The notes under the pieces were generated by a model. It was not told the DNA's origin, made no database searches, and was given only the letters and a program-made list of their open reading frames with translations. A stretch of 64,000 bases of DNA. Origin: Thalassococcus sp. S3. GTDB taxonomy: Bacteria > Pseudomonadota > Alphaproteobacteria > Rhodobacterales > Rhodobacteraceae. The position numbers and the translations under genes were made by a program. The stretch covers positions 1,612,001-1,676,000 of the forward strand of contig NZ_CP022303.1 in the NCBI RefSeq assembly GCF_004216475.1, in the 5' to 3' direction. Numbering within the stretch: position 1 is the first letter of the stretch; every line of letters starts with the position of its first letter. Shown one piece after another: positions 1 through 64,000 of this stretch.

Positions 1-1293
1 GATGCGCAGGGCCGGTGGTGTCGTACCCTCTGCGGGGGCCGTCTCGAAATCCGCGCCTGCCATGGCGGCGGCCTCGGCCGAGACAAGCAGGGTGCCGTCC
101 TGGGCCTGATGTTCCAGATCTGCCGCGGTGAGGATCGGCTGGCCGGTCAGGTTGGGCGGGCCGTCCGGGTGATGAGGATCGGTGCGGATCAGCACCTCGC
201 TATAAGCCACGCCGCATCTGAGCGTAAATGCCGGATCCGCGCCATCCCGGTTGTCTTGTGCCGCGGATCTGAGCAGGTCCAGACAGGCGCGGACGGCGCG
301 GGCGGGATCGTGTTCGTCAGCCCGGGGATATCCGAAGGCGGCCACGATCCGGTCGGTATATCTCTGGATGATGCGCCCGGCATGAGCCTTTGTGGCCAAC
401 TCAACCATAGCGTGAAACTGGTCGGAGCCATCGGCAAGCGTTTCAGGGTCGCCACCGGTGTCGAATGCCTTTGCATTGGTCCAGCCAAAGCATGCAATTG
501 CGAGGTTGCGTTTTTCAGTGGCCGCACTTGCGATTTCCGTAGAGGCGGTACCCTTTTTGCGTGGCCCCGGTGTCTGCGCGCGGATGCGCTCGGCCAGGGA
601 TTTCGTCTCGTCCGAAGGTTCGACGTCCAGTTCGCGCCGCAGCGCGTCCTGACAGCGACTGTACTGCCTCAGCGCTTCGGACCGGTTGCCGGCATCCATC
701 GCGACCTGCATCAAGGCCTGATGCGCGTCCTCGATCGTGGGGTCGATCTCAAGCACGACCTTGGCCGTTTTCGAAATCTCCCCTGCGGTACCTTGCGCAA
801 GTTCGTCGCGCAAAACACGTCGCGCGCAGGACAATGCGGCGTCCCGATGCCGCTCCCGTTCCATCCTAAGCCAGCTTTCGAACGGATCGGACTGGATGGT
901 CAGGCCCTTGAAAAAAGGCCCATTATATAGGATAATCGCTGTTTTCGGATCGGTCTGCGCAGAGTGCCAGAAGAGATGCGTGTCGATCTGAACATCACCG
1001 CGCTCTAGGTGAAGCAGGCCACCCTTGGACCGCACGGCAAGCCCCTCATGCCCGGTCAGTCCGCGACGCAGAACGGACAATTCCTGACGCAGACTGGCGC
1101 GTGCCTGAGCCTCGCCGCTCTGCGCCCAGAGAAGCGTCGCAACCTCTTCGCGCGCCTTTCCGGTGTCGGGATATTGCGACAGATAGCCGAGCAGGGCCCA
1201 CGACTTTCGGGTGGGCAGGTTGATCTGCATCCCGTCACTGGTCGACAGGGTGTAGCCCCCGAGCAGATCGAGACGCAGGCGTTTTTCGGACAT
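1..1293 (-). CDS. SARP/BTAD-type transcriptional regulator with cyclase-like domain (partial, runs off left edge)
   Basis: The minus frame is open for 431 codons from an ATG at 1293 to base 1 with no stop, so the gene is truncated by the window. Residues 1-100 look like an OmpR-type winged helix and about 100-250 like a bacterial transcriptional activation (BTAD) helical repeat domain (segment YSRCQDALRRELDVEPSDET). After a linker, residues about 285-400 resemble a class III nucleotide cyclase domain (IIQRYTDRIVAAFGYPRADE, then HDPARAVRACLDLL). This is the layout of large AfsR/SARP-like signalling regulators, which normally continue into ATPase and TPR parts. The gene is divergent from the transglutaminase gene with about 200 bases between them, so it may control the neighbouring island. 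Cyclase activity is not implied, because I did not find a full set of metal-binding aspartates. Confidence 0.8.
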   Translation of the reverse strand, partial: MSEKRLRLDLLGGYTLSTSDGMQINLPTRKSWALLGYLSQYPDTGKAREEVATLLWAQSGEAQARASLRQELSVLRRGLTGHEGLAVRSKGGLLHLERGDVQIDTHLFWHSAQTDPKTAIILYNGPFFKGLTIQSDPFESWLRMERERHRDAALSCARRVLRDELAQGTAGEISKTAKVVLEIDPTIEDAHQALMQVAMDAGNRSEALRQYSRCQDALRRELDVEPSDETKSLAERIRAQTPGPRKKGTASTEIASAATEKRNLAIACFGWTNAKAFDTGGDPETLADGSDQFHAMVELATKAHAGRIIQRYTDRIVAAFGYPRADEHDPARAVRACLDLLRSAAQDNRDGADPAFTLRCGVAYSEVLIRTDPHHPDGPPNLTGQPILTAADLEHQAQDGTLLVSAEAAAMAGADFETAPAEGTTPPALRI

Positions 1294-1493
1294 GTCCAGA
1301 AACCCCCGCATTTCGGACAAAAATGGTCTCTGCCGCCAGCGCGCGCCGATACAATCTATGCGAGTGTGGCGGATTTTGCAATTTTTTTATGGTCGGAAAA
1401 TATCCCGCAGCCAAGGCAGCAAATCATCAAAAAATCCGCCAGGTGCGCCTGTGTTTCGGGTCAGGGCGGAGAATGCAGAGAACAGGGGGAAAT

Positions 1494-2729
1494 ATGGCAC
1501 TTGATCGGTCTTCACATAGCGGATTGCAGGTGGGCGGTGACACATGGAAGGATGTCGACACTGCTTTGGACACGCTTGAACGGAACGGACTGGAACGATC
1601 TGCCGACACCAGGCAAGCCGGCCTTGTCCGCGAGATCGTCGAAGCGATGCAGGCCTCTTCGAAGGCGATATCATTCGATGATGTGCGGGATCTGATCGAA
1701 AACATCCGGTTCCGGCTGGCGTCGATCCACGCGATGTCGGATCTGAATATCGGCCGCTACGATTGCGACTACTTCGATCCGAATACCGGGCTTGAGCCGC
1801 GTATCGGCACAACCGATCCGTCCCGCAGATCGGAGTATTGGGCCTTTTTGCATCCACATGATGTGTGGGACGCGGAATGGGTGCAGACCTCGGTTGGTCA
1901 GCCAAGCGACGCCATCGCGCCGCGGGCCGGTGCGATCTTTCCGTTTCGCGGTGAATGCGCGGGTGCGTTTCAGCTTACGGTCTATTGGGGGCTTCTGAAC
2001 GGTCTCGGTGCGGCCCGCTTTGACGAAATGGCGTCCGTATTTGGAACGATGTATGTGGGACCCTGGCGGCTGGGCAACCGACCCAATCCGGCCACGTTGT
2101 TCATGCAGCCCGCATCGCTTGAAGATCCGCCGATCCCGGGTGACTATCTCTATTTCAAGAACAAGGACGACTATCTGAGATGGGCGCCCGACGGGTTTTG
2201 GACCGGTCTGAACAGCATGTATATGGGCAAGGACATGCTGGGCACACGCCACTATGCCGGTATGGGCGCCAGCTGGCTGAGCGAGACCAACTTGCGAATG
2301 TCTCTGGTGAACGCCTATTATCACGATTGTTACCCCCACACGATTGCCCACCCCAACGTCGAGGTCCGGTTTACCGAGCGTCGGTTGCTGACCATCCCGA
2401 AGGAGTATGAGATGCCGGACCACGCGCAGCGCAGCGGTGCCCAAGCTGGCAAGGCCCCGTCCATCCGGACCCTTGAGGAGAGCGGCTACGTATCGTTGGG
2501 GGGCGGCATTCTGGAGCATGCCACCACGACCGTGGGGGAGGTTGCGGATCTCTTCGAGGTCGATCCGGGCGACTTGCGCCAGGTGGTGAGTGCGGAGATC
2601 GGAAACGCACCCACCCGGCTGGACATCGAGGGCACGGTTGTCGTTCTCCACTACGCCGATCCGGAGGTCAGCCGTCAAGATCCCGCGGCCTCGGTCGCCG
2701 TTCATGTGCACAAGATCGACGAAGACTGA
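1494..2729 (+). CDS. Bacillus Tgl-type protein-glutamine gamma-glutamyltransferase (transglutaminase)
   Basis: A 411-residue protein whose middle resembles Bacillus spore transglutaminase Tgl. Residues 153-157 read GECAG, matching the FECAT site of Tgl that holds the catalytic Cys (here C155) and its Glu (E154), followed by a similar hydrophobic helix and FDE. Residues 217-223 (DYLYFKN) match DCLYFKN of Tgl. Tgl would form isopeptide bonds between Gln side chains and primary amines. The Tgl segment WRGENV aligns with WTGLN at 236-240, so the expected second catalytic Glu appears to be Leu. About 70 extra residues precede the core and about 110 follow it. The ATG at 1494 is chosen because AGGGGGA lies just upstream; the frame upstream of it does not look like protein. 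It is followed 63 bases later by the histidine decarboxylase gene. Confidence 0.72.
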   Translation: MALDRSSHSGLQVGGDTWKDVDTALDTLERNGLERSADTRQAGLVREIVEAMQASSKAISFDDVRDLIENIRFRLASIHAMSDLNIGRYDCDYFDPNTGLEPRIGTTDPSRRSEYWAFLHPHDVWDAEWVQTSVGQPSDAIAPRAGAIFPFRGECAGAFQLTVYWGLLNGLGAARFDEMASVFGTMYVGPWRLGNRPNPATLFMQPASLEDPPIPGDYLYFKNKDDYLRWAPDGFWTGLNSMYMGKDMLGTRHYAGMGASWLSETNLRMSLVNAYYHDCYPHTIAHPNVEVRFTERRLLTIPKEYEMPDHAQRSGAQAGKAPSIRTLEESGYVSLGGGILEHATTTVGEVADLFEVDPGDLRQVVSAEIGNAPTRLDIEGTVVVLHYADPEVSRQDPAASVAVHVHKIDED

Positions 2730-2792
2730 CCGGTAAGCCGAATGCCGGTGCCGCCAGGCATCGGCATGGGCCGAATGACAATAGGAAACGAC

Positions 2793-3659
2793 ATGAACAT
2801 CAAAGATGTGGTTAACAACGCGATCGGCCCATTCCCGGACAATTGCGCGGGCTATATGAACCCGCCTGTGCAGGGCTTTGGATATATCGCCGCGCTCAAG
2901 CTTTCGATCGGGACCGTGGTCGCGGACATGGATGAGGGCCTGGATGGCATCGTCTCCTATGACCGCGCTGAATGCGAAGACGCCTATATCGGGCAGATCA
3001 ACATGCTGACCGCATCCTCGTTTTGTGGTTTGAACGGGGCTGTCTGGGGATACGATCTGGCCCGGCACGACGATCTGGCTTCAAATCTGATCCAGCCGAA
3101 GATGACGTTGGAGCGTCATGACGGGGTCGTCGTTCCCATCATGCCGTTGGATCCGCTTCTGGATGCGGGGTACCGCCTCTTTGGCAACCGCGATCAACGT
3201 CGCTTCAATCCGTTGCCGGGCGCCATGGTGGTGTGTGCCAACAAATCCAGGACAATCAATCCGAAGGTGGAAACAACCGTGTGGTGCGCCTTGGCCATCG
3301 CCATTGCCGAGGATCGGTCGACCTCGGCGAACCTGTTCATCGAAGACGCCTCTGACACCGAAACCACCGGAGAAATGCCGCTGGAAGATCTGGAGCGCAA
3401 CATCGTCCTGTCGATCCTGCGCTGTGGTCGGGATCAGGGCGTGCGGTACCGCGAGATCTTTATCGGATCGAAACAGTTGACGATCCCCCACGGAACGGTT
3501 GGCTGCGCCCTTGCCTGTGCGCCCTATGTCACCCTGCCACCCAGCGCGATCCCGGCCGGTTATACGCCCGGCGATCTGACCGACATGACCCTCAGCGAAT
3601 GGGAAGCCCAGCTTGGCTTGTCCCCCCTGTCGCCCTATCCGGGCGCGCCCTTGCCTTAG
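2793..3659 (+). CDS. hdcA: Pyruvoyl-dependent histidine decarboxylase proenzyme
   Basis: A 288-residue protein clearly related to the Lactobacillus 30a enzyme, which converts histidine to histamine with a self-made pyruvoyl group. The segment DGIVSYDRAE (51-60) carries the equivalents of the active-site Tyr, Asp and Glu. YIGQINMLTASSFCG follows, with the Ser-Ser autocleavage pair at 75-76, so a beta chain of 75 residues and an alpha chain of 213 are expected. LFIEDA at 181-186 matches the Phe and Glu of the catalytic pocket. The ATG at 2793 is preferred over earlier in-frame ATGs because AGGAAACGAC precedes it. It follows the transglutaminase gene and ends just before a strong terminator, so the two form a small operon. 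Histamine is a known amine substrate of transglutaminases; a joint pathway is my inference. Confidence 0.9.
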   Translation: MNIKDVVNNAIGPFPDNCAGYMNPPVQGFGYIAALKLSIGTVVADMDEGLDGIVSYDRAECEDAYIGQINMLTASSFCGLNGAVWGYDLARHDDLASNLIQPKMTLERHDGVVVPIMPLDPLLDAGYRLFGNRDQRRFNPLPGAMVVCANKSRTINPKVETTVWCALAIAIAEDRSTSANLFIEDASDTETTGEMPLEDLERNIVLSILRCGRDQGVRYREIFIGSKQLTIPHGTVGCALACAPYVTLPPSAIPAGYTPGDLTDMTLSEWEAQLGLSPLSPYPGAPLP

Positions 3660-3683
3660 CGGCACACCCATTTTGTGAGGCAG

Positions 3684-3715
3684 ACGGGAGGGCTTGGGCC
3701 CTCCCGTTTGCTTTT
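3684..3715 (+). terminator. Rho-independent terminator after hdcA
   Basis: A perfect 10-bp stem (ACGGGAGGGC with GCCCTCCCGT) and TTGG loop is followed by a T-rich tail (TTGCTTTT). It separates the transglutaminase-decarboxylase pair from the giant gene downstream. Confidence 0.9.
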
Positions 3716-3927
3716 CCGGGACCCGTTCGAAAAACGTGAACGTAAGAAAAGCGCAAAAGGACCGAATTAACCCATTTTTAACGTTTTGCTTACGCGGAGC
3801 AGAGCGAGATTTTGCGCCGGGATTGCGGCGCTGCGATTGGCTGATCCCACAACGAGTTTGAGCCCCTGGCGAAAGCCTTTGAAACCGGGCGGATTGGGAG
3901 AGTTGCGATGGCGCAGCGCAGCGGCAC

Positions 3928-6900
3928 ATGAGCCAGAAGTATACCAAGACAATCGAGTTCAACGGCGTTGCCATCACATTATTCCTGGATGACAGCGACC
4001 CCAACGACATCCGGATCTGCTATACGACGCATTCGGCGGAAAGCGACAACCCGTCGGCGGACAGCTCGTGGCGTGATCCGGTGCCGCTGGGTTTCCCGCG
4101 CGAGATTACGACCGCCGGACGTGAGGTGCTGACCGTCAAGATGGCGACCGCGGCGCCGACCGCGGATGCGGATTTCTGCGTGGTGAGCGACAACGCGTTT
4201 GTCTTTGTCTTCCGCATGGCAACCGACAGCACGATCTATTGCGACAAGTTCGTCTACGACGCCACCAACGGACGTCTGGTGAATGCCACGCAGGTCCGGT
4301 ATCGCCGCAGCCGCAAGGCTGACATCCCGCTCGACCGGAAGGATACGTTTGGCCACAAGGACATGAACGATCGTCTGTTCCTTGAACCGACGGTTCAGCT
4401 TGGTTTTCTAAACAACGTCCTGCCGGGCCGCTTTACCGTCGCGATCCTGCCGACCGAGCTGACCGGCGAGACACGCTGGCAGTTCTTCATCCAGCGCAAG
4501 GATACGAACAAGCTGACCGGCTATTCCATTCTGCGGAGCCTCGACGGAGGTTTCAATCTGGATGACAGCCTGGATCCCGATACCGGTGAGGTCCTGCCCA
4601 GTGCGGAATTCAAGCTGGTCGATGCGACACAAGATCCGCTTTCGCTGAAAGCCCCGCCGGAGCTGGTCCGTTATGATCAGCAGGAGTGGCAGGAAGATGA
4701 ATACGGCGCCGTCACCCTGCAGAAACGCGAAATGCGCGCGATGCTGGCCGTGCCGGTGGGCGACAAGCAGACACCCGCGCTTCTTGATTTCGGGATCGGT
4801 CGGGACGGTTTTCTGACGCAGGTCGGCGAAACGGTCGAAGTCAGCACGGAGGCCGTGCGCCAGTCAGCGTTGAGATTTGACCCGGGCATCGCGGCCGAGG
4901 TCACTCTTCCAGAGGTAAAAACGGGAAAGCAGCTGACCGTCGAGGCCTGGATCAAGCCCGCGATGGAGAGAGAGGGCGACGTGCAGATCCTGGTCAGCGC
5001 CGATGATGCTGATGTGCCGTTCACGCTGGGCCTGTCGGATGGCGTTCCCTATTTCGTCGGGCCGGGGGATGTGGCGGCCGCCGCCGATGAGCCGGTGAGC
5101 ACGAAGGACTGGACCCATCTTTCGGCGGTCTGGAGCGGCGGTGCCGCGAAGATCGCGATCAACGGTCAGATCCACAAGGGCGGAACGGGCGACCGGGGAT
5201 CGGTCCCGGATACCGGTCTGCGCATTGGCGGAAAGACCGGGTTCATGGGCGATCTCTGCGCGCTGCGTTTGTGGAAAACGGCGCGCACACAAGGGCAGAT
5301 CCTGCGCGGCATGAACCATATGCCGAAGGCGGGTGATCCGGACTGGGATGATCTTGTCGGGTTTTGGCCGTGCAATGAACCGAACGATGCCACGCGTTTT
5401 ACCACCCTGCTGAACGAGGCCCAGAGCGGCGCTGCGGCGGATGGTGTTCTGGAAAGCGCGAAATGGGTGTCGGCCACGGCGCCGGTGACGGTAACCGGGG
5501 CGCCGGTGTCGTTTGACGAAAACGGGCTGACGCTGTCGACGACCGTTTTGACCGACATATCCGCGGCCGGGCGGATCAATCTGCACGAGGGCGGAGATTC
5601 CCGTCTGCATCTTTATTACAGCGATCTGGCGACGCAGGCGGCCATGGCCACGCAGGCCTCGCCGGTTGTGGCGCGGGCGAGCTACGGCACGCCCTGGGTG
5701 GCGGAGGATCCGTTGGGTGGCCCGGCTGAACACGGCCAACTGAGCTTTGTGGCGCGCGTCGTCGGCCCGGTCATGGGCGACCTTGATCCCGACGCGCCCT
5801 TCGTTCTGATCAAGACCACGAAAGGCGATACCTGCGAGGTCACGCTGAAAAGCTATACCGGCTACAAGGAGGTCTGGCCCCAAGTGCCACGCCGCCTGTC
5901 GGATTTCGCGAGCATTCTTAACGGACGCGCAGCACAGCTGAGCGACGACCCAGCACAGGAGGACGAAGAAGGACCCGTTTACGATTACACACAGGTAAAG
6001 ATTACTGCTGGGACGGGCCAGGATGGCCCGGCTCCGGCGGCGGGGAGCGGATCGTCTATCTTTTCCGTCCTAACCGGCCCGCTTCCCGCCAATGGTGCAC
6101 CCGCTCTGGTGCAGAGTGTGACAAAGAGCAAACCGCCCATGCGTTTGCGGGCGGGCGCCGGCATGCGCTGGCTGCCCTATCCGCCGGTGCTGGGCATCGA
6201 CATGAGCGATTTGGGTCAGTTGGTCGAGGTCGTATCGGCAAAGGATATGCCGGACTACGCCGGATCCCTTGAGATCCCGCGTGATCTGACCATCGAAGCC
6301 TGGCTTGCGCCCATCGCCTCGCCCGCTGATGACGTCCAGACCCTTTTTGCCTTCAACAAACCCGGCGCAAGCCCGGATCAATCGGTGGAATACCTGGTCG
6401 GCCTCGACAAGGACGGCGTGCCCTATGCGGGCAAGGGTCCCATCGTCAACGCGGCAGATCAGGCGATCCCGTTCGGGTCCGGATGGACCCATCTCGCGGC
6501 GTCCTTCCGCACGCAATACGGCATCCAGCTGGGAGGCGAGCGCTATCTGGACGCCGGTAACAACGAAAACACCAAGACCGCCGATGCGGTCACCCTGGAA
6601 AGCTGGATCAAGCTTGACAAGCTTGGTGGAAAACAGACCGTCATGGCCAAGACCGAGCCCAGCAACGGCACAAGCTGGGTTCTTGCCGTCGAGCCGGATG
6701 GCAAACTGGGCTTTACGGTAGAGCAGGCGACGCAAACCGGCTCTCACTCTCGCAAGATCACGTCATCGAGCGCCCTGAAGACCGGACAATGGCACCATGT
6801 CAGCGCGGTCTACGATGTTGAGTACACACGCGAAGTGGCCATCAGTTTCGACGCGGGCAATTATGTGAAATTGCCCGAGGTCGACAATCCGCCGGAAGAC

Positions 6901-9900
6901 GGCGTGACGATCATGATGTGGGTGCGGCGGGCCGAGGCCGACAACAGCGCCCAGCAAAGCCTGTTCCGGTCGGTGGATCTGCCACGGGATCTGGCGTTCA
7001 GCCTGCTTCTGACCAATGGTGTCCTGCAATTCAACGCCATCCATGGCGGGCAGCAGCATCAGATCACGGCGCGGGATCAGCTGCGCCGGGCCGACTGGAT
7101 CCATATCGCGGCGACCTATGATGCCAGCCGGGGCATTTCGCTGGTGGTGGACGGCGTCCCGGAACCGGCCACCCAAAGCCTGAGCTTTGGGGCAAGTGCG
7201 GCTGCGCGGGCGCGCTTTGGGAACGCTGCCGCGACCGCGTATAATTACACGGTCGGCGGTTTCACCACGCAAGAAACGTTTATCGGGACCATCAATGAGG
7301 TAAGCCTCTGGAACCGGGGGCTCACGCTTGACGAGGTGCGCCAGAAAATCCGCCGTCCCCTGGCCAGTACCGAGCGCGGCCTGGTCGGATACTGGAAGTT
7401 CAACGACCTTTTCGGAACCACGGTGACGGATATCGCGGGCACCGCCAATGGCGTGCTTGAGGGCGGCACCTTTATCCGCATCGACAAGGGCGCTTTTGCC
7501 CACAAGCTTTTCATCGACGGGCAGATGGAGGTGTTTGAGCGGGTCACCGACCCGATCGCGCTGTCCGAGGCGCGCGTCACGATGGGCTCGTCCTATTTCG
7601 ACAACTATCTGCAAGGCATCATCTCGCAATCGCGGCTTTGGAATGTCGGCCAGATGAACTGGCAGATCGACTATTTCATGCGCCGCGAAATCCCGTCGAA
7701 CGCGGATGGCCTGGTCTCGTCCTGGCTGTTCGACACGGGCAAGGGCGGCGTGGTTTTCGACAAGAAGAGCGACAATAACGGCCAGATCCGTGACGGACGA
7801 ACCGATCTGACCGAGGATGTGGTCAACGGCATGTGGGTCGTGGCCGATTTCATGGCCGGGTGGAGCTTCTTCATCAACGGAACGCAGGTTGGAAGTGTCG
7901 ATGCGGCATTGCCTGCCGGAGGGTATGGCAGCGCGCAGGCCAATATCGGGACATTCGCGCTGAACGGGGCTTATAGCCGCTTCTATACCGGTCAGATCTC
8001 GCAGCTGCGCGTCTGGTCCAGCCAGCGCAGCGGCCCGCAGGTGCGCGGCCCGATGCACACGCTGATGTCGCCCGGCGTGCCCAACCTTGCGGCGTTCTGG
8101 GGCTTTGACGAAGGGTCGGGCCTGCGGCTCGCGGATCTGACGGGCAATGGCAATAACGGTGAGTGGATCGGGAGCGCGGCCTCCCCTGACTGGATCCTGT
8201 CCGAAGTCCCCGTCGGCCTGGAGCCGCCACAAATCAGAAGTGCCGCGGGCGACATTGCCAAACCGCAGAACCTGAAAACGGATTACGCCCCCTCTGTCGG
8301 TCAATTCGGATCGACGCGCCGGGATGCGCGCGGCGATCTTTATGCAAGCCTGGTGCAAAGCACCTCGCTGATCGACAAGGCCAGCGGCACGCTGGTGCAA
8401 AGCGACGACTTCCAGCTTGGCGATCTGGTTCTGCAATTCGTGGGACAGGTCCAGATCGACCCGACGCTGATCGGCTATATCGAAGGCACGCCGCCGCTGC
8501 CGGCGGAAAACCTCAAGCTCTATCCGGGGGATCCGATCTCCTACATCGGTGCATCCACGCTGTTTCTGGATGAAACGAACATCAAATCCTATACCTACAC
8601 GGCTTCGCGGAGTGTCGGCACCACCGTCGATGTCAATTTCCGGTTCGGCTTTGGCGCCGATGCCGAATTCAGCGTGGGCCTCGGCGCGCAGGCCAAGACC
8701 TATGAGATGAGCGGGTCGGCCGGGCTTGCGGTGCAGGCCAATTCGCAGGTCGACACAACGGGAGAGGGTGTCGCCACCGAAGAGCTGACCGTCATCGCGC
8801 AGAAATACATGGAGACGCGCGGCGGCTGGTACGACAACCCCTATGACATCGACATGGGTGTGGGGCAGATCTTTTACCCCGACAATATCGGCTACGCGCT
8901 GGTGCGTTCGGGTACGGCGGATCTTTTTGCGATGCGTCTTGCCGGCAGCGGGGGGCTCGTCGGGTATACCGCGCAGGCCAATCCCGACATTCCCGAAGAC
9001 ATGAATATCATCATGTTCAAAATCGACGACCAATACGTCAAGAACGGGACCCTGGATGGCTGGATCGGGTTCCAGCCCGACACCGCTTATCCCAACCTGC
9101 AACCGGGTGAGAAGGCCTCCTATTTCAAGCCGCTCGAAGCCTACGCCATCAAGGCCACGATCGATCGCGAGCAAAAGCAGCGGCAGGCCTATTTCGAAAA
9201 CTTCGATGCCGAGGCCCTGGGCACCCAGGCCGATGTGCTGGAGCCCGATGCGGTCGATATCGCCGATACCGGGCAAAGCCTCGTGAACGCGCTGATCGGG
9301 GTGAAGGACAAAGCCGCGCTCAGCATCTATGAATGGCGCGAGAAGATGGCCCGCCGCAGCATGGTCAACACCTATGTGTGGACCGCCGAAGGGGGCCTTT
9401 ATTCCGAGCAGCAGCAATTCATGGCGCTGCGGGAAGAGACCAGCGGCGGGTCTTACACCATGACTGCCCAGGCGGGGATCTTCACCGAATTTGCGATATC
9501 GCCGGGGCCGCTTTTCAACCTCGATGCCATGTTCGGCACCACCATCACCACGATGGCGCAGAAGACCGATCACGACTCGGCCCTCTTCTCGCTGCAGATC
9601 GATCTGATGGGGGATCAACGGTATATCGGCCTCGTCGAGGAGGATGAATACGGCGATTTGCTTTATACGCGAAAGCCGTCTCCCGGGAAGGTGCGCGGCT
9701 ATCGGTTCATGAGCTTTTACCGCGCGCCGTCCAAGCAGAATTTCGAAGCCTTCAAGGATGGCATCGTCGACCGCGACTGGCTGATGGGGCAGGGCGACTA
9801 TGCGGGCAAGTTCGATCCCGACGCGCTTGCCCTGCGCCAGGCGTTGAACAATCCCAACGAGGTTTGGCGGGTCATGCACCGGGTCACCTATGTGAACCGG

Positions 9901-10176
9901 ACACCGCCCACGCAGCAAAACCAGGGGCAATCGCTGGCGCCGAACGTGCGCCGCCCGGATGACGAAAGCGTGGTGTCGAACCTGGTGATGATTGCCGAAC
10001 TGCCGACCAATCTGACCGCCCCCAACCCGATGGCGCAGGTCAGCGCCGAAGCGGACAAGCTGTTGGCTGAGCTTGCAAAAAATCCGGTCTGGGGCGCGGA
10101 CCTGGCGGAGAAATCCGCCGAGCACAAGGAGGACATCATGAAATACATGCGCTCATTCTACGGAATTGCGGGCTGA
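3928..10176 (+). CDS. Giant multi-LamG (concanavalin-like) protein with unique C-terminal region
   Basis: A 2082-residue protein without a visible signal peptide. After about 300 residues of unknown N-terminal sequence there are several LamG-like jelly-roll units, complete or partial, at roughly 313-488, 755-862, 865-966, 970-1181, 1190-1291 and 1297-1421. They show typical segments such as LTVEAWIKP, WTHLSAVW, MWVRRAEAD and the closing pattern GLVGYWKFND. Residues about 1430-2082 match no family I recognise. Within them, about 1558-1611 is a Gly/Ala/Ser-rich stretch with alternating polar and non-polar residues (VNFRFGFGADAEFSVGLGAQ), as in membrane-inserting beta hairpins. LamG domains usually bind glycans or proteins, so surface adhesion or target recognition is likely. 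The ribosome-binding site before the ATG is poor. The next gene starts on its stop codon (TGATG), showing translational coupling. Confidence 0.75.
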   Translation: MSQKYTKTIEFNGVAITLFLDDSDPNDIRICYTTHSAESDNPSADSSWRDPVPLGFPREITTAGREVLTVKMATAAPTADADFCVVSDNAFVFVFRMATDSTIYCDKFVYDATNGRLVNATQVRYRRSRKADIPLDRKDTFGHKDMNDRLFLEPTVQLGFLNNVLPGRFTVAILPTELTGETRWQFFIQRKDTNKLTGYSILRSLDGGFNLDDSLDPDTGEVLPSAEFKLVDATQDPLSLKAPPELVRYDQQEWQEDEYGAVTLQKREMRAMLAVPVGDKQTPALLDFGIGRDGFLTQVGETVEVSTEAVRQSALRFDPGIAAEVTLPEVKTGKQLTVEAWIKPAMEREGDVQILVSADDADVPFTLGLSDGVPYFVGPGDVAAAADEPVSTKDWTHLSAVWSGGAAKIAINGQIHKGGTGDRGSVPDTGLRIGGKTGFMGDLCALRLWKTARTQGQILRGMNHMPKAGDPDWDDLVGFWPCNEPNDATRFTTLLNEAQSGAAADGVLESAKWVSATAPVTVTGAPVSFDENGLTLSTTVLTDISAAGRINLHEGGDSRLHLYYSDLATQAAMATQASPVVARASYGTPWVAEDPLGGPAEHGQLSFVARVVGPVMGDLDPDAPFVLIKTTKGDTCEVTLKSYTGYKEVWPQVPRRLSDFASILNGRAAQLSDDPAQEDEEGPVYDYTQVKITAGTGQDGPAPAAGSGSSIFSVLTGPLPANGAPALVQSVTKSKPPMRLRAGAGMRWLPYPPVLGIDMSDLGQLVEVVSAKDMPDYAGSLEIPRDLTIEAWLAPIASPADDVQTLFAFNKPGASPDQSVEYLVGLDKDGVPYAGKGPIVNAADQAIPFGSGWTHLAASFRTQYGIQLGGERYLDAGNNENTKTADAVTLESWIKLDKLGGKQTVMAKTEPSNGTSWVLAVEPDGKLGFTVEQATQTGSHSRKITSSSALKTGQWHHVSAVYDVEYTREVAISFDAGNYVKLPEVDNPPEDGVTIMMWVRRAEADNSAQQSLFRSVDLPRDLAFSLLLTNGVLQFNAIHGGQQHQITARDQLRRADWIHIAATYDASRGISLVVDGVPEPATQSLSFGASAAARARFGNAAATAYNYTVGGFTTQETFIGTINEVSLWNRGLTLDEVRQKIRRPLASTERGLVGYWKFNDLFGTTVTDIAGTANGVLEGGTFIRIDKGAFAHKLFIDGQMEVFERVTDPIALSEARVTMGSSYFDNYLQGIISQSRLWNVGQMNWQIDYFMRREIPSNADGLVSSWLFDTGKGGVVFDKKSDNNGQIRDGRTDLTEDVVNGMWVVADFMAGWSFFINGTQVGSVDAALPAGGYGSAQANIGTFALNGAYSRFYTGQISQLRVWSSQRSGPQVRGPMHTLMSPGVPNLAAFWGFDEGSGLRLADLTGNGNNGEWIGSAASPDWILSEVPVGLEPPQIRSAAGDIAKPQNLKTDYAPSVGQFGSTRRDARGDLYASLVQSTSLIDKASGTLVQSDDFQLGDLVLQFVGQVQIDPTLIGYIEGTPPLPAENLKLYPGDPISYIGASTLFLDETNIKSYTYTASRSVGTTVDVNFRFGFGADAEFSVGLGAQAKTYEMSGSAGLAVQANSQVDTTGEGVATEELTVIAQKYMETRGGWYDNPYDIDMGVGQIFYPDNIGYALVRSGTADLFAMRLAGSGGLVGYTAQANPDIPEDMNIIMFKIDDQYVKNGTLDGWIGFQPDTAYPNLQPGEKASYFKPLEAYAIKATIDREQKQRQAYFENFDAEALGTQADVLEPDAVDIADTGQSLVNALIGVKDKAALSIYEWREKMARRSMVNTYVWTAEGGLYSEQQQFMALREETSGGSYTMTAQAGIFTEFAISPGPLFNLDAMFGTTITTMAQKTDHDSALFSLQIDLMGDQRYIGLVEEDEYGDLLYTRKPSPGKVRGYRFMSFYRAPSKQNFEAFKDGIVDRDWLMGQGDYAGKFDPDALALRQALNNPNEVWRVMHRVTYVNRTPPTQQNQGQSLAPNVRRPDDESVVSNLVMIAELPTNLTAPNPMAQVSAEADKLLAELAKNPVWGADLAEKSAEHKEDIMKYMRSFYGIAG

Positions 10177-10733
10177 TGGAGATCGTCGAAACCCTTGGGC
10201 GGGGCAGCCCCAATGACATGCGCGGACGCCTGAAAGACTGGCTGGGTGTCGCCGATGTCGAGATCAGCGATCAGGCTTTGGCCGCAATCGTCGGCAGCAC
10301 CCGATTTGCCCAGAAACTGACCGTCGTCCGAGATCATCCGGACGCCGTGCGGCATCTTCTGGCCAATCCCCCAAGAGCGCCGCAATCCGCACTGGCGCAT
10401 CTAAGCGATCCGAACACGGCGCCGCGCGCCAAGCCCGCGAAACCGCATTCGGTCGGTCGGTCGGCCCTGAAATGGGTGCGGGACGGCATGAAACGGGTCG
10501 ATGACGAAACGCGAGAGCGTCGCTGGGCCGCCTGCATGGCCTGCCCGCATCTGCGCGACGGCGCGACAAGCCCGCTGCACAAGGCCACCGCGGCCATCGT
10601 GAACTCGGCCAAGGTCTGCGGTCTCTGCGGATGCAACGTGCGCGCAAAAGGCGGCCTGCCGCATGAGCGCTGCCCGGATGACCATCCCGAGACCCAAGGG
10701 CTGAGCCGGTGGTCCGAACCCAATGACATTTAA
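10176..10733 (+). CDS. Small cysteine-rich (probable zinc-binding) protein
   Basis: A 185-residue protein of unknown function. The C-terminal third carries CMACPH, then CGLCGC, then ERCPDDH, so six or seven Cys could form one or two zinc sites. A short basic segment (RERRW) precedes the first Cys pair. The N-terminal 90 residues are helical and unremarkable. The start overlaps the stop of the giant LamG gene as TGATG. Proteins with a similar CGLCGC tail are common as small accessory proteins in phage and biosynthetic loci, but I cannot name a family with confidence. Confidence 0.7.
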   Translation: MEIVETLGRGSPNDMRGRLKDWLGVADVEISDQALAAIVGSTRFAQKLTVVRDHPDAVRHLLANPPRAPQSALAHLSDPNTAPRAKPAKPHSVGRSALKWVRDGMKRVDDETRERRWAACMACPHLRDGATSPLHKATAAIVNSAKVCGLCGCNVRAKGGLPHERCPDDHPETQGLSRWSEPNDI

Positions 10734-10749
10734 CGAGAGGAGACTTGAG

Positions 10750-12774
10750 ATGAGTGTAGACTATTGCGGGGACGGCTTCTGCGTCCCGGAAAAACCGAAT
10801 ATCGACGCCAGTTGCCACGCGCTGGGCCAGAAGGCCGGCAAGTGGATCATGTATCAGGTCAATGGCAAGACCTGCTACTGCATCTGCAGCTGTGTTGGCG
10901 AAGGCACAATGGTGACCGACGGTCATGGAGAAGAGATCCCCGTCGAAGCGATTGAACAGGGTCAGACCACGGTTCTGGCCGCCGGGCGCAGCCTTGAGTT
11001 CAAGCCAAAGATCGTCGAATCCATCGTCGGCACTGCCGTCGCGGAGACCGAGAACACGATCTATCTCAAATACATCCTCGATGGTGTCGAGATTGAGCGT
11101 GTCGTGACCATGGATCACCCGTTCCTGCTGGCCGATGGCAATCTGGTTGGCGCAGGCGTTCTTCAGCTCAAGGACCGTCTGGTTGACGACAACGGAAACG
11201 AGGTTGAAATCAAGGAGGTCCGCTGGGGCACCTATGTCGGCCAGTTCTTCGAATTCGCGACCAGCCTGGAAAAGCCCAACGCGGATCTGGAGGGCCATCT
11301 GGTTCTCACGGACGGGGTCGTGACGGGGGATTATGCCGTTTCGGTCTACGTCAATTTCCCGATTAACGCGGACGAAACCAAGGATCTTGCGGATAACGGT
11401 CGGCCCTTCATCGGCAGCGCCGAATGGCGCGAGAAGAACGGCATGGATCCAGCCAGCGGCAGCCTGGGTGTTCTGCGGCTTGCAAACGGCGTTTTCATTC
11501 CCGCGGAGCATTTTCACGTGGATGTGCCCGAACATGCCAGTGCGTTCCTGCCGGAATGGCAGGCAAATGCGCTGGAAAGGAAGGCCAAGAAGCTGCCGCT
11601 GTCGGATCAGTACCGGCTGGATATGTGCGAGTTCATTCTGAACAATCTCTTCGCCACCAACTATCCGGACATTCAGTTTGAGTTCAACTGGTACGACGAC
11701 GATATCAATTCGTATTCCTGGGTCGATACGCTGAGCGGAGATCAGAAAGTCTATCTCTCGGGCGGTCTGGCGCGGGTCGAAGGGTTTGATATCGACGGGG
11801 TCACGCTGGCCATCGCGCACGAGGTCGGCCATCTGCTGGGCAAACCGCAATTCGAAGACGGCGTGACCTGCGAAGGGCAGGCAGACTGGTTCGGGGCCTC
11901 GATTGTCCTGAGATCGGTCTGGTTCGGGGTCGAGTATTTCTCGAAGCTGGATGAGGCGATTGCGCAGATGCGCACCCTTTACCGCTATCTTCGCAAGAAA
12001 GGCGACACGGTCGAAGACGAAGCCTTTGACGTCGATCATATGGGCCAGCCCTATCCATCGAACGAATGTCGTCTGAAGACATTCGAAGCGGCCAAGGTCT
12101 CGCCGACCGCACCTGAGTGCTCGCTCTGCGCGGAACCCGAGCCGCCTTATGACGATGACGAGGATGACGAAGATGAGGGTCTGCTGATCGACGACGGAAG
12201 CTGGCTTTTCGAGGCCGAGGAGGACCCGGAGACCGGGACCACCATGGCCAAGTTCACCGGCGTGCGTGATCGTCAGCGTCGCAAGAAACGGCGTCTGCCT
12301 GCGGCTGCGGAAGGTGAGGATCTGCTGGCCAAGATCTCCGGCGCACGTGACCGTCAGCGTCGCAAGAAGCATCGGTTCGAGGAAGAGGATGGCGGCGAGG
12401 ATCTTCTAGCCAAGATCTCTGGCGCACGGGATCGCCAGCGCCGCAAGAAGCGGCGGTTTGAGGAAGAGGATGGCGGCGAGGATCTTCTGGCCAAGATCTC
12501 CGGCGCAAGGGACCGTCAGCGCCGCAAAAAGCGCCGCATGGAGGACGACGAAGGCGGCAATGTCGAAGGACCCTTTGCCAAGATCGCCGGCCCAAGGGAC
12601 CGCCAGCGCAAGAAGAAATACCGTCTTGTGGAGGTCTTTGGAGAAGAGGACGGGTCGGAAGACGCGCTTCTTGGAAAAGGTGCGGGCGCTCGGGATCGCC
12701 AACGCAAGAAGAAAGGCGGGCGTCCGACCAAGAAGCTGGGCGGAAACGATCGTCAGCGGCGCAAGAAGCGTTAA
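10750..12774 (+). CDS. Hint-domain zinc metalloprotease with C-terminal basic repeats
   Basis: A 674-residue protein. A Cys-rich leader (residues 1-48) ends in CICSC and runs into a Hint (intein/hedgehog-type) domain at about 46-200: GEGTMVTDGHGEEIPVEAI is the first block and TMDH at 120-123 is the TxxH block. Hint domains cleave their own chain. Residues about 280-400 form a zincin-like domain with HEVGH at 357-361 and CEGQAD at 374-379 as likely third-ligand region. After an acidic stretch (DDDEDDEDE near 470), seven repeats of DRQR(R/K)KK fill the last 175 residues. The ATG at 10750 is chosen for GAGAGGAGA upstream; an ATG at 10723 lies inside the previous gene. I infer a self-processing effector or processing enzyme of the island. 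Confidence 0.72.
   Translation: MSVDYCGDGFCVPEKPNIDASCHALGQKAGKWIMYQVNGKTCYCICSCVGEGTMVTDGHGEEIPVEAIEQGQTTVLAAGRSLEFKPKIVESIVGTAVAETENTIYLKYILDGVEIERVVTMDHPFLLADGNLVGAGVLQLKDRLVDDNGNEVEIKEVRWGTYVGQFFEFATSLEKPNADLEGHLVLTDGVVTGDYAVSVYVNFPINADETKDLADNGRPFIGSAEWREKNGMDPASGSLGVLRLANGVFIPAEHFHVDVPEHASAFLPEWQANALERKAKKLPLSDQYRLDMCEFILNNLFATNYPDIQFEFNWYDDDINSYSWVDTLSGDQKVYLSGGLARVEGFDIDGVTLAIAHEVGHLLGKPQFEDGVTCEGQADWFGASIVLRSVWFGVEYFSKLDEAIAQMRTLYRYLRKKGDTVEDEAFDVDHMGQPYPSNECRLKTFEAAKVSPTAPECSLCAEPEPPYDDDEDDEDEGLLIDDGSWLFEAEEDPETGTTMAKFTGVRDRQRRKKRRLPAAAEGEDLLAKISGARDRQRRKKHRFEEEDGGEDLLAKISGARDRQRRKKRRFEEEDGGEDLLAKISGARDRQRRKKRRMEDDEGGNVEGPFAKIAGPRDRQRKKKYRLVEVFGEEDGSEDALLGKGAGARDRQRKKKGGRPTKKLGGNDRQRRKKR
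12244..12774 (+). repeat. Seven in-frame repeats encoding ARDRQRRKKRR-type basic motifs
   Basis: Units of about 81 bases encode AKISGARDRQRRKKRR followed by an acidic spacer such as FEEEDGGEDLL. Seven copies of the basic core are present; the middle three units are nearly identical in DNA and the outer ones diverge, which suggests recent unequal exchange. The repeated DNA forms the 3-prime end of the Hint-metalloprotease gene. Confidence 0.95.
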
Positions 12775-12789
12775 CGCAGAAGCGAAAGA

Positions 12790-12815
12790 GGCGGGGCGTT
12801 TGACGCGCCCCGTCC
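12790..12815 (+). terminator. GC-rich hairpin between the two Hint-domain genes
   Basis: A 7-bp stem (CGGGGCG with CGCCCCG) and a short loop lie between the two genes. There is no T-run, so it may be a weak terminator or an mRNA processing or stability element rather than a full stop. Confidence 0.45.
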
Positions 12816-12837
12816 CTCCATCATTGAGGTTCAGCCG

Positions 12838-13914
12838 ATGTCAGATCAACTCCCAATACCCCGCTGCCCTGCCGAGTTCTGCCTTGAGAACCGGCGGACC
12901 ATTGGTGTCGTATGTCACGACCTAGGCTTGAAGCCCGGAAGACCGGTGTTGCTGAAAGTCGACGGGACAATCTGCATGTGCCCGTGCTCCGAAGGCAGCC
13001 TGGGCGCTGGTGTGATCGCGGGCGAAGGCGGGGTTCTCTTACCGACCCATCTGGCACAGGGGGCGCTGGTCATGGCCGCGGATCGCGATGGAAACGAGAG
13101 CCTGGCCGAGTTGGAACTTGTGCGCGAAGTGCCGGCCCCGCGTCAGGAGAACATGATTTACCTCAGCTACCGTGTCGGTGACCGGGACATTGAACAGGTC
13201 CTTGGAATGGACTGTCCGGTCAGGCTGAATACTGGCGAAATCATTCCTGCGGGCAGGCTGCAATTGTCGGATTGTCTTGTCGGTCGGGCGGGCCTCGACG
13301 TTCGGATCAACGATTTGCTTTGGGGCGCGTTCGAGGGGCAGGCCTTTGATATCGCAACCGGCATGTCGCGCCCCGACGCGCAGATGACCGGGCATTTTCT
13401 TGTGCGCGACGGCATCGTTGTGGGGGATCTTGCGATCCAGACCTACTTTGGGGACGTGCTTGCCGAAGCGCTCGACAAGCGAGCGCGTCCTCTTGTCGGA
13501 ACCGCCGCCTGGGACGATCAGAACCGTGCCGATAGCCGCGGGCAAGACGTCGAGGACGTGATCGAGCTGCCCACGGGGCTGTTTTTTCCCGCCGCGTTTG
13601 TCACGACCGACATTCCACAAGGCGCATTGTCGGCCTTTTCCGCCAGGACATCCGAAGATGGTGACGTGCAGGCGGAGATCGAAGACCAGCACATCCTGCA
13701 TCTGGTGGAACACGCAATCGAATTCGACCTCGCCCCGCGACATCCGACGGTGAATTTCGTGATGGATTGGTACGATCACGACGAGAATGCGTATCTCTGG
13801 CAGGACAGTCCACGCGACCGCCATTTGGTCGTCACCGGCGGTCTGGTGCGCCGAAAGGGTCTGGAGGTCGTTCAGATGATGGACGAACTGGTGGGGAGGC
13901 CGGACGAATGCTGA
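12838..13914 (+). CDS. Degenerate truncated paralogue of the Hint metalloprotease
   Basis: A 358-residue protein that follows the first 365 residues of the upstream gene: Cys-rich leader ending in ICMCPC, Hint-like region, then a shared segment (MDWYDHDENAYLW here, FNWYDDDINSYSW upstream). The Hint TxxH block is changed to LGMDCP, so its His is lost. The protein stops where the zinc site should be: the region aligned to HEVGHLLGKP reads QMMDELVGRP, so both zinc His and the catalytic Glu are missing, as are the basic repeats. It could be a decayed copy, an immunity-type inhibitor or a structural partner. The stop overlaps the start of the next gene, and the reading frame is intact, so it is probably still expressed. 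Confidence 0.7.
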   Translation: MSDQLPIPRCPAEFCLENRRTIGVVCHDLGLKPGRPVLLKVDGTICMCPCSEGSLGAGVIAGEGGVLLPTHLAQGALVMAADRDGNESLAELELVREVPAPRQENMIYLSYRVGDRDIEQVLGMDCPVRLNTGEIIPAGRLQLSDCLVGRAGLDVRINDLLWGAFEGQAFDIATGMSRPDAQMTGHFLVRDGIVVGDLAIQTYFGDVLAEALDKRARPLVGTAAWDDQNRADSRGQDVEDVIELPTGLFFPAAFVTTDIPQGALSAFSARTSEDGDVQAEIEDQHILHLVEHAIEFDLAPRHPTVNFVMDWYDHDENAYLWQDSPRDRHLVVTGGLVRRKGLEVVQMMDELVGRPDEC

Positions 13915-15479
13915 AATTCCGCATCAACAGCGACGACCTGTCAGAGCCGTGGCAACGCGCCGGACGGGCGCTTGTCGCCGGGGACAGCCGGGTCGTTCCG
14001 TTTCGGAACCCGATGTTGGAAAACATGCTGATCCAATCGCCCGGTCAGACCTGCATCGTGGTGCGCGAGCGGGGCCGAGTGCCGGCGCGGGACCGCGTTC
14101 TGTCTGCGTCGGGCTTTCACAAGGCGCTGGGCGCTTTGCGGCGCTGGCCTTTGGATATGCTCGTCCTTTTGATCGACCATAAGGCGCGCCGCGTCCGGTT
14201 GCGCAGCGGACGGGGCGGCAATGCGCCGGTCTTTCTGATGCCGTCCGACACCGCGCTGATCGGGGACTGGGATCCGCAATGTCTGCTGCCGGAGGTGACC
14301 GCCTTGCGGCCCGGTGCCGCGGCCTTGTTCCTGCGAAATTTCGACATGCCCTATGGGCCGCACACGCTGTTTGAGGGGCTGGAACTGGCCGTTGCGGACA
14401 GCATCGTCGATTGGAGCCCGGGCCAGCCGTTGCGTCATCTTTCAGCACCGGACTGGCCGCAGCCCAGGGCGACGGCACTGCGACCCGGCGGGGATCCGGT
14501 TGCCGTGGCGCTCGATATGCTGAAAGCGTCGATGGAGCGGATGATCCACCCCGATGTCTGCTATGGGTCGGAGCTGAGCGGGGGCCTCGATTCCGCGCTT
14601 GTATCGATCGTGGCGCAGGATCAGCTTGAGGGGCTTTTCACCTTCGGTTTGCGCTTGCCGGAGATGGACGGACAGTCAGAGCGGCGCTTGTCGATGATCG
14701 AGCGCTTTGGATTTGAGGATCATCTCTTCGATCTTGAAAAGGCTGTCCCGCTCGCTCCCAATTCCCCACGGTGGGAGGGGATCGGGTCGGTGCCCTGGGA
14801 AGAGACCTATGAAGAGGGGGTTGCCCATCTTCTGGGACAGGCGCGGGAGTTGGGTGTTTCGGCCATGTTCACGGGTTTTGGCGGAGATGAGCTCTGCGGC
14901 CTGCATCCGGGGGAGCCGCCGGTGCCCTCCCATCTCGCGCCGTTCGAACCGGCCGGAGAAGAGCGGATCGATGCGGACTTTCTGACCTCCGATGCGTTGT
15001 CTGCGATGCGGGGATATGCGCCGGAGACCGCCCCGCGCGCGGCCATCGAGGGATCGGCGCTGGAAACCGTGGCCTACGGGGCCGCGCTTTACATGCGGCA
15101 TGGGATCTGGCCGATCCACCCCCTTTGCACTCCTGAACTGGCGCGGTTCTGTGCCGCCCTGCCTTGGGAATGGCGGGCCGGGCGCCGGATCGAACGCGAG
15201 ATGTTGCGGCGGATCGGCTGCCCGGAAATCGTCGCAGGATCCCGTCGCGTGGACAGTTTCCTGCCGGCCCTTGCATCGGGCATGCGCAACGGCTCTTTCG
15301 CCCCCGTCCAGCGTCTGTTCGGAGGGGCGCGTCTGGCGCGGCTTGGGCTTGTCGACCGGGATCGGCTGCAACGGGATTTCGAAGACTGGCGCGCGTCCGG
15401 CTCTGACGAGGCGGTGCTGCCATTCTATAGCGCGGCCAGCCTGGAACTTGCGCTGCGCCAGACCGGTATCGCGCCATGA
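13908..15479 (+). CDS. Asparagine-synthetase-like ATP-dependent ligase (no glutaminase Cys)
   Basis: A 523-residue protein with the PP-loop motif SGGLDS at 224-229 and FTGFGGDE at 321-328, both typical of the asparagine synthase domain that adenylates a carboxylate. The N-terminal 200 residues resemble a glutaminase-like fold only loosely and lack the catalytic Cys after Met, so ammonia from glutamine is unlikely. Proteins of this architecture include the lasso-peptide cyclase McjC and other amide-forming modifiers. The ATG at 13908 overlaps the upstream stop by 7 bases; the longer upstream frame overlaps the previous gene and is not expected to be translated. The next gene overlaps its stop. 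It may form an amide or isopeptide bond on a product of the island, but the substrate is unknown. Confidence 0.78.
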   Translation: MLKFRINSDDLSEPWQRAGRALVAGDSRVVPFRNPMLENMLIQSPGQTCIVVRERGRVPARDRVLSASGFHKALGALRRWPLDMLVLLIDHKARRVRLRSGRGGNAPVFLMPSDTALIGDWDPQCLLPEVTALRPGAAALFLRNFDMPYGPHTLFEGLELAVADSIVDWSPGQPLRHLSAPDWPQPRATALRPGGDPVAVALDMLKASMERMIHPDVCYGSELSGGLDSALVSIVAQDQLEGLFTFGLRLPEMDGQSERRLSMIERFGFEDHLFDLEKAVPLAPNSPRWEGIGSVPWEETYEEGVAHLLGQARELGVSAMFTGFGGDELCGLHPGEPPVPSHLAPFEPAGEERIDADFLTSDALSAMRGYAPETAPRAAIEGSALETVAYGAALYMRHGIWPIHPLCTPELARFCAALPWEWRAGRRIEREMLRRIGCPEIVAGSRRVDSFLPALASGMRNGSFAPVQRLFGGARLARLGLVDRDRLQRDFEDWRASGSDEAVLPFYSAASLELALRQTGIAP

Positions 15480-17173
15480 CGGGGCCGTCGAAGCGGATCG
15501 GCCTTTTTGTCGATTTCCCGGAGCCTCAACAGGATCGCAACGGTGTCTTTGGCCGCGATATCGCGGTGGACGGTTTTTGCGAAGCCCTGGTTTCGCACGC
15601 ACCCGCGTCGGAATTGTGCCTGTTCTACAACGGCCCGCTTTTGTCGCGCCGGACGGCGGATACCGCTCATCTAGAAGCGCTTGCAGGGCCGGATGTCACG
15701 CTGCGGTTTTCCGAGATGCGCGCGGCCAAGCGTGATTTCGGGTCCTTGGCGCTGACCCATTTTCACGACCCCGATGGCAATCTGAACATGGCGCACGATC
15801 TGCGCGCCCGGTATGGCCGCACACTCTTTCCCGTGACGGCCACGCCTCATGTCTTCAGCTATCCTTATCTCGCGCATGCCTGGATTCTTCGGATGTTGCT
15901 GCAACCGGGCTTGCCTTGCGATGCGATGGTCTGCCCGACCTGGTCGGCGCGTCAGACCTTTTTGAACATGATCGCATCTGTTTCCGATGCGCTGGCAGCC
16001 AGTCACGGGCTGAAGCTTTCGTTCGAGCCGCAGACGCCCGTGATCCCGATTGGCGTGGACACCGATCTGTTCCGGCCGCGCGACAAGAGCGTGGTCCGGC
16101 AAGAGCTGGGTCTGCCGGAGGACGGCGTGCTGATCGGCTGGATCGGTCGGATCTCGGCACTCGACAAGGCCGACCTGCTTCCTCTCCTCAATGTCTTTGC
16201 CAAGCTTCTGAGGTCGCACGGGGTCCAGCGGCCCAAGCTGATGATCGGCGGTTCCGGCCACTCTTTCGCGGAGATGTCGTTGCAGGCCCATATCCGAGCG
16301 CTGGGCATCGGGGAGCATGTGATGTTCCGCGAGGTTCCCACCGACATGCGCCACGTTTATCACGCGGCGGCGGACATTTTCGTCTCTCCCGCCGACAGCA
16401 TTCAGGAAACTTTTGGCATCACGCCGGTCGAGGCGATGGCAAGCGGGGTTCCACAGGTCGTGTCGGATTGGGACGGCTATCGCGATACGGTGGTCGAAGG
16501 GGCAACGGGCTTTCGCATTCCAACAGCCATCGCCGGGTCCGACGATGCGCTCAGCGCCTCGTCGGGGCTTTATGACGGGATGGACATGTTCGATCATCTG
16601 AGCTTTGGCCAGCGTGTCGTCGTAGATCCCGATGCGATGCTGGCGCGGCTGGGCCAGTTGGTGGAGGATGCCGATCTACGCCGAAAGCTGGGGGATGTGT
16701 CCCGAAAGCGGGCGCTTGAGCGGTATAGCTGGAGAAGCATTATCGCGTCTTATTTCGACCTGTGGTCCGATCTTTCGGAAAGAGCCCGGATGACCGAATG
16801 GCATCGCCAGCCGGACTATGAGGGCCGTAACCTTTTTCCCATCTTTGGGCATTACGCGACGGAAACGCTGCCGCTGACCACACCCATCGCGTTGGACCCG
16901 CAGGCCGCGGAAGTACTGTCGGGAAAGGTGCCGTTGCCGGCGCATCTGAGTGTGACGGGGCTTTTGTCGCGGCCTGTCCTGGTCTCGGTGTTCTCGGTTC
17001 TTGCCGGACCTGGCATGACCCTTGGCGAGGCGGCAGAGCGTGTTTCCAAGACAACGGGCTGCGACGGTGAGACCTCAGTCGCGCATATCATGTGGCTGAT
17101 GAAGATGGGATATGTCACCCGGCCCGGCATTTCTCAACTTGAAGCGTCGGAGGCGACATTGCGGCTGGCTTGA
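15476..17173 (+). CDS. GT4-family glycosyltransferase with C-terminal extension
   Basis: A 565-residue protein. Residues about 185-430 form a GT-B sugar-binding half: GVDTDLFRP, GWIGRISALDKADLL, a GGSGHSF segment, and the donor-site pattern QETFGITPVEAMASGVPQV with the EX7E glutamates. It would transfer a sugar from an activated donor to a protein, lipid or glycan in the cytoplasm. The last 130 residues (after about 435) are an additional region that looks like a winged-helix or small regulatory domain. The ATG overlaps the ligase stop by 4 bases, so the two are translationally coupled. It ends the plus-strand unit and faces the reb cluster. Confidence 0.82.
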   Translation: MTGPSKRIGLFVDFPEPQQDRNGVFGRDIAVDGFCEALVSHAPASELCLFYNGPLLSRRTADTAHLEALAGPDVTLRFSEMRAAKRDFGSLALTHFHDPDGNLNMAHDLRARYGRTLFPVTATPHVFSYPYLAHAWILRMLLQPGLPCDAMVCPTWSARQTFLNMIASVSDALAASHGLKLSFEPQTPVIPIGVDTDLFRPRDKSVVRQELGLPEDGVLIGWIGRISALDKADLLPLLNVFAKLLRSHGVQRPKLMIGGSGHSFAEMSLQAHIRALGIGEHVMFREVPTDMRHVYHAAADIFVSPADSIQETFGITPVEAMASGVPQVVSDWDGYRDTVVEGATGFRIPTAIAGSDDALSASSGLYDGMDMFDHLSFGQRVVVDPDAMLARLGQLVEDADLRRKLGDVSRKRALERYSWRSIIASYFDLWSDLSERARMTEWHRQPDYEGRNLFPIFGHYATETLPLTTPIALDPQAAEVLSGKVPLPAHLSVTGLLSRPVLVSVFSVLAGPGMTLGEAAERVSKTTGCDGETSVAHIMWLMKMGYVTRPGISQLEASEATLRLA

Positions 17174-17262
17174 GTTCATCTGCCGTCAAAGAAGAATTGC
17201 GAATGCTGTGCACCGGCAGAAACCGGTGTGTCACACCCATCTTTGGGGGCGGGAATCGCAAA

Positions 17263-17287
17263 CGGGGCGCCCGGAAAGGGCGCCCCG
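17263..17287. terminator. Bidirectional terminator hairpin between convergent units
   Basis: A perfect 10-bp stem, CGGGGCGCCC with GGGCGCCCCG, around a GGAAA loop lies between the convergent glycosyltransferase and reb genes. On the minus strand it is followed by TTTGC, so it fits best as the end of the reb unit but would also slow plus-strand readthrough. Confidence 0.7.
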
Positions 17288-17308
17288 CGCTGTTGGTCGA
17301 GAGCGATC

Positions 17309-17653
17309 TCAGATGCCGCCCGACGGGGTCGAGGATTTGAACGCGTTGAGCACGGTCAGAAGGCTGGTCAGATTGTCGGCCACGCCGGTCTGTCCGATCT
17401 TTTCGGACGCGCCTGCGGCGGCCGTGGTGTCGAGGCTGTAGATCTGCATCACACCCTGATTGGCCGCGGCCTGGCTGAGCGTGTTCTGTTGCTGGGCCGA
17501 AGCGACCGCGTTCTCAAAGAGGATACCGGTCGAATGGGCCATGGTCTGATAGACCGTGCCCATCGCCATGGCGGGGGCTTCGCCCACGACCTTGACGTTC
17601 GATTGCGTCACCGCGTCGGTGATCTGGTCGTTCACTGCAGTTGGCCAAGTCAT
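17309..17653 (-). CDS. RebB-family R-body protein 1
   Basis: A 114-residue protein with the RebB (killing trait) pattern: NDQITDAVTQSNVKVVGEAP, then AMAMGTVYQTMAHSTGILFE and NAVASAQQQNTL. RebB proteins polymerise into R-bodies, coiled protein ribbons that unroll and rupture membranes. The last 35 residues (SLDTTAAAGASEKIGQ onward) are shared with the next two paralogues. AAGGAG lies 7 bases upstream of the ATG. It is the last gene of the minus-strand cluster. Confidence 0.85.
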   Translation of the reverse strand: MTWPTAVNDQITDAVTQSNVKVVGEAPAMAMGTVYQTMAHSTGILFENAVASAQQQNTLSQAAANQGVMQIYSLDTTAAAGASEKIGQTGVADNLTSLLTVLNAFKSSTPSGGI

Positions 17654-17699
17654 TTAGGATCTCCTTGTCTGGCACTGGGGTTAGGGACGGGGTTTGGAC

Positions 17700-18020
17700 T
17701 TATTTGAACGCGTTCATCACGGTGAGCAGGCTGGTCAGATTGTCGGCGACACCCACCTGTGCCACCTTCTCGGACGCGCCGGCCACCGCTGTGGTGTCGA
17801 GGCTGTAGACCTGCATGACACCCTGGTTCGTGCTGGCCTGGGCCAGCGATGTCTGCTGCTGGTTGGCCGCGACGGCATTCTGAACCAGGATACCGGTCGA
17901 CTGGCCCATGGTCTGAAAGACCGAGCCCATCGCTATCGCAGGCGCGTCGCCCACAACCTGAACATTGCTCTGGGTAACCGCGTCTGTGATTTGAGAGTTC
18001 ACTCTCGTTGGCCAAGCCAT
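17700..18020 (-). CDS. RebB-family R-body protein 2
   Basis: A 106-residue paralogue of the neighbouring gene: NSQITDAVTQSNVQVVGDAP, IAMGSVFQTMGQSTGILVQN and a closing LTSLLTVMNAFK. Its start also has AAGGAG in front. A minus-strand open frame at 17650-18015 overlaps it but is only a shadow. Forty-six bases separate it from the next reb gene, so these are co-transcribed. Confidence 0.85.
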   Translation of the reverse strand: MAWPTRVNSQITDAVTQSNVQVVGDAPAIAMGSVFQTMGQSTGILVQNAVAANQQQTSLAQASTNQGVMQVYSLDTTAVAGASEKVAQVGVADNLTSLLTVMNAFK

Positions 18021-18059
18021 GGCATATCTCCTTGTTGAGTGATCGGGGTAGAAGGGTGG

Positions 18060-18383
18060 TTATCTTTCCAGGGATTGCAGAACGGTCAGGAGCGTGGCGA
18101 GATGCGACGCTTCGCCGATTTCCGCGATTTTCATCGCATCCCCCGCATCCGCCTTGGTGTTGACGCTGTAGACCTGCGTCACACCCTGGCTCGAATTCGC
18201 GTAGCCCAGCATGGTCTGGTTCTGGGCATTCGCGACCGAGCTTGAGAACAACGCCCCGGTCGAGTGGGCGAGCGTTTGGAAGTTGACGCCTTGTGACATC
18301 GACGGCGCCTCTCCGAGAACTTTGACATTCGATTGGCTGACCGCATCGGTCACCTGGGAATTCGCGGCGCTCCGACTTACCAT
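18060..18383 (-). CDS. RebB-family R-body protein 3
   Basis: A 107-residue RebB paralogue, more diverged: NSQVTDAVSQSNVKVLGEAP, FQTLAHSTGALFSSSVANAQ, and a tail ending LATLLTVLQSLER. The start has AAGGAG at good spacing. Three tandem divergent copies fit the R-body theme, where two or more Reb proteins assemble together. Confidence 0.84.
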   Translation of the reverse strand: MVSRSAANSQVTDAVSQSNVKVLGEAPSMSQGVNFQTLAHSTGALFSSSVANAQNQTMLGYANSSQGVTQVYSVNTKADAGDAMKIAEIGEASHLATLLTVLQSLER

Positions 18384-18449
18384 CGCGTTGCTCCTTGCAT
18401 CTGGGTTTCTGTTTATAAGACGTCTGAAAAATCGTTCTGTGAAAGAGGC

Positions 18450-19088
18450 TTAGTCTTTTTTGCGCGTGGGCCGTTTGCGCGCCTCTTCGGCCATGTCGCG
18501 GACAAGCTGCTCACGGATATCCGCAGACAGCCTGTTGCAGATTTCGGTCGCGTCATTGGCGATATTGGTCAGTTTGACCTCGGCTTCGCTTACGAATTCA
18601 GCCAGTTTCAGATCCACCTTGGCGTCAAGCTCGGCCAGCCCCTTTTCGATCTGTTCGCGCACCTGGATCTGGATGATCCGCGTCAGGCTCTGCGAGAGCT
18701 GCGCAAACTGCGCCTCCGTTATGCTGCCCTGTTCGGGGTGGATGGCGGGTTTCAGCATTTCGCTGATGACGCGCTCTTCGGTGCTCGCAATCCGCTCCTG
18801 AAGGGATTGCGGCGGCGGTGGGGATTGCGGCGGTGGGGCGTTGGGACCCGCTTGGCTGGCTTGCGCAGCCTGGCTCATCGCGGCCTCGGCGGCCTGACGG
18901 CCCTGGTTTATCGCGGCAGATGCGGCGGCGAGGCCCTGATCCACGGCCGTCGGCGATGCCGTCGTACCCGCTCTTTGGTTTTGCAACCATTGCACCAGTT
19001 TGAGAACATCGCTCTGCCCCAGCTCCCGTCCGGCCCAGGATTGGGCCAGTGTGATCAGACGCGAGAGGTCGTCTTCGAAGCTGTTCAT
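18450..19088 (-). CDS. Unrecognised helical protein with Ala/Gln/Pro-rich linker
   Basis: A 212-residue protein. The first 45 residues are a small helical domain (LITLAQSWAGRELGQSDVLK), followed by an Ala-rich helix, a proline-rich linker (APPPQSPPPPQS near 122-133) and a long charged coiled-coil-like helix to the end (IQVREQIEKGLAELDAKVDL). No membrane segment is seen. It lies inside the reb cluster, and its start overlaps the stop of the 105-residue protein by ATGA. It could be a scaffold or chaperone for R-body assembly; this is inference from position. Confidence 0.65.
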   Translation of the reverse strand: MNSFEDDLSRLITLAQSWAGRELGQSDVLKLVQWLQNQRAGTTASPTAVDQGLAAASAAINQGRQAAEAAMSQAAQASQAGPNAPPPQSPPPPQSLQERIASTEERVISEMLKPAIHPEQGSITEAQFAQLSQSLTRIIQIQVREQIEKGLAELDAKVDLKLAEFVSEAEVKLTNIANDATEICNRLSADIREQLVRDMAEEARKRPTRKKD

Positions 19089-19402
19089 TTTCTGGTCGCC
19101 TTTCCGGACGTGGTTTTCTTGACCTCGCGCTCTTCGATATCGACGCTGACACGACGTTCGGTGCAGTCGGTGTCGTCCTCGAACTCCGCGTCAAACGCCG
19201 TGCTCTCCATCTCCTCCAGCGTGCGGGCGGCGCATGCGGCGTCCGCCAGCATGTCGCGCGCGGTCGTCAGACTGCTGGCGAGGGTGCTGAACGGCGGCAG
19301 GGGGCGGTCCTGACACAGAATGACGCTCTGGCTCCATTGCGAGAGGACCTGAACCAGGACTTCGTCGGTGCGGCTGCGCAAAATTTCAATCTCTTCGGTC
19401 AT
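19085..19402 (-). CDS. Small acidic helical protein of the reb cluster
   Basis: A 105-residue protein starting MTEEIEILRSRTDEVLVQVL, with an acidic middle (FDAEFEDDTD) and a basic tail (KKTTSGKATRK). The ATG at 19402 has GGAG at good spacing, so it is preferred over one 30 bases upstream. No family is recognised. Its stop overlaps the start of the following helical protein, which suggests the two act as a pair. Confidence 0.6.
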   Translation of the reverse strand: MTEEIEILRSRTDEVLVQVLSQWSQSVILCQDRPLPPFSTLASSLTTARDMLADAACAARTLEEMESTAFDAEFEDDTDCTERRVSVDIEEREVKKTTSGKATRK

Positions 19403-19485
19403 GGCGGGCTCCAGCGCTATGAATGGGGTCACTTAGATGACGCCCCGGAGCCGCTTTCGTGAAGCCGCTCCGGTTCGTCGCGGTG

Positions 19486-20850
19486 TCACACAACAACAGG
19501 CTCAACCTTGCCATATTCGGCTGCAGGGTCGAACGGCGCGACGATCCCCTGATAATCCGCGCCCGGAGCGGGTGTGCCAGCTGGCAGTGCCATGCCGTGC
19601 TGCACAGCGGGCACGACGGAAGCAAGTTGTATCGCTGTATTGAATTGCCCACTGAACCAGAGTGAGAAAATACGGTTCGACAGTTTTTCAAGCGTGATTG
19701 CCGGACCTGGATTTGCGTCGTTCAGCAGCTCAACGGTGGCGTTGTAGAACCATTGTCCGAACACATTCGGACTGTTTGTCATATTCGCATAGGTGAAGGG
19801 AATGATACACGCGACCTCATTCATGGCGCTAGCCCTGTTGGGCATCTGAAAGATGTCCTGGATCACGATGAGCATACGCATCCCGTTGGGCGGATATGGG
19901 CCAATTCCGCCAAGGGAGGTGTATCTGGCCTGCTGCCAAGCCATGTAGGTCGTGGCAATCTCGCCCAGATTTGCGTTGCTGAGGAGGGGCGAGTAGATCT
20001 GATTGATCACGGGAGCGCCATCGCCCAGATCACGCGGCATAAGATTGATGGCCATCATACATTCGGGCATGGAATGGTGCATTTGAATCACCATTCCAGC
20101 AAAGCTGACAAAGGCGAGGCCGTTGTTGACCATGGTTGCGATCTGGACCTTGATAGGGCCAACGGGCCCGATTTCGGTGTTCGCGCCGAGCGTTTGCATC
20201 ATGCCCAGAACCGCAAGCGTATCGGTTGTGGTGCCCGAGATGTCGCCCGTTTCGTAATACCCCAGCAAGCGGTCCATCGTCCCCAAAACATCGTCACTGG
20301 GAAGGTACCATTGCGTAATGCCAACCCCGGGGACCTGATCCAGAATATCCCGGCGTTTCACGCGGATCCGGTTTGTTGTTGGGTTAAAGGCTTGTGCGTT
20401 CTGAAGTGATTTTACCAGCTGCCCTATGGCGTAAAAACCTGGATTTTCGTTTTGGGGGACATGCGTGGCCATATCTGCAAAGGCGCGCCCAAAGTCACCG
20501 AACGCCAGCGGATTGATGACCGCATCGCCACGCATCAGGTTCAGGCCGGAGATGATGCGCACGTTGACGGAGAAGTCGTCATTTCCGTTGGGGACGTAGC
20601 CCTGCCAGATCGACGTGCCACCCGTTGTGATCGGTGCCGCGACGGGGTCGCCAGCGACCACGCTTCTCGCCTGATTTGCGATGCGCTGCACGTTTCGGGC
20701 GACTTGCTCAAGTGGGCCGGTGGCACGAAGCGAGTTTTGGAGAATTTGCATCAGGTAGGTAGAGTCGGTCTGGCGCAGCAGTGATTTCTTGGCTTCCACA
20801 GCGGGACCGGTGAACCAGCTGACTTCGTTTGTAATCGGGGAAAGAGGCAT
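19486..20850 (-). CDS. Unrecognised 454-residue protein of the reb cluster
   Basis: A 454-residue protein with no signal peptide and no motif I recognise. It is rich in Asn, Met, Pro and hydrophobic residues, with a mostly hydrophobic segment near 245-285 (GLAFVSFAGMVIQMHHS). AAGGA precedes the ATG. It sits between the small acidic protein and the 268-residue Ala-rich protein, about 83 bases from the former and 23 from the latter. Its base use looks slightly more AT-rich than its neighbours. A structural or toxic component carried with the R-body is possible, but nothing in the sequence proves it. Confidence 0.6.
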   Translation of the reverse strand: MPLSPITNEVSWFTGPAVEAKKSLLRQTDSTYLMQILQNSLRATGPLEQVARNVQRIANQARSVVAGDPVAAPITTGGTSIWQGYVPNGNDDFSVNVRIISGLNLMRGDAVINPLAFGDFGRAFADMATHVPQNENPGFYAIGQLVKSLQNAQAFNPTTNRIRVKRRDILDQVPGVGITQWYLPSDDVLGTMDRLLGYYETGDISGTTTDTLAVLGMMQTLGANTEIGPVGPIKVQIATMVNNGLAFVSFAGMVIQMHHSMPECMMAINLMPRDLGDGAPVINQIYSPLLSNANLGEIATTYMAWQQARYTSLGGIGPYPPNGMRMLIVIQDIFQMPNRASAMNEVACIIPFTYANMTNSPNVFGQWFYNATVELLNDANPGPAITLEKLSNRIFSLWFSGQFNTAIQLASVVPAVQHGMALPAGTPAPGADYQGIVAPFDPAAEYGKVEPVVV

Positions 20851-20873
20851 ATCATCATCCTTGTCGGTTTTGC

Positions 20874-21680
20874 TCAGCCGCCCTTGGCCTTGGCATTGGC
20901 CGTGCGGGCCTGGACGCTTTCGTTGATTTTCGAGATGCCGAAGCTGGCGGATTCCGCCTCCATCGCGCCGCCGGCTGCGGCAACGGCCATGGCGCCGGCC
21001 AGCAGCAGTTCGGTTTCGGCGATCACCAGACCGTCCTCGGCTGCCTGCATCAGCTCGCCCGAGGCCACGTTCTCGGCCATTTTCTTCAGCATGACCGATT
21101 GGCTGGCCATCACGACCTTTGTCATTGAATCGAAGTATTGGGCCGATGCCTGCGCGGCCAAACCGGCGGCCTGACCGATCATCTGATCGGGGGGTGTCAC
21201 CACCATTGTCGGCGCGTATGTCTTGGCCTCTTCATTCTGAAAGCTCACCGATTGCACCGCAGCGGCATTCAGCGCCGATGTATCGTCGGCCCCCGCTGCT
21301 GGCAGTGCGGGCTTGTCGAGAGGGGCACCGGCGGGCGTTTCATCGCGAGGCGTCCCAAAAGCCAGGCGACGGTAATCGCTGATCGCGGATTTCGGCGGCT
21401 CCACCACTTCAGGTGCTTCAGGTTCAGGGTCGGCCTCTTGCGCATCTTCGGGTTTGGGTTTCAGCGCATCGATGGTTTTGTCGATCTCGGCCTGAACCTC
21501 TTTCTCCGTATCGGCAATCGTGTCTTCAGCTTTTTGCGCCTCGGTCTCTAATTTGTCGTCGACCGTTTTCTCCACGGTCTCCAGGATCTCGGTTTCGAAT
21601 GCATCAAATGCCTTTTCGAGGTCCTTTGATGCGTCGGATGAGCCGCCTTTGCCCGGGCCAGAGGACGTTTTGTCAGACAT
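20874..21680 (-). CDS. Ala/Glu-rich protein with possible Reb-like C-terminal half
   Basis: A 268-residue protein. The first 100 residues are highly charged and helical (DAFETEILETVEKTVDDKLE), then a Pro-rich linker, then from about 170 an Ala-rich region (DQMIGQAAGLAAQASAQYFD, MASQSVMLKKMAENVASG) whose pattern recalls RebB, followed by an Ala/Gly/Met-rich segment. The Reb resemblance is weak and needs profile comparison. The ATG at 21680 is preferred to one 24 bases upstream because GGAG lies in front of it. It follows the fourth reb gene by about 36 bases. Confidence 0.6.
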   Translation of the reverse strand: MSDKTSSGPGKGGSSDASKDLEKAFDAFETEILETVEKTVDDKLETEAQKAEDTIADTEKEVQAEIDKTIDALKPKPEDAQEADPEPEAPEVVEPPKSAISDYRRLAFGTPRDETPAGAPLDKPALPAAGADDTSALNAAAVQSVSFQNEEAKTYAPTMVVTPPDQMIGQAAGLAAQASAQYFDSMTKVVMASQSVMLKKMAENVASGELMQAAEDGLVIAETELLLAGAMAVAAAGGAMEAESASFGISKINESVQARTANAKAKGG

Positions 21681-21716
21681 CAGTTTCTCCAGAAAAGACC
21701 ACATCTCGGCACCGGG

Positions 21717-21992
21717 TTATGGTGTGCCGCCGCCACCGCCGGATCCCGAGCTGCTCGTCCCGACGTTGAGGATTTCCCGAACGGCGGTGGACACCACGGC
21801 GTTGGCGATCTGGTTGAGGTTCTGCTGGCTGGAGACCGAGTTCTGCATCGACAGACCCGCGGAATGCGTGGCCATCTGGTAAAGCATGCCCAGCGACTGG
21901 GCAGGGGAGACCGCGACCACTTCGACATTGGTCTGGGTCACGGCGTCGGTGATCTGAGAATTCACCGGTGTGGTCGGACCATCATTGGGCAT
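21717..21992 (-). CDS. RebB-family R-body protein 4
   Basis: A 91-residue RebB protein: NSQITDAVTQTNVEVVAVSP, SLGMLYQMATHSAGLSMQNS, then a Gly/Ser tail (SSSGSGGGGGTP). It lacks the C-terminal block shared by Reb proteins 1-3. The ATG at 21992 has AGGAGATCC upstream; the longer frame that reaches into the sigma gene is not expected to be used. Its start overlaps the end of the sigma-factor gene by 11 bases. Confidence 0.84.
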   Translation of the reverse strand: MPNDGPTTPVNSQITDAVTQTNVEVVAVSPAQSLGMLYQMATHSAGLSMQNSVSSQQNLNQIANAVVSTAVREILNVGTSSSGSGGGGGTP

Positions 21993-22617
21993 CTGGATCT
22001 CCTGAGGGTTGAGTGTGCTTTGTTGAACAAGACGCGATACGCGCGGATTTGTGACGGGAGGCGGCCAAGTTATCCCGACGGAGGACATCGCGAAGCTGGC
22101 GGCGGGCGATCTGAACCCGCTTGCGGGCGAGTGCCTCGGAAATGCCGAACCGTTCGGCGATCCGCGCATAGGGCTGGTTTTGCAGGATCCTCAGGCGAAC
22201 CGGTTCGGCCATCTCGGGCGGCAGCCGTGACAGATGTCGCGCGATGTCGCGCAATTCCTGGCGCGCCATCACGTGGCTGAGGGTCTGATCCTTGTCCTGC
22301 TTTTGGCGGAGATGATGACCAAGATCGCGCAGTCCGTCGGTATCGCGCCGTTTGCGCCGCCAGTGATCCATCGCGCTGTTGCGCAGCGACGTGAAAAAGA
22401 ACGCCTCGATGTTCTGGATGGGCTCGTCGGATGTGCGGACATATTCGAGGATGCGGATGGTGGTCCGCGACACCAGGGCTTCGGCGACATGGTGATCGCC
22501 GTTGGCAAGCCGGTGCGCCGCTTTGAGAAAGCTTGGATATCGCATGCGCCAGACCGCCTCGATATCCCGGGCGGAGGTTGCCGCGTGCTGCGTTCTGATT
22601 GGGCTGTGTTTGGTCAT
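21982..22617 (-). CDS. ECF-type RNA polymerase sigma factor
   Basis: A 211-residue protein with a region 2-like segment (EAFFFTSLRNSAMDHWRRKR) and a region 4 helix-turn-helix (MAEPVRLRILQNQPYARIAE, then RFGISEALARKRVQIARRQL). It would direct polymerase to the reb cluster promoters. GGAG precedes the ATG. No anti-sigma factor is visible next to it. Reb loci in other bacteria often lie beside sigma factors, so a dedicated regulator is likely here. Confidence 0.85.
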   Translation of the reverse strand: MTKHSPIRTQHAATSARDIEAVWRMRYPSFLKAAHRLANGDHHVAEALVSRTTIRILEYVRTSDEPIQNIEAFFFTSLRNSAMDHWRRKRRDTDGLRDLGHHLRQKQDKDQTLSHVMARQELRDIARHLSRLPPEMAEPVRLRILQNQPYARIAERFGISEALARKRVQIARRQLRDVLRRDNLAASRHKSARIASCSTKHTQPSGDPDAQ

Positions 22618-22698
22618 ACGCTCGCTCCGTGCGGTATGAAGCGAGGGTGCACCGGGTGGAGCGGGGAGGGGTGTTACGCAGGTAACAGCACCTGCGAT

Positions 22699-23406
22699 TT
22701 AGTCCGCTTCGATGCCGTAGCGAGACCAGAACGAATGCGCTTCCCGGAAGACGACCGTGTTGCTGGAATAGGTGATCTCTCCCCGGTCGACCCATTTCTT
22801 GATGGTCGTGTTCACCCGGGTTCTGCTGGCATGCACTTTCGATGCGATGCGCAATTGGGTGTCTTCGATGATCACGTGATCCCCGCTGGCTTCGGTGCGT
22901 TTCAGGTCATGAAGATAAAGGGCGAGGCGCGTCTCCAGATCATACATGGTGACCCGGCGATAGCCCTCGCGGAAATGGCGCATATCCTTGCGGGCGGTCC
23001 GAGCAAGGCGGTTTTGAACCTCTGGCGCGTCGATGAGCTGGCGGAATTGTCGTGGCGGGATGCGGATCAGGATGGTGTCGGTGACGCAGATGCAGGTCGC
23101 CGCACGGCGCAGGTCGTCGGCGGTGTCGTGCAGACCAAGCGCTTCGTGGCGGCGGTGGGTCTGGCAGATCACCTCGCGCCCGTCATCGCCAAACCAGATC
23201 GCATCCACCAGCCCCTTCATGATCACATAGCCACTGGCGCAGGTGTCGCCTTCATCGAAGATGACATGCTTCTTGGGGCATTCCAGAAGCGTGGCCTCTT
23301 GCGACAAGCTGCGCAGTTTTTCGGAACAGAGGTCTTTCAGAAGCGGAACGCGCGTCAGAAAGCGATAGATCAGGTCGGCTTGAATGCGTCTTCTGACAGA
23401 TGACAT
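22699..23406 (-). CDS. Crp/Fnr-family transcriptional regulator
   Basis: A 235-residue protein with an N-terminal cyclic-nucleotide-binding-like barrel (about 20-130) and a C-terminal winged helix with LRIASKVHASRTRVNTTIKK as recognition region. No Cys cluster of the Fnr type is present at the N-terminus. It heads the minus-strand reb cluster, 81 bases upstream of the sigma gene, and probably sets the physiological trigger for R-body production. Confidence 0.88.
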   Translation of the reverse strand: MSSVRRRIQADLIYRFLTRVPLLKDLCSEKLRSLSQEATLLECPKKHVIFDEGDTCASGYVIMKGLVDAIWFGDDGREVICQTHRRHEALGLHDTADDLRRAATCICVTDTILIRIPPRQFRQLIDAPEVQNRLARTARKDMRHFREGYRRVTMYDLETRLALYLHDLKRTEASGDHVIIEDTQLRIASKVHASRTRVNTTIKKWVDRGEITYSSNTVVFREAHSFWSRYGIEAD

Positions 23407-23768
23407 CGCCGTTGACCTGAAAACCGAAACAAAAGGCGTCGCCCGGGACGGATCCCGGAGAACAGCGCCTCAAAACACTGGTGAGCACGTCTCAAATCTG
23501 AAATGGCACTGCGCGAATAACAAGCTGTAAATTCAACTTTAGGTGGTGAATTGTGAAAAGCTAGGCGTGCATCAGGGACCGTTGTGTCTTGGGTGTTCTT
23601 GTGAGCTGACCAATGCGAAAACTCTGACCTTCCCGCTCTCCTGGGTAAATCGTTTGTGTTGCAGGTCATCCAAGGTGAGCGCATGCCAGCGATATGTGCG
23701 GACAAACAACAGGACCCGGCGATGTCCGTCGCCAGATCCTGTTGCCGCACGCATCGGGAAGAGACGCG
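23407..23768. other. Intergenic region between the Crp/Fnr gene and rtcB
   Basis: A 362-base gap. It must hold the promoter of the minus-strand Crp/Fnr gene. An inverted repeat AATTCA-N11-TGAATT at 23530-23552 is a possible operator. The rtcB-side hairpin at 23707-23744 is listed separately. I see no open frame here that looks coding. Confidence 0.5.
23701..23744 (-). terminator. Probable terminator of the rtcB transcript
   Basis: On the minus strand, CAACAGGA pairs with TCCTGTTG, and inside it GGCGA pairs with TCGCC across a small internal loop. TTTGTC follows. It begins 25 bases after the rtcB stop. The U-run is short, so efficiency is uncertain. Confidence 0.6.
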
Positions 23769-25184
23769 CTATCTGCGTCTCTTCTTCCGATTGGCCCAGA
23801 AGGGCGGGATGTCACCGGCCATGATGCAGCCATAGGGGTCGATGTAGTCCTCGATCTCGGCCAGATCGTAGGATTTGATCTGTGCCACGACGCTTCCTGC
23901 GTTCTTGTAGCTTGACGGCAACTCGGACGCATCGACCTGTCCTGCGTGAAAGCGGACATCGAGCCCCTTTGTCTCGGCCTTCAGCATCTGTTCCGGCGTG
24001 ACCGACCCCATCCGCCTGCGATGCTCGGACCGGGAGAAGTTGCGCCCCGCGCCATGCGGGCTGAAACCCAGACCGGAGGGGGCGTCCTTGCCCCGCACGA
24101 CCAAAACGGGTTCGGACATGTTGAGCGGGATCAGCGTGAGGCCCGTCGCATCAGCGGCATACCCGTCCCAGGCAGGGGTGGCCCCTTTGCCGTGGTAGAA
24201 AAGGTCGTCCCGCTTGAAGACGAAGTTGTGTTCGTTCCAGAACCGGTCGCCCACATCGCCCACCTTCGCGGCCTCCACCGTGGCCTGATGGATCGCGTTG
24301 TGGTTGGCCTTGGTCCATTTGCGGATGAGCTGCAGCGCCGCCCAATAGTCGCGACCTTCCTCGGTATCGGCGGGGATCCAGGCGTTCTGCTTCGGCGTTT
24401 CAGGCGACAGTTTCTTGCGGAACTTTTCGGCCACCGACATGCCGTGCTTGTAGAGCACGGCACCCGGACCGCGAGAGCCGTGATGGGTCACGATCGCCGT
24501 GCGGCCCGTCGCACGGGAGCGGCCGACGAAGAGGAAATGGTTCCCGTCGCCTTGCGTGCCCATATGCTCCTGCGCCATGCGCAACGCCTTGGGATTGTTG
24601 AGAAACGGATTTTCCCGGAACGCGTCGAGCAGCTTCAGTGAGGTGGTAAAGCGCTTGCCTTGAGGACGCCCACCGGGGCCGAAATGCGTAACCGACTGCG
24701 CGGCGTCCAGGACTGCCTTGGGGTCGGCGTTGCCCAGATCGGTGATCATCACCGAACAGCAGATATCGGCCGAATGCATGCCCGGATGGATCGCATTGCG
24801 CGCGGCGGCAATGCCACCTACGGGGATCGTGCCCACCGGACCTGCCGGGCAGGCATCGGGCATCACGGCACCGGCCTCGATGGTGGGCGTGCGCATCAAT
24901 TCGGTCATGGTCTGACGAACCTTGCCGATATTATCTTCCTCGTCGGGATGGCCGACGTCGATGTTTTCATGAAACGCGACAGCGCCGGCCTCCCGCAACG
25001 CAATTTGGGGTGGCTGTGGTGGGAAGGCCCGTTCCAGATCCTGCCGGATACGCCCAAGCCCAAAGCCCTCGGCCCGCATCTCATTGGCGCGCCGCAGCAG
25101 GTCGGGGTAGTTTTTACCCGGGCGATACCCCCATTCCTTGAGGTGGTCTCCGGTGACGGGATCAATGTTGTGGTCTTGTGTCAT
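23769..25184 (-). CDS. rtcB: RNA-splicing ligase RtcB
   Basis: A 471-residue RtcB, which joins RNA 2-prime,3-prime-cyclic phosphate or 3-prime phosphate ends to 5-prime hydroxyl ends using GTP and Mn. Visible signatures are HSADICCS, HHGSRGPGA, the guanylylated His in HGAGRNFSRSE (around residue 376) and the closing VDASELPSSYKNAG. The start MTQDHNIDPV at 25184 is chosen; the longer frame runs back into the last Y-RNA-like element. GGAGAGACGCG precedes this ATG and lies directly after the stem of that element. No rtcA or archease gene is nearby. It is the last gene of the rsr-Y RNA-tRNA-rtcB unit. Confidence 0.95.
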   Translation of the reverse strand: MTQDHNIDPVTGDHLKEWGYRPGKNYPDLLRRANEMRAEGFGLGRIRQDLERAFPPQPPQIALREAGAVAFHENIDVGHPDEEDNIGKVRQTMTELMRTPTIEAGAVMPDACPAGPVGTIPVGGIAAARNAIHPGMHSADICCSVMITDLGNADPKAVLDAAQSVTHFGPGGRPQGKRFTTSLKLLDAFRENPFLNNPKALRMAQEHMGTQGDGNHFLFVGRSRATGRTAIVTHHGSRGPGAVLYKHGMSVAEKFRKKLSPETPKQNAWIPADTEEGRDYWAALQLIRKWTKANHNAIHQATVEAAKVGDVGDRFWNEHNFVFKRDDLFYHGKGATPAWDGYAADATGLTLIPLNMSEPVLVVRGKDAPSGLGFSPHGAGRNFSRSEHRRRMGSVTPEQMLKAETKGLDVRFHAGQVDASELPSSYKNAGSVVAQIKSYDLAEIEDYIDPYGCIMAGDIPPFWANRKKRRR

Positions 25185-25196
25185 CGCGTCTCTCCG

Positions 25197-25335
25197 ATCC
25201 GGGGGACAAGGGTGCGCAGGATTTTTTTCCGCCACCGGGTTGCCCCAGGCTGGGGTTGAACCAGCACGGCATGGTTGCCCATGCCACCCGTTGCCGGGCG
25301 CGTCTGCCTGTAATCCTGCGGGCATTCCCCCGGAT
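25197..25335 (-). ncRNA. Y-RNA-like element 5 (rtcB leader)
   Basis: ATCCGGGGGA pairs perfectly with TCCCCCGGAT, and inside it GCAGGATT pairs with AATCCTGC; between them lie GGAATGCC and CTTG segments shared by all five elements. The interior has a T-arm (GCTGG-TTCAACC-CCAGC), an acceptor-like hairpin CTGGG-GCAA-CCCGG, and two more GCAA-capped hairpins (CCCG-GCAA-CGGG and GGCATGG-GCAA-CCATGCC). The tRNA-like part is thus closed by tetraloops. It ends 12 bases before the rtcB start codon, so its outer stem sits against the ribosome-binding site. Confidence 0.75.
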
Positions 25336-25354
25336 GCAATCCTTTCCTTTTATG

Positions 25355-25430
25355 TGGCTCGGCTGGCAGGGCTCGAACCTGCGACACCCTGATTAACAGT
25401 CAGGTGCTCTTCCAACTGAGCTACAGCCGA
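25355..25430 (-). tRNA. tRNA-Asn(GUU)
   Basis: A full cloverleaf: acceptor TCGGCTG with CAGCCGA, D arm GCTC-AGTTGGAA-GAGC, anticodon arm CCTGA-CTGTTAA-TCAGG with GTT, T arm GCAGG-TTCGAGC-CCTGC, and an encoded CCA end (25355-25357). All stems are perfect. It lies between Y-like elements 4 and 5. Confidence 0.93.
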
Positions 25431-25440
25431 ACATATCTGG

Positions 25441-25595
25441 CCCCGGCGACAAGGGGGAAGAAACGTACCCGGGGCCCGTCCCGCAAAAGGCCTTGGCCTC
25501 ATGCGTTTGCCGTCTGGACGCCTGCGAGGAGGGGAGTTGAACCCGCTCGGTGATCCCGGTGGTGGTGCATGTAGTTCCTTCGGCATTCGCCGGGG
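25441..25595 (-). ncRNA. Y-RNA-like element 4 (diverged)
   Basis: CCCCGGCGA pairs with TCGCCGGGG, and GAAGGAAC pairs with GTTTCTTC just inside; GGCGAATGCC fits the GNCGAANG motif of bacterial Y RNAs and CCTTGTCGCC is its partner strand. The interior is a decayed tRNA-like domain: a T-arm remnant (GCGGGTTCAACTCCCC), a CCTC with GAGG acceptor remnant and a GC-rich D-arm-like part. No clear anticodon is seen. Confidence 0.7.
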
Positions 25596-25643
25596 TGTCT
25601 CCTTTTTCGTGTCTGGCCTGATCCGGAGGTCGGGCCGGTTGCG

Positions 25644-25718
25644 TGGTGTGCCCGGTGGGGATCGAACCCACGACACGCCGCTTAAAAGGCGGCTGCTCTG
25701 CCACTGAGCTACGGGCGC
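25644..25718 (-). tRNA. tRNA-Lys(UUU)
   Basis: Acceptor GCGCCCG with CGGGCAC, D arm GCTC-AGTGGCA-GAGC, anticodon arm GCCGC-CTTTTAA-GCGGC with TTT, T arm GTGGG-TTCGATC-CCCAC, discriminator A and encoded CCA (25644-25646). The second acceptor pair is a C-A mismatch; all other pairs are good. It starts 4 bases (TTTT) after the stem of Y-like element 3. Confidence 0.88.
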
Positions 25719-25722
25719 AAAA

Positions 25723-25877
25723 GGCCCGGCGACAAGGCTTGGTGAAACATCTACCTGCTCTACCAGACTGAGCTACGCGTCCATATGATCCCAAAGGGAA
25801 TGTGGCGGACGCGACGGGATTTGAACCCGCGACCTGGGGATTAGGGGTCCTGTAGTTCCACCGGCATTCGCCGGGCC
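25723..25877 (-). ncRNA. Y-RNA-like element 3 with circularly permuted Arg(CCU)-like tRNA
   Basis: Outer stem GGCCCGGCGA with TCGCCGGGCC (10 bp), inner stem GGTGGAAC with GTTTCACC, and GGCGAATGCC as the Ro-type motif. Inside, the 3-prime half of a tRNA comes first (GGACCCCTAATCCCC, T arm GCGGG-TTCAAAT-CCCGT, acceptor CGCGTCC, then GCCA), then a 20-base linker with a small TCCC-TTT-GGGA hairpin, then the 5-prime half (acceptor GGACGCG, D arm GCTC-AGTCTGGTA-GAGC). The two acceptor strands pair perfectly over 7 bp. The Y stem opens the tRNA in the anticodon arm; joined, that arm would read GGGGA-CCCCTAA-TCCCC, with C rather than U at position 33. Confidence 0.82.
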
Positions 25878-25895
25878 AGTTCCTTTCGTTTCGGG

Positions 25896-26020
25896 TCTGG
25901 CGACAAGGGTCGATGAAACGAATGACTGAGCTACGCCCAATGGGCGGCGGGGATCGAACCCGCGGCCTCCGATCCGTTGGACCGGCGCTCTAACCTGTAG
26001 TTCCACCAGCATTCGCCAGA
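25896..26020 (-). ncRNA. Y-RNA-like element 2 with tRNA-like domain opened in the D loop
   Basis: Outer stem TCTGGCGA with TCGCCAGA, inner stem GGTGGAAC with GTTTCATC, motif GGCGAATG. The interior begins inside a D loop (GGTTAGAGC), continues through an intact anticodon arm CCGGT-CCAACGG-ATCGG, a T arm GCGGG-TTCGATC-CCCGC and acceptor strand CGCCCA, and joins after almost no linker to TTGGGCG and TAGCTCAGT. The joined D arm would be GCTC-AGTGGTTA-GAGC. The acceptor ends are effectively sealed, so it cannot yield a normal tRNA and is best read as a mimic. Confidence 0.82.
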
Positions 26021-26034
26021 ATGTGTTTCAAGGT

Positions 26035-26112
26035 GGGTCAGGCGGACAAGTCTGGTTGCGAGACATCTCACAGGAAATCAGACTGTAGTCCCGCAGGCAT
26101 TCCGCCTGACCC
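26035..26112 (-). ncRNA. Y-RNA-like element 1 (minimal, no tRNA-like domain)
   Basis: GGGTCAGGCGGA pairs perfectly with TCCGCCTGACCC, and TGCGGGAC pairs with GTCTCGCA inside. The asymmetric internal loop holds ATGCC and ACTTG as in the other copies. The interior is only about 23 bases with a small ACAG-CTGT pairing. It begins 4 bases after the rsr stop codon, so it must be released from the rsr mRNA. Confidence 0.75.
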
Positions 26113-26116
26113 GGCT

Positions 26117-27673
26117 TCATATGTCGATCTTCTCGATCTCGCCGACCCAGTGATCCGGGCCGGTTTGACCGGAGGCGAAGGCCGCGATCTGGTCAAAGAC
26201 CGCATCCGAGAACCCGCCGATATTCAGCACATCCTCGCGCGTCTGCGCCTGGGTGGTCCCGTAGGGCGCGATGTCGATGCAGACCAGTTTGGCCTTTGGG
26301 TTGCGACGCTTGATCGGTTCCCATTGCCGCATCATCGCCGTGCCCTGTCCCCCTTTGCGGGCATCCACCCAAGATTGGTTGTCGGACACGAAGACCACCA
26401 GATCCGGCGACCTGCCGCGACGGTTCAGCCACCTCAGCGGCGCGGAACAGTTCGTTCCGCCCCCGGCCAGTTCGGCCAGACGCTCCGCATTGGTCAGGAT
26501 CGTGTCGCGCGGCCTCGGACGCACGTTGCGCACGTCGAAGTCGAACGGCAGGACCTGGCACCCGCGGTTGACCCGCATGAAGGCCGCAGCGACCAGCGCT
26601 GCCACATCCACATGGCGCACCTTGGAGGTGGCACCCGGGCGGTAGCCCGTGATAGACCCCATCATGGAGCCCGACACGTCCGGGCACACCACGACCTGAC
26701 CGCCGATCCGCGGCACGTTCTGCACCGCGATCTCCATCGCGTCATGCAGCGCCTCCACGATCTCGTCCGGCATCTCGGGGGCCACGTTCTGCGTCGCTAC
26801 CATCAGCTGGTAGGGGAAGACGCGGGCTCGTGCGATGGCTTCGGGGTCCCGAAGCAGGCTGGCCACGTGATCCACGTTCTTCGTCACGCCGAACACGCCG
26901 TGGCGCAGGAACGTGTTGAGGTTCTGCCGCACCATCTGCCACGAGCCCTTGCGGGCGATCCGCGACCAATGCTGCGCCGACAGATCCAGTTGCGTGAGCA
27001 TCTGGAACGGCACCTCGGGCACCGGGCCTTTGCCGGTCTCCTTGAACGCGATCCAGTCCTGCAACGCTTGCGGCAGCAGGGCCATGTCGCAAGGCCGCCC
27101 GACGATCCAGGCAAAGAGCGCCTCCCGCGCCGCATCGGCGGGCTTGGGGTGCACCATCCGGATCACGTCCGCCAGGGACGGATCGTTGCCGATATTGGCC
27201 GCGATCAGCGCCCGGTCAGACGCGTCGTTCAGCCAGTTCTGCACCATCGCCTTGGGCGCAGATCCCAGAGACTTGCGCCCCGTCTGACCGGACCGGACGA
27301 CCTGCACGAAGGTGCGCAGCATCTTTCCGGTGTCGACCACACGGCCAAAGACCGCGCGGAAGAGCACCGGGTCACGCCGGGCCAGGATCGCCAGCAAAAC
27401 CGCCGGCATGTCCTTCATATGGCCCGATTGGCGCGCATAGATCGCGGTCTGCGCCAGAAAGCGCGGATCGACGGCCTCGGCGACTTCCAGAACATATTCA
27501 AGCTCGTCCTGGGCGCACTGATAGTACATGCCCCCGAACGTGCCGGTCACAGCGATCTGAGCCAGGACATGGGCATCGGAGTAAGCGTAGGCCGGCGCCG
27601 CCTCGGCGTTCCTTGCGGTGGCTTTCGGCAGCAACCGGCCTTTTATCGATGCAAACACGGATTTGTTTGCCAT
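26117..27673 (-). CDS. rsr: Ro60-type TROVE/vWA RNA-binding protein (Rsr)
   Basis: A 518-residue Ro protein: a HEAT-like TROVE ring over about residues 30-310, and a von Willebrand A domain from about 325 with the MIDAS motif DVSGSM. Ro proteins bind Y RNAs on the outside of the ring and misfolded or damaged RNA ends in its centre. The ATG at 27673 (MANKSVFASIKG) is chosen; the first 15 residues of the longer frame look non-coding. The gene is followed directly by five Y-RNA-like elements and by rtcB on the same strand, matching the Salmonella rsr-yrl-rtc theme, and is divergent from rtcR. Confidence 0.93.
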   Translation of the reverse strand: MANKSVFASIKGRLLPKATARNAEAAPAYAYSDAHVLAQIAVTGTFGGMYYQCAQDELEYVLEVAEAVDPRFLAQTAIYARQSGHMKDMPAVLLAILARRDPVLFRAVFGRVVDTGKMLRTFVQVVRSGQTGRKSLGSAPKAMVQNWLNDASDRALIAANIGNDPSLADVIRMVHPKPADAAREALFAWIVGRPCDMALLPQALQDWIAFKETGKGPVPEVPFQMLTQLDLSAQHWSRIARKGSWQMVRQNLNTFLRHGVFGVTKNVDHVASLLRDPEAIARARVFPYQLMVATQNVAPEMPDEIVEALHDAMEIAVQNVPRIGGQVVVCPDVSGSMMGSITGYRPGATSKVRHVDVAALVAAAFMRVNRGCQVLPFDFDVRNVRPRPRDTILTNAERLAELAGGGTNCSAPLRWLNRRGRSPDLVVFVSDNQSWVDARKGGQGTAMMRQWEPIKRRNPKAKLVCIDIAPYGTTQAQTREDVLNIGGFSDAVFDQIAAFASGQTGPDHWVGEIEKIDI

Positions 27674-27737
27674 TTCTCTCGTCCTTCTGTGTTGACGAGG
27701 ATGTTTTGACACGGACAACGGGCAGCGCCGAAGAAAA

Positions 27738-27751
27738 AAGAGAATTCTCTT
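27738..27751. promoter_or_regulatory. 14-bp perfect palindrome upstream of rsr
   Basis: AAGAGAATTCTCTT lies 65 bases upstream of the rsr start. It could be an operator or part of the leader; no known factor is assigned. Confidence 0.4.
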
Positions 27752-27769
27752 AAGATATTGATTTAAAAA

Positions 27770-27834
27770 GGATAATTCGTTTCTTGCGCCAAAGGGCGTC
27801 CTGAAATACTATCCGTGGTTATACGAAATTATCC
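27770..27834. promoter_or_regulatory. Inverted repeat in the rtcR-rsr divergent promoter region
   Basis: GGATAATTCGT (27770-27780) and ACGAAATTATCC (27823-27834) are inverted copies with one inserted base. A second inverted repeat TATCCA-TT-TGGATA lies at 27830-27843, over the 5-prime-most rtcR ATG. These are candidate RtcR binding sites. Confidence 0.45.
27788..27801 (-). promoter_or_regulatory. Candidate sigma-54 promoter for rsr-Y RNA-rtcB
   Basis: On the minus strand GGACGCCCTTTGGC has the GG-N10-GC spacing of a sigma-54 promoter, inside the RtcR-controlled region. The match to the full consensus is only partial. The transcript would start about 100 bases before rsr. Confidence 0.35.
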
Positions 27835-27848
27835 ATTTGGATATCACT

Positions 27849-29432
27849 ATGCGAAATGTGGTTCTGGGGTTTCTTGGAACGCAACTCGATGCCGGGAAAA
27901 AGCGGCGTTGGAAGCCAACAATCAGCCTGGTGGAGCATGCCGGATTCGATGTTGACCGGCTGGAAATCCTCTATGACCGCAAGTTTCATCGCCTCGCGTG
28001 TCAGGTGCGCGATCAGGTGCAGGCGACCTCTCCCGATACCGAGGTGATGTTGCGCAATCTCGACCTGACCGACCCTTGGGATTTTCAGGAGGTCTATGGG
28101 AAGCTCTTCGATTTCGCGCGGGCCTATGGTTTCGATGAGGATCGAGAACGCTATCACGTCCATCTGACCACGGGCACGCATGTGGCGCAGATCTGCTGGT
28201 TCCTGCTGACCGAAAGCCGCCACGTTCCGGCGCGGCTGATCCAGACCGGGCCACCGGGCGCGCAGGATGAGATGGCCAAGTTTGACATGATCGACCTGGA
28301 TCTGAGCCGCTACAATGCCTTGCAGCAGCGGTTTGATCAGTTGTCCCGCGAATATAGCGATCAGTTGAAGGGCGGGATCGACACCAAGAGTGTCGCCTAT
28401 AACGAGGTGATTGGCCGTATCGAACTGGTGGCGAGCAATTCGGACGCGCCGATCCTGCTTTTGGGAGAGACGGGTACAGGCAAGACCGAGTTGGCCGAGC
28501 GGATCTACAACCTCAAGCTTGAGCGGCGGCGCGTTAAGGGGCGGCTTGTCCATGTGAACTGCGCGACCCTGAATGGATCGGATGCGCTGGCCACTCTTTT
28601 TGGCCAAAGGCGCAGCTATCTTGGCCACGCCGGATCAGAGCGTGGAGGTTTGTTGCGCGAGGCCGATGGCGGCGTGCTTTTTCTGGATGAGGTGGATGAG
28701 CTGGGCCTGGGCGCGCAATCGGTTCTGCTGCATGCGATCGAGACGGGGCGGTTCTATCCTCTTGGATCGGACCACGAGATCACGAGCCGGTTTCATATCA
28801 TCGCGGGTGCCAACAGGGACCTCCGCCAGCTCAGCGCCGAGGGGGCCTTTCGTCCCGACTTGCTGGCACGTCTCAACATGTGGCGTTTCACCTTGCCATC
28901 GCTCAAGGATCGGCGGGAGGATGTCGAGGTCAACCTTGTCCATGAACTGGCGCGCGCCGAACGCGAATTGGGGATCCAGGTCGGATTTAATGCCGATGCC
29001 CGCGACCACTATCTGAGGTTTGCGACCGACCCGGCGACGACATGGCCGGGAAACTTCCGGGATTTCAGCGCTTCGATCCGACGGCTTTGCACACTTGCGC
29101 CGCGCGGGCGCATCACCCGCGCGATGGTCACCGCAGAAATCGAGATGCTGTTACGTGATTGGAACAGCAGCACGTCGAACACGGACCTGCGATTGGTCAG
29201 AGACGTTCTAGGAGACGAGACGGATGAGGTTGATCCCTTCGATCTGGTGCAATTGGCCGAGGTCATTCGCACCTGTCGCAAAGCGTCGAGCCTGAGCGCT
29301 GCGGGCCGAACGCTTTTTTCGGCCTCGCGCAGCCGACGTAAAGTGCAAAACGATGCGGATCGGTTGCGGAAGTATCTGCAGCGCTACGGGCTGGACTGGG
29401 ACATGGTTACCCGACAGCAGCGGCATTCCTAG
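27849..29432 (+). CDS. rtcR: Sigma-54-dependent regulator RtcR
   Basis: A 527-residue activator. Residues 1-180 form the CARF-type sensor of RtcR (VVLGFLGTQLDAGKKRRW at the start), which senses RNA fragments or cyclic-phosphate-ended RNA. The AAA+ domain has Walker A GETGTGKTE near 205 and Walker B VLFLDEVDE near 278. The C-terminus carries a helix-turn-helix-like segment. The usual GAFTGA loop that touches sigma-54 is not seen; the aligned place (near 256) reads SYLGHA. The ATG at 27849 gives the usual RtcR N-terminus; an ATG at 27837 is possible. It is divergent from rsr. Confidence 0.92.
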   Translation: MRNVVLGFLGTQLDAGKKRRWKPTISLVEHAGFDVDRLEILYDRKFHRLACQVRDQVQATSPDTEVMLRNLDLTDPWDFQEVYGKLFDFARAYGFDEDRERYHVHLTTGTHVAQICWFLLTESRHVPARLIQTGPPGAQDEMAKFDMIDLDLSRYNALQQRFDQLSREYSDQLKGGIDTKSVAYNEVIGRIELVASNSDAPILLLGETGTGKTELAERIYNLKLERRRVKGRLVHVNCATLNGSDALATLFGQRRSYLGHAGSERGGLLREADGGVLFLDEVDELGLGAQSVLLHAIETGRFYPLGSDHEITSRFHIIAGANRDLRQLSAEGAFRPDLLARLNMWRFTLPSLKDRREDVEVNLVHELARAERELGIQVGFNADARDHYLRFATDPATTWPGNFRDFSASIRRLCTLAPRGRITRAMVTAEIEMLLRDWNSSTSNTDLRLVRDVLGDETDEVDPFDLVQLAEVIRTCRKASSLSAAGRTLFSASRSRRKVQNDADRLRKYLQRYGLDWDMVTRQQRHS

Positions 29433-29579
29433 CGCGAGGTCACGGCGACTTCAGTAAGGGTGCCAGCGCGGCTTTTGGCCTGCCCGGTGTGCCGAGTGCC
29501 AGCGGCGATTTCGAACGATCAGGCACACCGAACCCGTACAGCAAAACGACAGTCAACTGAGATTGTTCTATGAAGAAAG

Positions 29580-29654
29580 TGGCAGCCCGTAGGGGAATCG
29601 AACCCCTCTTTCCAGGTTGAAAACCTGGCGTCCTAACCGATAGACGAACGGGCC
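29580..29654 (-). tRNA. tRNA-Glu(UUC)
   Basis: Acceptor GGCCCGT with ACGGGCT (first pair G-U), anticodon arm with loop TTTTCAA giving TTC, T arm AGGGG-TTCGATT-CCCCT and encoded CCA at 29580-29582. This is a standard stand-alone tRNA gene outside the RNA-repair array. Confidence 0.96.
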
Positions 29655-29745
29655 ACGCGGTGTGAGCGGTTAGTTAGGGCCAAGCGCAGGAACGCGCAAG
29701 CGGAAATTTAGGGATCGGGACGAATTTCTGTCCCACATCCCTACG

Positions 29746-31485
29746 TCAGGCCGGCGCGGCATCTTCGATGCGCAGCTGTGCCGTCTGGCGGCCGGCCCAG
29801 CTGTTGATCTCCAGACGACCCGCGAAATGAAAGCGCGTCCCGTCCCGCGCGCTGAGCCGCGTGCCGAGGTCGCTTTCAAAGGCGCCGAAGCAAATCGCAT
29901 CCAAACCTGCGCCGGAGCCATCGGACAGGGAGAGTTTGAGATGACTTTCGCCAACCGGCTTGGCAAAGCGCACGTCCAGAGACGGCAAGGCAAAGCGCGG
30001 GGCAGGGGCGCCGGCACCGAAAGGCCCCGCGGCCTCGATCTGCTCCAGGAGCGGCACGGAAACCGCGTTCGCCATCAGCGTGCCGTCCAGCTTCAGGTCG
30101 ACCGGGCCTGCCTGACCGGCCCCTTGCCGGGCCAGCAGGTCGGACAGCCGGCTCATCGCCGGCTCAAGCAAGTCCCGGGTCACGGTCAGACCGGCCGCCA
30201 TCTTATGGCCTCCGCCTTTCAGCAAAAGACCTTCGGCGGCGAGGCGCTGGATCGACGCGCCCAGATCCACGCCCGAGACCGACCGGCCCGACCCCTTGCC
30301 GATGTCGCCGTCAAAGCCGATTACGATTGCGGGGCGGTTCAGCGTCTCCTTGAGACGCGAGGCGACGATGCCGACGACACCGGGGTGCCATCCGTCTTCT
30401 GCGGCCCAGACCAGCGGGGCGTCGGCGCCGCGCGCTTCGGCCTGGGTGATGGCGGCGGCGCGGACCGCCGCCTCGATCTCGCGCCGCTCGGTGTTCAACT
30501 GATCCAGACGCTCGGCCAGGGCCTCGGCTTCATGGCGATCGCTCGTGGCCAGAAGGCGCGCGCCCAGATCCGCCTGACCGATGCGGCCCCCGGCATTCAC
30601 ACGCGGGCCAAGCAGGAAGCCCAGGTGGTAAGGCGTGGGTGCGGCGTCCATGCGCGCCACATCCGCAAGCGCCACGAGACCGGGGCGATCGCGTCGGGCC
30701 ATGACCTTTAAACCCTGCCGGACCAAGGCGCGGTTCGCCTCAACGAGCGGGGCGACATCGGCCACCGTTGCCAGTGAAACAAGATCCAGCAAGGCTATCA
30801 GATCGGGCCCCTTTGCACCGGCGTCGCGCATTTGCCGGCCCGCTTCGACCAGCATCAGAAACACCACACCGGCGGCACAGAGATAGCCGAGCGCCCCATC
30901 TTCATCCTGACGGTTCGGATTCACCACTGCATGGGCCGGCGGCAGCGTCTCACCGCCCAGGTGATGGTCGAGGACAATGACATCGGCGCCTTGCACGGCC
31001 GCCAGAGCGTCATGCGAGAGCGTTCCGCAATCCACGCAGATGATCAGATCATGGTCGCGGGACAGGGCCTGCATTGCCGGGGCGTTCGGGCCATAGCCCT
31101 CGTCGATCCGGTCGGGCACGTAAAGCGTGGCCTGCTGGCCCATGTCCCGAAGCCAGGCGATCAAAAGCGCGGCAGAGCTGCCGCCATCGACGTCGTAGTC
31201 GGCAAATATGGCGATGCGGTGCCGGGCGTTCACGGCGGCCAGGAACCGGGAGGCCGCCTTGGACATATCCTTGAGACTGCGCGGATCAGGGAGCAGATCA
31301 CGCAATTGCGGGGCAAGGAACCGCTGGGCATCGACCGCCGGAACGCCGCGCCGGGCCAGCACCTGACAAACCGCGGGCGGCAGATCGGTTTGTTGCGCCA
31401 TGGCATCCGCCGCACGCGATGTCTCAAGTGAGGGGCCGATCCAGCGCCGGCCCGTCAGGGACGTCTCAACTCCAAGAAATGCCAA
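29746..31485 (-). CDS. recJ: Single-stranded-DNA exonuclease RecJ
   Basis: A protein of about 579 residues of the DHH phosphoesterase family. FADYDVDGGSS and VLDHHLGG are the metal-binding motifs, CVDCGT lies between them, and GPRVNAGGRIG marks the DHHA1-side core. It degrades single-stranded DNA 5-prime to 3-prime in recombination and mismatch repair. The start is a TTG: one at 31485 has AAAGG at better spacing than one 6 bases upstream. It follows glpX on the same strand. Confidence 0.95.
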   Translation of the reverse strand: MAFLGVETSLTGRRWIGPSLETSRAADAMAQQTDLPPAVCQVLARRGVPAVDAQRFLAPQLRDLLPDPRSLKDMSKAASRFLAAVNARHRIAIFADYDVDGGSSAALLIAWLRDMGQQATLYVPDRIDEGYGPNAPAMQALSRDHDLIICVDCGTLSHDALAAVQGADVIVLDHHLGGETLPPAHAVVNPNRQDEDGALGYLCAAGVVFLMLVEAGRQMRDAGAKGPDLIALLDLVSLATVADVAPLVEANRALVRQGLKVMARRDRPGLVALADVARMDAAPTPYHLGFLLGPRVNAGGRIGQADLGARLLATSDRHEAEALAERLDQLNTERREIEAAVRAAAITQAEARGADAPLVWAAEDGWHPGVVGIVASRLKETLNRPAIVIGFDGDIGKGSGRSVSGVDLGASIQRLAAEGLLLKGGGHKMAAGLTVTRDLLEPAMSRLSDLLARQGAGQAGPVDLKLDGTLMANAVSVPLLEQIEAAGPFGAGAPAPRFALPSLDVRFAKPVGESHLKLSLSDGSGAGLDAICFGAFESDLGTRLSARDGTRFHFAGRLEINSWAGRQTAQLRIEDAAPA

Positions 31486-31575
31486 GGTCAACCTTTCTTG
31501 CGTCGCCCTGCCTTTGGTGGGTCTTACCGGCCCTTGCAGGCAAATCTACCACCGGCTGCAAGGCGGTCGAGCGGT

Positions 31576-32541
31576 TCAGGAGGCCGGCGTGCGATATTCC
31601 ATTCGGCGCACCGACCCCGTTTTTGACCGCATCAAAAGGGTTTCGGTGGTCAGCCAGCCCGGTTCCCGCTTGATCCCCGGAAGGAGAGAGCCGCCGGTTA
31701 CCCCGGTCGCCGCGAAAATGACATCCTGGGTGACCATCTCATCGCGGGAATAGATCTTGTCGAGATCGGTGATCCCGGCTTTGGCGGCCCGGCCTTTTTC
31801 GTCATCGTTGCGGAACAGAAGACGGCCAAAGATCTGTCCGCCCATGCATTTCAGCGCTGCTGCCGCCAGAACGCCTTCGGGCGCACCGCCAGAGCCCATA
31901 TACATGTCGATCCCGGTTTTCTCGCTGTCGGCGCAGTGCATGACACCGGCCACATCACCATCGGTGATCAGCCGGATCGATGCCCCGGTCGAGCGGACTT
32001 CGGCGATCATTTCCTCGTGACGCGGACGCTCCAGGATACACACGGTGATGTCAGACGGGGCGCAGCCTTTTTCGGTCGCAAGGGCCGAAACCCGTGTGGC
32101 GGGCGGCATGTCCAAAGTCACCAGGCCTTCCGTATAGCCCGGCCCGATGGCGAGCTTTTCCATGTAGACATCGGGCGCATGCAGCATGGAGCCGCGCGGC
32201 CCCATCGCGATTACGGTCAGCGCGTTCGGCATATCCTTGGCCGTCAGGGTGGTCCCTTCCAGCGGATCTAGCGCGATGTCCACGCCAGGGCCTTTGCCGG
32301 TTCCCACTTCCTCGCCGATGAAGAGCATGGGCGCCTCGTCGCGCTCGCCTTCGCCAATCACCACAACGCCGGCGATGTCCAACATGTTCAGCTGTTCGCG
32401 CATGGCGTTGACCGCGGCCTGATCGGCTGCTTTTTCATCGCCGCGCCCAACCAAAGATGCAGAGGCGAGGGCAGCTTGCTCGGCGACGCGGGCCAGGCCC
32501 AGCGATAGCATGCGGTCGTGAAATTCAATTGTATTGGTCAT
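31576..32541 (-). CDS. glpX: Class II fructose-1,6-bisphosphatase GlpX
   Basis: A 321-residue GlpX with GEGERDEAPM, DPLEGTTL and GGAPEGVLAAAALKCMGG, the substrate and metal segments of the family. It dephosphorylates fructose-1,6-bisphosphate in gluconeogenesis. The ATG at 32541 (MTNTIEFHD) has AAGGACC upstream. Gene order hom-glpX-recJ is usual in Rhodobacteraceae. Confidence 0.96.
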   Translation of the reverse strand: MTNTIEFHDRMLSLGLARVAEQAALASASLVGRGDEKAADQAAVNAMREQLNMLDIAGVVVIGEGERDEAPMLFIGEEVGTGKGPGVDIALDPLEGTTLTAKDMPNALTVIAMGPRGSMLHAPDVYMEKLAIGPGYTEGLVTLDMPPATRVSALATEKGCAPSDITVCILERPRHEEMIAEVRSTGASIRLITDGDVAGVMHCADSEKTGIDMYMGSGGAPEGVLAAAALKCMGGQIFGRLLFRNDDEKGRAAKAGITDLDKIYSRDEMVTQDVIFAATGVTGGSLLPGIKREPGWLTTETLLMRSKTGSVRRMEYRTPAS

Positions 32542-32575
32542 AGAAGGGTCCTTGTCCGGCAAGCAGTTGAGCGGT

Positions 32576-33862
32576 TCAAACGGTTTCGATCCTCAGCGCC
32601 ACGGGGGCGGAAGCCATCACATCCGTGGCCTCCATCGCTGCAAGCGCCTCGTCGAGGGCACTGCGTGTGGTTTTATGTGTGACGATCAGAACCGGAGCGG
32701 TAGGCGCCTCGTGGCCGTATTGACGCATCCGGTCAATCGACACACCGGAATTGCCTAAAATAGAGGCAATCTTTGCCAGCGCACCCGGTTTGTCCATCAG
32801 TTCCATCCGCAAATAATAGGGCGCGGGCAGGATGGATTTTGCGGGGCTGGCCGCTTCCAGTGCGGTCGCGGGTTGGCCGAATGTTGCCAGACGCAAGCCC
32901 CGGGCAAGGTCGCAGACATCGCCCATGACCGCGCTCGCCGTGGGGCCTTCACCGGCTCCGGGGCCCCGCAGCACGATCTGATCGACGGCATCGCCATCGA
33001 TCACCACCATATTGGTGCCGCCTTCAAGCTGACCAAGGGGGGAGTTTGCCGGCACAAGACAGGGCTGCATCCGTTGTTCCAGTCCGCGACCGGTTTTTTG
33101 CGCCACGCCCAGCAGTTTGATCCGGAACCCCATATCAGACGCATGTCGGATGTCGTCGATCGACACCCGCTCAATCCCCTCGATCTCGATCCCCTCGAAG
33201 TCCGGACGGGTTCCAAAGGCGATCGAAGACAGAATGGCCAGTTTGTGGCCCGCGTCGATCCCGCCAACATCAAGAGTCGGATCCGCTTCGAGATATCCCA
33301 GATTGTCGGCCTCTTTGAAGATATCCTCATAGGGCAGGCCCGAATGCTCCATCCGCGTGAGGATGTAGTTACAGGTGCCGTTCATCACGCCCATCACCCG
33401 CGAAACCTCGTTGGCCGCAAGACCTTCGGTCAGGGCCTTGATCACCGGGATGCCGCCCGCCACCGCGGCTTCGAAGCGGATGACGCAGCCTGCTGCCTCG
33501 GCCTTCTCGGCCAGGGCCTGGCCGTGCAGGGCGAGCATGGCCTTGTTTGCGGTGACCACGTCCTTGCCAGCGTCAAGCGCGGCCTCGGTCGCGCCCTTGG
33601 CGGGGCCGTCCGCGCCGCCCATGAGTTCGACGAACACGTCAACATCATCCCGGCGCGCCAGCGTGACCGGATCGCTTTCCCAATCATAGGCGGACAAAGA
33701 GATGCCGCGATCCTTGCTGGCATCGCGCGCGGAAACGGCGGTGATCTGAATGTCACGTCCGGTGCGCGCCTTCAGCAGCGCGGCATGTTGCCGAACGATC
33801 TTTACAACGCCGATGCCAACCGTGCCCAAACCGGCCACGCCCAATCGCAAAGGTGCTGTCAT
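32576..33862 (-). CDS. hom: Homoserine dehydrogenase
   Basis: A 428-residue enzyme: NAD(P)-binding GVAGLGTVGIG at the N-terminus, the catalytic core with GVMNGTCNYILTRME and EADPTLDVGGIDAGHKLAIL, and a C-terminal ACT domain (LRMELMDKPGALAKIASIL). It reduces aspartate semialdehyde to homoserine for threonine and methionine. The ATG at 33862 has GAGGGACA upstream. It heads the hom-glpX-recJ set. Confidence 0.96.
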   Translation of the reverse strand: MTAPLRLGVAGLGTVGIGVVKIVRQHAALLKARTGRDIQITAVSARDASKDRGISLSAYDWESDPVTLARRDDVDVFVELMGGADGPAKGATEAALDAGKDVVTANKAMLALHGQALAEKAEAAGCVIRFEAAVAGGIPVIKALTEGLAANEVSRVMGVMNGTCNYILTRMEHSGLPYEDIFKEADNLGYLEADPTLDVGGIDAGHKLAILSSIAFGTRPDFEGIEIEGIERVSIDDIRHASDMGFRIKLLGVAQKTGRGLEQRMQPCLVPANSPLGQLEGGTNMVVIDGDAVDQIVLRGPGAGEGPTASAVMGDVCDLARGLRLATFGQPATALEAASPAKSILPAPYYLRMELMDKPGALAKIASILGNSGVSIDRMRQYGHEAPTAPVLIVTHKTTRSALDEALAAMEATDVMASAPVALRIETV

Positions 33863-33930
33863 GGGGTAATGTCCCTCGTTTTTGCTTTTCACCGTCCGTC
33901 TAGCGGGTTCGCGGCAGGGGCGCAACGCGG

Positions 33931-34227
33931 CTATTCCGTTTGAACGCCATCCTGCATACGGGCGCGCGTTCCGGGATCCACGACACCGCCCTGAAGGCGC
34001 GCTGCGCGGGCACGCAGCTGCGCGGCGCGGGCCTCCAGCGCGTCCGCTTCCTGCTGACCGGTCGTCGGATCGGGATCGTTGCCCGCAAGTAGAGTGTCGA
34101 TCGGCACCAGATCAGGATAGTCGGCCACTTCGCTGGCCGGCGGAACCGCATCGTCAAGATCCGGAAACTGGGTGCACCCGCAGAGCGCGGCCACCGTTGT
34201 GCAGAGCAGGAGCATGCGCAAAAGCAA
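33931..34227 (-). CDS. Small predicted lipoprotein
   Basis: A 98-residue protein with a hydrophobic signal ending in the lipobox ALCGC, then an acidic Pro-rich part and a helix with repeated Arg-Ala (ARAAQLRARAARLQGG). The start is a TTG at 34227 with GAGGA upstream, which keeps an Arg in the signal; an ATG 12 bases further gives an unusually short signal. Function unknown. It is divergent from the TetR gene. Confidence 0.7.
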   Translation of the reverse strand: MLLRMLLLCTTVAALCGCTQFPDLDDAVPPASEVADYPDLVPIDTLLAGNDPDPTTGQQEADALEARAAQLRARAARLQGGVVDPGTRARMQDGVQTE

Positions 34228-34328
34228 GGCGTGTCCTCTTTATCATTCTGGCACAGTGATGCCGCAGCGCCGGCTGGCTGGCAAGACAGGCTTTTTTCTG
34301 AACATCCGTTCATATAGTCTGGTCCGCA

Positions 34329-34916
34329 ATGGCACGCACGACCGGTTCACATTCCGACATCACAGGCCCGCGCATTCAGGACGCGGCGCTGAAGCTTTTT
34401 GCGCAACATGGATTTGCCGCAGTCTCGATGCGCCAGATCGCGGGCGATGTCGGTGTGCAGGCGGGAGCCCTGTATAATTACACGACAGACAAGCAGAGCC
34501 TGCTCTTCGGCCTGATGCAACGGCACATGCAGGACCTGCTGTCGGCATGGGCGGATCTTGGCGTGAAAGGCGATGCGCTGACCCGGCTGGAGGCTTTCAC
34601 CCGGTTTCACATCCGGTTCAATCTGGACCGGTCCGACGCGGTATTCATCTCTTACATGGAGCTGAGAAACCTCAGTCCGGAGAATTTTGAGAGCATCGAG
34701 GCATTGCGCCGCGCCTATGAAAACGAGCTGGAGGATATCCTGCGCGCAGGCATTGCCGAGGGAACGCTGTCGCTGCCGGACCCCAAGATCGTGACACTCG
34801 CGGTGATCGCGATGCTGACCGGCGTGAATACATGGTACCGCGTCGAAGGGCGTCTGTCGCAGGATGAAGTTGCAACGATCTATTGGGACATGGTGCGTCG
34901 GGCCGTCACGGCCTAG
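34329..34916 (+). CDS. TetR-family transcriptional regulator
   Basis: A 195-residue protein. The N-terminal helix-turn-helix reads IQDAALKLFAQHGFAAVSMR then QIAGDVGVQAGALYNY, with a typical TetR-type ligand domain after residue 75. The target is not evident; candidates are the divergent lipoprotein or the fatty-acid-type genes often controlled by this group. Confidence 0.92.
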   Translation: MARTTGSHSDITGPRIQDAALKLFAQHGFAAVSMRQIAGDVGVQAGALYNYTTDKQSLLFGLMQRHMQDLLSAWADLGVKGDALTRLEAFTRFHIRFNLDRSDAVFISYMELRNLSPENFESIEALRRAYENELEDILRAGIAEGTLSLPDPKIVTLAVIAMLTGVNTWYRVEGRLSQDEVATIYWDMVRRAVTA

Positions 34917-34991
34917 CGTGCCGGGCTTGGGAAGACAGGTCCGCGATGGAACAGCCGGGCACCGAACCGTCGATGCTGTCGAAGTGTGTTT

Positions 34992-36179
34992 TCAAGAGCG
35001 CGGCGGGGGGCGTGACCACCATGTCGCAGGTTTGATCCGGCCCCCACGCCTGCGGTCGAGCCGCAGTGCCCAGGCGCGAAACCGCGACAGGGCAAGGCGC
35101 AGCCAAAGCCGATGCCACCATCTCCTGAAGTCCCTGTTGAACGGACAGACCCGCATGCAGATCGCGCAATCGGTCGATGTCTTGGCCCAGAACGAGAAAC
35201 ACTTTTCCGCATCCGACGTCCATTTCCGAACCCCTTGGATGGCGGAGACATTGGCGCCACCTTCCGTTGGCGCTCCGAAGGGGAGCGCCCGGACCGGGCA
35301 AGCATCGGCACATTTGGTGCATATGTCGCAAAAGGCCCTGACGCCGCGCGGGCGGGGCGCGTCCTCGGCCAGCGGCAGGTTGGTGAAGATCTTGGAAAAG
35401 CGCAGACGCGGGCCGAATTCCGGCGTAATCACCATCTGATTGCGCGCGTATTCCCCGAGCCCGGCCTTGATCGCGTAAGGGATCACCAGCCCGGTATCGT
35501 TCATAGAGGGGACGGCCTCGTAACCGAGGTTGCGGATATAGGCGGCAAGCTGCATGACAATCGACGCTTCATGACTGTATTCCCGGCCCGTGGCGGCACC
35601 GGCCAGTGCCGATGGATAGGTCGCCACAAGCTCCTGATCCATCTCGTGGCCAAGGACGATGACATGGGTCAACCCCTTTGGCAGCTCCAGCGGTGCCTCG
35701 CTCAGATCGCGGGTATCGACGCGGGAGGCGTAGAGCCAGCGGTCATCAAGGTCGGTTACCCCGCAAAGATGTGCGCCAAAAAATCGTGCAATACGCTTGA
35801 TTTCATTCGACATTTTCAGGGGTTCATCGGCGCTGACCCGGGTGGGCGCCACGGGTGTGTCGTAGCTGATCGGCGCCTGAAATCCTTCGCGGCGGCCTTG
35901 GTCCGCGTGGCGATTGGTCATCACGTCCGAGATCAGCCAGGCCGCGTTGCGCAATGCAAAATCGCGTTGTGAAAAGCCGGCCCCCCGTTGGGGAATGGCC
36001 TCCATCCTGTAGGAGGCAAAGAAAGCATCGGTTTGCCGGGTGCGCACGCCCGCGTCCCAGAACGCACGGGTGAAGATGTCGTTGCGCTGGGCGAAGCGTT
36101 CGAACCTGTCGGTCACCTCGATCCCGGCGGCTGCGTCCCCCGCGCGTTTGGGGGCTGCTCTATGTGCAGGCTCGCTCAT
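34992..36179 (-). CDS. Reductive-dehalogenase-like double [4Fe-4S] protein
   Basis: A 395-residue protein. The C-terminal half has two ferredoxin motifs, CDICTKCADACP and a shorter CAICMRVCP, after a segment typical of the RdhA/epoxyqueuosine reductase superfamily (LGEYARNQMVITPEFGPRLR then FSKIFTNLPL). RdhA enzymes use a corrinoid to remove halogens. No twin-arginine signal is present, so it would be cytoplasmic. The C-terminus is basic and Trp-rich. The substrate cannot be read from the sequence. Confidence 0.8.
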   Translation of the reverse strand: MSEPAHRAAPKRAGDAAAGIEVTDRFERFAQRNDIFTRAFWDAGVRTRQTDAFFASYRMEAIPQRGAGFSQRDFALRNAAWLISDVMTNRHADQGRREGFQAPISYDTPVAPTRVSADEPLKMSNEIKRIARFFGAHLCGVTDLDDRWLYASRVDTRDLSEAPLELPKGLTHVIVLGHEMDQELVATYPSALAGAATGREYSHEASIVMQLAAYIRNLGYEAVPSMNDTGLVIPYAIKAGLGEYARNQMVITPEFGPRLRFSKIFTNLPLAEDAPRPRGVRAFCDICTKCADACPVRALPFGAPTEGGANVSAIQGVRKWTSDAEKCFSFWAKTSTDCAICMRVCPFNRDFRRWWHRLWLRLALSRFRAWALRLDRRRGGRIKPATWWSRPPPRS

Positions 36180-36286
36180 ACCAGGACGCTAGCGGGCGAC
36201 GGTGAACCGATCAATTCCGAAGGTCGCAAACAGAGGCGACCGTGGCCGGTTTTGCCGCGAATGATCGCAAAAACAGGAGGATCGTC

Positions 36287-37237
36287 ATGCGGATCGGATT
36301 TGTCGGGTTGGGGAATGTGGGCGCGAAACTGGCGGGCAGTCTGGTGCGGAACGGGATGCAGGTGCAGGTCTTCGACCTGTCCGCATCTCGGATCGCCCCT
36401 CTGGTCGAAGCGGGCGCCGGTCAGGTGGAAGGGCCCGCGGCCCTGATGCGCGACAATGACGTGGTCATCACGTGCCTGCCAAGCCCGGCTGCCAGTGATG
36501 CTGTGCTCTCCGCGATGCTGCCCGAGGTCGGCCCCGGCAAGATCTGGATGGAGATGTCCACGACCGATGCCGCAGAGATCATGCGCCTTGGCGGTGAAGT
36601 CATCGAAAGAGGGGGCATGGCCGTCGATTGCCCGGTCTCCGGTGGCTGTCACCGTGCGGATACCGGCAATATCAGCATTTTTGCGGGGTGCGACCGGGCT
36701 GCATTCGACCGGATCCTGCCTTTGCTGACCGTGATGGGACGGCGGGTTCTTCATACCGGCGCCTTGGGCAGTGCCAGCGTGCTCAAGGTCATTACCAATT
36801 ATCTGGCGACCGCCAACCTGGTGAGCTGCGCCGAGGCCCTGACCGTGGCCAAGGGCGCTGGCCTTGATCTGGGCGTGGCCTATGAGGCCATTCGCATCTC
36901 ATCGGGGACCTCCTTTGTCCATGAAACGGAAAGCCAGGTGATCCTCAACGGAAGTCGCGATATCTCGTTCACGATGGATCTGGTGGCCAAGGATATCGGC
37001 CTCTTTCAGGATGTTGCGGATCATGCCGGCATACCTCTGGACCTGTCACCGCTTCTTGTTGCGATCTTCGAAGATGGCATCGCGCGTTACGGCGCGCGGG
37101 AGCTGTCGCCTAACATCATCCGCCGGTTGGAGGATGCGACGGGCCTCGACATAAGGGCACCGGGTTTCCCCGCGCAGATGGTCGATACCGAACCCGAGGA
37201 GGAGGGCGCGGAGGTCGTTGTGCCCAGGCAAAGCTGA
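36287..37237 (+). CDS. Beta-hydroxyacid dehydrogenase (3-hydroxyisobutyrate dehydrogenase-like)
   Basis: A 316-residue NAD(P)-dependent enzyme. GFVGLGNVGAKLAGSLVRNG is the Rossmann motif, DCPVSGGCHRADTGNISIFA the substrate-binding segment, and KVITNYLATANLVSCAEAL carries the catalytic Lys of the family. The ATG at 36287 follows a clear AGGAGG. The exact hydroxyacid is unknown. Confidence 0.9.
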   Translation: MRIGFVGLGNVGAKLAGSLVRNGMQVQVFDLSASRIAPLVEAGAGQVEGPAALMRDNDVVITCLPSPAASDAVLSAMLPEVGPGKIWMEMSTTDAAEIMRLGGEVIERGGMAVDCPVSGGCHRADTGNISIFAGCDRAAFDRILPLLTVMGRRVLHTGALGSASVLKVITNYLATANLVSCAEALTVAKGAGLDLGVAYEAIRISSGTSFVHETESQVILNGSRDISFTMDLVAKDIGLFQDVADHAGIPLDLSPLLVAIFEDGIARYGARELSPNIIRRLEDATGLDIRAPGFPAQMVDTEPEEEGAEVVVPRQS

Positions 37238-37301
37238 GAAGGGGCTGGTTGCCTGTCGCAAATCCGGCTAAAGCCCGGCAAGGCAGGTCAGGAGGTAAAT
37301 C

Positions 37302-37778
37302 GTGAGCGACGAAGTATTGGCCGTGGTCAGAGCGTCTTCGCCACGCCGATGGATGGGCATCGTGATGCTTGTGGTGATCGGGCTTCTGGTGATCTATGTC
37401 GCTTTGGCCACCCCTCCGGCGCTGGAATGGCAGGTTTTCCTGATCGTAACTGGCCTCGTGGCGCTTTGGGTGGCGGATAAGATGCGTCGTGCCACCGAGG
37501 GCTGGATCGAATTGACCGAAGACGCCCTGCGCAGCAGCGACGGCCAGGTCATCGCGCTGGTGGATGAGATCGAAAATCTCGACCGGGGGCTTTTTGCCTT
37601 CAAGCCCTCAAACGGGTTTCTTGTAAAGACAAAGGCCCCGGGTCCACGGGCGTGGCATCCGGGGCTTTGGTGGCGCATCGGGCGCCGTATCGGGGTCGGC
37701 GGGGTGACCGCCGCCGCGCAGACCAAGGCAATGTCCGAGATCCTGTCGGCCCTGCTGATGGCCCGAAAGACCCCTTAG
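37302..37778 (+). CDS. Small membrane protein of unknown function
   Basis: A 158-residue protein with two likely membrane helices near 18-37 and 45-60, then a soluble C-terminal domain with a PH-like pattern (GWIELTEDALRSSDGQVIAL). It starts with GTG after AGGAGG. The stop overlaps the convergent TadE-like gene by 4 bases. Confidence 0.75.
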   Translation: MSDEVLAVVRASSPRRWMGIVMLVVIGLLVIYVALATPPALEWQVFLIVTGLVALWVADKMRRATEGWIELTEDALRSSDGQVIALVDEIENLDRGLFAFKPSNGFLVKTKAPGPRAWHPGLWWRIGRRIGVGGVTAAAQTKAMSEILSALLMARKTP

Positions 37779-38326
37779 GACCGCCAGGCGAGCTGCGGGG
37801 CAAAGCGAGGTCGCGTGAAGACAAAGTTGTCGATCGACGTGACCTCCATCCCGACGTTGAAGGGGGGTGTCCATGTATTCCACGTCTCTACCAGGATCAC
37901 GCGTTCCTGATCCGGCATGGTGGGCAGACGCTCGTTGAATGCGGAAAGCGTGTTGTCTGTCAGCTGCGTAATGCCGCCCCGCGCGCTGGACCAGTCGAGG
38001 TAGTAGCGGTCGTCGCCCGCATCCCAGCGGATTACCGAGATACGCAGAGACATCGGAGAGTTCGACCGCGCCAGATCCTGGGTCAGCGAATACATGCTGT
38101 CGATATAGGCATTGTTGATCGCCGCGGTCTCACGCGAGATCAGATCGCCGATCGTATACGCCGTCTTGAGGTTTGTGGCGGATTGCCGGTACGCGTCGAA
38201 GAACACGAAGCTGGCGCAATATGCAAAAAAGAGGATGGGCATCATCATCGCGAACTCGACCGTGACAAGGCCATCTGTGTCCTGTGCGAAGCGTTTGATG
38301 CGTGTTCTGAGGGATCTCGGAAACAT
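37775..38326 (-). CDS. TadE-like minor pilin/assembly protein
   Basis: A 183-residue protein. TDGLVTVEFAMMMPILFFAY is the TadE/TadG-type prepilin-like segment with Glu at position five of the hydrophobic stretch. The rest is periplasmic. It is the last gene of a three-gene set with another TadE-like protein and a TadG-like protein. Confidence 0.82.
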   Translation of the reverse strand: MFPRSLRTRIKRFAQDTDGLVTVEFAMMMPILFFAYCASFVFFDAYRQSATNLKTAYTIGDLISRETAAINNAYIDSMYSLTQDLARSNSPMSLRISVIRWDAGDDRYYLDWSSARGGITQLTDNTLSAFNERLPTMPDQERVILVETWNTWTPPFNVGMEVTSIDNFVFTRPRFAPQLAWRS

Positions 38327-38330
38327 GGTG

Positions 38331-38864
38331 TTACCTCGGTTCTTGAACGAAGGCGGAGGTCGAAACCAGAGCGTAGCGTCCGGCTCCGTCCTTGATCAGG
38401 TCCTTGCCGAGACCCATCATCGGAAAGATCGGATCGAATTTCGCGCAGGCGCGAAGAAACATCAGCTCATTGTCCAACCCGTTGACGAAGCTGCGCACAG
38501 GGGCCACAGGTTGTGACTGGTCGCGACAGTCGGCGACGGCGGGGATGCCGGTCCAGGCGCGTGGATCCAGAACGACCATCTCCAACCGAAGGTCACTGCA
38601 ATCGTCGATAAATCCGGCCCGGCTGCAGATCGTGTTCTTGATATCGTCATGTTGAGGCGCACTGCCCGTGCCAAGACGGATATCCCGAACGGTCATATCC
38701 AGGGCCCGCTCCAGCATGACATGGTGAAGCTGGACAAAGCCAAGCTCTACCGCCGAAATCAGCATCATGAACATCGGCAGAAAGACGATGGAAAACTCGA
38801 CCGTCGCGGTTCCATCCTCCCGCCGCATGAAGCGGCGGGCACGTTTGCGAAGAAATCGGATCAT
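38331..38864 (-). CDS. TadE-like minor pilin/assembly protein (second copy)
   Basis: A 177-residue protein. EDGTATVEFSIVFLPMFMML is the TadE-like segment; a periplasmic part with four Cys follows. Its start overlaps the TadG-like stop, and a 4-base gap separates it from the next TadE-like gene. Confidence 0.82.
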   Translation of the reverse strand: MIRFLRKRARRFMRREDGTATVEFSIVFLPMFMMLISAVELGFVQLHHVMLERALDMTVRDIRLGTGSAPQHDDIKNTICSRAGFIDDCSDLRLEMVVLDPRAWTGIPAVADCRDQSQPVAPVRSFVNGLDNELMFLRACAKFDPIFPMMGLGKDLIKDGAGRYALVSTSAFVQEPR

Positions 38865-40519
38865 TGGGTCAACCTCAATTGACGGATGGATGAGGCGATC
38901 GCCACGAAGGCATCGGAAATCTCCAGGCCGTCCACGTCGAAATAGTGACTGACTGAGCTGGCGCAGTCCTGCAGCAAGGTCTCACTGGCCGACGGAGCTT
39001 CGAACCCGATCGTGAACACGATGGTCTGATTGTTCTTGGCGGCCTTGCAGATGTTCTTGGTGCGCGTGTTCTTGTTCGAAGAACTGTAGGAGCGGCGAAC
39101 GTTGTAGTACCAGTCGTTCCAGGCTTGGCTGCTTCCCATCCAGGGTTGGTGGAGGTCTTCCACGATGTCCTTCATCGTGGTGAACGCCCAAAGCTCTGGA
39201 TAGGTGAGGCGCACGGCATTTCCGGCTTCGCTTCTGTCCTCGCAGCTGCGGATCCAGCCATACCAGGAGTGCCATCTGTCTTCGCAGACCTCGTGGAAGC
39301 CGGCGCCGAACGCATGGTCCTCCCAGCGGTTAAGATGCGGCCAGTAGAAACGTCCGGTATCCGGGTTGTAGATCGAATACTTCTTCTCGTTGTCGTTCCA
39401 CCAGATGTTGGTGTTTCCACTGCGATATGCGTTTCTGAGGTAATATTGGCTGGTGTTCTGGCCGTCGGTCATCAGAACGATCACTTTGATCGTTTCGTTG
39501 TCGGTGTGTGCCGCGGGCCGGTCGGAAAAGCCCGCGTCGATGTCACCGTCGGCCGCCAAGGTCGATGCGATGGTCTGAAAGCTGGGATCCAGCAGAATTG
39601 CGCCCCATTTCATCCCCAGATCCAAAGACGTGTTGCCATCTGCAAAGAGGTTGTCGATGAAGCTTTTGAGCGTGGCGCGATTGTCTTCCAGCACCAGGAT
39701 CTCGCGCGAGGCATCGTGTTCGCAGACCGGGTCCCGCACCAGGTTTTTGGGAGTGCTTTTGCGCCCTTCGAAACGCTCCCACGGATCGAAATGCATGGTC
39801 CGCTTGTAGGAGGCCGTCGTGCTGATGGTGGTGTTCTTGAAATCGTTGCCTGCCCAGTTGATGCAGCGAGAGTAGTTATGCTCGGTGCTGACGTTGAGCT
39901 GGTCAAAGATCTCCTGCGGAACGGAAACCTGCGTCGCGTACGGAATGATGGAAATGCTGATCTGCCCCGGATCCGAGTTATCGAGCATTTCGTCAACGAA
40001 ATCCTTCGCGGCCACTTTGAGGTTCGTGAGGCGGGAGCTGCGGTTCATGGATCCCGACACATCCAGCACCAGCGAGATTTCCACATCCTCGATGCGTTCT
40101 TCGGCAACGCTTGCTGCGGGTGCCTCAAGTGTATCGAGGCCGACCATGTGAATGAATTGGGTCTGAACCTCGGTGCTGGCAGTGCCGGAGACGGTTCTGA
40201 AGTTCAGCCCGTCCTCGACCGTGACAGAGGACAGAAACTCCGATAGGCCGGCCTTGGCGAAATAATCCTCCACCACCGCATCCGGGGACAGCGGCTGATC
40301 CATGTCCGCCGCGGCCAGAACCGCCCGGTCAAGCGTGTATTGCAGCCGTGTTCTGTCGCGTTCATAGCGCATCAGATCAATGCCGAGACCCGTCACCAGG
40401 AACATGCAGATAAACAGGTAAACCGCGAAGATCACCATCACGCCGGACTCGTCCCCGGCAAAGGTTTTCAATGACCAGCGCGTCGCGCCAACATCGCTTT
40501 TGACTTCTTCGTTTGCCAT
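38861..40519 (-). CDS. TadG-like protein with von Willebrand A domain
   Basis: A 552-residue protein with one N-terminal membrane helix (VMVIFAVYLFICMFLVTGLG) after an ESG segment, then a vWA domain with MIDAS motif LVLDVSGSMNRSS at about 152-164 and a large insertion rich in Trp, Tyr and Asn. It would be anchored in the inner membrane facing the periplasm, as in Tad pilus loci. No other tad genes are in the window. Confidence 0.85.
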   Translation of the reverse strand: MANEEVKSDVGATRWSLKTFAGDESGVMVIFAVYLFICMFLVTGLGIDLMRYERDRTRLQYTLDRAVLAAADMDQPLSPDAVVEDYFAKAGLSEFLSSVTVEDGLNFRTVSGTASTEVQTQFIHMVGLDTLEAPAASVAEERIEDVEISLVLDVSGSMNRSSRLTNLKVAAKDFVDEMLDNSDPGQISISIIPYATQVSVPQEIFDQLNVSTEHNYSRCINWAGNDFKNTTISTTASYKRTMHFDPWERFEGRKSTPKNLVRDPVCEHDASREILVLEDNRATLKSFIDNLFADGNTSLDLGMKWGAILLDPSFQTIASTLAADGDIDAGFSDRPAAHTDNETIKVIVLMTDGQNTSQYYLRNAYRSGNTNIWWNDNEKKYSIYNPDTGRFYWPHLNRWEDHAFGAGFHEVCEDRWHSWYGWIRSCEDRSEAGNAVRLTYPELWAFTTMKDIVEDLHQPWMGSSQAWNDWYYNVRRSYSSSNKNTRTKNICKAAKNNQTIVFTIGFEAPSASETLLQDCASSVSHYFDVDGLEISDAFVAIASSIRQLRLTQ

Positions 40520-40832
40520 TACTCGTCGCCTTCCTGCCCGATCCCCACCGTTCAGGCTGACACAATTCTTCCACGGTGTTATGCATTCTGAACGTGGCCA
40601 AAATTGGGCAAATATCTCGAAAAATCAGAGGCTTTTGGCGAAAATTTGAGATAATCCGGCGCCGTCCGGTGGCATTGTTTCGCTTTCGTGTTCAAAGCCC
40701 GGGTTGCGATCTGTTCGCACGAAGTTAGAAACCGCCCAAAAAAGTCGCACAGGTTAACGGTCTCGTCATAATGTCGGGGTCACAACTCTGGTGGACCGAG
40801 TCGTCAGGAAACCAGCATCGGGAGGGGCGTTT
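40520..40832. other. Intergenic region between the divergent tadG-like and gdh genes
   Basis: A 313-base region that must hold both promoters. A GGGAGGGG ribosome-binding site precedes gdh. I see no RNA gene or clear operator. Confidence 0.5.
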
Positions 40833-42263
40833 ATGTCCAACAAGACAGAACCGACATTTCGTGAGAGCGTGGATTTGATGTTCAACCGCGCCGTGGCCTT
40901 GATGGACCTCCCGCCCGGCCTCGAAGAAAAGATCCGGGTCTGCAACGCGACCTACACCGTGCGATTCGGCGTGCGCCTGAGGGGGCAGATCCAGACCTTC
41001 ACAGGATACCGTTCGGTGCATTCCGAACATATGGAGCCGGTCAAGGGCGGGATCCGCTATGCCATGGGGGTCAACCAGGACGAGGTGGAGGCGCTGGCGG
41101 CGCTGATGACCTATAAATGCGCACTGGTGGAGGCCCCGTTCGGCGGGTCGAAGGGCGGGTTGCGGATTGATCCGCGCCAATACGACGAACACGAGCTTGA
41201 ATTGATCACCCGCCGCTTTGCCTATGAACTGGCCAAGCGCGACCTCATTCATCCGTCCCAGAATGTCCCGGCGCCCGACATGGGCACCGGAGAACGGGAA
41301 ATGGCATGGATGGCGGATCAATATGCGCGGATGAATACCACCGATATCAACGCCCGGGCCTGTGTCACGGGCAAGCCCCTGAACTCGGGCGGGATTGCCG
41401 GACGGGTGGAGGCGACGGGCCGGGGTGTTCAGTACGCCTTGCGGGAATTCTTCCGTGATCCGCGCGATATGGCGAAGGCGGGTTTGACCGGATCTCTCGA
41501 CGGCAAGCGGGTGATCGTTCAGGGCCTGGGCAACGTTGGATACCATGCCGCGAAATTCCTGCGCGAGGAAGACGGGGCCATCATCACCGGAATTATCGAA
41601 CGTGACGGTGCCCTTTTCAATCCCGATGGTCTGGACGTTGATGCGGTGCGCAACTGGATCGTTGCGCGTGGCGGCGTTGCCGGTTTTCCGGATGCCGCCC
41701 ACACCGCCGAGGGGGCGGCGGTTCTGGAGGAGGAATGCGATATCTTGATCCCGGCGGCCCTCGAAGGCGTGATCAACATGAGCAATGCCGAACGGATCAA
41801 GGCGCCGCTGATCATCGAGGCCGCCAATGGCCCCGTCACGGCAGGCGCTGACGATATCCTGCGCACCAAAGGGACGGTGGTTATTCCGGACATGTATGCG
41901 AATGCAGGCGGTGTTACGGTGTCCTATTTCGAATGGGTCAAGAACCTGAGCCATATCCGCTTTGGCCGCATGCAGCGCCGCCAGGAAGAGGCGCGCCACC
42001 AGCTTGTGGTGGACCAGCTTGAACGGCTGAGTGCATCTATCGGAAATGGCTGGAACCTGAGCCCTGACTTCAAGCAGAAGTACCTCAAAGGCGCGGATGA
42101 ACTGGAGCTGGTTCGTTCCGGTCTCGATGACACGATGCGCATCGCTTACCAATCCATGCGCGACGTCTGGCACAGCCGTGACGATGTCGATGATCTGAGG
42201 ATGGCGGCGTATCTGGTGGCAATCGACAAGGTTGCGTCAAGCTACCGGGCCAAAGGCCTCTAG
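40833..42263 (+). CDS. Glu/Leu/Phe/Val dehydrogenase
   Basis: A 476-residue amino-acid dehydrogenase. VKGGIRYAMGVNQDEVEALA and LMTYKCALVEAPFGGSKGG hold the substrate and catalytic Lys residues, APDMGTGEREM follows, and VIVQGLGNVGYHAAKFL is the NAD-binding motif. It interconverts an amino acid (most likely glutamate) and its 2-oxoacid. The ATG at 40833 (MSNKTEP) has GGGAGGGG before it. Confidence 0.93.
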   Translation: MSNKTEPTFRESVDLMFNRAVALMDLPPGLEEKIRVCNATYTVRFGVRLRGQIQTFTGYRSVHSEHMEPVKGGIRYAMGVNQDEVEALAALMTYKCALVEAPFGGSKGGLRIDPRQYDEHELELITRRFAYELAKRDLIHPSQNVPAPDMGTGEREMAWMADQYARMNTTDINARACVTGKPLNSGGIAGRVEATGRGVQYALREFFRDPRDMAKAGLTGSLDGKRVIVQGLGNVGYHAAKFLREEDGAIITGIIERDGALFNPDGLDVDAVRNWIVARGGVAGFPDAAHTAEGAAVLEEECDILIPAALEGVINMSNAERIKAPLIIEAANGPVTAGADDILRTKGTVVIPDMYANAGGVTVSYFEWVKNLSHIRFGRMQRRQEEARHQLVVDQLERLSASIGNGWNLSPDFKQKYLKGADELELVRSGLDDTMRIAYQSMRDVWHSRDDVDDLRMAAYLVAIDKVASSYRAKGL

Positions 42264-42318
42264 AACTTGCGCTTTCCGGCCCGCCACGCGCGGGTCAGAT
42301 CCCCGATGAAGGGCACAT

Positions 42319-42963
42319 TCAGGAAGGTGTGATCAGAAGCCCGTAGATGTCGGTGGCGATATGGGCGATCACGAGCGCATGGATGTCTCGGGTCAGGATG
42401 TAGGCCACGGTCAGGATGGCTCCGGACAAAATCACCGTGAGCGTAGGGCCAAGGCCCCAGAGCGGATAGTGCACAACGACAAACACAGCGAGAGAGATCA
42501 TGCCGGCCAACCAGATGGATCCCGTCAGATCCGTCAGCCGCTCGATGGCATAGCAACGATAGAGCCATTCCTCTCCCCCGGCGACGATCAGGATGGTGAG
42601 CAAAAGATACCAGACCGGCAGGCCGTCGAGGCGGCTGAGACCGGTCGAGAAATCGCCCAGATCCAGCCAGTCGACCAGCCCGTAGGCGAAGGGGCCGAAG
42701 ACGAAGATGAAAAATGCGGTCAGGCCGCCCGCGATCAGAAGACTTTGGAGCCGCAAAGGCCGCAGACCAAGGCGCTTGGCAGAGATCCCCTCGGGACCGG
42801 ACGCGCGTCTGTAAACTGCAACCAGCAGCAGCGCGAATGCAACAAGGAATATCGCGCGCAAGACGAGCGTGTCGGTCAGTTGTAAAGCCAGGACCGACAG
42901 GAGCGCGATCAATCCAGGCCCGGCCAGCGCGAGCCAAAGACCCAATGATTTTGAACGACGCAT
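42319..42963 (-). CDS. CPBP-family intramembrane metalloprotease
   Basis: A 214-residue membrane protein with about six helices. GGEEWLYRCYAIERL is the EEXXXR motif, FVVVHYPLWG the second, and HALVIAHIATD the third, all near the membrane face as in CAAX/CPBP proteases. The substrate is unknown. The ATG at 42963 (MRRSKSLG) starts the first hydrophobic segment properly; the longer frame upstream overlaps the soxB promoter. Confidence 0.85.
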   Translation of the reverse strand: MRRSKSLGLWLALAGPGLIALLSVLALQLTDTLVLRAIFLVAFALLLVAVYRRASGPEGISAKRLGLRPLRLQSLLIAGGLTAFFIFVFGPFAYGLVDWLDLGDFSTGLSRLDGLPVWYLLLTILIVAGGEEWLYRCYAIERLTDLTGSIWLAGMISLAVFVVVHYPLWGLGPTLTVILSGAILTVAYILTRDIHALVIAHIATDIYGLLITPS

Positions 42964-43162
42964 GGCCGAAAGATAAGGGCTGCGGGCGTTTCTCAAAATG
43001 GCGCTTCGCGATCGATTGGCAAAAGCGCCAAGCGGAGAGATTGGCTTGGGGAGGTCGCAGGCGGACACGGCCATGTCGAAAAGAGCGTGGGCGGCGGATG
43101 GACGCATTGCGTATTGTCGGCGCGTGCGTGGTGATATCACGCAAAGGGACAGGAGTGACGTG

Positions 43163-44416
43163 ATGCGGTTTTCCGGCTGGCGGATCCTTAAGGAAGGTAT
43201 GACCGGCAACAAGGGTTGGCAGGCTCATTGGCGTGATCCCGAGCCAAAGGCAGAGTACGACATCGTCATCATTGGCGGCGGCGGGCACGGGCTTAGCACC
43301 GCCTATTACCTTGCCAAGGAACATGGTCTGACCAACGTGGCCGTGCTGGAGAAAGGCTATATCGGCGGCGGCAATGTGGGGCGGAACACCACAATCGTGC
43401 GGGCCAACTACTTTCTGCAGGGCAATTCCGAATTCTACTCGCACTCGCTGAAATTGTGGGAGGGGCTGGAGGAGGACCTCAACTACAACGTGATGCATTC
43501 GCAGCGCGGGCTGATCAACCTGTTCCACTCGGACGGTCAGCGCGATGCCTTTGCGCGGCGTGGCAATTCCATGATCAACCAAGGTGACGATGCCATTCTG
43601 TTGGACCGGGCGGGCGTGAAGAAACATCTGCCTTATCTCGATTTCGACAACGTGCGCTTCCCGATCTATGGCGGTCTTTATCACCCGCGCGGGGGCACCG
43701 CGCGGCACGACGCGGTGGCCTGGGGCTATGCGCGCGGCGCCGACAGCCGGGGCGTAGATCTCATCCAGAACTGCGAAGTGACGGGCATCGACATTGAGGG
43801 CGGTGTCGTCAAAGGCGTGCAAACCACGCGCGGGGCGATCCGGGCCAAGAAAGTAGGGATCGTAGTCGCAGGACGCTCGGGTCAGGTGGCGGCGATGGCG
43901 GGCATGCGGCTGCCAATTGAGAGCCATATTCTTCAGGCTTTTGTCACCGAAGGGCTGAAGCCGGTCATCGACCACGTGGTCAGCTTTGGCATGGGGCATT
44001 TCTATATCAGCCAGTCCGACAAGGGCGGGCTTGTCTTTGGGGGCGATCTGGATTTCTACGCCTCTTATGCGTCGCGGGGCAACCTGCCGATGATGGAACA
44101 TGTGATGGAGGCGGGCATGACGCTGATGCCGATGATCGGCAAGGCCAAGGTGCTGCGCAGCTGGGGCGGGATCATGGATATGACGCCCGACGGCTCGCCC
44201 ATCATCGACAAGACGGGGATTGACGGCCTCTATATCGATTGCGGCTGGTGTTATGGCGGGTTCAAGGCGGTGCCCGGCTCGGGCCATTGCTTCGCGCATT
44301 TGATCGCGACGGACCGGCCCCACGCGGCGGCGGAGACGTTCCGGCTGGACCGGTTCCGAACCGGCGTGGGGCTGATGGATGAAGAGGGGACGGGCTCTCA
44401 ACACAACCTGCATTGA
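43163..44416 (+). CDS. soxB: Sarcosine oxidase subunit beta
   Basis: A 417-residue flavin subunit. IIGGGGHGLSTAYYLAKEHG binds FAD, and HPRGGTARHDAVAWGYARG contains the His expected for covalent FMN. It oxidises sarcosine to glycine, transferring the methyl group to tetrahydrofolate with the other subunits. CAGGAGTGACGTG precedes the ATG at 43163; the longer frame overlaps the CPBP gene promoter. It is first of soxBDAG. Confidence 0.95.
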   Translation: MRFSGWRILKEGMTGNKGWQAHWRDPEPKAEYDIVIIGGGGHGLSTAYYLAKEHGLTNVAVLEKGYIGGGNVGRNTTIVRANYFLQGNSEFYSHSLKLWEGLEEDLNYNVMHSQRGLINLFHSDGQRDAFARRGNSMINQGDDAILLDRAGVKKHLPYLDFDNVRFPIYGGLYHPRGGTARHDAVAWGYARGADSRGVDLIQNCEVTGIDIEGGVVKGVQTTRGAIRAKKVGIVVAGRSGQVAAMAGMRLPIESHILQAFVTEGLKPVIDHVVSFGMGHFYISQSDKGGLVFGGDLDFYASYASRGNLPMMEHVMEAGMTLMPMIGKAKVLRSWGGIMDMTPDGSPIIDKTGIDGLYIDCGWCYGGFKAVPGSGHCFAHLIATDRPHAAAETFRLDRFRTGVGLMDEEGTGSQHNLH

Positions 44417-44481
44417 GAGGTTGAAAGCATGGGAGCCTCCGGCGGGAGTTTATTTGGCAAGATGAAGAGTGGAGCGGCGCG

Positions 44482-44748
44482 ATGAGGATCACCTGTCCGA
44501 TATGCGGCGAGCGGGATCGGCGCGAGTTTTACTATCAGGGCGATGCGGTCGCGTTGCGGCGGCCGGACCCGGAGGCCGGGGACGAGGCGTGGGACGACTA
44601 CGTGCATCTGCGCGACAACCCTGCGGGAGAGACAAGGGACCTTTGGTATCACGAGGCGGGCTGCGGCGCCTGGGTGGTAGTGACCCGGAACACGGTGACC
44701 CATGAGATTGTCAGCACAGAGCTGGCCGAGGCGGAGGCGCGCGCATGA
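44482..44748 (+). CDS. soxD: Sarcosine oxidase subunit delta
   Basis: An 88-residue zinc-binding subunit: CPICGERDRREFYY near the N-terminus and HEAGCGAWVVVTRNT near the C-terminus supply the Cys/His ligands. It bridges subunits of the heterotetramer. The stop overlaps the soxA start. Confidence 0.94.
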   Translation: MRITCPICGERDRREFYYQGDAVALRRPDPEAGDEAWDDYVHLRDNPAGETRDLWYHEAGCGAWVVVTRNTVTHEIVSTELAEAEARA

Positions 44749-47663
44749 GGGTTGCGGGCAAAGGGCTGGTGGATCGAAGCCGAACGGTCACGTTTTCCTA
44801 TGACGGGCATCGGTATGAGGGGTTTGCGGGAGATACGCTGGCCTCGGCCTTGCTGGCCAATGACGTCCGGCTGGTGGCGCGGTCCTTCAAGTATCACAGG
44901 CCACGCGGCATTCTGACGGCGGGCAGCGAGGAGCCGAATGCGCTGATGACCATCGGTCAGGGCGCGGCACAGGAGCCGAACGTCCGAGCGACTGTGCAGG
45001 AGCTATACGAGGGGCTGGAGGCGCGCAGTCAGAATGCCTGGCCATCGGTGGATATGGACCTGATGGCGGTGAATGACTTCGCCGCGCCATTTTTGGGGGC
45101 CGGATTTTACTACAAGACCTTCATGTGGCCCCGCGCCTTTTGGGAAAAGCTTTATGAGCCGGTGATCCGCCGCGCGGCGGGGCTTGGGGCGCTGTCGGGC
45201 GAGAACACCGCGGAGCGTTACGAGCGAGCCTATGCCTTCTGCGATCTGTTGGTGATCGGTGCGGGGCCAACCGGCCTCATGGCGGCGCTGACGGCGGCAC
45301 GGGCCGGGGCGGATGTGGTCCTGGCCGACGAAGACAGCCTAATGGGCGGGCGGCTGAATGCCGAGACCTACGAGGTCGCGGGCAAGCCCGGCCATGTCTG
45401 GGCGGCGGAGGTTGTCGCGGAACTGGCGGCGATGGAGAATGTGCGGCTGATGACGCGCACGACGGTCACGGGCGCCTACGATCAGGGCACCTATGGCGCG
45501 CTGGAGCGGCGCGCACCGGGCAGCGCCGCACCGCTGGAGACGTTCTGGCGCATCGTATCGAAGCAGACGGTGCTGGCCGCAGGTGCGCTGGAGCGGCCGG
45601 TGGCGTTTCGCAACAACGACCGGCCGGGGATCATGACGGCGGGCGCGGTTAGGGCTTATCTCAACCGCTGGGGCGTGAGCCCGGGCCGGGCGGTGACGGT
45701 CTTTGGCAACACTGACGATGCGCACCGGACAGCGCGGGATCTCGTCGCGGCAGGGGTGCATTTGGCGGCGCTGATCGACAGCCGGGAGGAGGCGCCGGAT
45801 GCCAAGGATTTTGCCGTCTACAAGGGCGCGGTGGTGTCCAATGCGCAAGGGCGCAAGGGGCTGGAGAGCCTCACGATCCGGACGGGCAGGGGGGAGGAGA
45901 AGCTCTCGACCGATTGTCTGGCTATGTCGGGTGGCTGGAACCCGACGGTGCATCTGACCTGTCATATGAACGGGCGTCCGACCTGGGCGCCGGAGATTGC
46001 AAGCTTCATCCCAACGCCGGGTGCGATCCCGGGGCTGGTCGCGGCGGGCGCCTGCAACGGGGTTTTCTCCACCGCTGGCTGTCTGGCCGCCGGGGTCGCG
46101 GCGGCAGGCGAGGCGCTGGAGGCTTTGGGACGCAAAGCGCCTGCGATGGAGGTGCCAGAGGCGGAAGACGACCCCTACCGCATCGCGCCGCTCTGGGCGG
46201 TGCCGGGCAAGGGGCGCGCCTGGCTCGATTTCCAGAACGATGTGAGCGTGAAGGACGTCAAACAGGCCGCGCAGGAGAACTTCCGCTCGGTCGAGCATAT
46301 GAAGCGCTACACGACGCAAGGCATGGCGACCGATCAGGGCAAGAATTCCAACGTGGCCGCCCTTGCCCTGCTCGCCGATGCAACGGGGCGGGGCATTCCC
46401 GAGACGGGAACGACGACGTTCCGCCCGCCCTATACGCCCGTGTCGATCGCTGCGATGGGGGCGGGCGCGCAGGGCGACGGCTTTGCGCCGCAGCGCTTCA
46501 CCACCAGCCACAAGGCGAGTGTCGAGCGCGGCGCGCCGATGATCGAGGCCGGACTCTGGTACAGGCCCAGCTATTTCCCGGCACCGGGCGAGAAGACCTG
46601 GCGGCAATCCTGCGATCGGGAGGTTGCGATGGTGCGCGAGGCGGTGGGGATCTGCGATGTTTCCACGCTGGGCAAGATCGACATTCAGGGGCCGGATGCG
46701 GGCGCGTTTCTCGATTTCGTTTATACCAACATGTTCTCGACGCTGAAGCCGGGCCGCGTGCGCTATGGCCTGATGCTGCGCGAGGACGGGCACGTGATGG
46801 ATGACGGCACCACCGCACGGCTGGCCGACGATCATTATGTAATGACCACGACGACGGCCGCGGCGGGGCAGGTGATGCGGCATCTGGAGTTTGTGCACCA
46901 ATGCCTGCGGCCTGATCTGGACGTCTCCTTCATCTCCGTAACCGAGCAATGGGCGCAGTTTGCCGTCGCCGGTCCCAAAGCGCGGGAGCTTTTGAACGGG
47001 CTGCTCGACGCGCCGCTGGACGATGAAAGCTGGCCCTTCATGTCCTGCGGCGAGGTTGCTGTGATGGGAGTCAAGGGGCGGCTCTTCCGCATCTCCTTTT
47101 CGGGCGAGCATGCTTATGAACTGGCTTTGCCTGCCCGCTACGGCGACAGCCTGTTCCGGGAACTCGTCGCGCGAGCGGAGGCGTTGGGCGGAGGGCCGTA
47201 CGGGATGGAAGCACTCAATGTGCTGCGGATCGAGAAAGGGTTCATCACCCACGCAGAGATCCACGGGAGGACCACGGCGTTCGACATCGGGATGGAGCGC
47301 ATGGTGTCAGCCAAGACCGATTGCATCGGCAAGACGATGGCCGCACGGCCCGGGCTGGTCGATGAGGCGCGCGAGCGGCTGGTCGGGTTGAAACCGGTGG
47401 GCGCGGTCAAGCAACTCACGGCCGGAGCGCATCTTTTTGAGGCGGAGGCCGAGGCGGTGAGGATCAACGATCAGGGCTATGTGACGTCGGTGGGCTATTC
47501 CCCGACGCTGGGCACGATGCTGGGTCTGGGGTTTCTCAAGAACGGGCCGGATCGGTATGGCGAGACGGTGAAGATGGTCGATCATCTGCGCGGGGTGGAG
47601 ACACTCTGCGAAGTGGTGAACCCGGTCTTCTTTGACCCAGAGGGAGGGCGCGTGCGTGGCTGA
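44745..47663 (+). CDS. soxA: Sarcosine oxidase subunit alpha
   Basis: A 972-residue subunit. The N-terminus is the ferredoxin-like 2Fe-2S-type fold without cluster, then LLVIGAGPTGLMAALTAARA binds NAD(H)/FAD, and from about 590 a GcvT-like tetrahydrofolate-binding half (CDVSTLGKIDIQGPDAGAFL) runs to the end. The gene overlaps soxD and soxG. Confidence 0.95.
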   Translation: MRVAGKGLVDRSRTVTFSYDGHRYEGFAGDTLASALLANDVRLVARSFKYHRPRGILTAGSEEPNALMTIGQGAAQEPNVRATVQELYEGLEARSQNAWPSVDMDLMAVNDFAAPFLGAGFYYKTFMWPRAFWEKLYEPVIRRAAGLGALSGENTAERYERAYAFCDLLVIGAGPTGLMAALTAARAGADVVLADEDSLMGGRLNAETYEVAGKPGHVWAAEVVAELAAMENVRLMTRTTVTGAYDQGTYGALERRAPGSAAPLETFWRIVSKQTVLAAGALERPVAFRNNDRPGIMTAGAVRAYLNRWGVSPGRAVTVFGNTDDAHRTARDLVAAGVHLAALIDSREEAPDAKDFAVYKGAVVSNAQGRKGLESLTIRTGRGEEKLSTDCLAMSGGWNPTVHLTCHMNGRPTWAPEIASFIPTPGAIPGLVAAGACNGVFSTAGCLAAGVAAAGEALEALGRKAPAMEVPEAEDDPYRIAPLWAVPGKGRAWLDFQNDVSVKDVKQAAQENFRSVEHMKRYTTQGMATDQGKNSNVAALALLADATGRGIPETGTTTFRPPYTPVSIAAMGAGAQGDGFAPQRFTTSHKASVERGAPMIEAGLWYRPSYFPAPGEKTWRQSCDREVAMVREAVGICDVSTLGKIDIQGPDAGAFLDFVYTNMFSTLKPGRVRYGLMLREDGHVMDDGTTARLADDHYVMTTTTAAAGQVMRHLEFVHQCLRPDLDVSFISVTEQWAQFAVAGPKARELLNGLLDAPLDDESWPFMSCGEVAVMGVKGRLFRISFSGEHAYELALPARYGDSLFRELVARAEALGGGPYGMEALNVLRIEKGFITHAEIHGRTTAFDIGMERMVSAKTDCIGKTMAARPGLVDEARERLVGLKPVGAVKQLTAGAHLFEAEAEAVRINDQGYVTSVGYSPTLGTMLGLGFLKNGPDRYGETVKMVDHLRGVETLCEVVNPVFFDPEGGRVRG

Positions 47664-48201
47664 ACTGATCGCGAAGACGCCCTGTGACGGGCTTTTGCCG
47701 CTTGAGATCGGCGGCGTGTCACTGATGGAGGTCGATCCGGGCGTGATGACCTCTATCGCCCCGTGCAAGGGGCAGGAGGGCGCCTTGTCGGACGCACTGC
47801 AGACCGCGCATGGCATGGCGTTTCCGGCGCCAAACCGGGCGACGGGCAAGGGGGGCGCACGGGCCATCTGGTTTGCGCGTGGGCAGGCGATGCTGATGGG
47901 GCCCGCCCCGGAGGCAAGCCTTGCTGCAAACGCCGCGCTGACCGATCAGTCTGATGCCTGGGCGGTGGTCACATTGGAGGGCGAGGGCGCAGAGGACGTG
48001 CTGGCGCGGCTTGTGCCCGTTGATCTGCGTAATGCCGTGTTCAAGCGAGGGCACACGGCGCGCACGTCAATGATGCACATGCCGTCCTCCATCACCCGCA
48101 TCGGGGCCAACACATTCCTGATCATGACCTTCCGGTCGATGGCGCAAACGCTGGTACATGATCTCAAAACCGCGATGGAGAACCTTGCGGCACGGAGCTG
48201 A
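47656..48201 (+). CDS. soxG: Sarcosine oxidase subunit gamma
   Basis: A 181-residue subunit that starts with GTG at 47656, overlapping the soxA stop, with GAGGGAGGGC upstream. The C-terminal HTARTSMMHMPSSITRIGAN segment is typical. It completes soxBDAG; glyA and purU, often found next to it, are absent here. Confidence 0.9.
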   Translation: MAELIAKTPCDGLLPLEIGGVSLMEVDPGVMTSIAPCKGQEGALSDALQTAHGMAFPAPNRATGKGGARAIWFARGQAMLMGPAPEASLAANAALTDQSDAWAVVTLEGEGAEDVLARLVPVDLRNAVFKRGHTARTSMMHMPSSITRIGANTFLIMTFRSMAQTLVHDLKTAMENLAARS

Positions 48202-48307
48202 CGGCGTTCACATCTGCGCTGGGCACCTTCAAGCGGGCCGGGCACGCGTGTAGGCTATCCCGAATCTCGCCGGGGCGCAGCCGGCGATCCCGAATTCGGA
48301 GTGTAAT

Positions 48308-48610
48308 ATGAGATATGCTATGGCTTTGACCTGTGCCGCGCTGATGGCGTCACCGGCGTTGGCGACATCCAAAAAGGAAGAGGATTGCACCCACCAGGCT
48401 GCCGTCGCCGCCGCGGTGCAGCAGGCACGGCTGGACGGGGTGCCACAGAACAGGGTGGCCGAGACCATCACCGAAGGGGAGGTGAGCTGGCCCGACCGCT
48501 ATAGCAACGCCATCCCCATCTTTGCCGCGCAGATCTACACGATCAAAAAGCGCGATTTGCGGGAGACTGACCTGCGTGCGGAATGGATGAACACCTGCAT
48601 GTCGAATTGA
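48308..48610 (+). CDS. Small secreted protein of unknown function
   Basis: A 100-residue protein with a signal peptide ending at ALA-TSKKEEDC (about residue 19), and two Cys (27 and 98) that could form a disulfide. The mature part is helical and charged. It lies between soxG and dnaG and belongs to neither operon clearly. Confidence 0.75.
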   Translation: MRYAMALTCAALMASPALATSKKEEDCTHQAAVAAAVQQARLDGVPQNRVAETITEGEVSWPDRYSNAIPIFAAQIYTIKKRDLRETDLRAEWMNTCMSN

Positions 48611-48649
48611 CGACTCGACTCCGCGGGTCCGCAGACCGATATTTGACGG

Positions 48650-50587
48650 ATGAGCCTGCCTCCCGGTTTTCTTGATGAATTGCGCAGCCGGTCCAGCCTG
48701 TCTCAGGTCGTGGGCCGCAAGGTTATGTGGGATGCCCGCAAGTCGAACCAGGGCAAGGGCGACATGTGGGCGCCGTGTCCCTTTCATCACGAGAAAACGG
48801 CCAGCTTTCACGTCGATGACCGCAAGGGGTTTTACTATTGCTTCGGTTGCCATGCGAAAGGGGACGCGATCTCCTTCGTGCGGGAGACCGAGAATGTGAG
48901 CTTCATGGAGGCGGTCGAGATCCTGGCGCGCGAGACCGGCATGACCATGCCCGCCCGTGATCCTAAGGCGCAGGAGAAGGCCGACAAACGCACGCAACTC
49001 GCTGACGTGATGGAGCAGGCAGTCCAATTCTTCCGACTGCAGCTCAAGACGGGAGCGGCGGCCCCTGCGCGGGACTATCTGGCGGGGCGCGGGCTGGACG
49101 TGGCGGCGTGCGACCGGTGGGAGATCGGCTTTGCCGCTGATGCCTGGCAGGCCATGTGGGACCATCTGCGCGGCAAGAGCGTGGCGGAAGAGCTGATCCT
49201 TGGCTGCGGGCTTGCCAAACCCTCGACCAAGGGCGGCAAACCATATGACACGTTCCGCAACCGCATCATGTTCCCGATCCGCGATGCGCGGGGGCGGTGC
49301 ATTGCGTTCGGCGGCCGGGCGATGGACCCCAACGACAACGCCAAGTACCTGAACTCTCCCGAGACCGAGCTTTTCGACAAGGGCCGCAGCCTCTACAACC
49401 ACGGCCCCGCCCGCACGGCGGCGGGCAAAGGGCAGCCCCTGATCGTAGCCGAAGGCTATATGGATGTGATCGCGCTGGCAGAGGGCGGCTTTGGCGCGTC
49501 CGTGGCCCCGCTGGGCACGGCGGTTACCGAAAACCAGTTGCAACTGCTCTGGCGCATCTCGCCCGAACCGATCATTGCGCTCGATGGCGACAAGGCCGGG
49601 CTGCGCGCGGCGATGCGGCTGATCGACCTTGCCTTGCCCCTGTTGGAGGCGGGGCAAAGCCTGCGCTTTGCGCTGATGCCGGAAGGTCAGGACCCCGATG
49701 ATCTGATCCGCAGCGAAGGCGCGCCCGCGGTGCAAAAGCTGCTCGATCAGGCGATCCCGATGGTCAAACTGCTCTGGCAGCGAGAAACGGAGGGCAAGAC
49801 CTTCGACAGCCCCGAGCGGAAGGCAGCCCTCGACAAGGCGCTGCGGGAGAAGATCAAGCTGATCCGCGATCCGTCGATCCGCAGTCATTACGGGCAGGAA
49901 ATCAAGGACCTGCGCTGGCAGCTTTTCCGCGCCCGTCCCCAGAGCGGTCGTAAGACGCCCTGGAAGCAGCCGCAGAACGCTCCGACACCGGGTGCGAAAT
50001 CGTCGCTTCTGGCGGCAGCCGGCGAGGGCGCGGAGGAGCATCTGCGCGAAGCGGTGATCCTGGCCGCCATCATTGCCACGCCGGAAATCGCGGCGGAATT
50101 CGAACGCGGGCTCGAAGACCTCTCCTGCGCCGACCCGGACCACGCGGCCTTGCGCGACATGATATTGCGCCACGCGATTGATGCACCCACGACACTGCGT
50201 GCGGAAATCGATGCCAACCTTGGCCCCGCCCCCCTTGAAAAGCTGCACGGTCTTCGCCATGTCGCGATCACGCCCTGCCTGCGCAAACCCGGCGATGTTG
50301 AGATGGCCCAGATGACAGTGGCCGAGGAACTCGCAAAACTTCAAGCGCGGCGAGGGTTAAGTGCCGAGATTGCCGACGCGGCAGAGGACCTGACAGGCGT
50401 GGCCGACGAAGCGGTCACCTGGAGGCTCGCCCAGGCGGCTGAGGCGCGCAACCGTGCAACGCGAAGCCAGCAGGAAGACACGACCGAATACGAGACGGGC
50501 GAAAACGGCGCACGCATCAATCGCGATGAACGCACCGCCTTTGACGCCCTTTTGGACAAAATCAGCTATTCGAAACCGGGCCGCTGA
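48650..50587 (+). CDS. dnaG: DNA primase
   Basis: A 645-residue primase. The zinc ribbon reads CPFHHEKTASFHVDDRKGFY then YCFGC, the TOPRIM core has IVAEGYMDVIAL and IALDGDKAGLRA, and the C-terminal helicase-binding part follows. It makes RNA primers at the replication fork. It is followed by rpoD in the usual order. Confidence 0.97.
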   Translation: MSLPPGFLDELRSRSSLSQVVGRKVMWDARKSNQGKGDMWAPCPFHHEKTASFHVDDRKGFYYCFGCHAKGDAISFVRETENVSFMEAVEILARETGMTMPARDPKAQEKADKRTQLADVMEQAVQFFRLQLKTGAAAPARDYLAGRGLDVAACDRWEIGFAADAWQAMWDHLRGKSVAEELILGCGLAKPSTKGGKPYDTFRNRIMFPIRDARGRCIAFGGRAMDPNDNAKYLNSPETELFDKGRSLYNHGPARTAAGKGQPLIVAEGYMDVIALAEGGFGASVAPLGTAVTENQLQLLWRISPEPIIALDGDKAGLRAAMRLIDLALPLLEAGQSLRFALMPEGQDPDDLIRSEGAPAVQKLLDQAIPMVKLLWQRETEGKTFDSPERKAALDKALREKIKLIRDPSIRSHYGQEIKDLRWQLFRARPQSGRKTPWKQPQNAPTPGAKSSLLAAAGEGAEEHLREAVILAAIIATPEIAAEFERGLEDLSCADPDHAALRDMILRHAIDAPTTLRAEIDANLGPAPLEKLHGLRHVAITPCLRKPGDVEMAQMTVAEELAKLQARRGLSAEIADAAEDLTGVADEAVTWRLAQAAEARNRATRSQQEDTTEYETGENGARINRDERTAFDALLDKISYSKPGR

Positions 50588-50701
50588 GACGCTTTGGTAA
50601 AGAATCGCTAAAGAAAACGGGATAAACGGGTAGCCGAATCGCTTGATCGCGCTATTGATTCGTTTTGGAGCGAATCGCCACCGCCCATGCAGGAGCACTG
50701 A

Positions 50702-52684
<1,983 letters not shown>

Positions 52685-52850
52685 TCCTTGCAACATCGGA
52701 TTGGCGCGCGTCCGCATCAGCGGCGCGCGCTTTTCGTCACAGGCAAAGTCCCGCTCACCTAATCTTGCGGTGAAGTGAGGGCGTTGTGACGGGCTCTTCC
52801 CGGCATATTTGCTATTTTAAGCAACATCATCGTTGCTGAGGAGCATTGCC

Positions 52851-53261
52851 ATGAGACCCCTTTTTTCATCTTTTTTCGCGCTCGCATTGGGGAGCTTACC
52901 CGCCACGGGCCACGCTTTCACCGCCGACAACCGTCTGAAAGTCGCGCCAGTCAGCAACGCGGTATTCGAGGTCTATGGACGCGGCGCACAAAGCGCGCGT
53001 GAATATTGGTGTGCGGCGGGGGACTACGCGATAACTGCTTTGGGGGCAGGTGCCACCCAACGGATCTATCTTGTGCAAGGGCGAGCTCCGAGCGTGGCGG
53101 AGCCGCGGCGCACTTCGGTTCGATTTAGTCTGTCACCGGAGGCCGCCGGCATAACCCCCCTTGATCCACAGAACTCGATCACGGTCACGCGCATAGGCGA
53201 CAACATCGGGGCCGCTCATGCCCAGACGTTTTGCTATGTGGGTGTTGGCCGCGCGAACTAA
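52851..53261 (+). CDS. Secreted protein, tandem paralogue A
   Basis: A 136-residue protein with a signal peptide (FFALALGSLPATGHAF). The mature part carries FEVYGRGAQ, YWCAAGDYA, QRIYLVQGRAPSVAEP and RIGDN, shared with the next gene. GAGGAG precedes the ATG at 52851. Two Cys (in YWCAAGD and near the end) likely form a disulfide. Function unknown. Confidence 0.8.
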   Translation: MRPLFSSFFALALGSLPATGHAFTADNRLKVAPVSNAVFEVYGRGAQSAREYWCAAGDYAITALGAGATQRIYLVQGRAPSVAEPRRTSVRFSLSPEAAGITPLDPQNSITVTRIGDNIGAAHAQTFCYVGVGRAN

Positions 53262-53303
53262 GGCAAAGCTCAAGCCGATGCCTCAGGACAGGAGAAAGAC
53301 GAT

Positions 53304-53732
53304 ATGAGAACACTTGTTGGACTTTCGGCAGCCGCTGCCACGGCTCTTCTTCCGATCTCGGCATCGGCGTTTCGTGCGGACAATTACATGCGCGTCAACC
53401 CTGTCGGCCCCGCCACGTTCGAGGTGATCAACAGGCCGGGGAAGGGGCCTTCGGATTTCTGGTGTGCCGCGGGCGACTTTGTGCGCGGCCGGTTGAGCGT
53501 GCCATCAAATCAGCGGGTCTATATCGTACGCGGGCGCGGCCCGAGCCAGACCGAACCGGGGCGCAGCGCCGTGATCTTCTCCCTTCAGCCGCCGGCAGGC
53601 GTCGACACGGTGGCGGCAGCCCAATCGATCACCCTGTCCACTGACCGGATCGGCGACAATCTGAGCGTTGCATTGGCCGTGCAATACTGCCTTGATCTTC
53701 GCGACAGCGATGACCCGTTTACCTTCCCCTAG
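53304..53732 (+). CDS. Secreted protein, tandem paralogue B
   Basis: A 142-residue paralogue of the previous gene: signal peptide to ISASAF, then FEVINRPGKGPSDFWCAAGD, RVYIVRGRGPSQTEPGRS and RIGDN. Cys are at the same relative places. A family of small Rhodobacteraceae periplasmic proteins is likely; no function is known to me. Confidence 0.8.
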   Translation: MRTLVGLSAAAATALLPISASAFRADNYMRVNPVGPATFEVINRPGKGPSDFWCAAGDFVRGRLSVPSNQRVYIVRGRGPSQTEPGRSAVIFSLQPPAGVDTVAAAQSITLSTDRIGDNLSVALAVQYCLDLRDSDDPFTFP

Positions 53733-53792
53733 ATCCGGTGAACCCTGATCCAGAGCCTTGATGCGGCGGCACCTCTGGCGCAGGATCGTTTC

Positions 53793-54206
53793 ATGCATAC
53801 TGAATTTCACCTTTTGACCAATGGCCCTGGCCTTTACCAGTTTACAGACCAGGTAATGGATTGGACGCAGGCGCAGGGTGGGTCAGGCCTGCTGACACTC
53901 TTTGTGCGTCACACATCCTGTTCGCTGCTCATTCAGGAAAATGCCGACCCGCAGGTCCGCTTTGATCTCAAAGCCTATTTCGACCGTTTGGTCCCCAGAA
54001 GCGACCGCCCCGAGATGTCCTATCTGCGCCATGTCGCCGAAGGGCCCGACGATATGCCGGCCCATATCAAGGCGGCGATGATGCCGGTCACGCTTAGCAT
54101 TCCGGTTGTTGATGGGCGGCCAGTTCTGGGTACGTGGCAAGGCCTCTATCTCTTTGAACATCGCGACGCGCCGCACCAGAGAAAGGTCGCGGCCCACCTT
54201 GCCTGA
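53793..54206 (+). CDS. YjbQ/UPF0047 family protein
   Basis: A 137-residue protein with LFVRHTSCSLLIQENADPQV and the closing LGTWQGLYLFEHRDAPHQRK, the conserved marks of YjbQ. Members have thiamine-phosphate synthase side activity; the true role is unsettled. It stands alone upstream of nrdR. Confidence 0.9.
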   Translation: MHTEFHLLTNGPGLYQFTDQVMDWTQAQGGSGLLTLFVRHTSCSLLIQENADPQVRFDLKAYFDRLVPRSDRPEMSYLRHVAEGPDDMPAHIKAAMMPVTLSIPVVDGRPVLGTWQGLYLFEHRDAPHQRKVAAHLA

Positions 54207-54324
54207 CCGCCTGATCTAGCGGCTCTATTTCCCCTCTACCCAAACTCTAGCGTTGCGCCTATAGTTGTGGACAAGTGGGACGGGTGCCCCACAAAAAGAG
54301 CAGAAAATTCAAGGGGGACGGCCA

Positions 54325-54792
54325 ATGCGGTGCCCGTTTTGCGGAAATATCGACACGCAGGTCAAGGATTCGCGGCCGGCAGAAGACCACGTTTCGATCC
54401 GGCGCAGGCGATTTTGCCCGGCATGCGGCGGACGGTTCACAACATATGAACGCGTTCAGCTGCGCGATCTCGTGGTCATCAAGTCCAATGGCAAACGGGA
54501 AGATTTTGATCGTGACAAGCTTGAGCGGTCCATCCGCATCTCGATGCAGAAACGACCGATCGAGCCTGAGCGCATTGATCAGATGATTTCCGGTATCGTG
54601 CGACGGCTGGAAAGCATGGGCGAGACGGATATCCCGTCCAAGACCATCGGCGAGATTGTCATGGAGGCCCTCGCCCGGATCGACACAGTCGCCTATGTGC
54701 GCTTTGCCAGCGTCTACAAGAATTTCCAGGCGGCGGACGATTTCGACAAGTTCGTGAGTGAGCTGCGCCCCAGCACCCGGCAGGAAGAGTGA
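54325..54792 (+). CDS. nrdR: Transcriptional repressor NrdR
   Basis: A 155-residue NrdR: zinc ribbon [15 protein letters not shown] with [12 protein letters not shown], then an ATP-cone ([20 protein letters not shown]). It represses ribonucleotide reductase genes according to ATP/dATP. The ATG at 54325 begins MRCPFCG. Its stop overlaps the ribD GTG start. Confidence 0.96.
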
Positions 54793-55883
54793 GCGCCGAA
54801 GACCGGCGCTTTATGGCTCTGGCCCTGTCTTTGGGTCAGCGGGGGCAAGGCCAGGTTTGGCCGAACCCGGCTGTGGGATGCGTGATCGTTCAGGCAGGAC
54901 GCATTGTCGGACGCGGCTGGACACAGGCGGGTGGGCGCCCGCATGCAGAAGCCGTGGCCTTGTCGCAGGCAGGCTCTCTGGCAAAAGGTGCGACGGTCTA
55001 TGTGACGCTTGAACCCTGCGCACATCATGGACAAACGCCGCCTTGTGCCCAAGCCCTGATCAACGCGGGCGTGTCCCGTGTTGTCGCACCGCTTGAGGAT
55101 ACCGATCCGCGCGTGTCCGGCGAAGGCTTTCGCACACTTCATGAGGCCGGGATCACGGTCAGCAAGGGTGTCCTCGCGGAGGAGGCCGCGCGGCACCACA
55201 AAGGTTTCTTTCTAAAGATCGCGGGTATTCGTCCGTTCGTTACGCTGAAACTTGCAAGCAGCTTTGATGGGCGCATCGCGACAGCGACGGGGCAAAGCCA
55301 GTGGATCACCGGGCCAGAGGCCCGGCGGGTCGTGCATGCCATGCGCGCAAAGCATGACGCGGTGATGGTGGGGGCAGGGACGGCACGCGCCGATGATCCG
55401 ACGCTGACGGTGCGCAATCTCGGCATCGCACGCCAGCCGGTCCGTATCGTGGTGTCCCGCCGGCTTGATGTGCCGCTGGTCGGCAACCTGGCCCGAAGCG
55501 CGCGCGCGGTTCCACTCTGGCTCTGTCATGGGCCGGACGCCGATGCCGATCGCCTGCGGGCGTGGGAAAGCGTGGGCGCCACCCTGATCGCCTGCCCGGT
55601 CACGGGTGCGCAGCTTGATCCGGCGATCCTGCTGTCTCGTTTGGCCGAAGCTGGTCTGACACGCGTGTTCTGCGAGGGCGGAAGCGCGCTTGCGGCGTCA
55701 CTGCTGACTGCGGGTCTGGTGGATGAACTGGTCGGCTTCTCCGCCGGTCTGGCCATCGGGGCCGAGGGACTTCCGACGATTGGCGCGCTTGGCCTGGAAA
55801 CCCTGGCGGAGGCGTCAAGGTTCAACCTGGCCGAGCTTCGACCGATCGGGAACGACATCCTGCACAGATGGGAACGGGTCTAG
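54789..55883 (+). CDS. ribD: Riboflavin deaminase/reductase RibD
   Basis: A 364-residue bifunctional enzyme. The deaminase has HAEAVALSQ and [12 protein letters not shown] (zinc ligands); the reductase begins [20 protein letters not shown]. It converts the first pyrimidine intermediate of riboflavin synthesis. The GTG start overlaps nrdR, and its stop overlaps the convergent kpsC stop. Confidence 0.96.
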
Positions 55884-57889
55884 CGCCAGAGGTGCGCATA
55901 GGTGGCGAGCAGACCCTGCATCTTGGCCAGCATGCGATTGACCGGACCGGGATGCGGCACGTCGCCGTGCGCGAGCCGGTCGACGACCACCTCGACAGGG
56001 CAGGGGGTTCCGGTGACCGGATCGAAATAGCGCGGATAGTCGATCAGCGCAGCATGAACCAGCCCTTCCAAAGACGGCCTTGCGGTCCTTCGGGCGGGGA
56101 TCTCTCCCAAATCGGTTGTCAGGCCCCAGCCTGCGTAAAAGGGGGCGCCAAGCGTGGTGACCGGGACGTTGCGTATCAGCGCTTCGAACCCCAGGAGCGA
56201 TGTCATGGTCCAGACTTCGTCAACATGCTCCAAGAGCGCGGTTGGATCGGTTTCACGGGCGATGACGTCTGCGATATCGGATGCATTGATCGCCCCCTTG
56301 CGCAGACCGGCTTCGACGTCGGGGTGCGGTTTGTAGATGATCACCGCTTGGGGATGCGCCTGTCGCGCCGATTGCAATAGCAGCGCGTTGGTATGGATCG
56401 CGCCCGTGCCGGTGAGGATCGAGGCGTCATCCTCGACCTGTCCTGGAACCAGCACACGATGCCCGGCCGGCAGGTCGGGTCGGGCGCCGCCAAGATTGTA
56501 CTTGCTCAGGTTGTTCGTGGTCAGCGTCGAAATCAGCCGTTCGGCTCTGCGCGTTTGATCCTTGCGAAGGGTCGCGCGGCTCGCGATCCAATCCTCCAGC
56601 CGACTGGGTCGGGTGGGATCGTAATAGATGCCCAGATCGTCGGTCACCAACGAGAGCGGAGGGATCAGTTCGGCGCCCAGACCGCGAGAGCGGAGAAAGC
56701 CGTCTTCCACGTTGAGCGCCCCTTTGTGTTGGGCCGTGGCCTTGCTGGCCCAGACCATCCGGCGGCGAGGGCTGTCCGTCGGAGGGGCCTCGTCAAAGAT
56801 CACCTTCTTCTGCTGACCGAACACGGCCTGAAGCGGGCGGCGTTTCCAAAGCCGCATGCCGCTTGCGATCCAGCCCTTCCGATCCGCCCGCCAGGCGAAG
56901 GTGCGGGCTTCCAGGATGTCGATCACCCGTTCAAGGCCGCAGATCTCATCGGCATAAGGGTCATACCAGTGCGGCGCCAATATCATCGCCGCGGCAAAAA
57001 GCTGAGCTCGCGTCAGGTTGCGGGACCGGCGAGGGACGGGAAATTCGTCTTGGGTGAGGCCCCACCCCGCATAGAAAGGCTGCCCGAAGACGCGGGGCCT
57101 GTGCCCGGCCAAGATCGCCTCAAAGCCCATCTGCGACGACACGGTATAAACACCGACCGCCCCTTCAAGGAGCGTCCAGGGGCTGACCTGATCCGTCAAT
57201 AGCGTGATGCGGTCATTGCCATCGGCCTCCGAGAAATATCCGGGACGGAAGCCTTTCGCGGTCTCGGGGTGACCCTTGATCAAAACTTTTGCGCCGGGAT
57301 GTTCCTCCTGCGCGAAAACCAGCATTTCGCGAAAACGGTTGGCATCGGCCGCGCTGGCGGTGACCGATGCGTCGCCCCGCGTCTGATCGACAACCAGAAC
57401 ATAGCCTGGCGCGGGCACCGGGCAGGTGGGATCAAACCCGCTGTATTTGCTGAGGTGCGAGGCCTTTATGCGCGCGATGGCATCGCGCGCGCGGTCAAGA
57501 AGTGCGGTGTCGTCCAGGGGTGCGGTCGCAAGCAGCGTCTCCAGCTCGGACGGGTGGGCGGGGTCAAAGTGGACGCCCCGCCCGTCGAGAAAGAGACCGA
57601 TAGGCGGTTCCCCGGCGCGACCTGGATGAAGAGAGCGGAGAAATGCGTCTTCTATCCGCAAGAGCCCCGTACCACAGCGGCGGGCCACGGCCTCTCCGCG
57701 ATGGGAGGTCGGGCTTTGCCCCCAGACCCCCACTAGGTCGTCAGGCCCGGGCAGTCCGAGCCGGATGTCGTATCCGGCCAGCGACAGGATGCGGCGCACC
57801 CGCCTTTGAGCGAGAAAACCACCATTGAAAACAAAAAGCCGCCGGGACGTCGTGTCTCCGGCGGCATGGGTGGTGGTCTGCGGTGTCAC
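55880..57889 (-). CDS. kpsC: Capsule Kdo transferase KpsC-like
   Basis: A protein of about 669 residues with two related halves: FLRSLHPGRAGEPPIGLFLD and again DGFLRSRGLGAELIPPLSLV, each followed by GADP/FYAGWGLT-type segments (AGWGLTQDEFPVPRR, AGWGLTTDLGEIPAR). KpsC adds beta-Kdo to lyso-phosphatidylglycerol as the capsule anchor. A GTG at 57889 is taken as start; a TTG at 57928 would overlap the upstream stop by about 30 bases. Confidence 0.92.
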   Translation of the reverse strand: MTPQTTTHAAGDTTSRRLFVFNGGFLAQRRVRRILSLAGYDIRLGLPGPDDLVGVWGQSPTSHRGEAVARRCGTGLLRIEDAFLRSLHPGRAGEPPIGLFLDGRGVHFDPAHPSELETLLATAPLDDTALLDRARDAIARIKASHLSKYSGFDPTCPVPAPGYVLVVDQTRGDASVTASAADANRFREMLVFAQEEHPGAKVLIKGHPETAKGFRPGYFSEADGNDRITLLTDQVSPWTLLEGAVGVYTVSSQMGFEAILAGHRPRVFGQPFYAGWGLTQDEFPVPRRSRNLTRAQLFAAAMILAPHWYDPYADEICGLERVIDILEARTFAWRADRKGWIASGMRLWKRRPLQAVFGQQKKVIFDEAPPTDSPRRRMVWASKATAQHKGALNVEDGFLRSRGLGAELIPPLSLVTDDLGIYYDPTRPSRLEDWIASRATLRKDQTRRAERLISTLTTNNLSKYNLGGARPDLPAGHRVLVPGQVEDDASILTGTGAIHTNALLLQSARQAHPQAVIIYKPHPDVEAGLRKGAINASDIADVIARETDPTALLEHVDEVWTMTSLLGFEALIRNVPVTTLGAPFYAGWGLTTDLGEIPARRTARPSLEGLVHAALIDYPRYFDPVTGTPCPVEVVVDRLAHGDVPHPGPVNRMLAKMQGLLATYAHLWR

Positions 57890-57896
57890 GGGGCGA

Positions 57897-59030
57897 TCAG
57901 TCGCCCGCGATGGTAGAGAGCGATGCAACGGTGCCCAGCGATCCGGTCAGCGCGGAAATCGTTTTGTTCCATTGCGTGAACGGTGCCTCGGTCACGTAGA
58001 GCGTATCGCCATCGCGGATCACGAAGTCGCGGGCGTGAAAGAGGCCGTTGGGCTCTGTCAGATCAAGGACATAGACCATCCGCTGCGCCCCGATCAGATC
58101 CGTGCGTCCCAGGACCTGACCCGCCACTTCCGGCGCCTCGTTGCGAAGCACGAAAACGCCCGTCGGGTCCGCCGCGGTGGTGACAAGGCCACCAACCTGC
58201 GCGATGGCTTCCAGCGCCGAAAGGTTCTGGGTCTCGAAAGGCACACGCGATTGCGCGGCGGTTGCGCCCAGGGCGGTAAAGGCCCGGGTGTCTTCCTCGA
58301 TCAGGATCCGGTCGCCGCCCCGCAAGGCGATATCAAGCTCGGGAAATTCGAACAGGTCTTCGAACCAGATCGTGCCCTGGTGTTGGCCCCGCAAAACGGT
58401 GATGCGGGCAATCTCGGGCTCGATGGCGATGCCGCCCGCATTGGCAAGCATGGCCGAAAGCGTGCGTGTTGGACGTTCGATGGGGAAGACACCTTGCCCG
58501 CCCGCGCCGATCAGTGTCACGGTCGCGCCATCGCCGGCCAGGCGGCGCACCTGGACCTGCGGGTCGGGCGTCTGATCTTCAAGCCGACCGGTGATCACCC
58601 TCCGCAGGGCTTCCGGCGTGTTACCCGACGCTTTGACCCGGCCCGCGTAGGGCACGAAGATAAAGCCCGCACTGTCGACCTGCACCTCTTCAAGGATGGT
58701 GGAGTTCGTGCCTTCGCCCGCCAAAAGACCGTCATCCACGTTTTCCCAGATCGTCAGACCCAGAGTATCGCCCGGTCGGATCGTGTCCGCGGTCAATTGC
58801 CCTGCGTTTTTGAAAGCATCGGTAAAGCCAAGCGCGGGTACGACAGCCGTCGCGCGGGTGACGCGGTCATTGACGGACACAACGAATGAATCCCCCTCTC
58901 GCTGTACCGAACCGGCGAAGATCTGGCGCTTGTTGGGGCCCGCATTGGGCAGCAGCGCGCAAGACGAAAGAACGGCAATCGCCGCAACCATAACGGTAGG
59001 CTTCACCCACCGGGTTCCAAAGGATGTCAC
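57897..59030 (-). CDS. Outer-membrane polysaccharide export (OPX/Wza-KpsD type) lipoprotein
   Basis: A 377-residue lipoprotein: signal ending in the lipobox LSSC, then the export domain (TIRPGDTLGLTIWENVDDGL, VPYAGRVKASGNTPEALRRV) and two SLBB-like repeats. It would form the outer-membrane exit of the capsule. GTG start with GAGGAGACC upstream. Lies between kpsS and kpsC. Confidence 0.9.
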   Translation of the reverse strand: MTSFGTRWVKPTVMVAAIAVLSSCALLPNAGPNKRQIFAGSVQREGDSFVVSVNDRVTRATAVVPALGFTDAFKNAGQLTADTIRPGDTLGLTIWENVDDGLLAGEGTNSTILEEVQVDSAGFIFVPYAGRVKASGNTPEALRRVITGRLEDQTPDPQVQVRRLAGDGATVTLIGAGGQGVFPIERPTRTLSAMLANAGGIAIEPEIARITVLRGQHQGTIWFEDLFEFPELDIALRGGDRILIEEDTRAFTALGATAAQSRVPFETQNLSALEAIAQVGGLVTTAADPTGVFVLRNEAPEVAGQVLGRTDLIGAQRMVYVLDLTEPNGLFHARDFVIRDGDTLYVTEAPFTQWNKTISALTGSLGTVASLSTIAGD

Positions 59031-59126
59031 TGCTCGGTCTCCTCGACCTATTGTTATTCTGCCTCAGGTTTTTTTCTTAACCTACCGGAATCCAGAATAA
59101 AAAGCTACCGCTAGGGGTTGTGTCGC

Positions 59127-60446
59127 CTATTTCACGACACGCAACTGTTGCCTTGGCGCCGCGGTTCCCGATTTCAGAGCGTCATAGGGATCTTCCGGAG
59201 AAAGCATCAGATCGACGACCTGCCGCAGCAATTGGCGTCGCGCGCGGGCGGAATAAAAGCCCCCGGCGATCTGGCTTGTCTCCAGCAAATAGCGCCGATA
59301 ATCTTTGTAGGCCTTGTTGTCGGGCCGCGTGGCGCCTGCAAAGAATTGCGCGATGGGCTGGGTCGACACGAATTCCGGCTTGGCATAGACGGCCCGCCCG
59401 AAAACCTTAAGCGGAATGCCCCGCCAGAGAACCTGTTGCGCGGCGGTGGAATTGACCGTCACCGCGCTGCGCGCGTCATTGAGAAGCTGCGCCAGCTTGC
59501 CCCCCCGCACGAAATGGACCCGATCGTGAACCCCGTGCTGGCGTGCAAGACGTCTGAGTTCGCGGCGCAGCGGGACCCGACCGTTCTCCAGAGGATGCGC
59601 TTTGACGACGAGATGATGATGGCGCGGGGCACCGGCGACGAAGCCCTCCAGGATCTCTTCCAGAAACTCTGTCGTTGTCGAGAACGGGGAGTGCATCTGG
59701 AACGAGCTGTCATGCTCAAGCTGCAAAAGCGCGAGATGATATGGAAACCCTCCCAGACGGATCCGAAGTGTCGAGATGATCCGATCCAGCGAGATCAGGG
59801 GCATCAGCAACAGACGTTTGAGATAGAGCTGAAACTCCTTGGCTACGGTCAGGGACCTGTGCGGCTGAAAGTTCCTGTAAGCGCCGTTGGTGAACATCAC
59901 GAACCAATGATAGAGCGCGCCATAAAAGATGTGCTGACGCATGTCGCCCCAATGCGCGGGCGGCAAAGGCGCCTCCATATCGGACATGGCCAAGGCGTCC
60001 TGCATGTCGGAAATGGACATGTCCATCAGGCGTGAATTGCCGTTGGATCCGTCCCGTTCATAAGTCACCCAATAGGGGCGCATATAGCCTTCTTCGAAGA
60101 CGTGCACGGCGATCCCCCGTGCGCGCGCCTCCTTGATGGCTTCGGCGTGAACCGGACGGGTATCGCCGTAGAGGACGATATCGGTGACCTTGCGGGTGTC
60201 GACCAGCTTACGGAAGGTCGAGGGCCAATCGGCGACGGTGCCGAGATAGGGAATATAGCTGGGCGGATCGAACCAGAACGCGCGATCGCCGGAATTGAAG
60301 CCGACGCGCCAGACATCCGCCCCCGCAGCCCGGACCATGCGGCCCAGCCGGTGAAAGAACGGCCCGTGCGGACCCTGCAGAAACAGGAACACACGGGAGG
60401 TGTGCGGTGCCTTGTCCATGTCCAATCTCATGTGCCGCAATGGCAT
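59127..60446 (-). CDS. kpsS: Capsule Kdo transferase KpsS-like
   Basis: A protein of about 439 residues: RVFLFLQGPHGPFFHRLGRM, YGDTRPVHAEAIKEARARGI, FEEGYMRPYWVTYERDG and a closing GKLAQLLNDARSAVTVNSTA. KpsS adds the first Kdo to phosphatidylglycerol. The ATG at 60446 has AGGG at good spacing; 60452 and 60431 are alternatives. Heads the minus capsule set. Confidence 0.9.
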   Translation of the reverse strand: MPLRHMRLDMDKAPHTSRVFLFLQGPHGPFFHRLGRMVRAAGADVWRVGFNSGDRAFWFDPPSYIPYLGTVADWPSTFRKLVDTRKVTDIVLYGDTRPVHAEAIKEARARGIAVHVFEEGYMRPYWVTYERDGSNGNSRLMDMSISDMQDALAMSDMEAPLPPAHWGDMRQHIFYGALYHWFVMFTNGAYRNFQPHRSLTVAKEFQLYLKRLLLMPLISLDRIISTLRIRLGGFPYHLALLQLEHDSSFQMHSPFSTTTEFLEEILEGFVAGAPRHHHLVVKAHPLENGRVPLRRELRRLARQHGVHDRVHFVRGGKLAQLLNDARSAVTVNSTAAQQVLWRGIPLKVFGRAVYAKPEFVSTQPIAQFFAGATRPDNKAYKDYRRYLLETSQIAGGFYSARARRQLLRQVVDLMLSPEDPYDALKSGTAAPRQQLRVVK

Positions 60447-60571
60447 GAGCATTTCCCTAATGTTTGGATTGGGCGAAACTATGACGTTTCTATGACCCGC
60501 GACAAGGCTTCGGGGTTGTCATGGATATGTCGTCTCGTTACGTCACAGGCAAACCGAAGCTGGAGCTGCGT

Positions 60572-61159
60572 ATGTTCACAGGCATCATCACCGATATCGG
60601 AACCGTGACGGAGACGGATCAACAAGGCGATCTGCGCGTCAGGATCAAGACGAGTTATGAGACCGCCAGCATCGATATCGGCGCGTCGATTGCCAGTGAC
60701 GGTGTATGCCTGACGGTGGTGGCCTTGGGCGCGGACTGGTACGACGTTCAGATCAGTGCCGAGACGGTGGAGAAAACGAACCTGTCGACCTGGGTGCCGG
60801 GCAAGCGCGTGAACCTGGAGCGCGCGTTGAAGGTCGGGGACGAGCTGGGCGGTCACATCGTTTCGGGCCATGTGGACGGTGTGGCCGAGGTCGTGTCGGT
60901 AACGGACGAAGGCGACAGCACACGGGTTCAGCTGCGCGCGCCCGACGATCTTGCACGGTTCATCGCGCCGAAGGGATCGGTGGCGCTCAACGGGACGTCG
61001 CTCACGGTCAACGAGGTGCAGGGTGCCGTCTTCGGGATCAACTTTATCCCGCATACGAAAGAGGTGACGACCTGGGGTGATGTGGCGGTGGGGGACGCCG
61101 TGAATCTGGAGATCGACACGCTGGCGCGCTATGTCGCGCGCCTGAATGAGATGGCGTGA
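60572..61159 (+). CDS. ribE: Riboflavin synthase alpha chain
   Basis: A 195-residue enzyme starting MFTGIITDIG, with two barrel repeats (SDGVCLTVV and NGTSLTVN, both near the active site) and GHIVSGHVDG. It dismutates lumazine to riboflavin. The ATG at 60572 has GGAG upstream. It is separated from ribD by the capsule block. Confidence 0.96.
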   Translation: MFTGIITDIGTVTETDQQGDLRVRIKTSYETASIDIGASIASDGVCLTVVALGADWYDVQISAETVEKTNLSTWVPGKRVNLERALKVGDELGGHIVSGHVDGVAEVVSVTDEGDSTRVQLRAPDDLARFIAPKGSVALNGTSLTVNEVQGAVFGINFIPHTKEVTTWGDVAVGDAVNLEIDTLARYVARLNEMA

Positions 61160-61728
61160 TGGCGGGGATCGGACACAATCAGGGCCCGACTATGGAACCC
61201 GGACACTCCTGGCGGGCCTATCAGTGGCGCAAGGCGCAAAAGGCGCTGATGCCCAACACGATCCCGCTGACGATCGTGCGGATGCGGGTCCGCCGCGCGG
61301 CCGAGCTTGGCATGGACTACAAGGCATATGCGAAGGTGAGGCAGACGTCGGGTCGGGACATTCTTGCCTTGCTCTTTTCCTCGAACGCGCTGCGGATCAT
61401 CGGGCAGGGTGCCCGAATGCCGGATGCCGAGCGTCGTGCCCTGGAAGCCGTGCAAAGGGCTGGTAAGCTGTCGCTGGTGTACAGACCGCTCACACCGGGC
61501 ACGGTTCAGCAGGCAAATCCTGTTCTCGACGCGGTTGGCGCGGCACCGCGCTTCACCGACAGCTGGGCAGACATGCGCGCGCGGCTTGATGGCTTTATCC
61601 AGGGCCGCAAGCTGGCATCCGACCAGGTTCTCATAATAGGGGATACCGGTCTGGAAGCGGAATGGACGACAGCCGCCCGCGCCGGGGGATATCTGCCCGC
61701 AGATCGCTATTTCGCACACCAGACGTGA
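61159..61728 (+). CDS. Hypothetical protein in the riboflavin operon
   Basis: A 189-residue protein of unknown function with GIGHNQGPTMEPGHSWRAYQ at the start, then a basic helical part (TIVRMRVRRAAELGMDYKAY). The start overlaps the ribE stop as TGATG, so it is coupled to ribE. No domain is recognised with confidence; the middle looks like a nucleotide-binding alpha/beta fold. Confidence 0.75.
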   Translation: MAGIGHNQGPTMEPGHSWRAYQWRKAQKALMPNTIPLTIVRMRVRRAAELGMDYKAYAKVRQTSGRDILALLFSSNALRIIGQGARMPDAERRALEAVQRAGKLSLVYRPLTPGTVQQANPVLDAVGAAPRFTDSWADMRARLDGFIQGRKLASDQVLIIGDTGLEAEWTTAARAGGYLPADRYFAHQT

Positions 61729-61809
61729 CCAGACCGCCGTCAGGTTCGGCTGGCCAAACAGGTCGCGCCGCGATATCTGCCGAAGAATGATAGCAAAAGG
61801 GTGCCCGAG

Positions 61810-62934
61810 ATGAGCTTTGAGACGCCAGGCCCGGTAGAGGCGAATTGGAAAGACGCCATCTCCAGCATCGAGGAAATCATCGACGATGCCCGAAACGGGC
61901 GCATGTTCATTCTGGTCGATCATGAGGATCGAGAGAATGAGGGAGATCTCGTCATTCCCGCCCAGATGGCCACGCCGGAGGCGGTGAATTTCATGGCGAT
62001 GCATGGCCGGGGGCTGATCTGTCTCAGCCTGCCCGGAGAGCGTATTGATGCGCTGGGCCTGCATTTGATGTCGACAAATAATTCTTCGCGTCACGAAACG
62101 GCCTTCACGATTTCGATCGAGGCGCGCGAAGGCGTGAGCACGGGGATCTCGGCCCATGATCGCGCCCGCACCATCGCGGTTGCCATTGATGCGTCGAAGA
62201 CAGCCGCCGATATCGCGACACCCGGCCACGTCTTCCCCCTGCGCGCCCGCGATGGAGGCGTGCTGGTTCGCGCGGGCCATACCGAGGCTGCCGTGGATGT
62301 CAGCCGTCTTGCCGGGCTGAACCCGTCTGGCGTGATCTGCGAGATCATGAACGAAGACGGCTCGATGGCGCGCCTGCCGGATCTGGTGAGCTTTGCCCAG
62401 AAACACGGTCTGAAGATCGGCACGATCAGTGATCTGATCGCCTATAGGCGCCGGCACGACAACCTTGTCCGCGTGCGCGAGCGTCAGAACATAACCAGTG
62501 AGTTCGGCGGCGACTGGGAAATGCGCATCTATACCGATGAAACCCAAGGGGCCGAGCACATCGCCCTGATCAAGGGCGACATCTCGGGAACCGAACCGGT
62601 GCTGGTGCGCATGCACGCGCTCGATCCCATGCTGGATGTGGTCGGGGCAGGCGGTCCGGGCCGTGCGCGCGAGTTCGGGGATGCGATGGAACTGATCGCC
62701 GGCGAGGGCCGCGGCGTGCTGGTGCTGCTGCGCGACTTGCATATGAAACTTGCAGCCGATCACGAGGGATCGCCGCAAAAGCTTCGCCAGTACGGTCTGG
62801 GCGCTCAGATCCTATCATCGCTTGGCCTGTCGAAATTGACGCTTCTGACGAATTCACCCATGCCCAACGTGGTGGGTCTGGATGCCTACGGGCTGGAAAT
62901 CATGGGGACGCGCCCCATTGCCGAGGACACCTGA
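61810..62934 (+). CDS. ribB: 3,4-Dihydroxy-2-butanone 4-phosphate synthase with degenerate RibA domain
   Basis: A 374-residue protein. The RibB half (residues 1-205) has VDHEDRENEGDLVIPAQMAT, and AGHTEAAVDVSRLAGLNPSG. The C-terminal half resembles GTP cyclohydrolase II, but the Cys-rich zinc loop is lost: after RMHALDPMLD there is no Cys pair, so the second activity is probably absent. The ATG at 61810 has AAAAGG at good spacing; a GTG at 61801 is possible. It overlaps ribH as TGATG. Confidence 0.93.
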   Translation: MSFETPGPVEANWKDAISSIEEIIDDARNGRMFILVDHEDRENEGDLVIPAQMATPEAVNFMAMHGRGLICLSLPGERIDALGLHLMSTNNSSRHETAFTISIEAREGVSTGISAHDRARTIAVAIDASKTAADIATPGHVFPLRARDGGVLVRAGHTEAAVDVSRLAGLNPSGVICEIMNEDGSMARLPDLVSFAQKHGLKIGTISDLIAYRRRHDNLVRVRERQNITSEFGGDWEMRIYTDETQGAEHIALIKGDISGTEPVLVRMHALDPMLDVVGAGGPGRAREFGDAMELIAGEGRGVLVLLRDLHMKLAADHEGSPQKLRQYGLGAQILSSLGLSKLTLLTNSPMPNVVGLDAYGLEIMGTRPIAEDT

Positions 62935-63482
62935 TGGCTGGTCACGAACAACATTACGTCCTGCCGCGCCCGGAGTTTGACAAGCCGGTCAAGATGCTGA
63001 TCGTCGTTGCCCCTTATTACCGGGACATCGCCGACAATCTGATCGCCGGGGCAAAGGCTGAAATCGAAGCTGTCGGCGGAACTTATGACATCGCCGAAGT
63101 GCCCGGTGCGCTTGAAGTGCCAACCGCCATCGGCATCGCCGACCGGCGCAGCAATTTCGATGGCTATGTCGCCCTGGGGTGCGTGATCCGTGGCGAGACC
63201 ACGCATTACGAGACGGTGTGCAACGACAGCTCCCGCGCGATCCAGCTGATGGGCCTGCAGGGGCTTTGCATCGGCAATGGCATCCTGACGGTCGAAAACC
63301 GCGCGCAGGCCGAAGTGCGGGCCGATCCCGAAGACCAGAACAAGGGGGGCGGGGCCGCAGCGGCAGCCTTGCATCTGATCGCGCTCGCTCGTAAGTGGGG
63401 CGCTCAGCGTCAGGGGGTCGGCTTCAAGCCATCCGAGACGTTGAAATTTGCAGGCAAAGACGGCGGCTCCACAACGGCATGA
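62934..63482 (+). CDS. ribH: Lumazine synthase RibH
   Basis: A 182-residue enzyme: EVPGALEVPTAIGIAD, GYVALGCVIRGETTHYETVC and GNGILTVENRAQAEVRAD are the substrate-binding loops. It condenses the RibB and RibD products. The first 20 and last 20 residues are additions to the usual core. It overlaps ribB and nusB. Confidence 0.96.
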   Translation: MAGHEQHYVLPRPEFDKPVKMLIVVAPYYRDIADNLIAGAKAEIEAVGGTYDIAEVPGALEVPTAIGIADRRSNFDGYVALGCVIRGETTHYETVCNDSSRAIQLMGLQGLCIGNGILTVENRAQAEVRADPEDQNKGGGAAAAALHLIALARKWGAQRQGVGFKPSETLKFAGKDGGSTTA

Positions 63483-63961
63483 CGACGCAAGGCTCAAACC
63501 TTTCGGGCAACCAGAAACGCAAAATGAAATCCGCAGCACGGCTTTATGCCGTGCAGGCGCTTTTTCAGATGGAGCAATCCGGCCAAACGTCGGACGGTGT
63601 TGTGCGGGAGTTCCTCGACCACCGTTTTGGGGCAACCTATGATGGCGACGAGATGATGGATGGCGATATCGCGCTGTTCCGCCGTCTCGTCGAGAATGCG
63701 GTGAACTATCAGGCACCGATTGACCAGATGACAGATCGTGCGCTGGTGGCAAAATGGCCCATTGCGCGCATCGATCCCACGCTGCGCGGGCTTTTCCGGG
63801 CCGCCGGTGCGGAAATGACCCAAAGCACCACGCCGCCGAAGGTGGTTATCAGCGAATTCGTAGATATCGCGCGGGCCTTTTTCCCCGAGGGGCGCGAGCC
63901 GAAATTCGTCAATGCGGTCCTGGACCATATGGCGCGGGAAGCAAAGCCGGAAGCGTTCTAG
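63479..63961 (+). CDS. nusB: Transcription antitermination factor NusB
   Basis: A 160-residue NusB: SAARLYAVQALFQMEQSG at the start, WPIARIDPTLRGLFRAAGAE and PKVVISEFVDIARAFFPE near the end. It works with NusE at rRNA boxA. The start overlaps the ribH stop by ATGA, and the ribH-nusB order is usual in this group. Confidence 0.95.
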   Translation: MTTQGSNLSGNQKRKMKSAARLYAVQALFQMEQSGQTSDGVVREFLDHRFGATYDGDEMMDGDIALFRRLVENAVNYQAPIDQMTDRALVAKWPIARIDPTLRGLFRAAGAEMTQSTTPPKVVISEFVDIARAFFPEGREPKFVNAVLDHMAREAKPEAF

Positions 63962-64000
63962 ACCGCTTCCGGTTCCTGTGTCCGGCAACACCGGTCAGAT

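Follow-up and report, generated by a model that had tools for sequence, protein, structure and literature searches.

The 64-kb stretch of DNA analysed (the window) carries five Y-RNA-like elements between rsr and rtcB, all on the minus strand, and two intact tRNAs lie within the array, as the preliminary description had proposed. The features of the locus are as follows:

27849..29432, plus strand: rtcR, divergent activator (Pfam: RtcR and sigma-54 interaction AAA+ domains)
26117..27673, minus strand: rsr, Ro60-related (Pfam: TROVE and Ro60 vWA)
26037..26110, minus strand: Y1 (core 26107-26041), short hairpin with Ro-type stem and 25-nt interior; detector score 20.4
25894..26022, minus strand: Y2 (core 26019-25898), Ro-type stem around a tRNA-like module, apparently permuted at a D-loop break
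25723..25877, minus strand: Y3 (core 25874-25727), Ro-type stem around a complete tRNA permuted at 28/29
25644..25718, minus strand: tRNA-Lys(UUU), 4 nt from the Y3 stem and diverged from the genome's other tRNA-Lys
25440..25596, minus strand: Y4 (core 25593-25444), Ro-type stem with a 111-nt module; detector score 20.3
25355..25430, minus strand: tRNA-Asn(GUU), operon-specific lineage
25197..25335, minus strand: Y5 (core 25332-25201), Ro-type stem with a tRNA-Leu-like module; detector score 20.9
23769..25184, minus strand: rtcB, RNA ligase (Pfam), with its ATG 17 nt past the Y5 core end

The start of rsr was set at a conserved ATG; the open frame extends to 27718, and the first invariant residue is M16. 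The rsr product gave a profile hit to the Rsr structure 2nvo (E 2.7e-26). The likely ATG of rtcR is at 27849, within an open frame that begins at 27837. The location had been said to fit Y RNAs, and it does: Rsr and RtcB flank the array according to Pfam, and rsr, the expected neighbour of a Y RNA, ends at 26117.

The five elements scored 19.9-20.9 with a detector combining stem and motif. The runner-up elsewhere in the window scored 15.7, and one strand of 512 kb of first-order Markov sequence yielded a single hit in the 17-18 bin and none higher. All five contain an outer stem, a loop in which AATGC lies opposite CTTGTC, and an inner stem followed inwards by TAC, and the Ro-binding stem of YrlA (RF02553), with GAATGC facing CTTGTC, occurs in each of them. 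The common architecture claimed previously thus held for the outer stem, the loop and TAC, but the GGAAC/GTTTC inner stem is confined to Y2-Y4; Y1 has GGGAC/GTCTC and Y5 has GCAGGAT/ATCCTGC.

Only Y3 (79.2 bits) passed the Rfam gathering score for YrlA (RF02553), which is 69 bits. Y2 (36.1 bits) and Y4 (21.1 bits) fell below it and Y1 and Y5 gave no hit at E up to 10, so these four elements are named Y-RNA-like and not YrlA. Beyond YrlA and tRNA, permissive Rfam thresholds returned just weak sub-cut-off matches. A covariance model built from 18 relatives and the window Y3 (R1) recovered Y2 (57.5 bits), Y4 (47.3 bits) and Y5 (36.1 bits) in the window, where everything else reached at most 12.2 bits and Y1 was missed. 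R1 is unspecific at low scores, with some match at E up to 0.001 in 104 of 149 genomes. Its two matches of 45-59 bits away from rsr (L209, L210) lacked a Ro stem at a detector score of 16 and were rejected as adjacent pairs of tRNAs or tRNA-like sequences.

The outer stem shows covariation that supports its pairing. Across 238 distinct cores picked by motif only, 85.3% pairing was observed at k2-6, compared with 53.4% (maximum 57.1%) when partners were shuffled. A second control was less clean: the repetitive, G+C-rich stem slid by -3 was still 75-83% paired at k2-5. Detector scores, covariation, the position of Y3 above the Rfam cut-off and the operon order kept among relatives together give the Ro-type Y-RNA identity of the common stem, and its link to Rsr and RtcB, good support at the level of sequence.

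The survey of relatives covered the best 80 of 325 rsr loci found; their sequences are related and hence not independent. All 282 elements scoring at least 17.5 were located 0-1700 nt downstream of rsr, with none upstream and one on the other strand. Known operons had been said to carry one or two such RNAs, and five in tandem to be undescribed, but the number turned out to be nothing special: in the sample of 75 rsr loci that have 1 kb or more of downstream sequence, three or more elements occurred in 56 and five or more in 22, and the largest arrays held up to 7 scored elements. Arrays of several elements are the rule after an rsr of this kind. Operon order is also kept: of the 80 loci, 65 have RtcB downstream and 76 a divergent RtcR. 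A sigma-54 site scoring at least 13 was found before rsr in 31 of 79 loci, none of them among L099-L132, and in 1 of 1580 shuffles. The site in the window scored 10, a value reached by a third of shuffles. No strong -24/-12 promoter was found in the relatives up to L132 or in the window, and sigma-54 control by RtcR is therefore doubtful here.

Within the window, Y3 can be read firmly as a circularly permuted tRNA. As in permuted genes, its 3' half is encoded ahead of its 5' half, and a cloverleaf forms when the two are rejoined, with a 7-bp acceptor (GGACGCG/CGCGTCC), a coded GCCA end, a 20-nt linker and the anticodon loop CCCCTAA. ARAGORN called tRNA-Arg(cct) once the halves were rejoined and made no call in native order. 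Compared with the genome's own tRNA-Arg, the Y3 circle scored 75, against 54 for the linear order and 36.7 ± 4.2 (maximum 50) for shuffles.

By their features and relatives, Y2 and Y5 look like tRNA modules broken in the D-loop, although Y3 alone among the window's elements was called by ARAGORN and the Y2 and Y5 interiors were not. Y2 shows the D-loop-break pattern, an acceptor closed by ATT and a 5-bp anticodon arm (CCGGT/CCAACGG/ATCGG); its circularised interior scored 68.5 against the genome's own tRNA-Trp, compared with the nearly equal 62.0 in linear order and 37.5 ± 3.3 (maximum 44.5) for shuffles. Y5 combines a long variable arm and a D-loop break with short loops that close the anticodon and acceptor ends, and its relatives share the motifs GGTAGACGC...GTGC...GGTTCAA...GGTGGCGGAA. 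Alignment of Y5 to the genome's own tRNAs is not significant by itself (40 versus 34.2 ± 4.4 for shuffles, maximum 44.5), and BLAST found no second Y5 copy in the genome (best other match E 0.36). A tRNA-like D/T/acceptor module is clear in Y3, indicated by alignment in Y2 and by relatives in Y5. The Y4 module contains one T-arm-like hairpin (GGGTTCAACTCCCC) and has a weak likeness to the genome's own tRNAs (49 versus a shuffle mean of 35.6, maximum 46.5). Y1, the first element after rsr, has no tRNA module and folds at -32.7 kcal/mol; the first element is likewise shorter than 90 nt in 22 of the 34 loci L099-L132.

Across the relatives, many modules appear to be whole tRNAs in circular permutation, the Ro-type stem being placed where the tRNA is broken, either in the anticodon stem (28/29) or in the D-loop. 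Interiors below 60 nt (103 of 287 elements) hold no tRNA because of their length. When the 184 long interiors were closed into circles, ARAGORN found a tRNA in 105, compared with 0 of 184 in each of the resampled, reverse-complement and native-order controls. The remaining 79 received no call, and the first call had an odd anticodon loop in 45 of the 105. For the CCA-type elements, rejoining gave calls in 24 of 26, native order in 0 of 26 and swapped halves in 10-16 of 24-26; the fixed rule used for rejoining places the cut wrongly where the arm is shifted or the A of TACA serves as nucleotide 29. The D-loop-break pattern was detected in 18 of 287 interiors, with 0.1 expected from resampling. 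Stem pairing is a requirement of the detector with which the elements were selected; the anticodon and 15-48 tests do not hinge on it. The tertiary pair 15-48 was kept in 81 of 89 elements, whereas 50.6 were expected and none of 10,000 permutations reached the observed value.

In 19 CCA-type sequences, six helices were 94.7-100% paired, with 84 two-sided changes versus 20.6 in shuffles, and the acceptor helix showed changes on both sides at 7 of 7 pairs. A cluster of decaying tRNA pseudogenes with chance motif matches would account for the clear tRNA ancestry, but such helix conservation, the stem covariation in the 238 cores and the constant position of the elements after rsr across many genera make this explanation extremely improbable.

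The anticodon arm bears on a second alternative, in which the permuted tRNAs are decoys for anticodon nucleases, that is, tRNA-shaped baits bound to Rsr that occupy or absorb the damaging enzymes. After re-parsing with three variable-loop lengths, a 5-bp anticodon stem with a 7-nt loop was kept in 40 of the 52 parsed elements with room for it (shuffles, 2.6-2.7%); U33 was present in 34 of these 40 arms, and many different anticodons were represented. Induction of the operon by tRNA cleavage and the competitor role proposed for YrlA (PMC7790460) would agree with decoys, as would the mixing of Ys with tRNA clusters on some viral contigs that carry Rsr. However, 37 of the 89 tRNA-like elements that were parsed lack space for an anticodon arm, and members of the Leu-like class carry short closed loops in its place; the anticodon loop is hence not what the elements have in common. 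Fragments of YrlA also went undetected in the Salmonella work described in that source (PMC7790460). We regard decoys as rather unlikely.

An N-CCA end is coded in 27 of 81 elements that have a D arm and an acceptor with its strands 4 nt or more apart, and in 27 of 140 when the acceptor alone is required; in alignment A2 the constancy of CCA results from the selection of its members. An alanine signature, G3.U70, was also weighed by visual inspection of the CCA-type acceptors and given up because it varied among those listed. With complete tRNA parts, a 7-bp acceptor, the coded CCA, a T preceding G at the RNase P site predicted for them (19 of 26 cases) and a ligase gene next door, the CCA-type Ys could be true permuted tRNA precursors, from which the Ro stem is excised, RtcB joins 28 to 29 and RNase P and 3' enzymes remove the linker to give a working tRNA. 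This is very unlikely. Among the 40 full anticodon arms, A34 occurs in 9, one of which reads ACG, an anticodon that is normal in bacteria, and C33 in 6; the window Y3 has C33 too. In those window Ys that look broken in the D-loop the acceptor is closed, and a bacterial endonuclease acting on a junction of this type is not known to us.

We consider it probable, though well short of certain, that the array is a set of RNAs for Rsr (Ro60-type) with one Ro-docking stem and differing modules, three of the five being permuted tRNAs joined at the break by the stem. From the stems, permuted tRNA folds and operon order, all read directly from the DNA, we infer the following course of transcription, processing, binding and function. 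The permuted modules probably arose by the stem capturing what lies in the middle of two tRNAs in tandem (the first one's 3' half, the spacer and the second one's 5' half); the covariance model, in its inner section, fits tRNA pairs in tandem at 21 of 22 loci looked at. Cleavage of tRNA would lead RtcR to turn on rsr, the Ys, the tRNAs and rtcB as a single transcript, and cuts by RNase P and 3'-end enzymes at the embedded tRNAs are proposed thereby to help free the Ys. Each Y would dock by its stem on the Rsr ring and present a handle shaped like a tRNA, by which the ring would be led to enzymes acting on tRNA. Induction of the RtcR operon by tRNA fragments and the Rsr-Y-PNPase complex have been published (PMC7790460, PMC8394870). 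PNPase is the known partner of Rsr-Y; RtcB or tRNA-modifying enzymes as partners of the handle are guesses. The outcome would be capture and decay or repair aimed at broken tRNA, and Y1, being short and having no handle, would fill the ring or act as its gate.

For CCA-type Ys such as Y3, opening by RNase P is expected to give an RNA in two pieces whose CCA end is free. It is a tentative idea, on the unlikely side, that opening by RNase P and 3'-end enzymes turns these permuted tRNAs into a two-piece body with a free coded CCA and the anticodon stem tied to the Ro ring, a chargeable or enzyme-bound 'tmRNA of the Ro system', with classes captured independently from different tRNAs. More broadly, the data suggest that bacteria and their viruses have repeatedly turned tRNAs into handles for a Ro60-like protein.

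Bacterial Y RNAs are known as tRNA mimics. The elements resemble YrlA (RF02553; Salmonella rsr-yrlBA-rtcBA) in the Ro-binding stem, placement at rsr and rtcB, the T arm preceding the D arm and tRNA mimicry. Unlike YrlA, whose Rfam consensus has no anticodon arm, they form arrays of up to 7, many with a full anticodon arm and coded CCA, and include D-loop-break classes, short members without a tRNA module and intact tRNAs inside. Permuted tmRNA (RF04321) matched positions 25774-25830 with 19 bits, below its gathering score of 47, and was rejected. The two-piece permuted tmRNA has, to our knowledge, no Ro stem. It is likewise a permuted bacterial gene whose break stays unligated and whose product works in two pieces (PMC3978253). 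Salmonella carries a pair of Y RNAs, YrlA and YrlB (PMC9879122). Permuted tRNA genes of algae (e.g., C. merolae) and T. pendens also place the 3' half before the 5' half, and their known junctions include D-loop 20/21 and anticodon-loop 37/38 (PMC3978253). Here, in contrast, a Ro-type stem occupies the junction instead of a re-ligated splice junction, many anticodons look unfit to decode, and the hosts are bacteria and viral contigs.

The novelty may lie in content, the permuted tRNA modules being more surprising than the tandem number. If the proposed reading is true, capture from tandem tRNAs would be an origin for Y-RNA tRNA mimicry, being handled as tRNA would be a testable reason for it, and the Ro60 system would gain a direct tie to the damage and repair of tRNA and perhaps to conflict with phages. 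It would also provide a bacterial case of circularly permuted tRNA, CCA-ended and anticodon-armed, with two break sites.

The two intact tRNAs could themselves be the point of the operon, as replacements supplied under stress and as processing marks, with the Ys as bystanders. Both are extra, divergent isodecoders: tRNA-Asn matches tRNA-Asn in the rsr operons of four relatives at 87-92%, versus 79% for the genome's other tRNA-Asn. Anticodon-loop differences, a feature of nuclease-resistant phage tRNAs, were absent by eye between the operon and other tRNA-Asn and tRNA-Lys, whose loops are identical. The stress-induced trn operon of Anabaena offers a precedent, its extra tRNAs being under common control, and co-repressed, with rtcB; it differs in comprising 26 tRNAs and being plasmid-borne, and Rsr as a term is absent from the main text of that report (PMC10272220). 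Against the Ys being bystanders, ARAGORN found tRNAs within 1700 nt downstream of rsr in 25 of 80 loci, none of which lacked a Y, while 51 loci had Ys without a tRNA and 4 had neither. The tRNAs are therefore optional and the Ys nearly constant, and we judge this alternative quite unlikely. The spacing of the intact tRNAs would suit processing marks, and equally the freeing of Ys by cuts at the tRNAs that the favoured reading proposes: gaps from a Y core to the following tRNA were 4-13 nt in 27 of 34 cases, compared with Y-to-Y gaps of at most 13 nt in 23 of 176. It counts against the favoured reading that tRNA-to-Y gaps were short as well in 12 of 30.

On the minus strand, the operon reads rsr, Y1-Y2-Y3, tRNA-Lys, Y4, tRNA-Asn, Y5 and rtcB, with rtcR divergent. 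The detector scored five parts (outer stem, AATGC, inner stem, TAC and CTTG), and the window's five elements reached 19.9-20.9, against 15.7 for the best match elsewhere in the window. This confirmed the preliminary description of five elements with a shared stem between rsr and rtcB. Over 512 kb of Markov control sequence, a single match got as high as 17.x. The elements are likely Y RNAs, and among the five only Y3 passed the Rfam YrlA cut-off.

The stem predicted to dock Rsr was evaluated in cores picked by two motifs alone, with pairing not required; in the 80 named rsr loci and the window, 75 regions contributed 238 distinct cores. Outer pairs k2-6 were formed in 85.3% of the cores versus 53.4% (maximum 57.1%) after partner shuffling, each with at least three Watson-Crick pair types. 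Slid registers of the outer stem paired less, with two exceptions: register -1 reached 98% at k1, and in register -3 the repetitive stem kept 75-98% pairing over k1-5. The remaining values were 2% to 75%. The inner stem averaged 6.57 of 7 pairs versus 5.57 when shuffled, both as the best of 18 registers. By this pairing evidence, the Ro-type stems are real.

Rsr of this type is rare, being encoded in 15 of 295 genomes of the family sample and 9 of 385 of the class sample (two of the nine weak). All 15 family genomes carried two to six 5' cores downstream of rsr in the motif listing. The named set, the best 80 of 325 relatives, is biased to near kin and shares some species with the family sample. 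Its 282 elements scoring at least 17.5 all followed rsr at a distance of no more than 1700 nt, with none preceding the gene and one on the opposite strand; RtcB was downstream in 65 of the 80 loci and RtcR divergent in 76, several loci being incomplete at their ends. At a score of at least 17.5, the 75 loci with at least 1 kb downstream of rsr contained no element in 3 cases, one in 8, two in 8, three in 18, four in 16, five in 11, six in 6 and seven in 5. Five tandem elements, initially taken to be undescribed, are thus matched or exceeded in 22 of 75 loci, and these counts together with the fixed place after rsr make the array ordinary for this operon type. The Burkholderiales and Undibacterium loci L168 and L174 had arrays rich in short hairpin Ys of 54-67 nt, some scoring below 18.

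The sequence enclosed by the Ro stem proved more unusual. Classical YrlA, by its Rfam consensus, comprises a T arm, acceptor and D arm and, unlike many elements here, lacks an anticodon arm. According to A2, an alignment of 19 of the 27 elements with an encoded N-CCA (CCA-type), the 5' part of many modules runs from the Ro stem through TACA, nt 29-31, a 7-nt loop and nt 39-43 to the variable loop; the 3' part comprises the T arm, acceptor 3' strand (in some with N-CCA), linker, acceptor 5' strand, D arm and nt 26-28 before returning to the Ro stem. Interiors of at least 60 nt were closed into circles with 81 trimmings each, and a junction-spanning ARAGORN tRNA was required. ARAGORN called 105 of 184 circles, 45 of these first calls having an odd anticodon loop; each control (first-order resampled, reverse-complement, native-order) gave 0 of 184. 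Rejoining by a fixed rule gave calls for 24 of 26 CCA-type elements (native order 0/26). When halves were swapped between these elements, 10-16 of 24-26 were still called, which indicates stems partly common to different lineages.

Parsing by T arm, acceptor and D arm succeeded for 89 elements, 37 of which were too short inside for an anticodon arm. A full 2+3-bp anticodon stem with a 7-nt loop was present in 40 of the 52 with room, versus 2.6-2.7% of shuffles. The tertiary pair 15-48, unused in the parse, was G-C or A-U in 81 of 89 (expected 50.6; 0/10,000 permutations), and 80 of 89 had GG in the D loop. In A2, 98.3% of cells were paired versus 84.2% when shuffled, with 84 two-sided changes versus 20.6 and all seven acceptor pairs changed on both sides; slid registers paired at 39.3-46.1%. 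By these tests, many modules are permuted tRNAs. Position 34 was A in 9 of 40 full anticodon arms (one of them ACG), position 33 was C in six, including window Y3, and some Y classes have no anticodon arm; these features favour tRNA-shape mimicry over decoding.

N-CCA directly followed the acceptor strand in 27 of the 81 elements that have an acceptor and a D arm and whose acceptor strands lie 4 nt or more apart, or in 27 of 140 with the acceptor alone required; CCA constancy within A2 is a product of selection for it. The 26 fixed-rule elements had 18 distinct acceptor strands and linkers of 1-59 nt, and T preceded G1 in 19. Chen (2014) may have noted features related to RNase P or CCA in one YrlA.

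Besides the break in the anticodon stem (28/29), a D-loop-break pattern yielded 18 candidates among 287 interiors (resampled mean 0.1). The second elements of two relatives' loci, L125_Y2 and L176_Y2, were dropped by eye, their D-arm halves having no match, and L102_Y3 was added from its family, giving 17 elements including window Y2 and Y5. Relatives of Y5, which are broken in the D loop, keep tRNA-Leu marks (GGTAGACGC, a long variable arm, GTGC and GGTGGCGGAA). Against the genome's own tRNAs, the Y2 circle aligned to tRNA-Trp at 68.5 (linear order 62.0; shuffles 37.5) and the Y3 circle to tRNA-Arg at 75 (linear 54; shuffles 36.7); Y4 was marginal at 49, and the Y5 circle, at 40, was not significant alone. 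Thus there are at least two break points.

R1, a covariance model from 18 relatives and window Y3, was searched in 149 genomes. The six rsr-positive ones (family sample) all gave full-length matches of at least 97 bits, three of them (own genome, G082 and G116) having supplied sequences to R1. The inner part alone also matched many places in rsr-negative genomes: in 21 of 22 such loci (L211-L232), the match spanned the spacer between two same-strand tRNA-Asp or tRNA-Gly genes, the sequence of the 22nd, L211, being too short to judge. The genome's own tandem tRNA-Asp was a further match. If a Ro stem captured the inner portion of two tandem tRNA genes, a permuted module would result, and the spacer matches have the expected geometry; for permuted genes, a route by tandem duplication and loss of outer parts is described in PMC3978253. 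Below 45-59 bits R1 was not specific. Two rsr-negative loci within that range, L209 and L210, were rejected as Y elements, being adjacent tRNA or tRNA-like pairs with no Ro stem at detector score 16. L210 (45.5 bits) pairs a tRNA-like gene with tRNA-Met near a gene resembling slipin/Band-7 when read by eye, and is possibly the Band-7-linked tRNA-like RNA of Burroughs and Aravind.

Intact tRNAs numbered 46 in 25 of 80 rsr loci, mostly Asn, Gln, Pro and Lys; 51 loci had Ys only and four had neither. Because tRNAs started 4-13 nt past the Y core in 27 of 34 cases, RNase P cleavage at the adjoining tRNA would free the Y 3' end; gaps that short were found in only 23 of 176 Y-to-Y spacings, although 12 of 30 tRNA-to-Y spacings were equally short. 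The operon tRNA-Asn (25355-25430) was 87-92% identical to that in the operons of four relatives and 79% to the genome's other tRNA-Asn. Its nt 8-65 were closer to the genome's tRNA-Lys (88%), and its ancestor may therefore have been a tRNA-Lys. The operon tRNA-Lys (25644-25718) has a C2.A71 acceptor-stem mismatch common to seven other operon tRNA-Lys listed. Two Caulobacterales-titled operons, L148 and L159, end in seven (Gln, Arg, Leu, His, Asn, Pro, Tyr) and five tRNAs, respectively, after the Ys.

The end of Y5 lies 17 nt from the rtcB start codon (25184-25201), beside the likely ribosome site. This distance was 9-31 nt in 19 of the 32 relatives where it was measurable, and Rsr binding at the last Y could affect rtcB translation. 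No convincing -24/-12 site was found before rsr (27674-27848), the best score of 10 being reached by a third of shuffles; among 79 relatives, 31 had scores of at least 13, and L099-L132 contributed none of these. At the GAFTGA place, window RtcR reads SYLGHA, and of four relatives examined, three (L099, L113 and L120) are likewise without the motif and L128 keeps GAFSGA. RtcR may work without sigma-54 in this operon.

In published work, tRNA fragments induce the rsr operon and YrlA is suggested as a nuclease competitor (PMC7790460), YrlA is a tRNA mimic with DusA/TruB sites linked with PNPase (PMC8394870), and the Salmonella operon is rsr-yrlBA-rtcBA (PMC9879122). Titles and abstract openings among the matches listed contained no report of such Y arrays or of permuted tRNAs in Y RNAs, though a prior description may exist. 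Y RNAs themselves are already known; what may be new is their permuted-tRNA content, for which any function is putative.

In IMG/VR, 45 stretches, some near-duplicates by match values, encode an Rsr relative; a total of 60 Ys were detectable in 14 of them, and none in the other 31. Several carry Ys upstream of rsr, unlike bacteria. The circular-tRNA reading was obtained for 17 of 30 long viral interiors, the ARAGORN negative controls covering bacterial interiors only. Viral contigs L261, L233, L236, L259 and L255 had 6-9 Ys each, with Rsr; in L261, eight Ys are scattered through a cluster of 34 tRNAs called by ARAGORN, with one call overlapping a Y.
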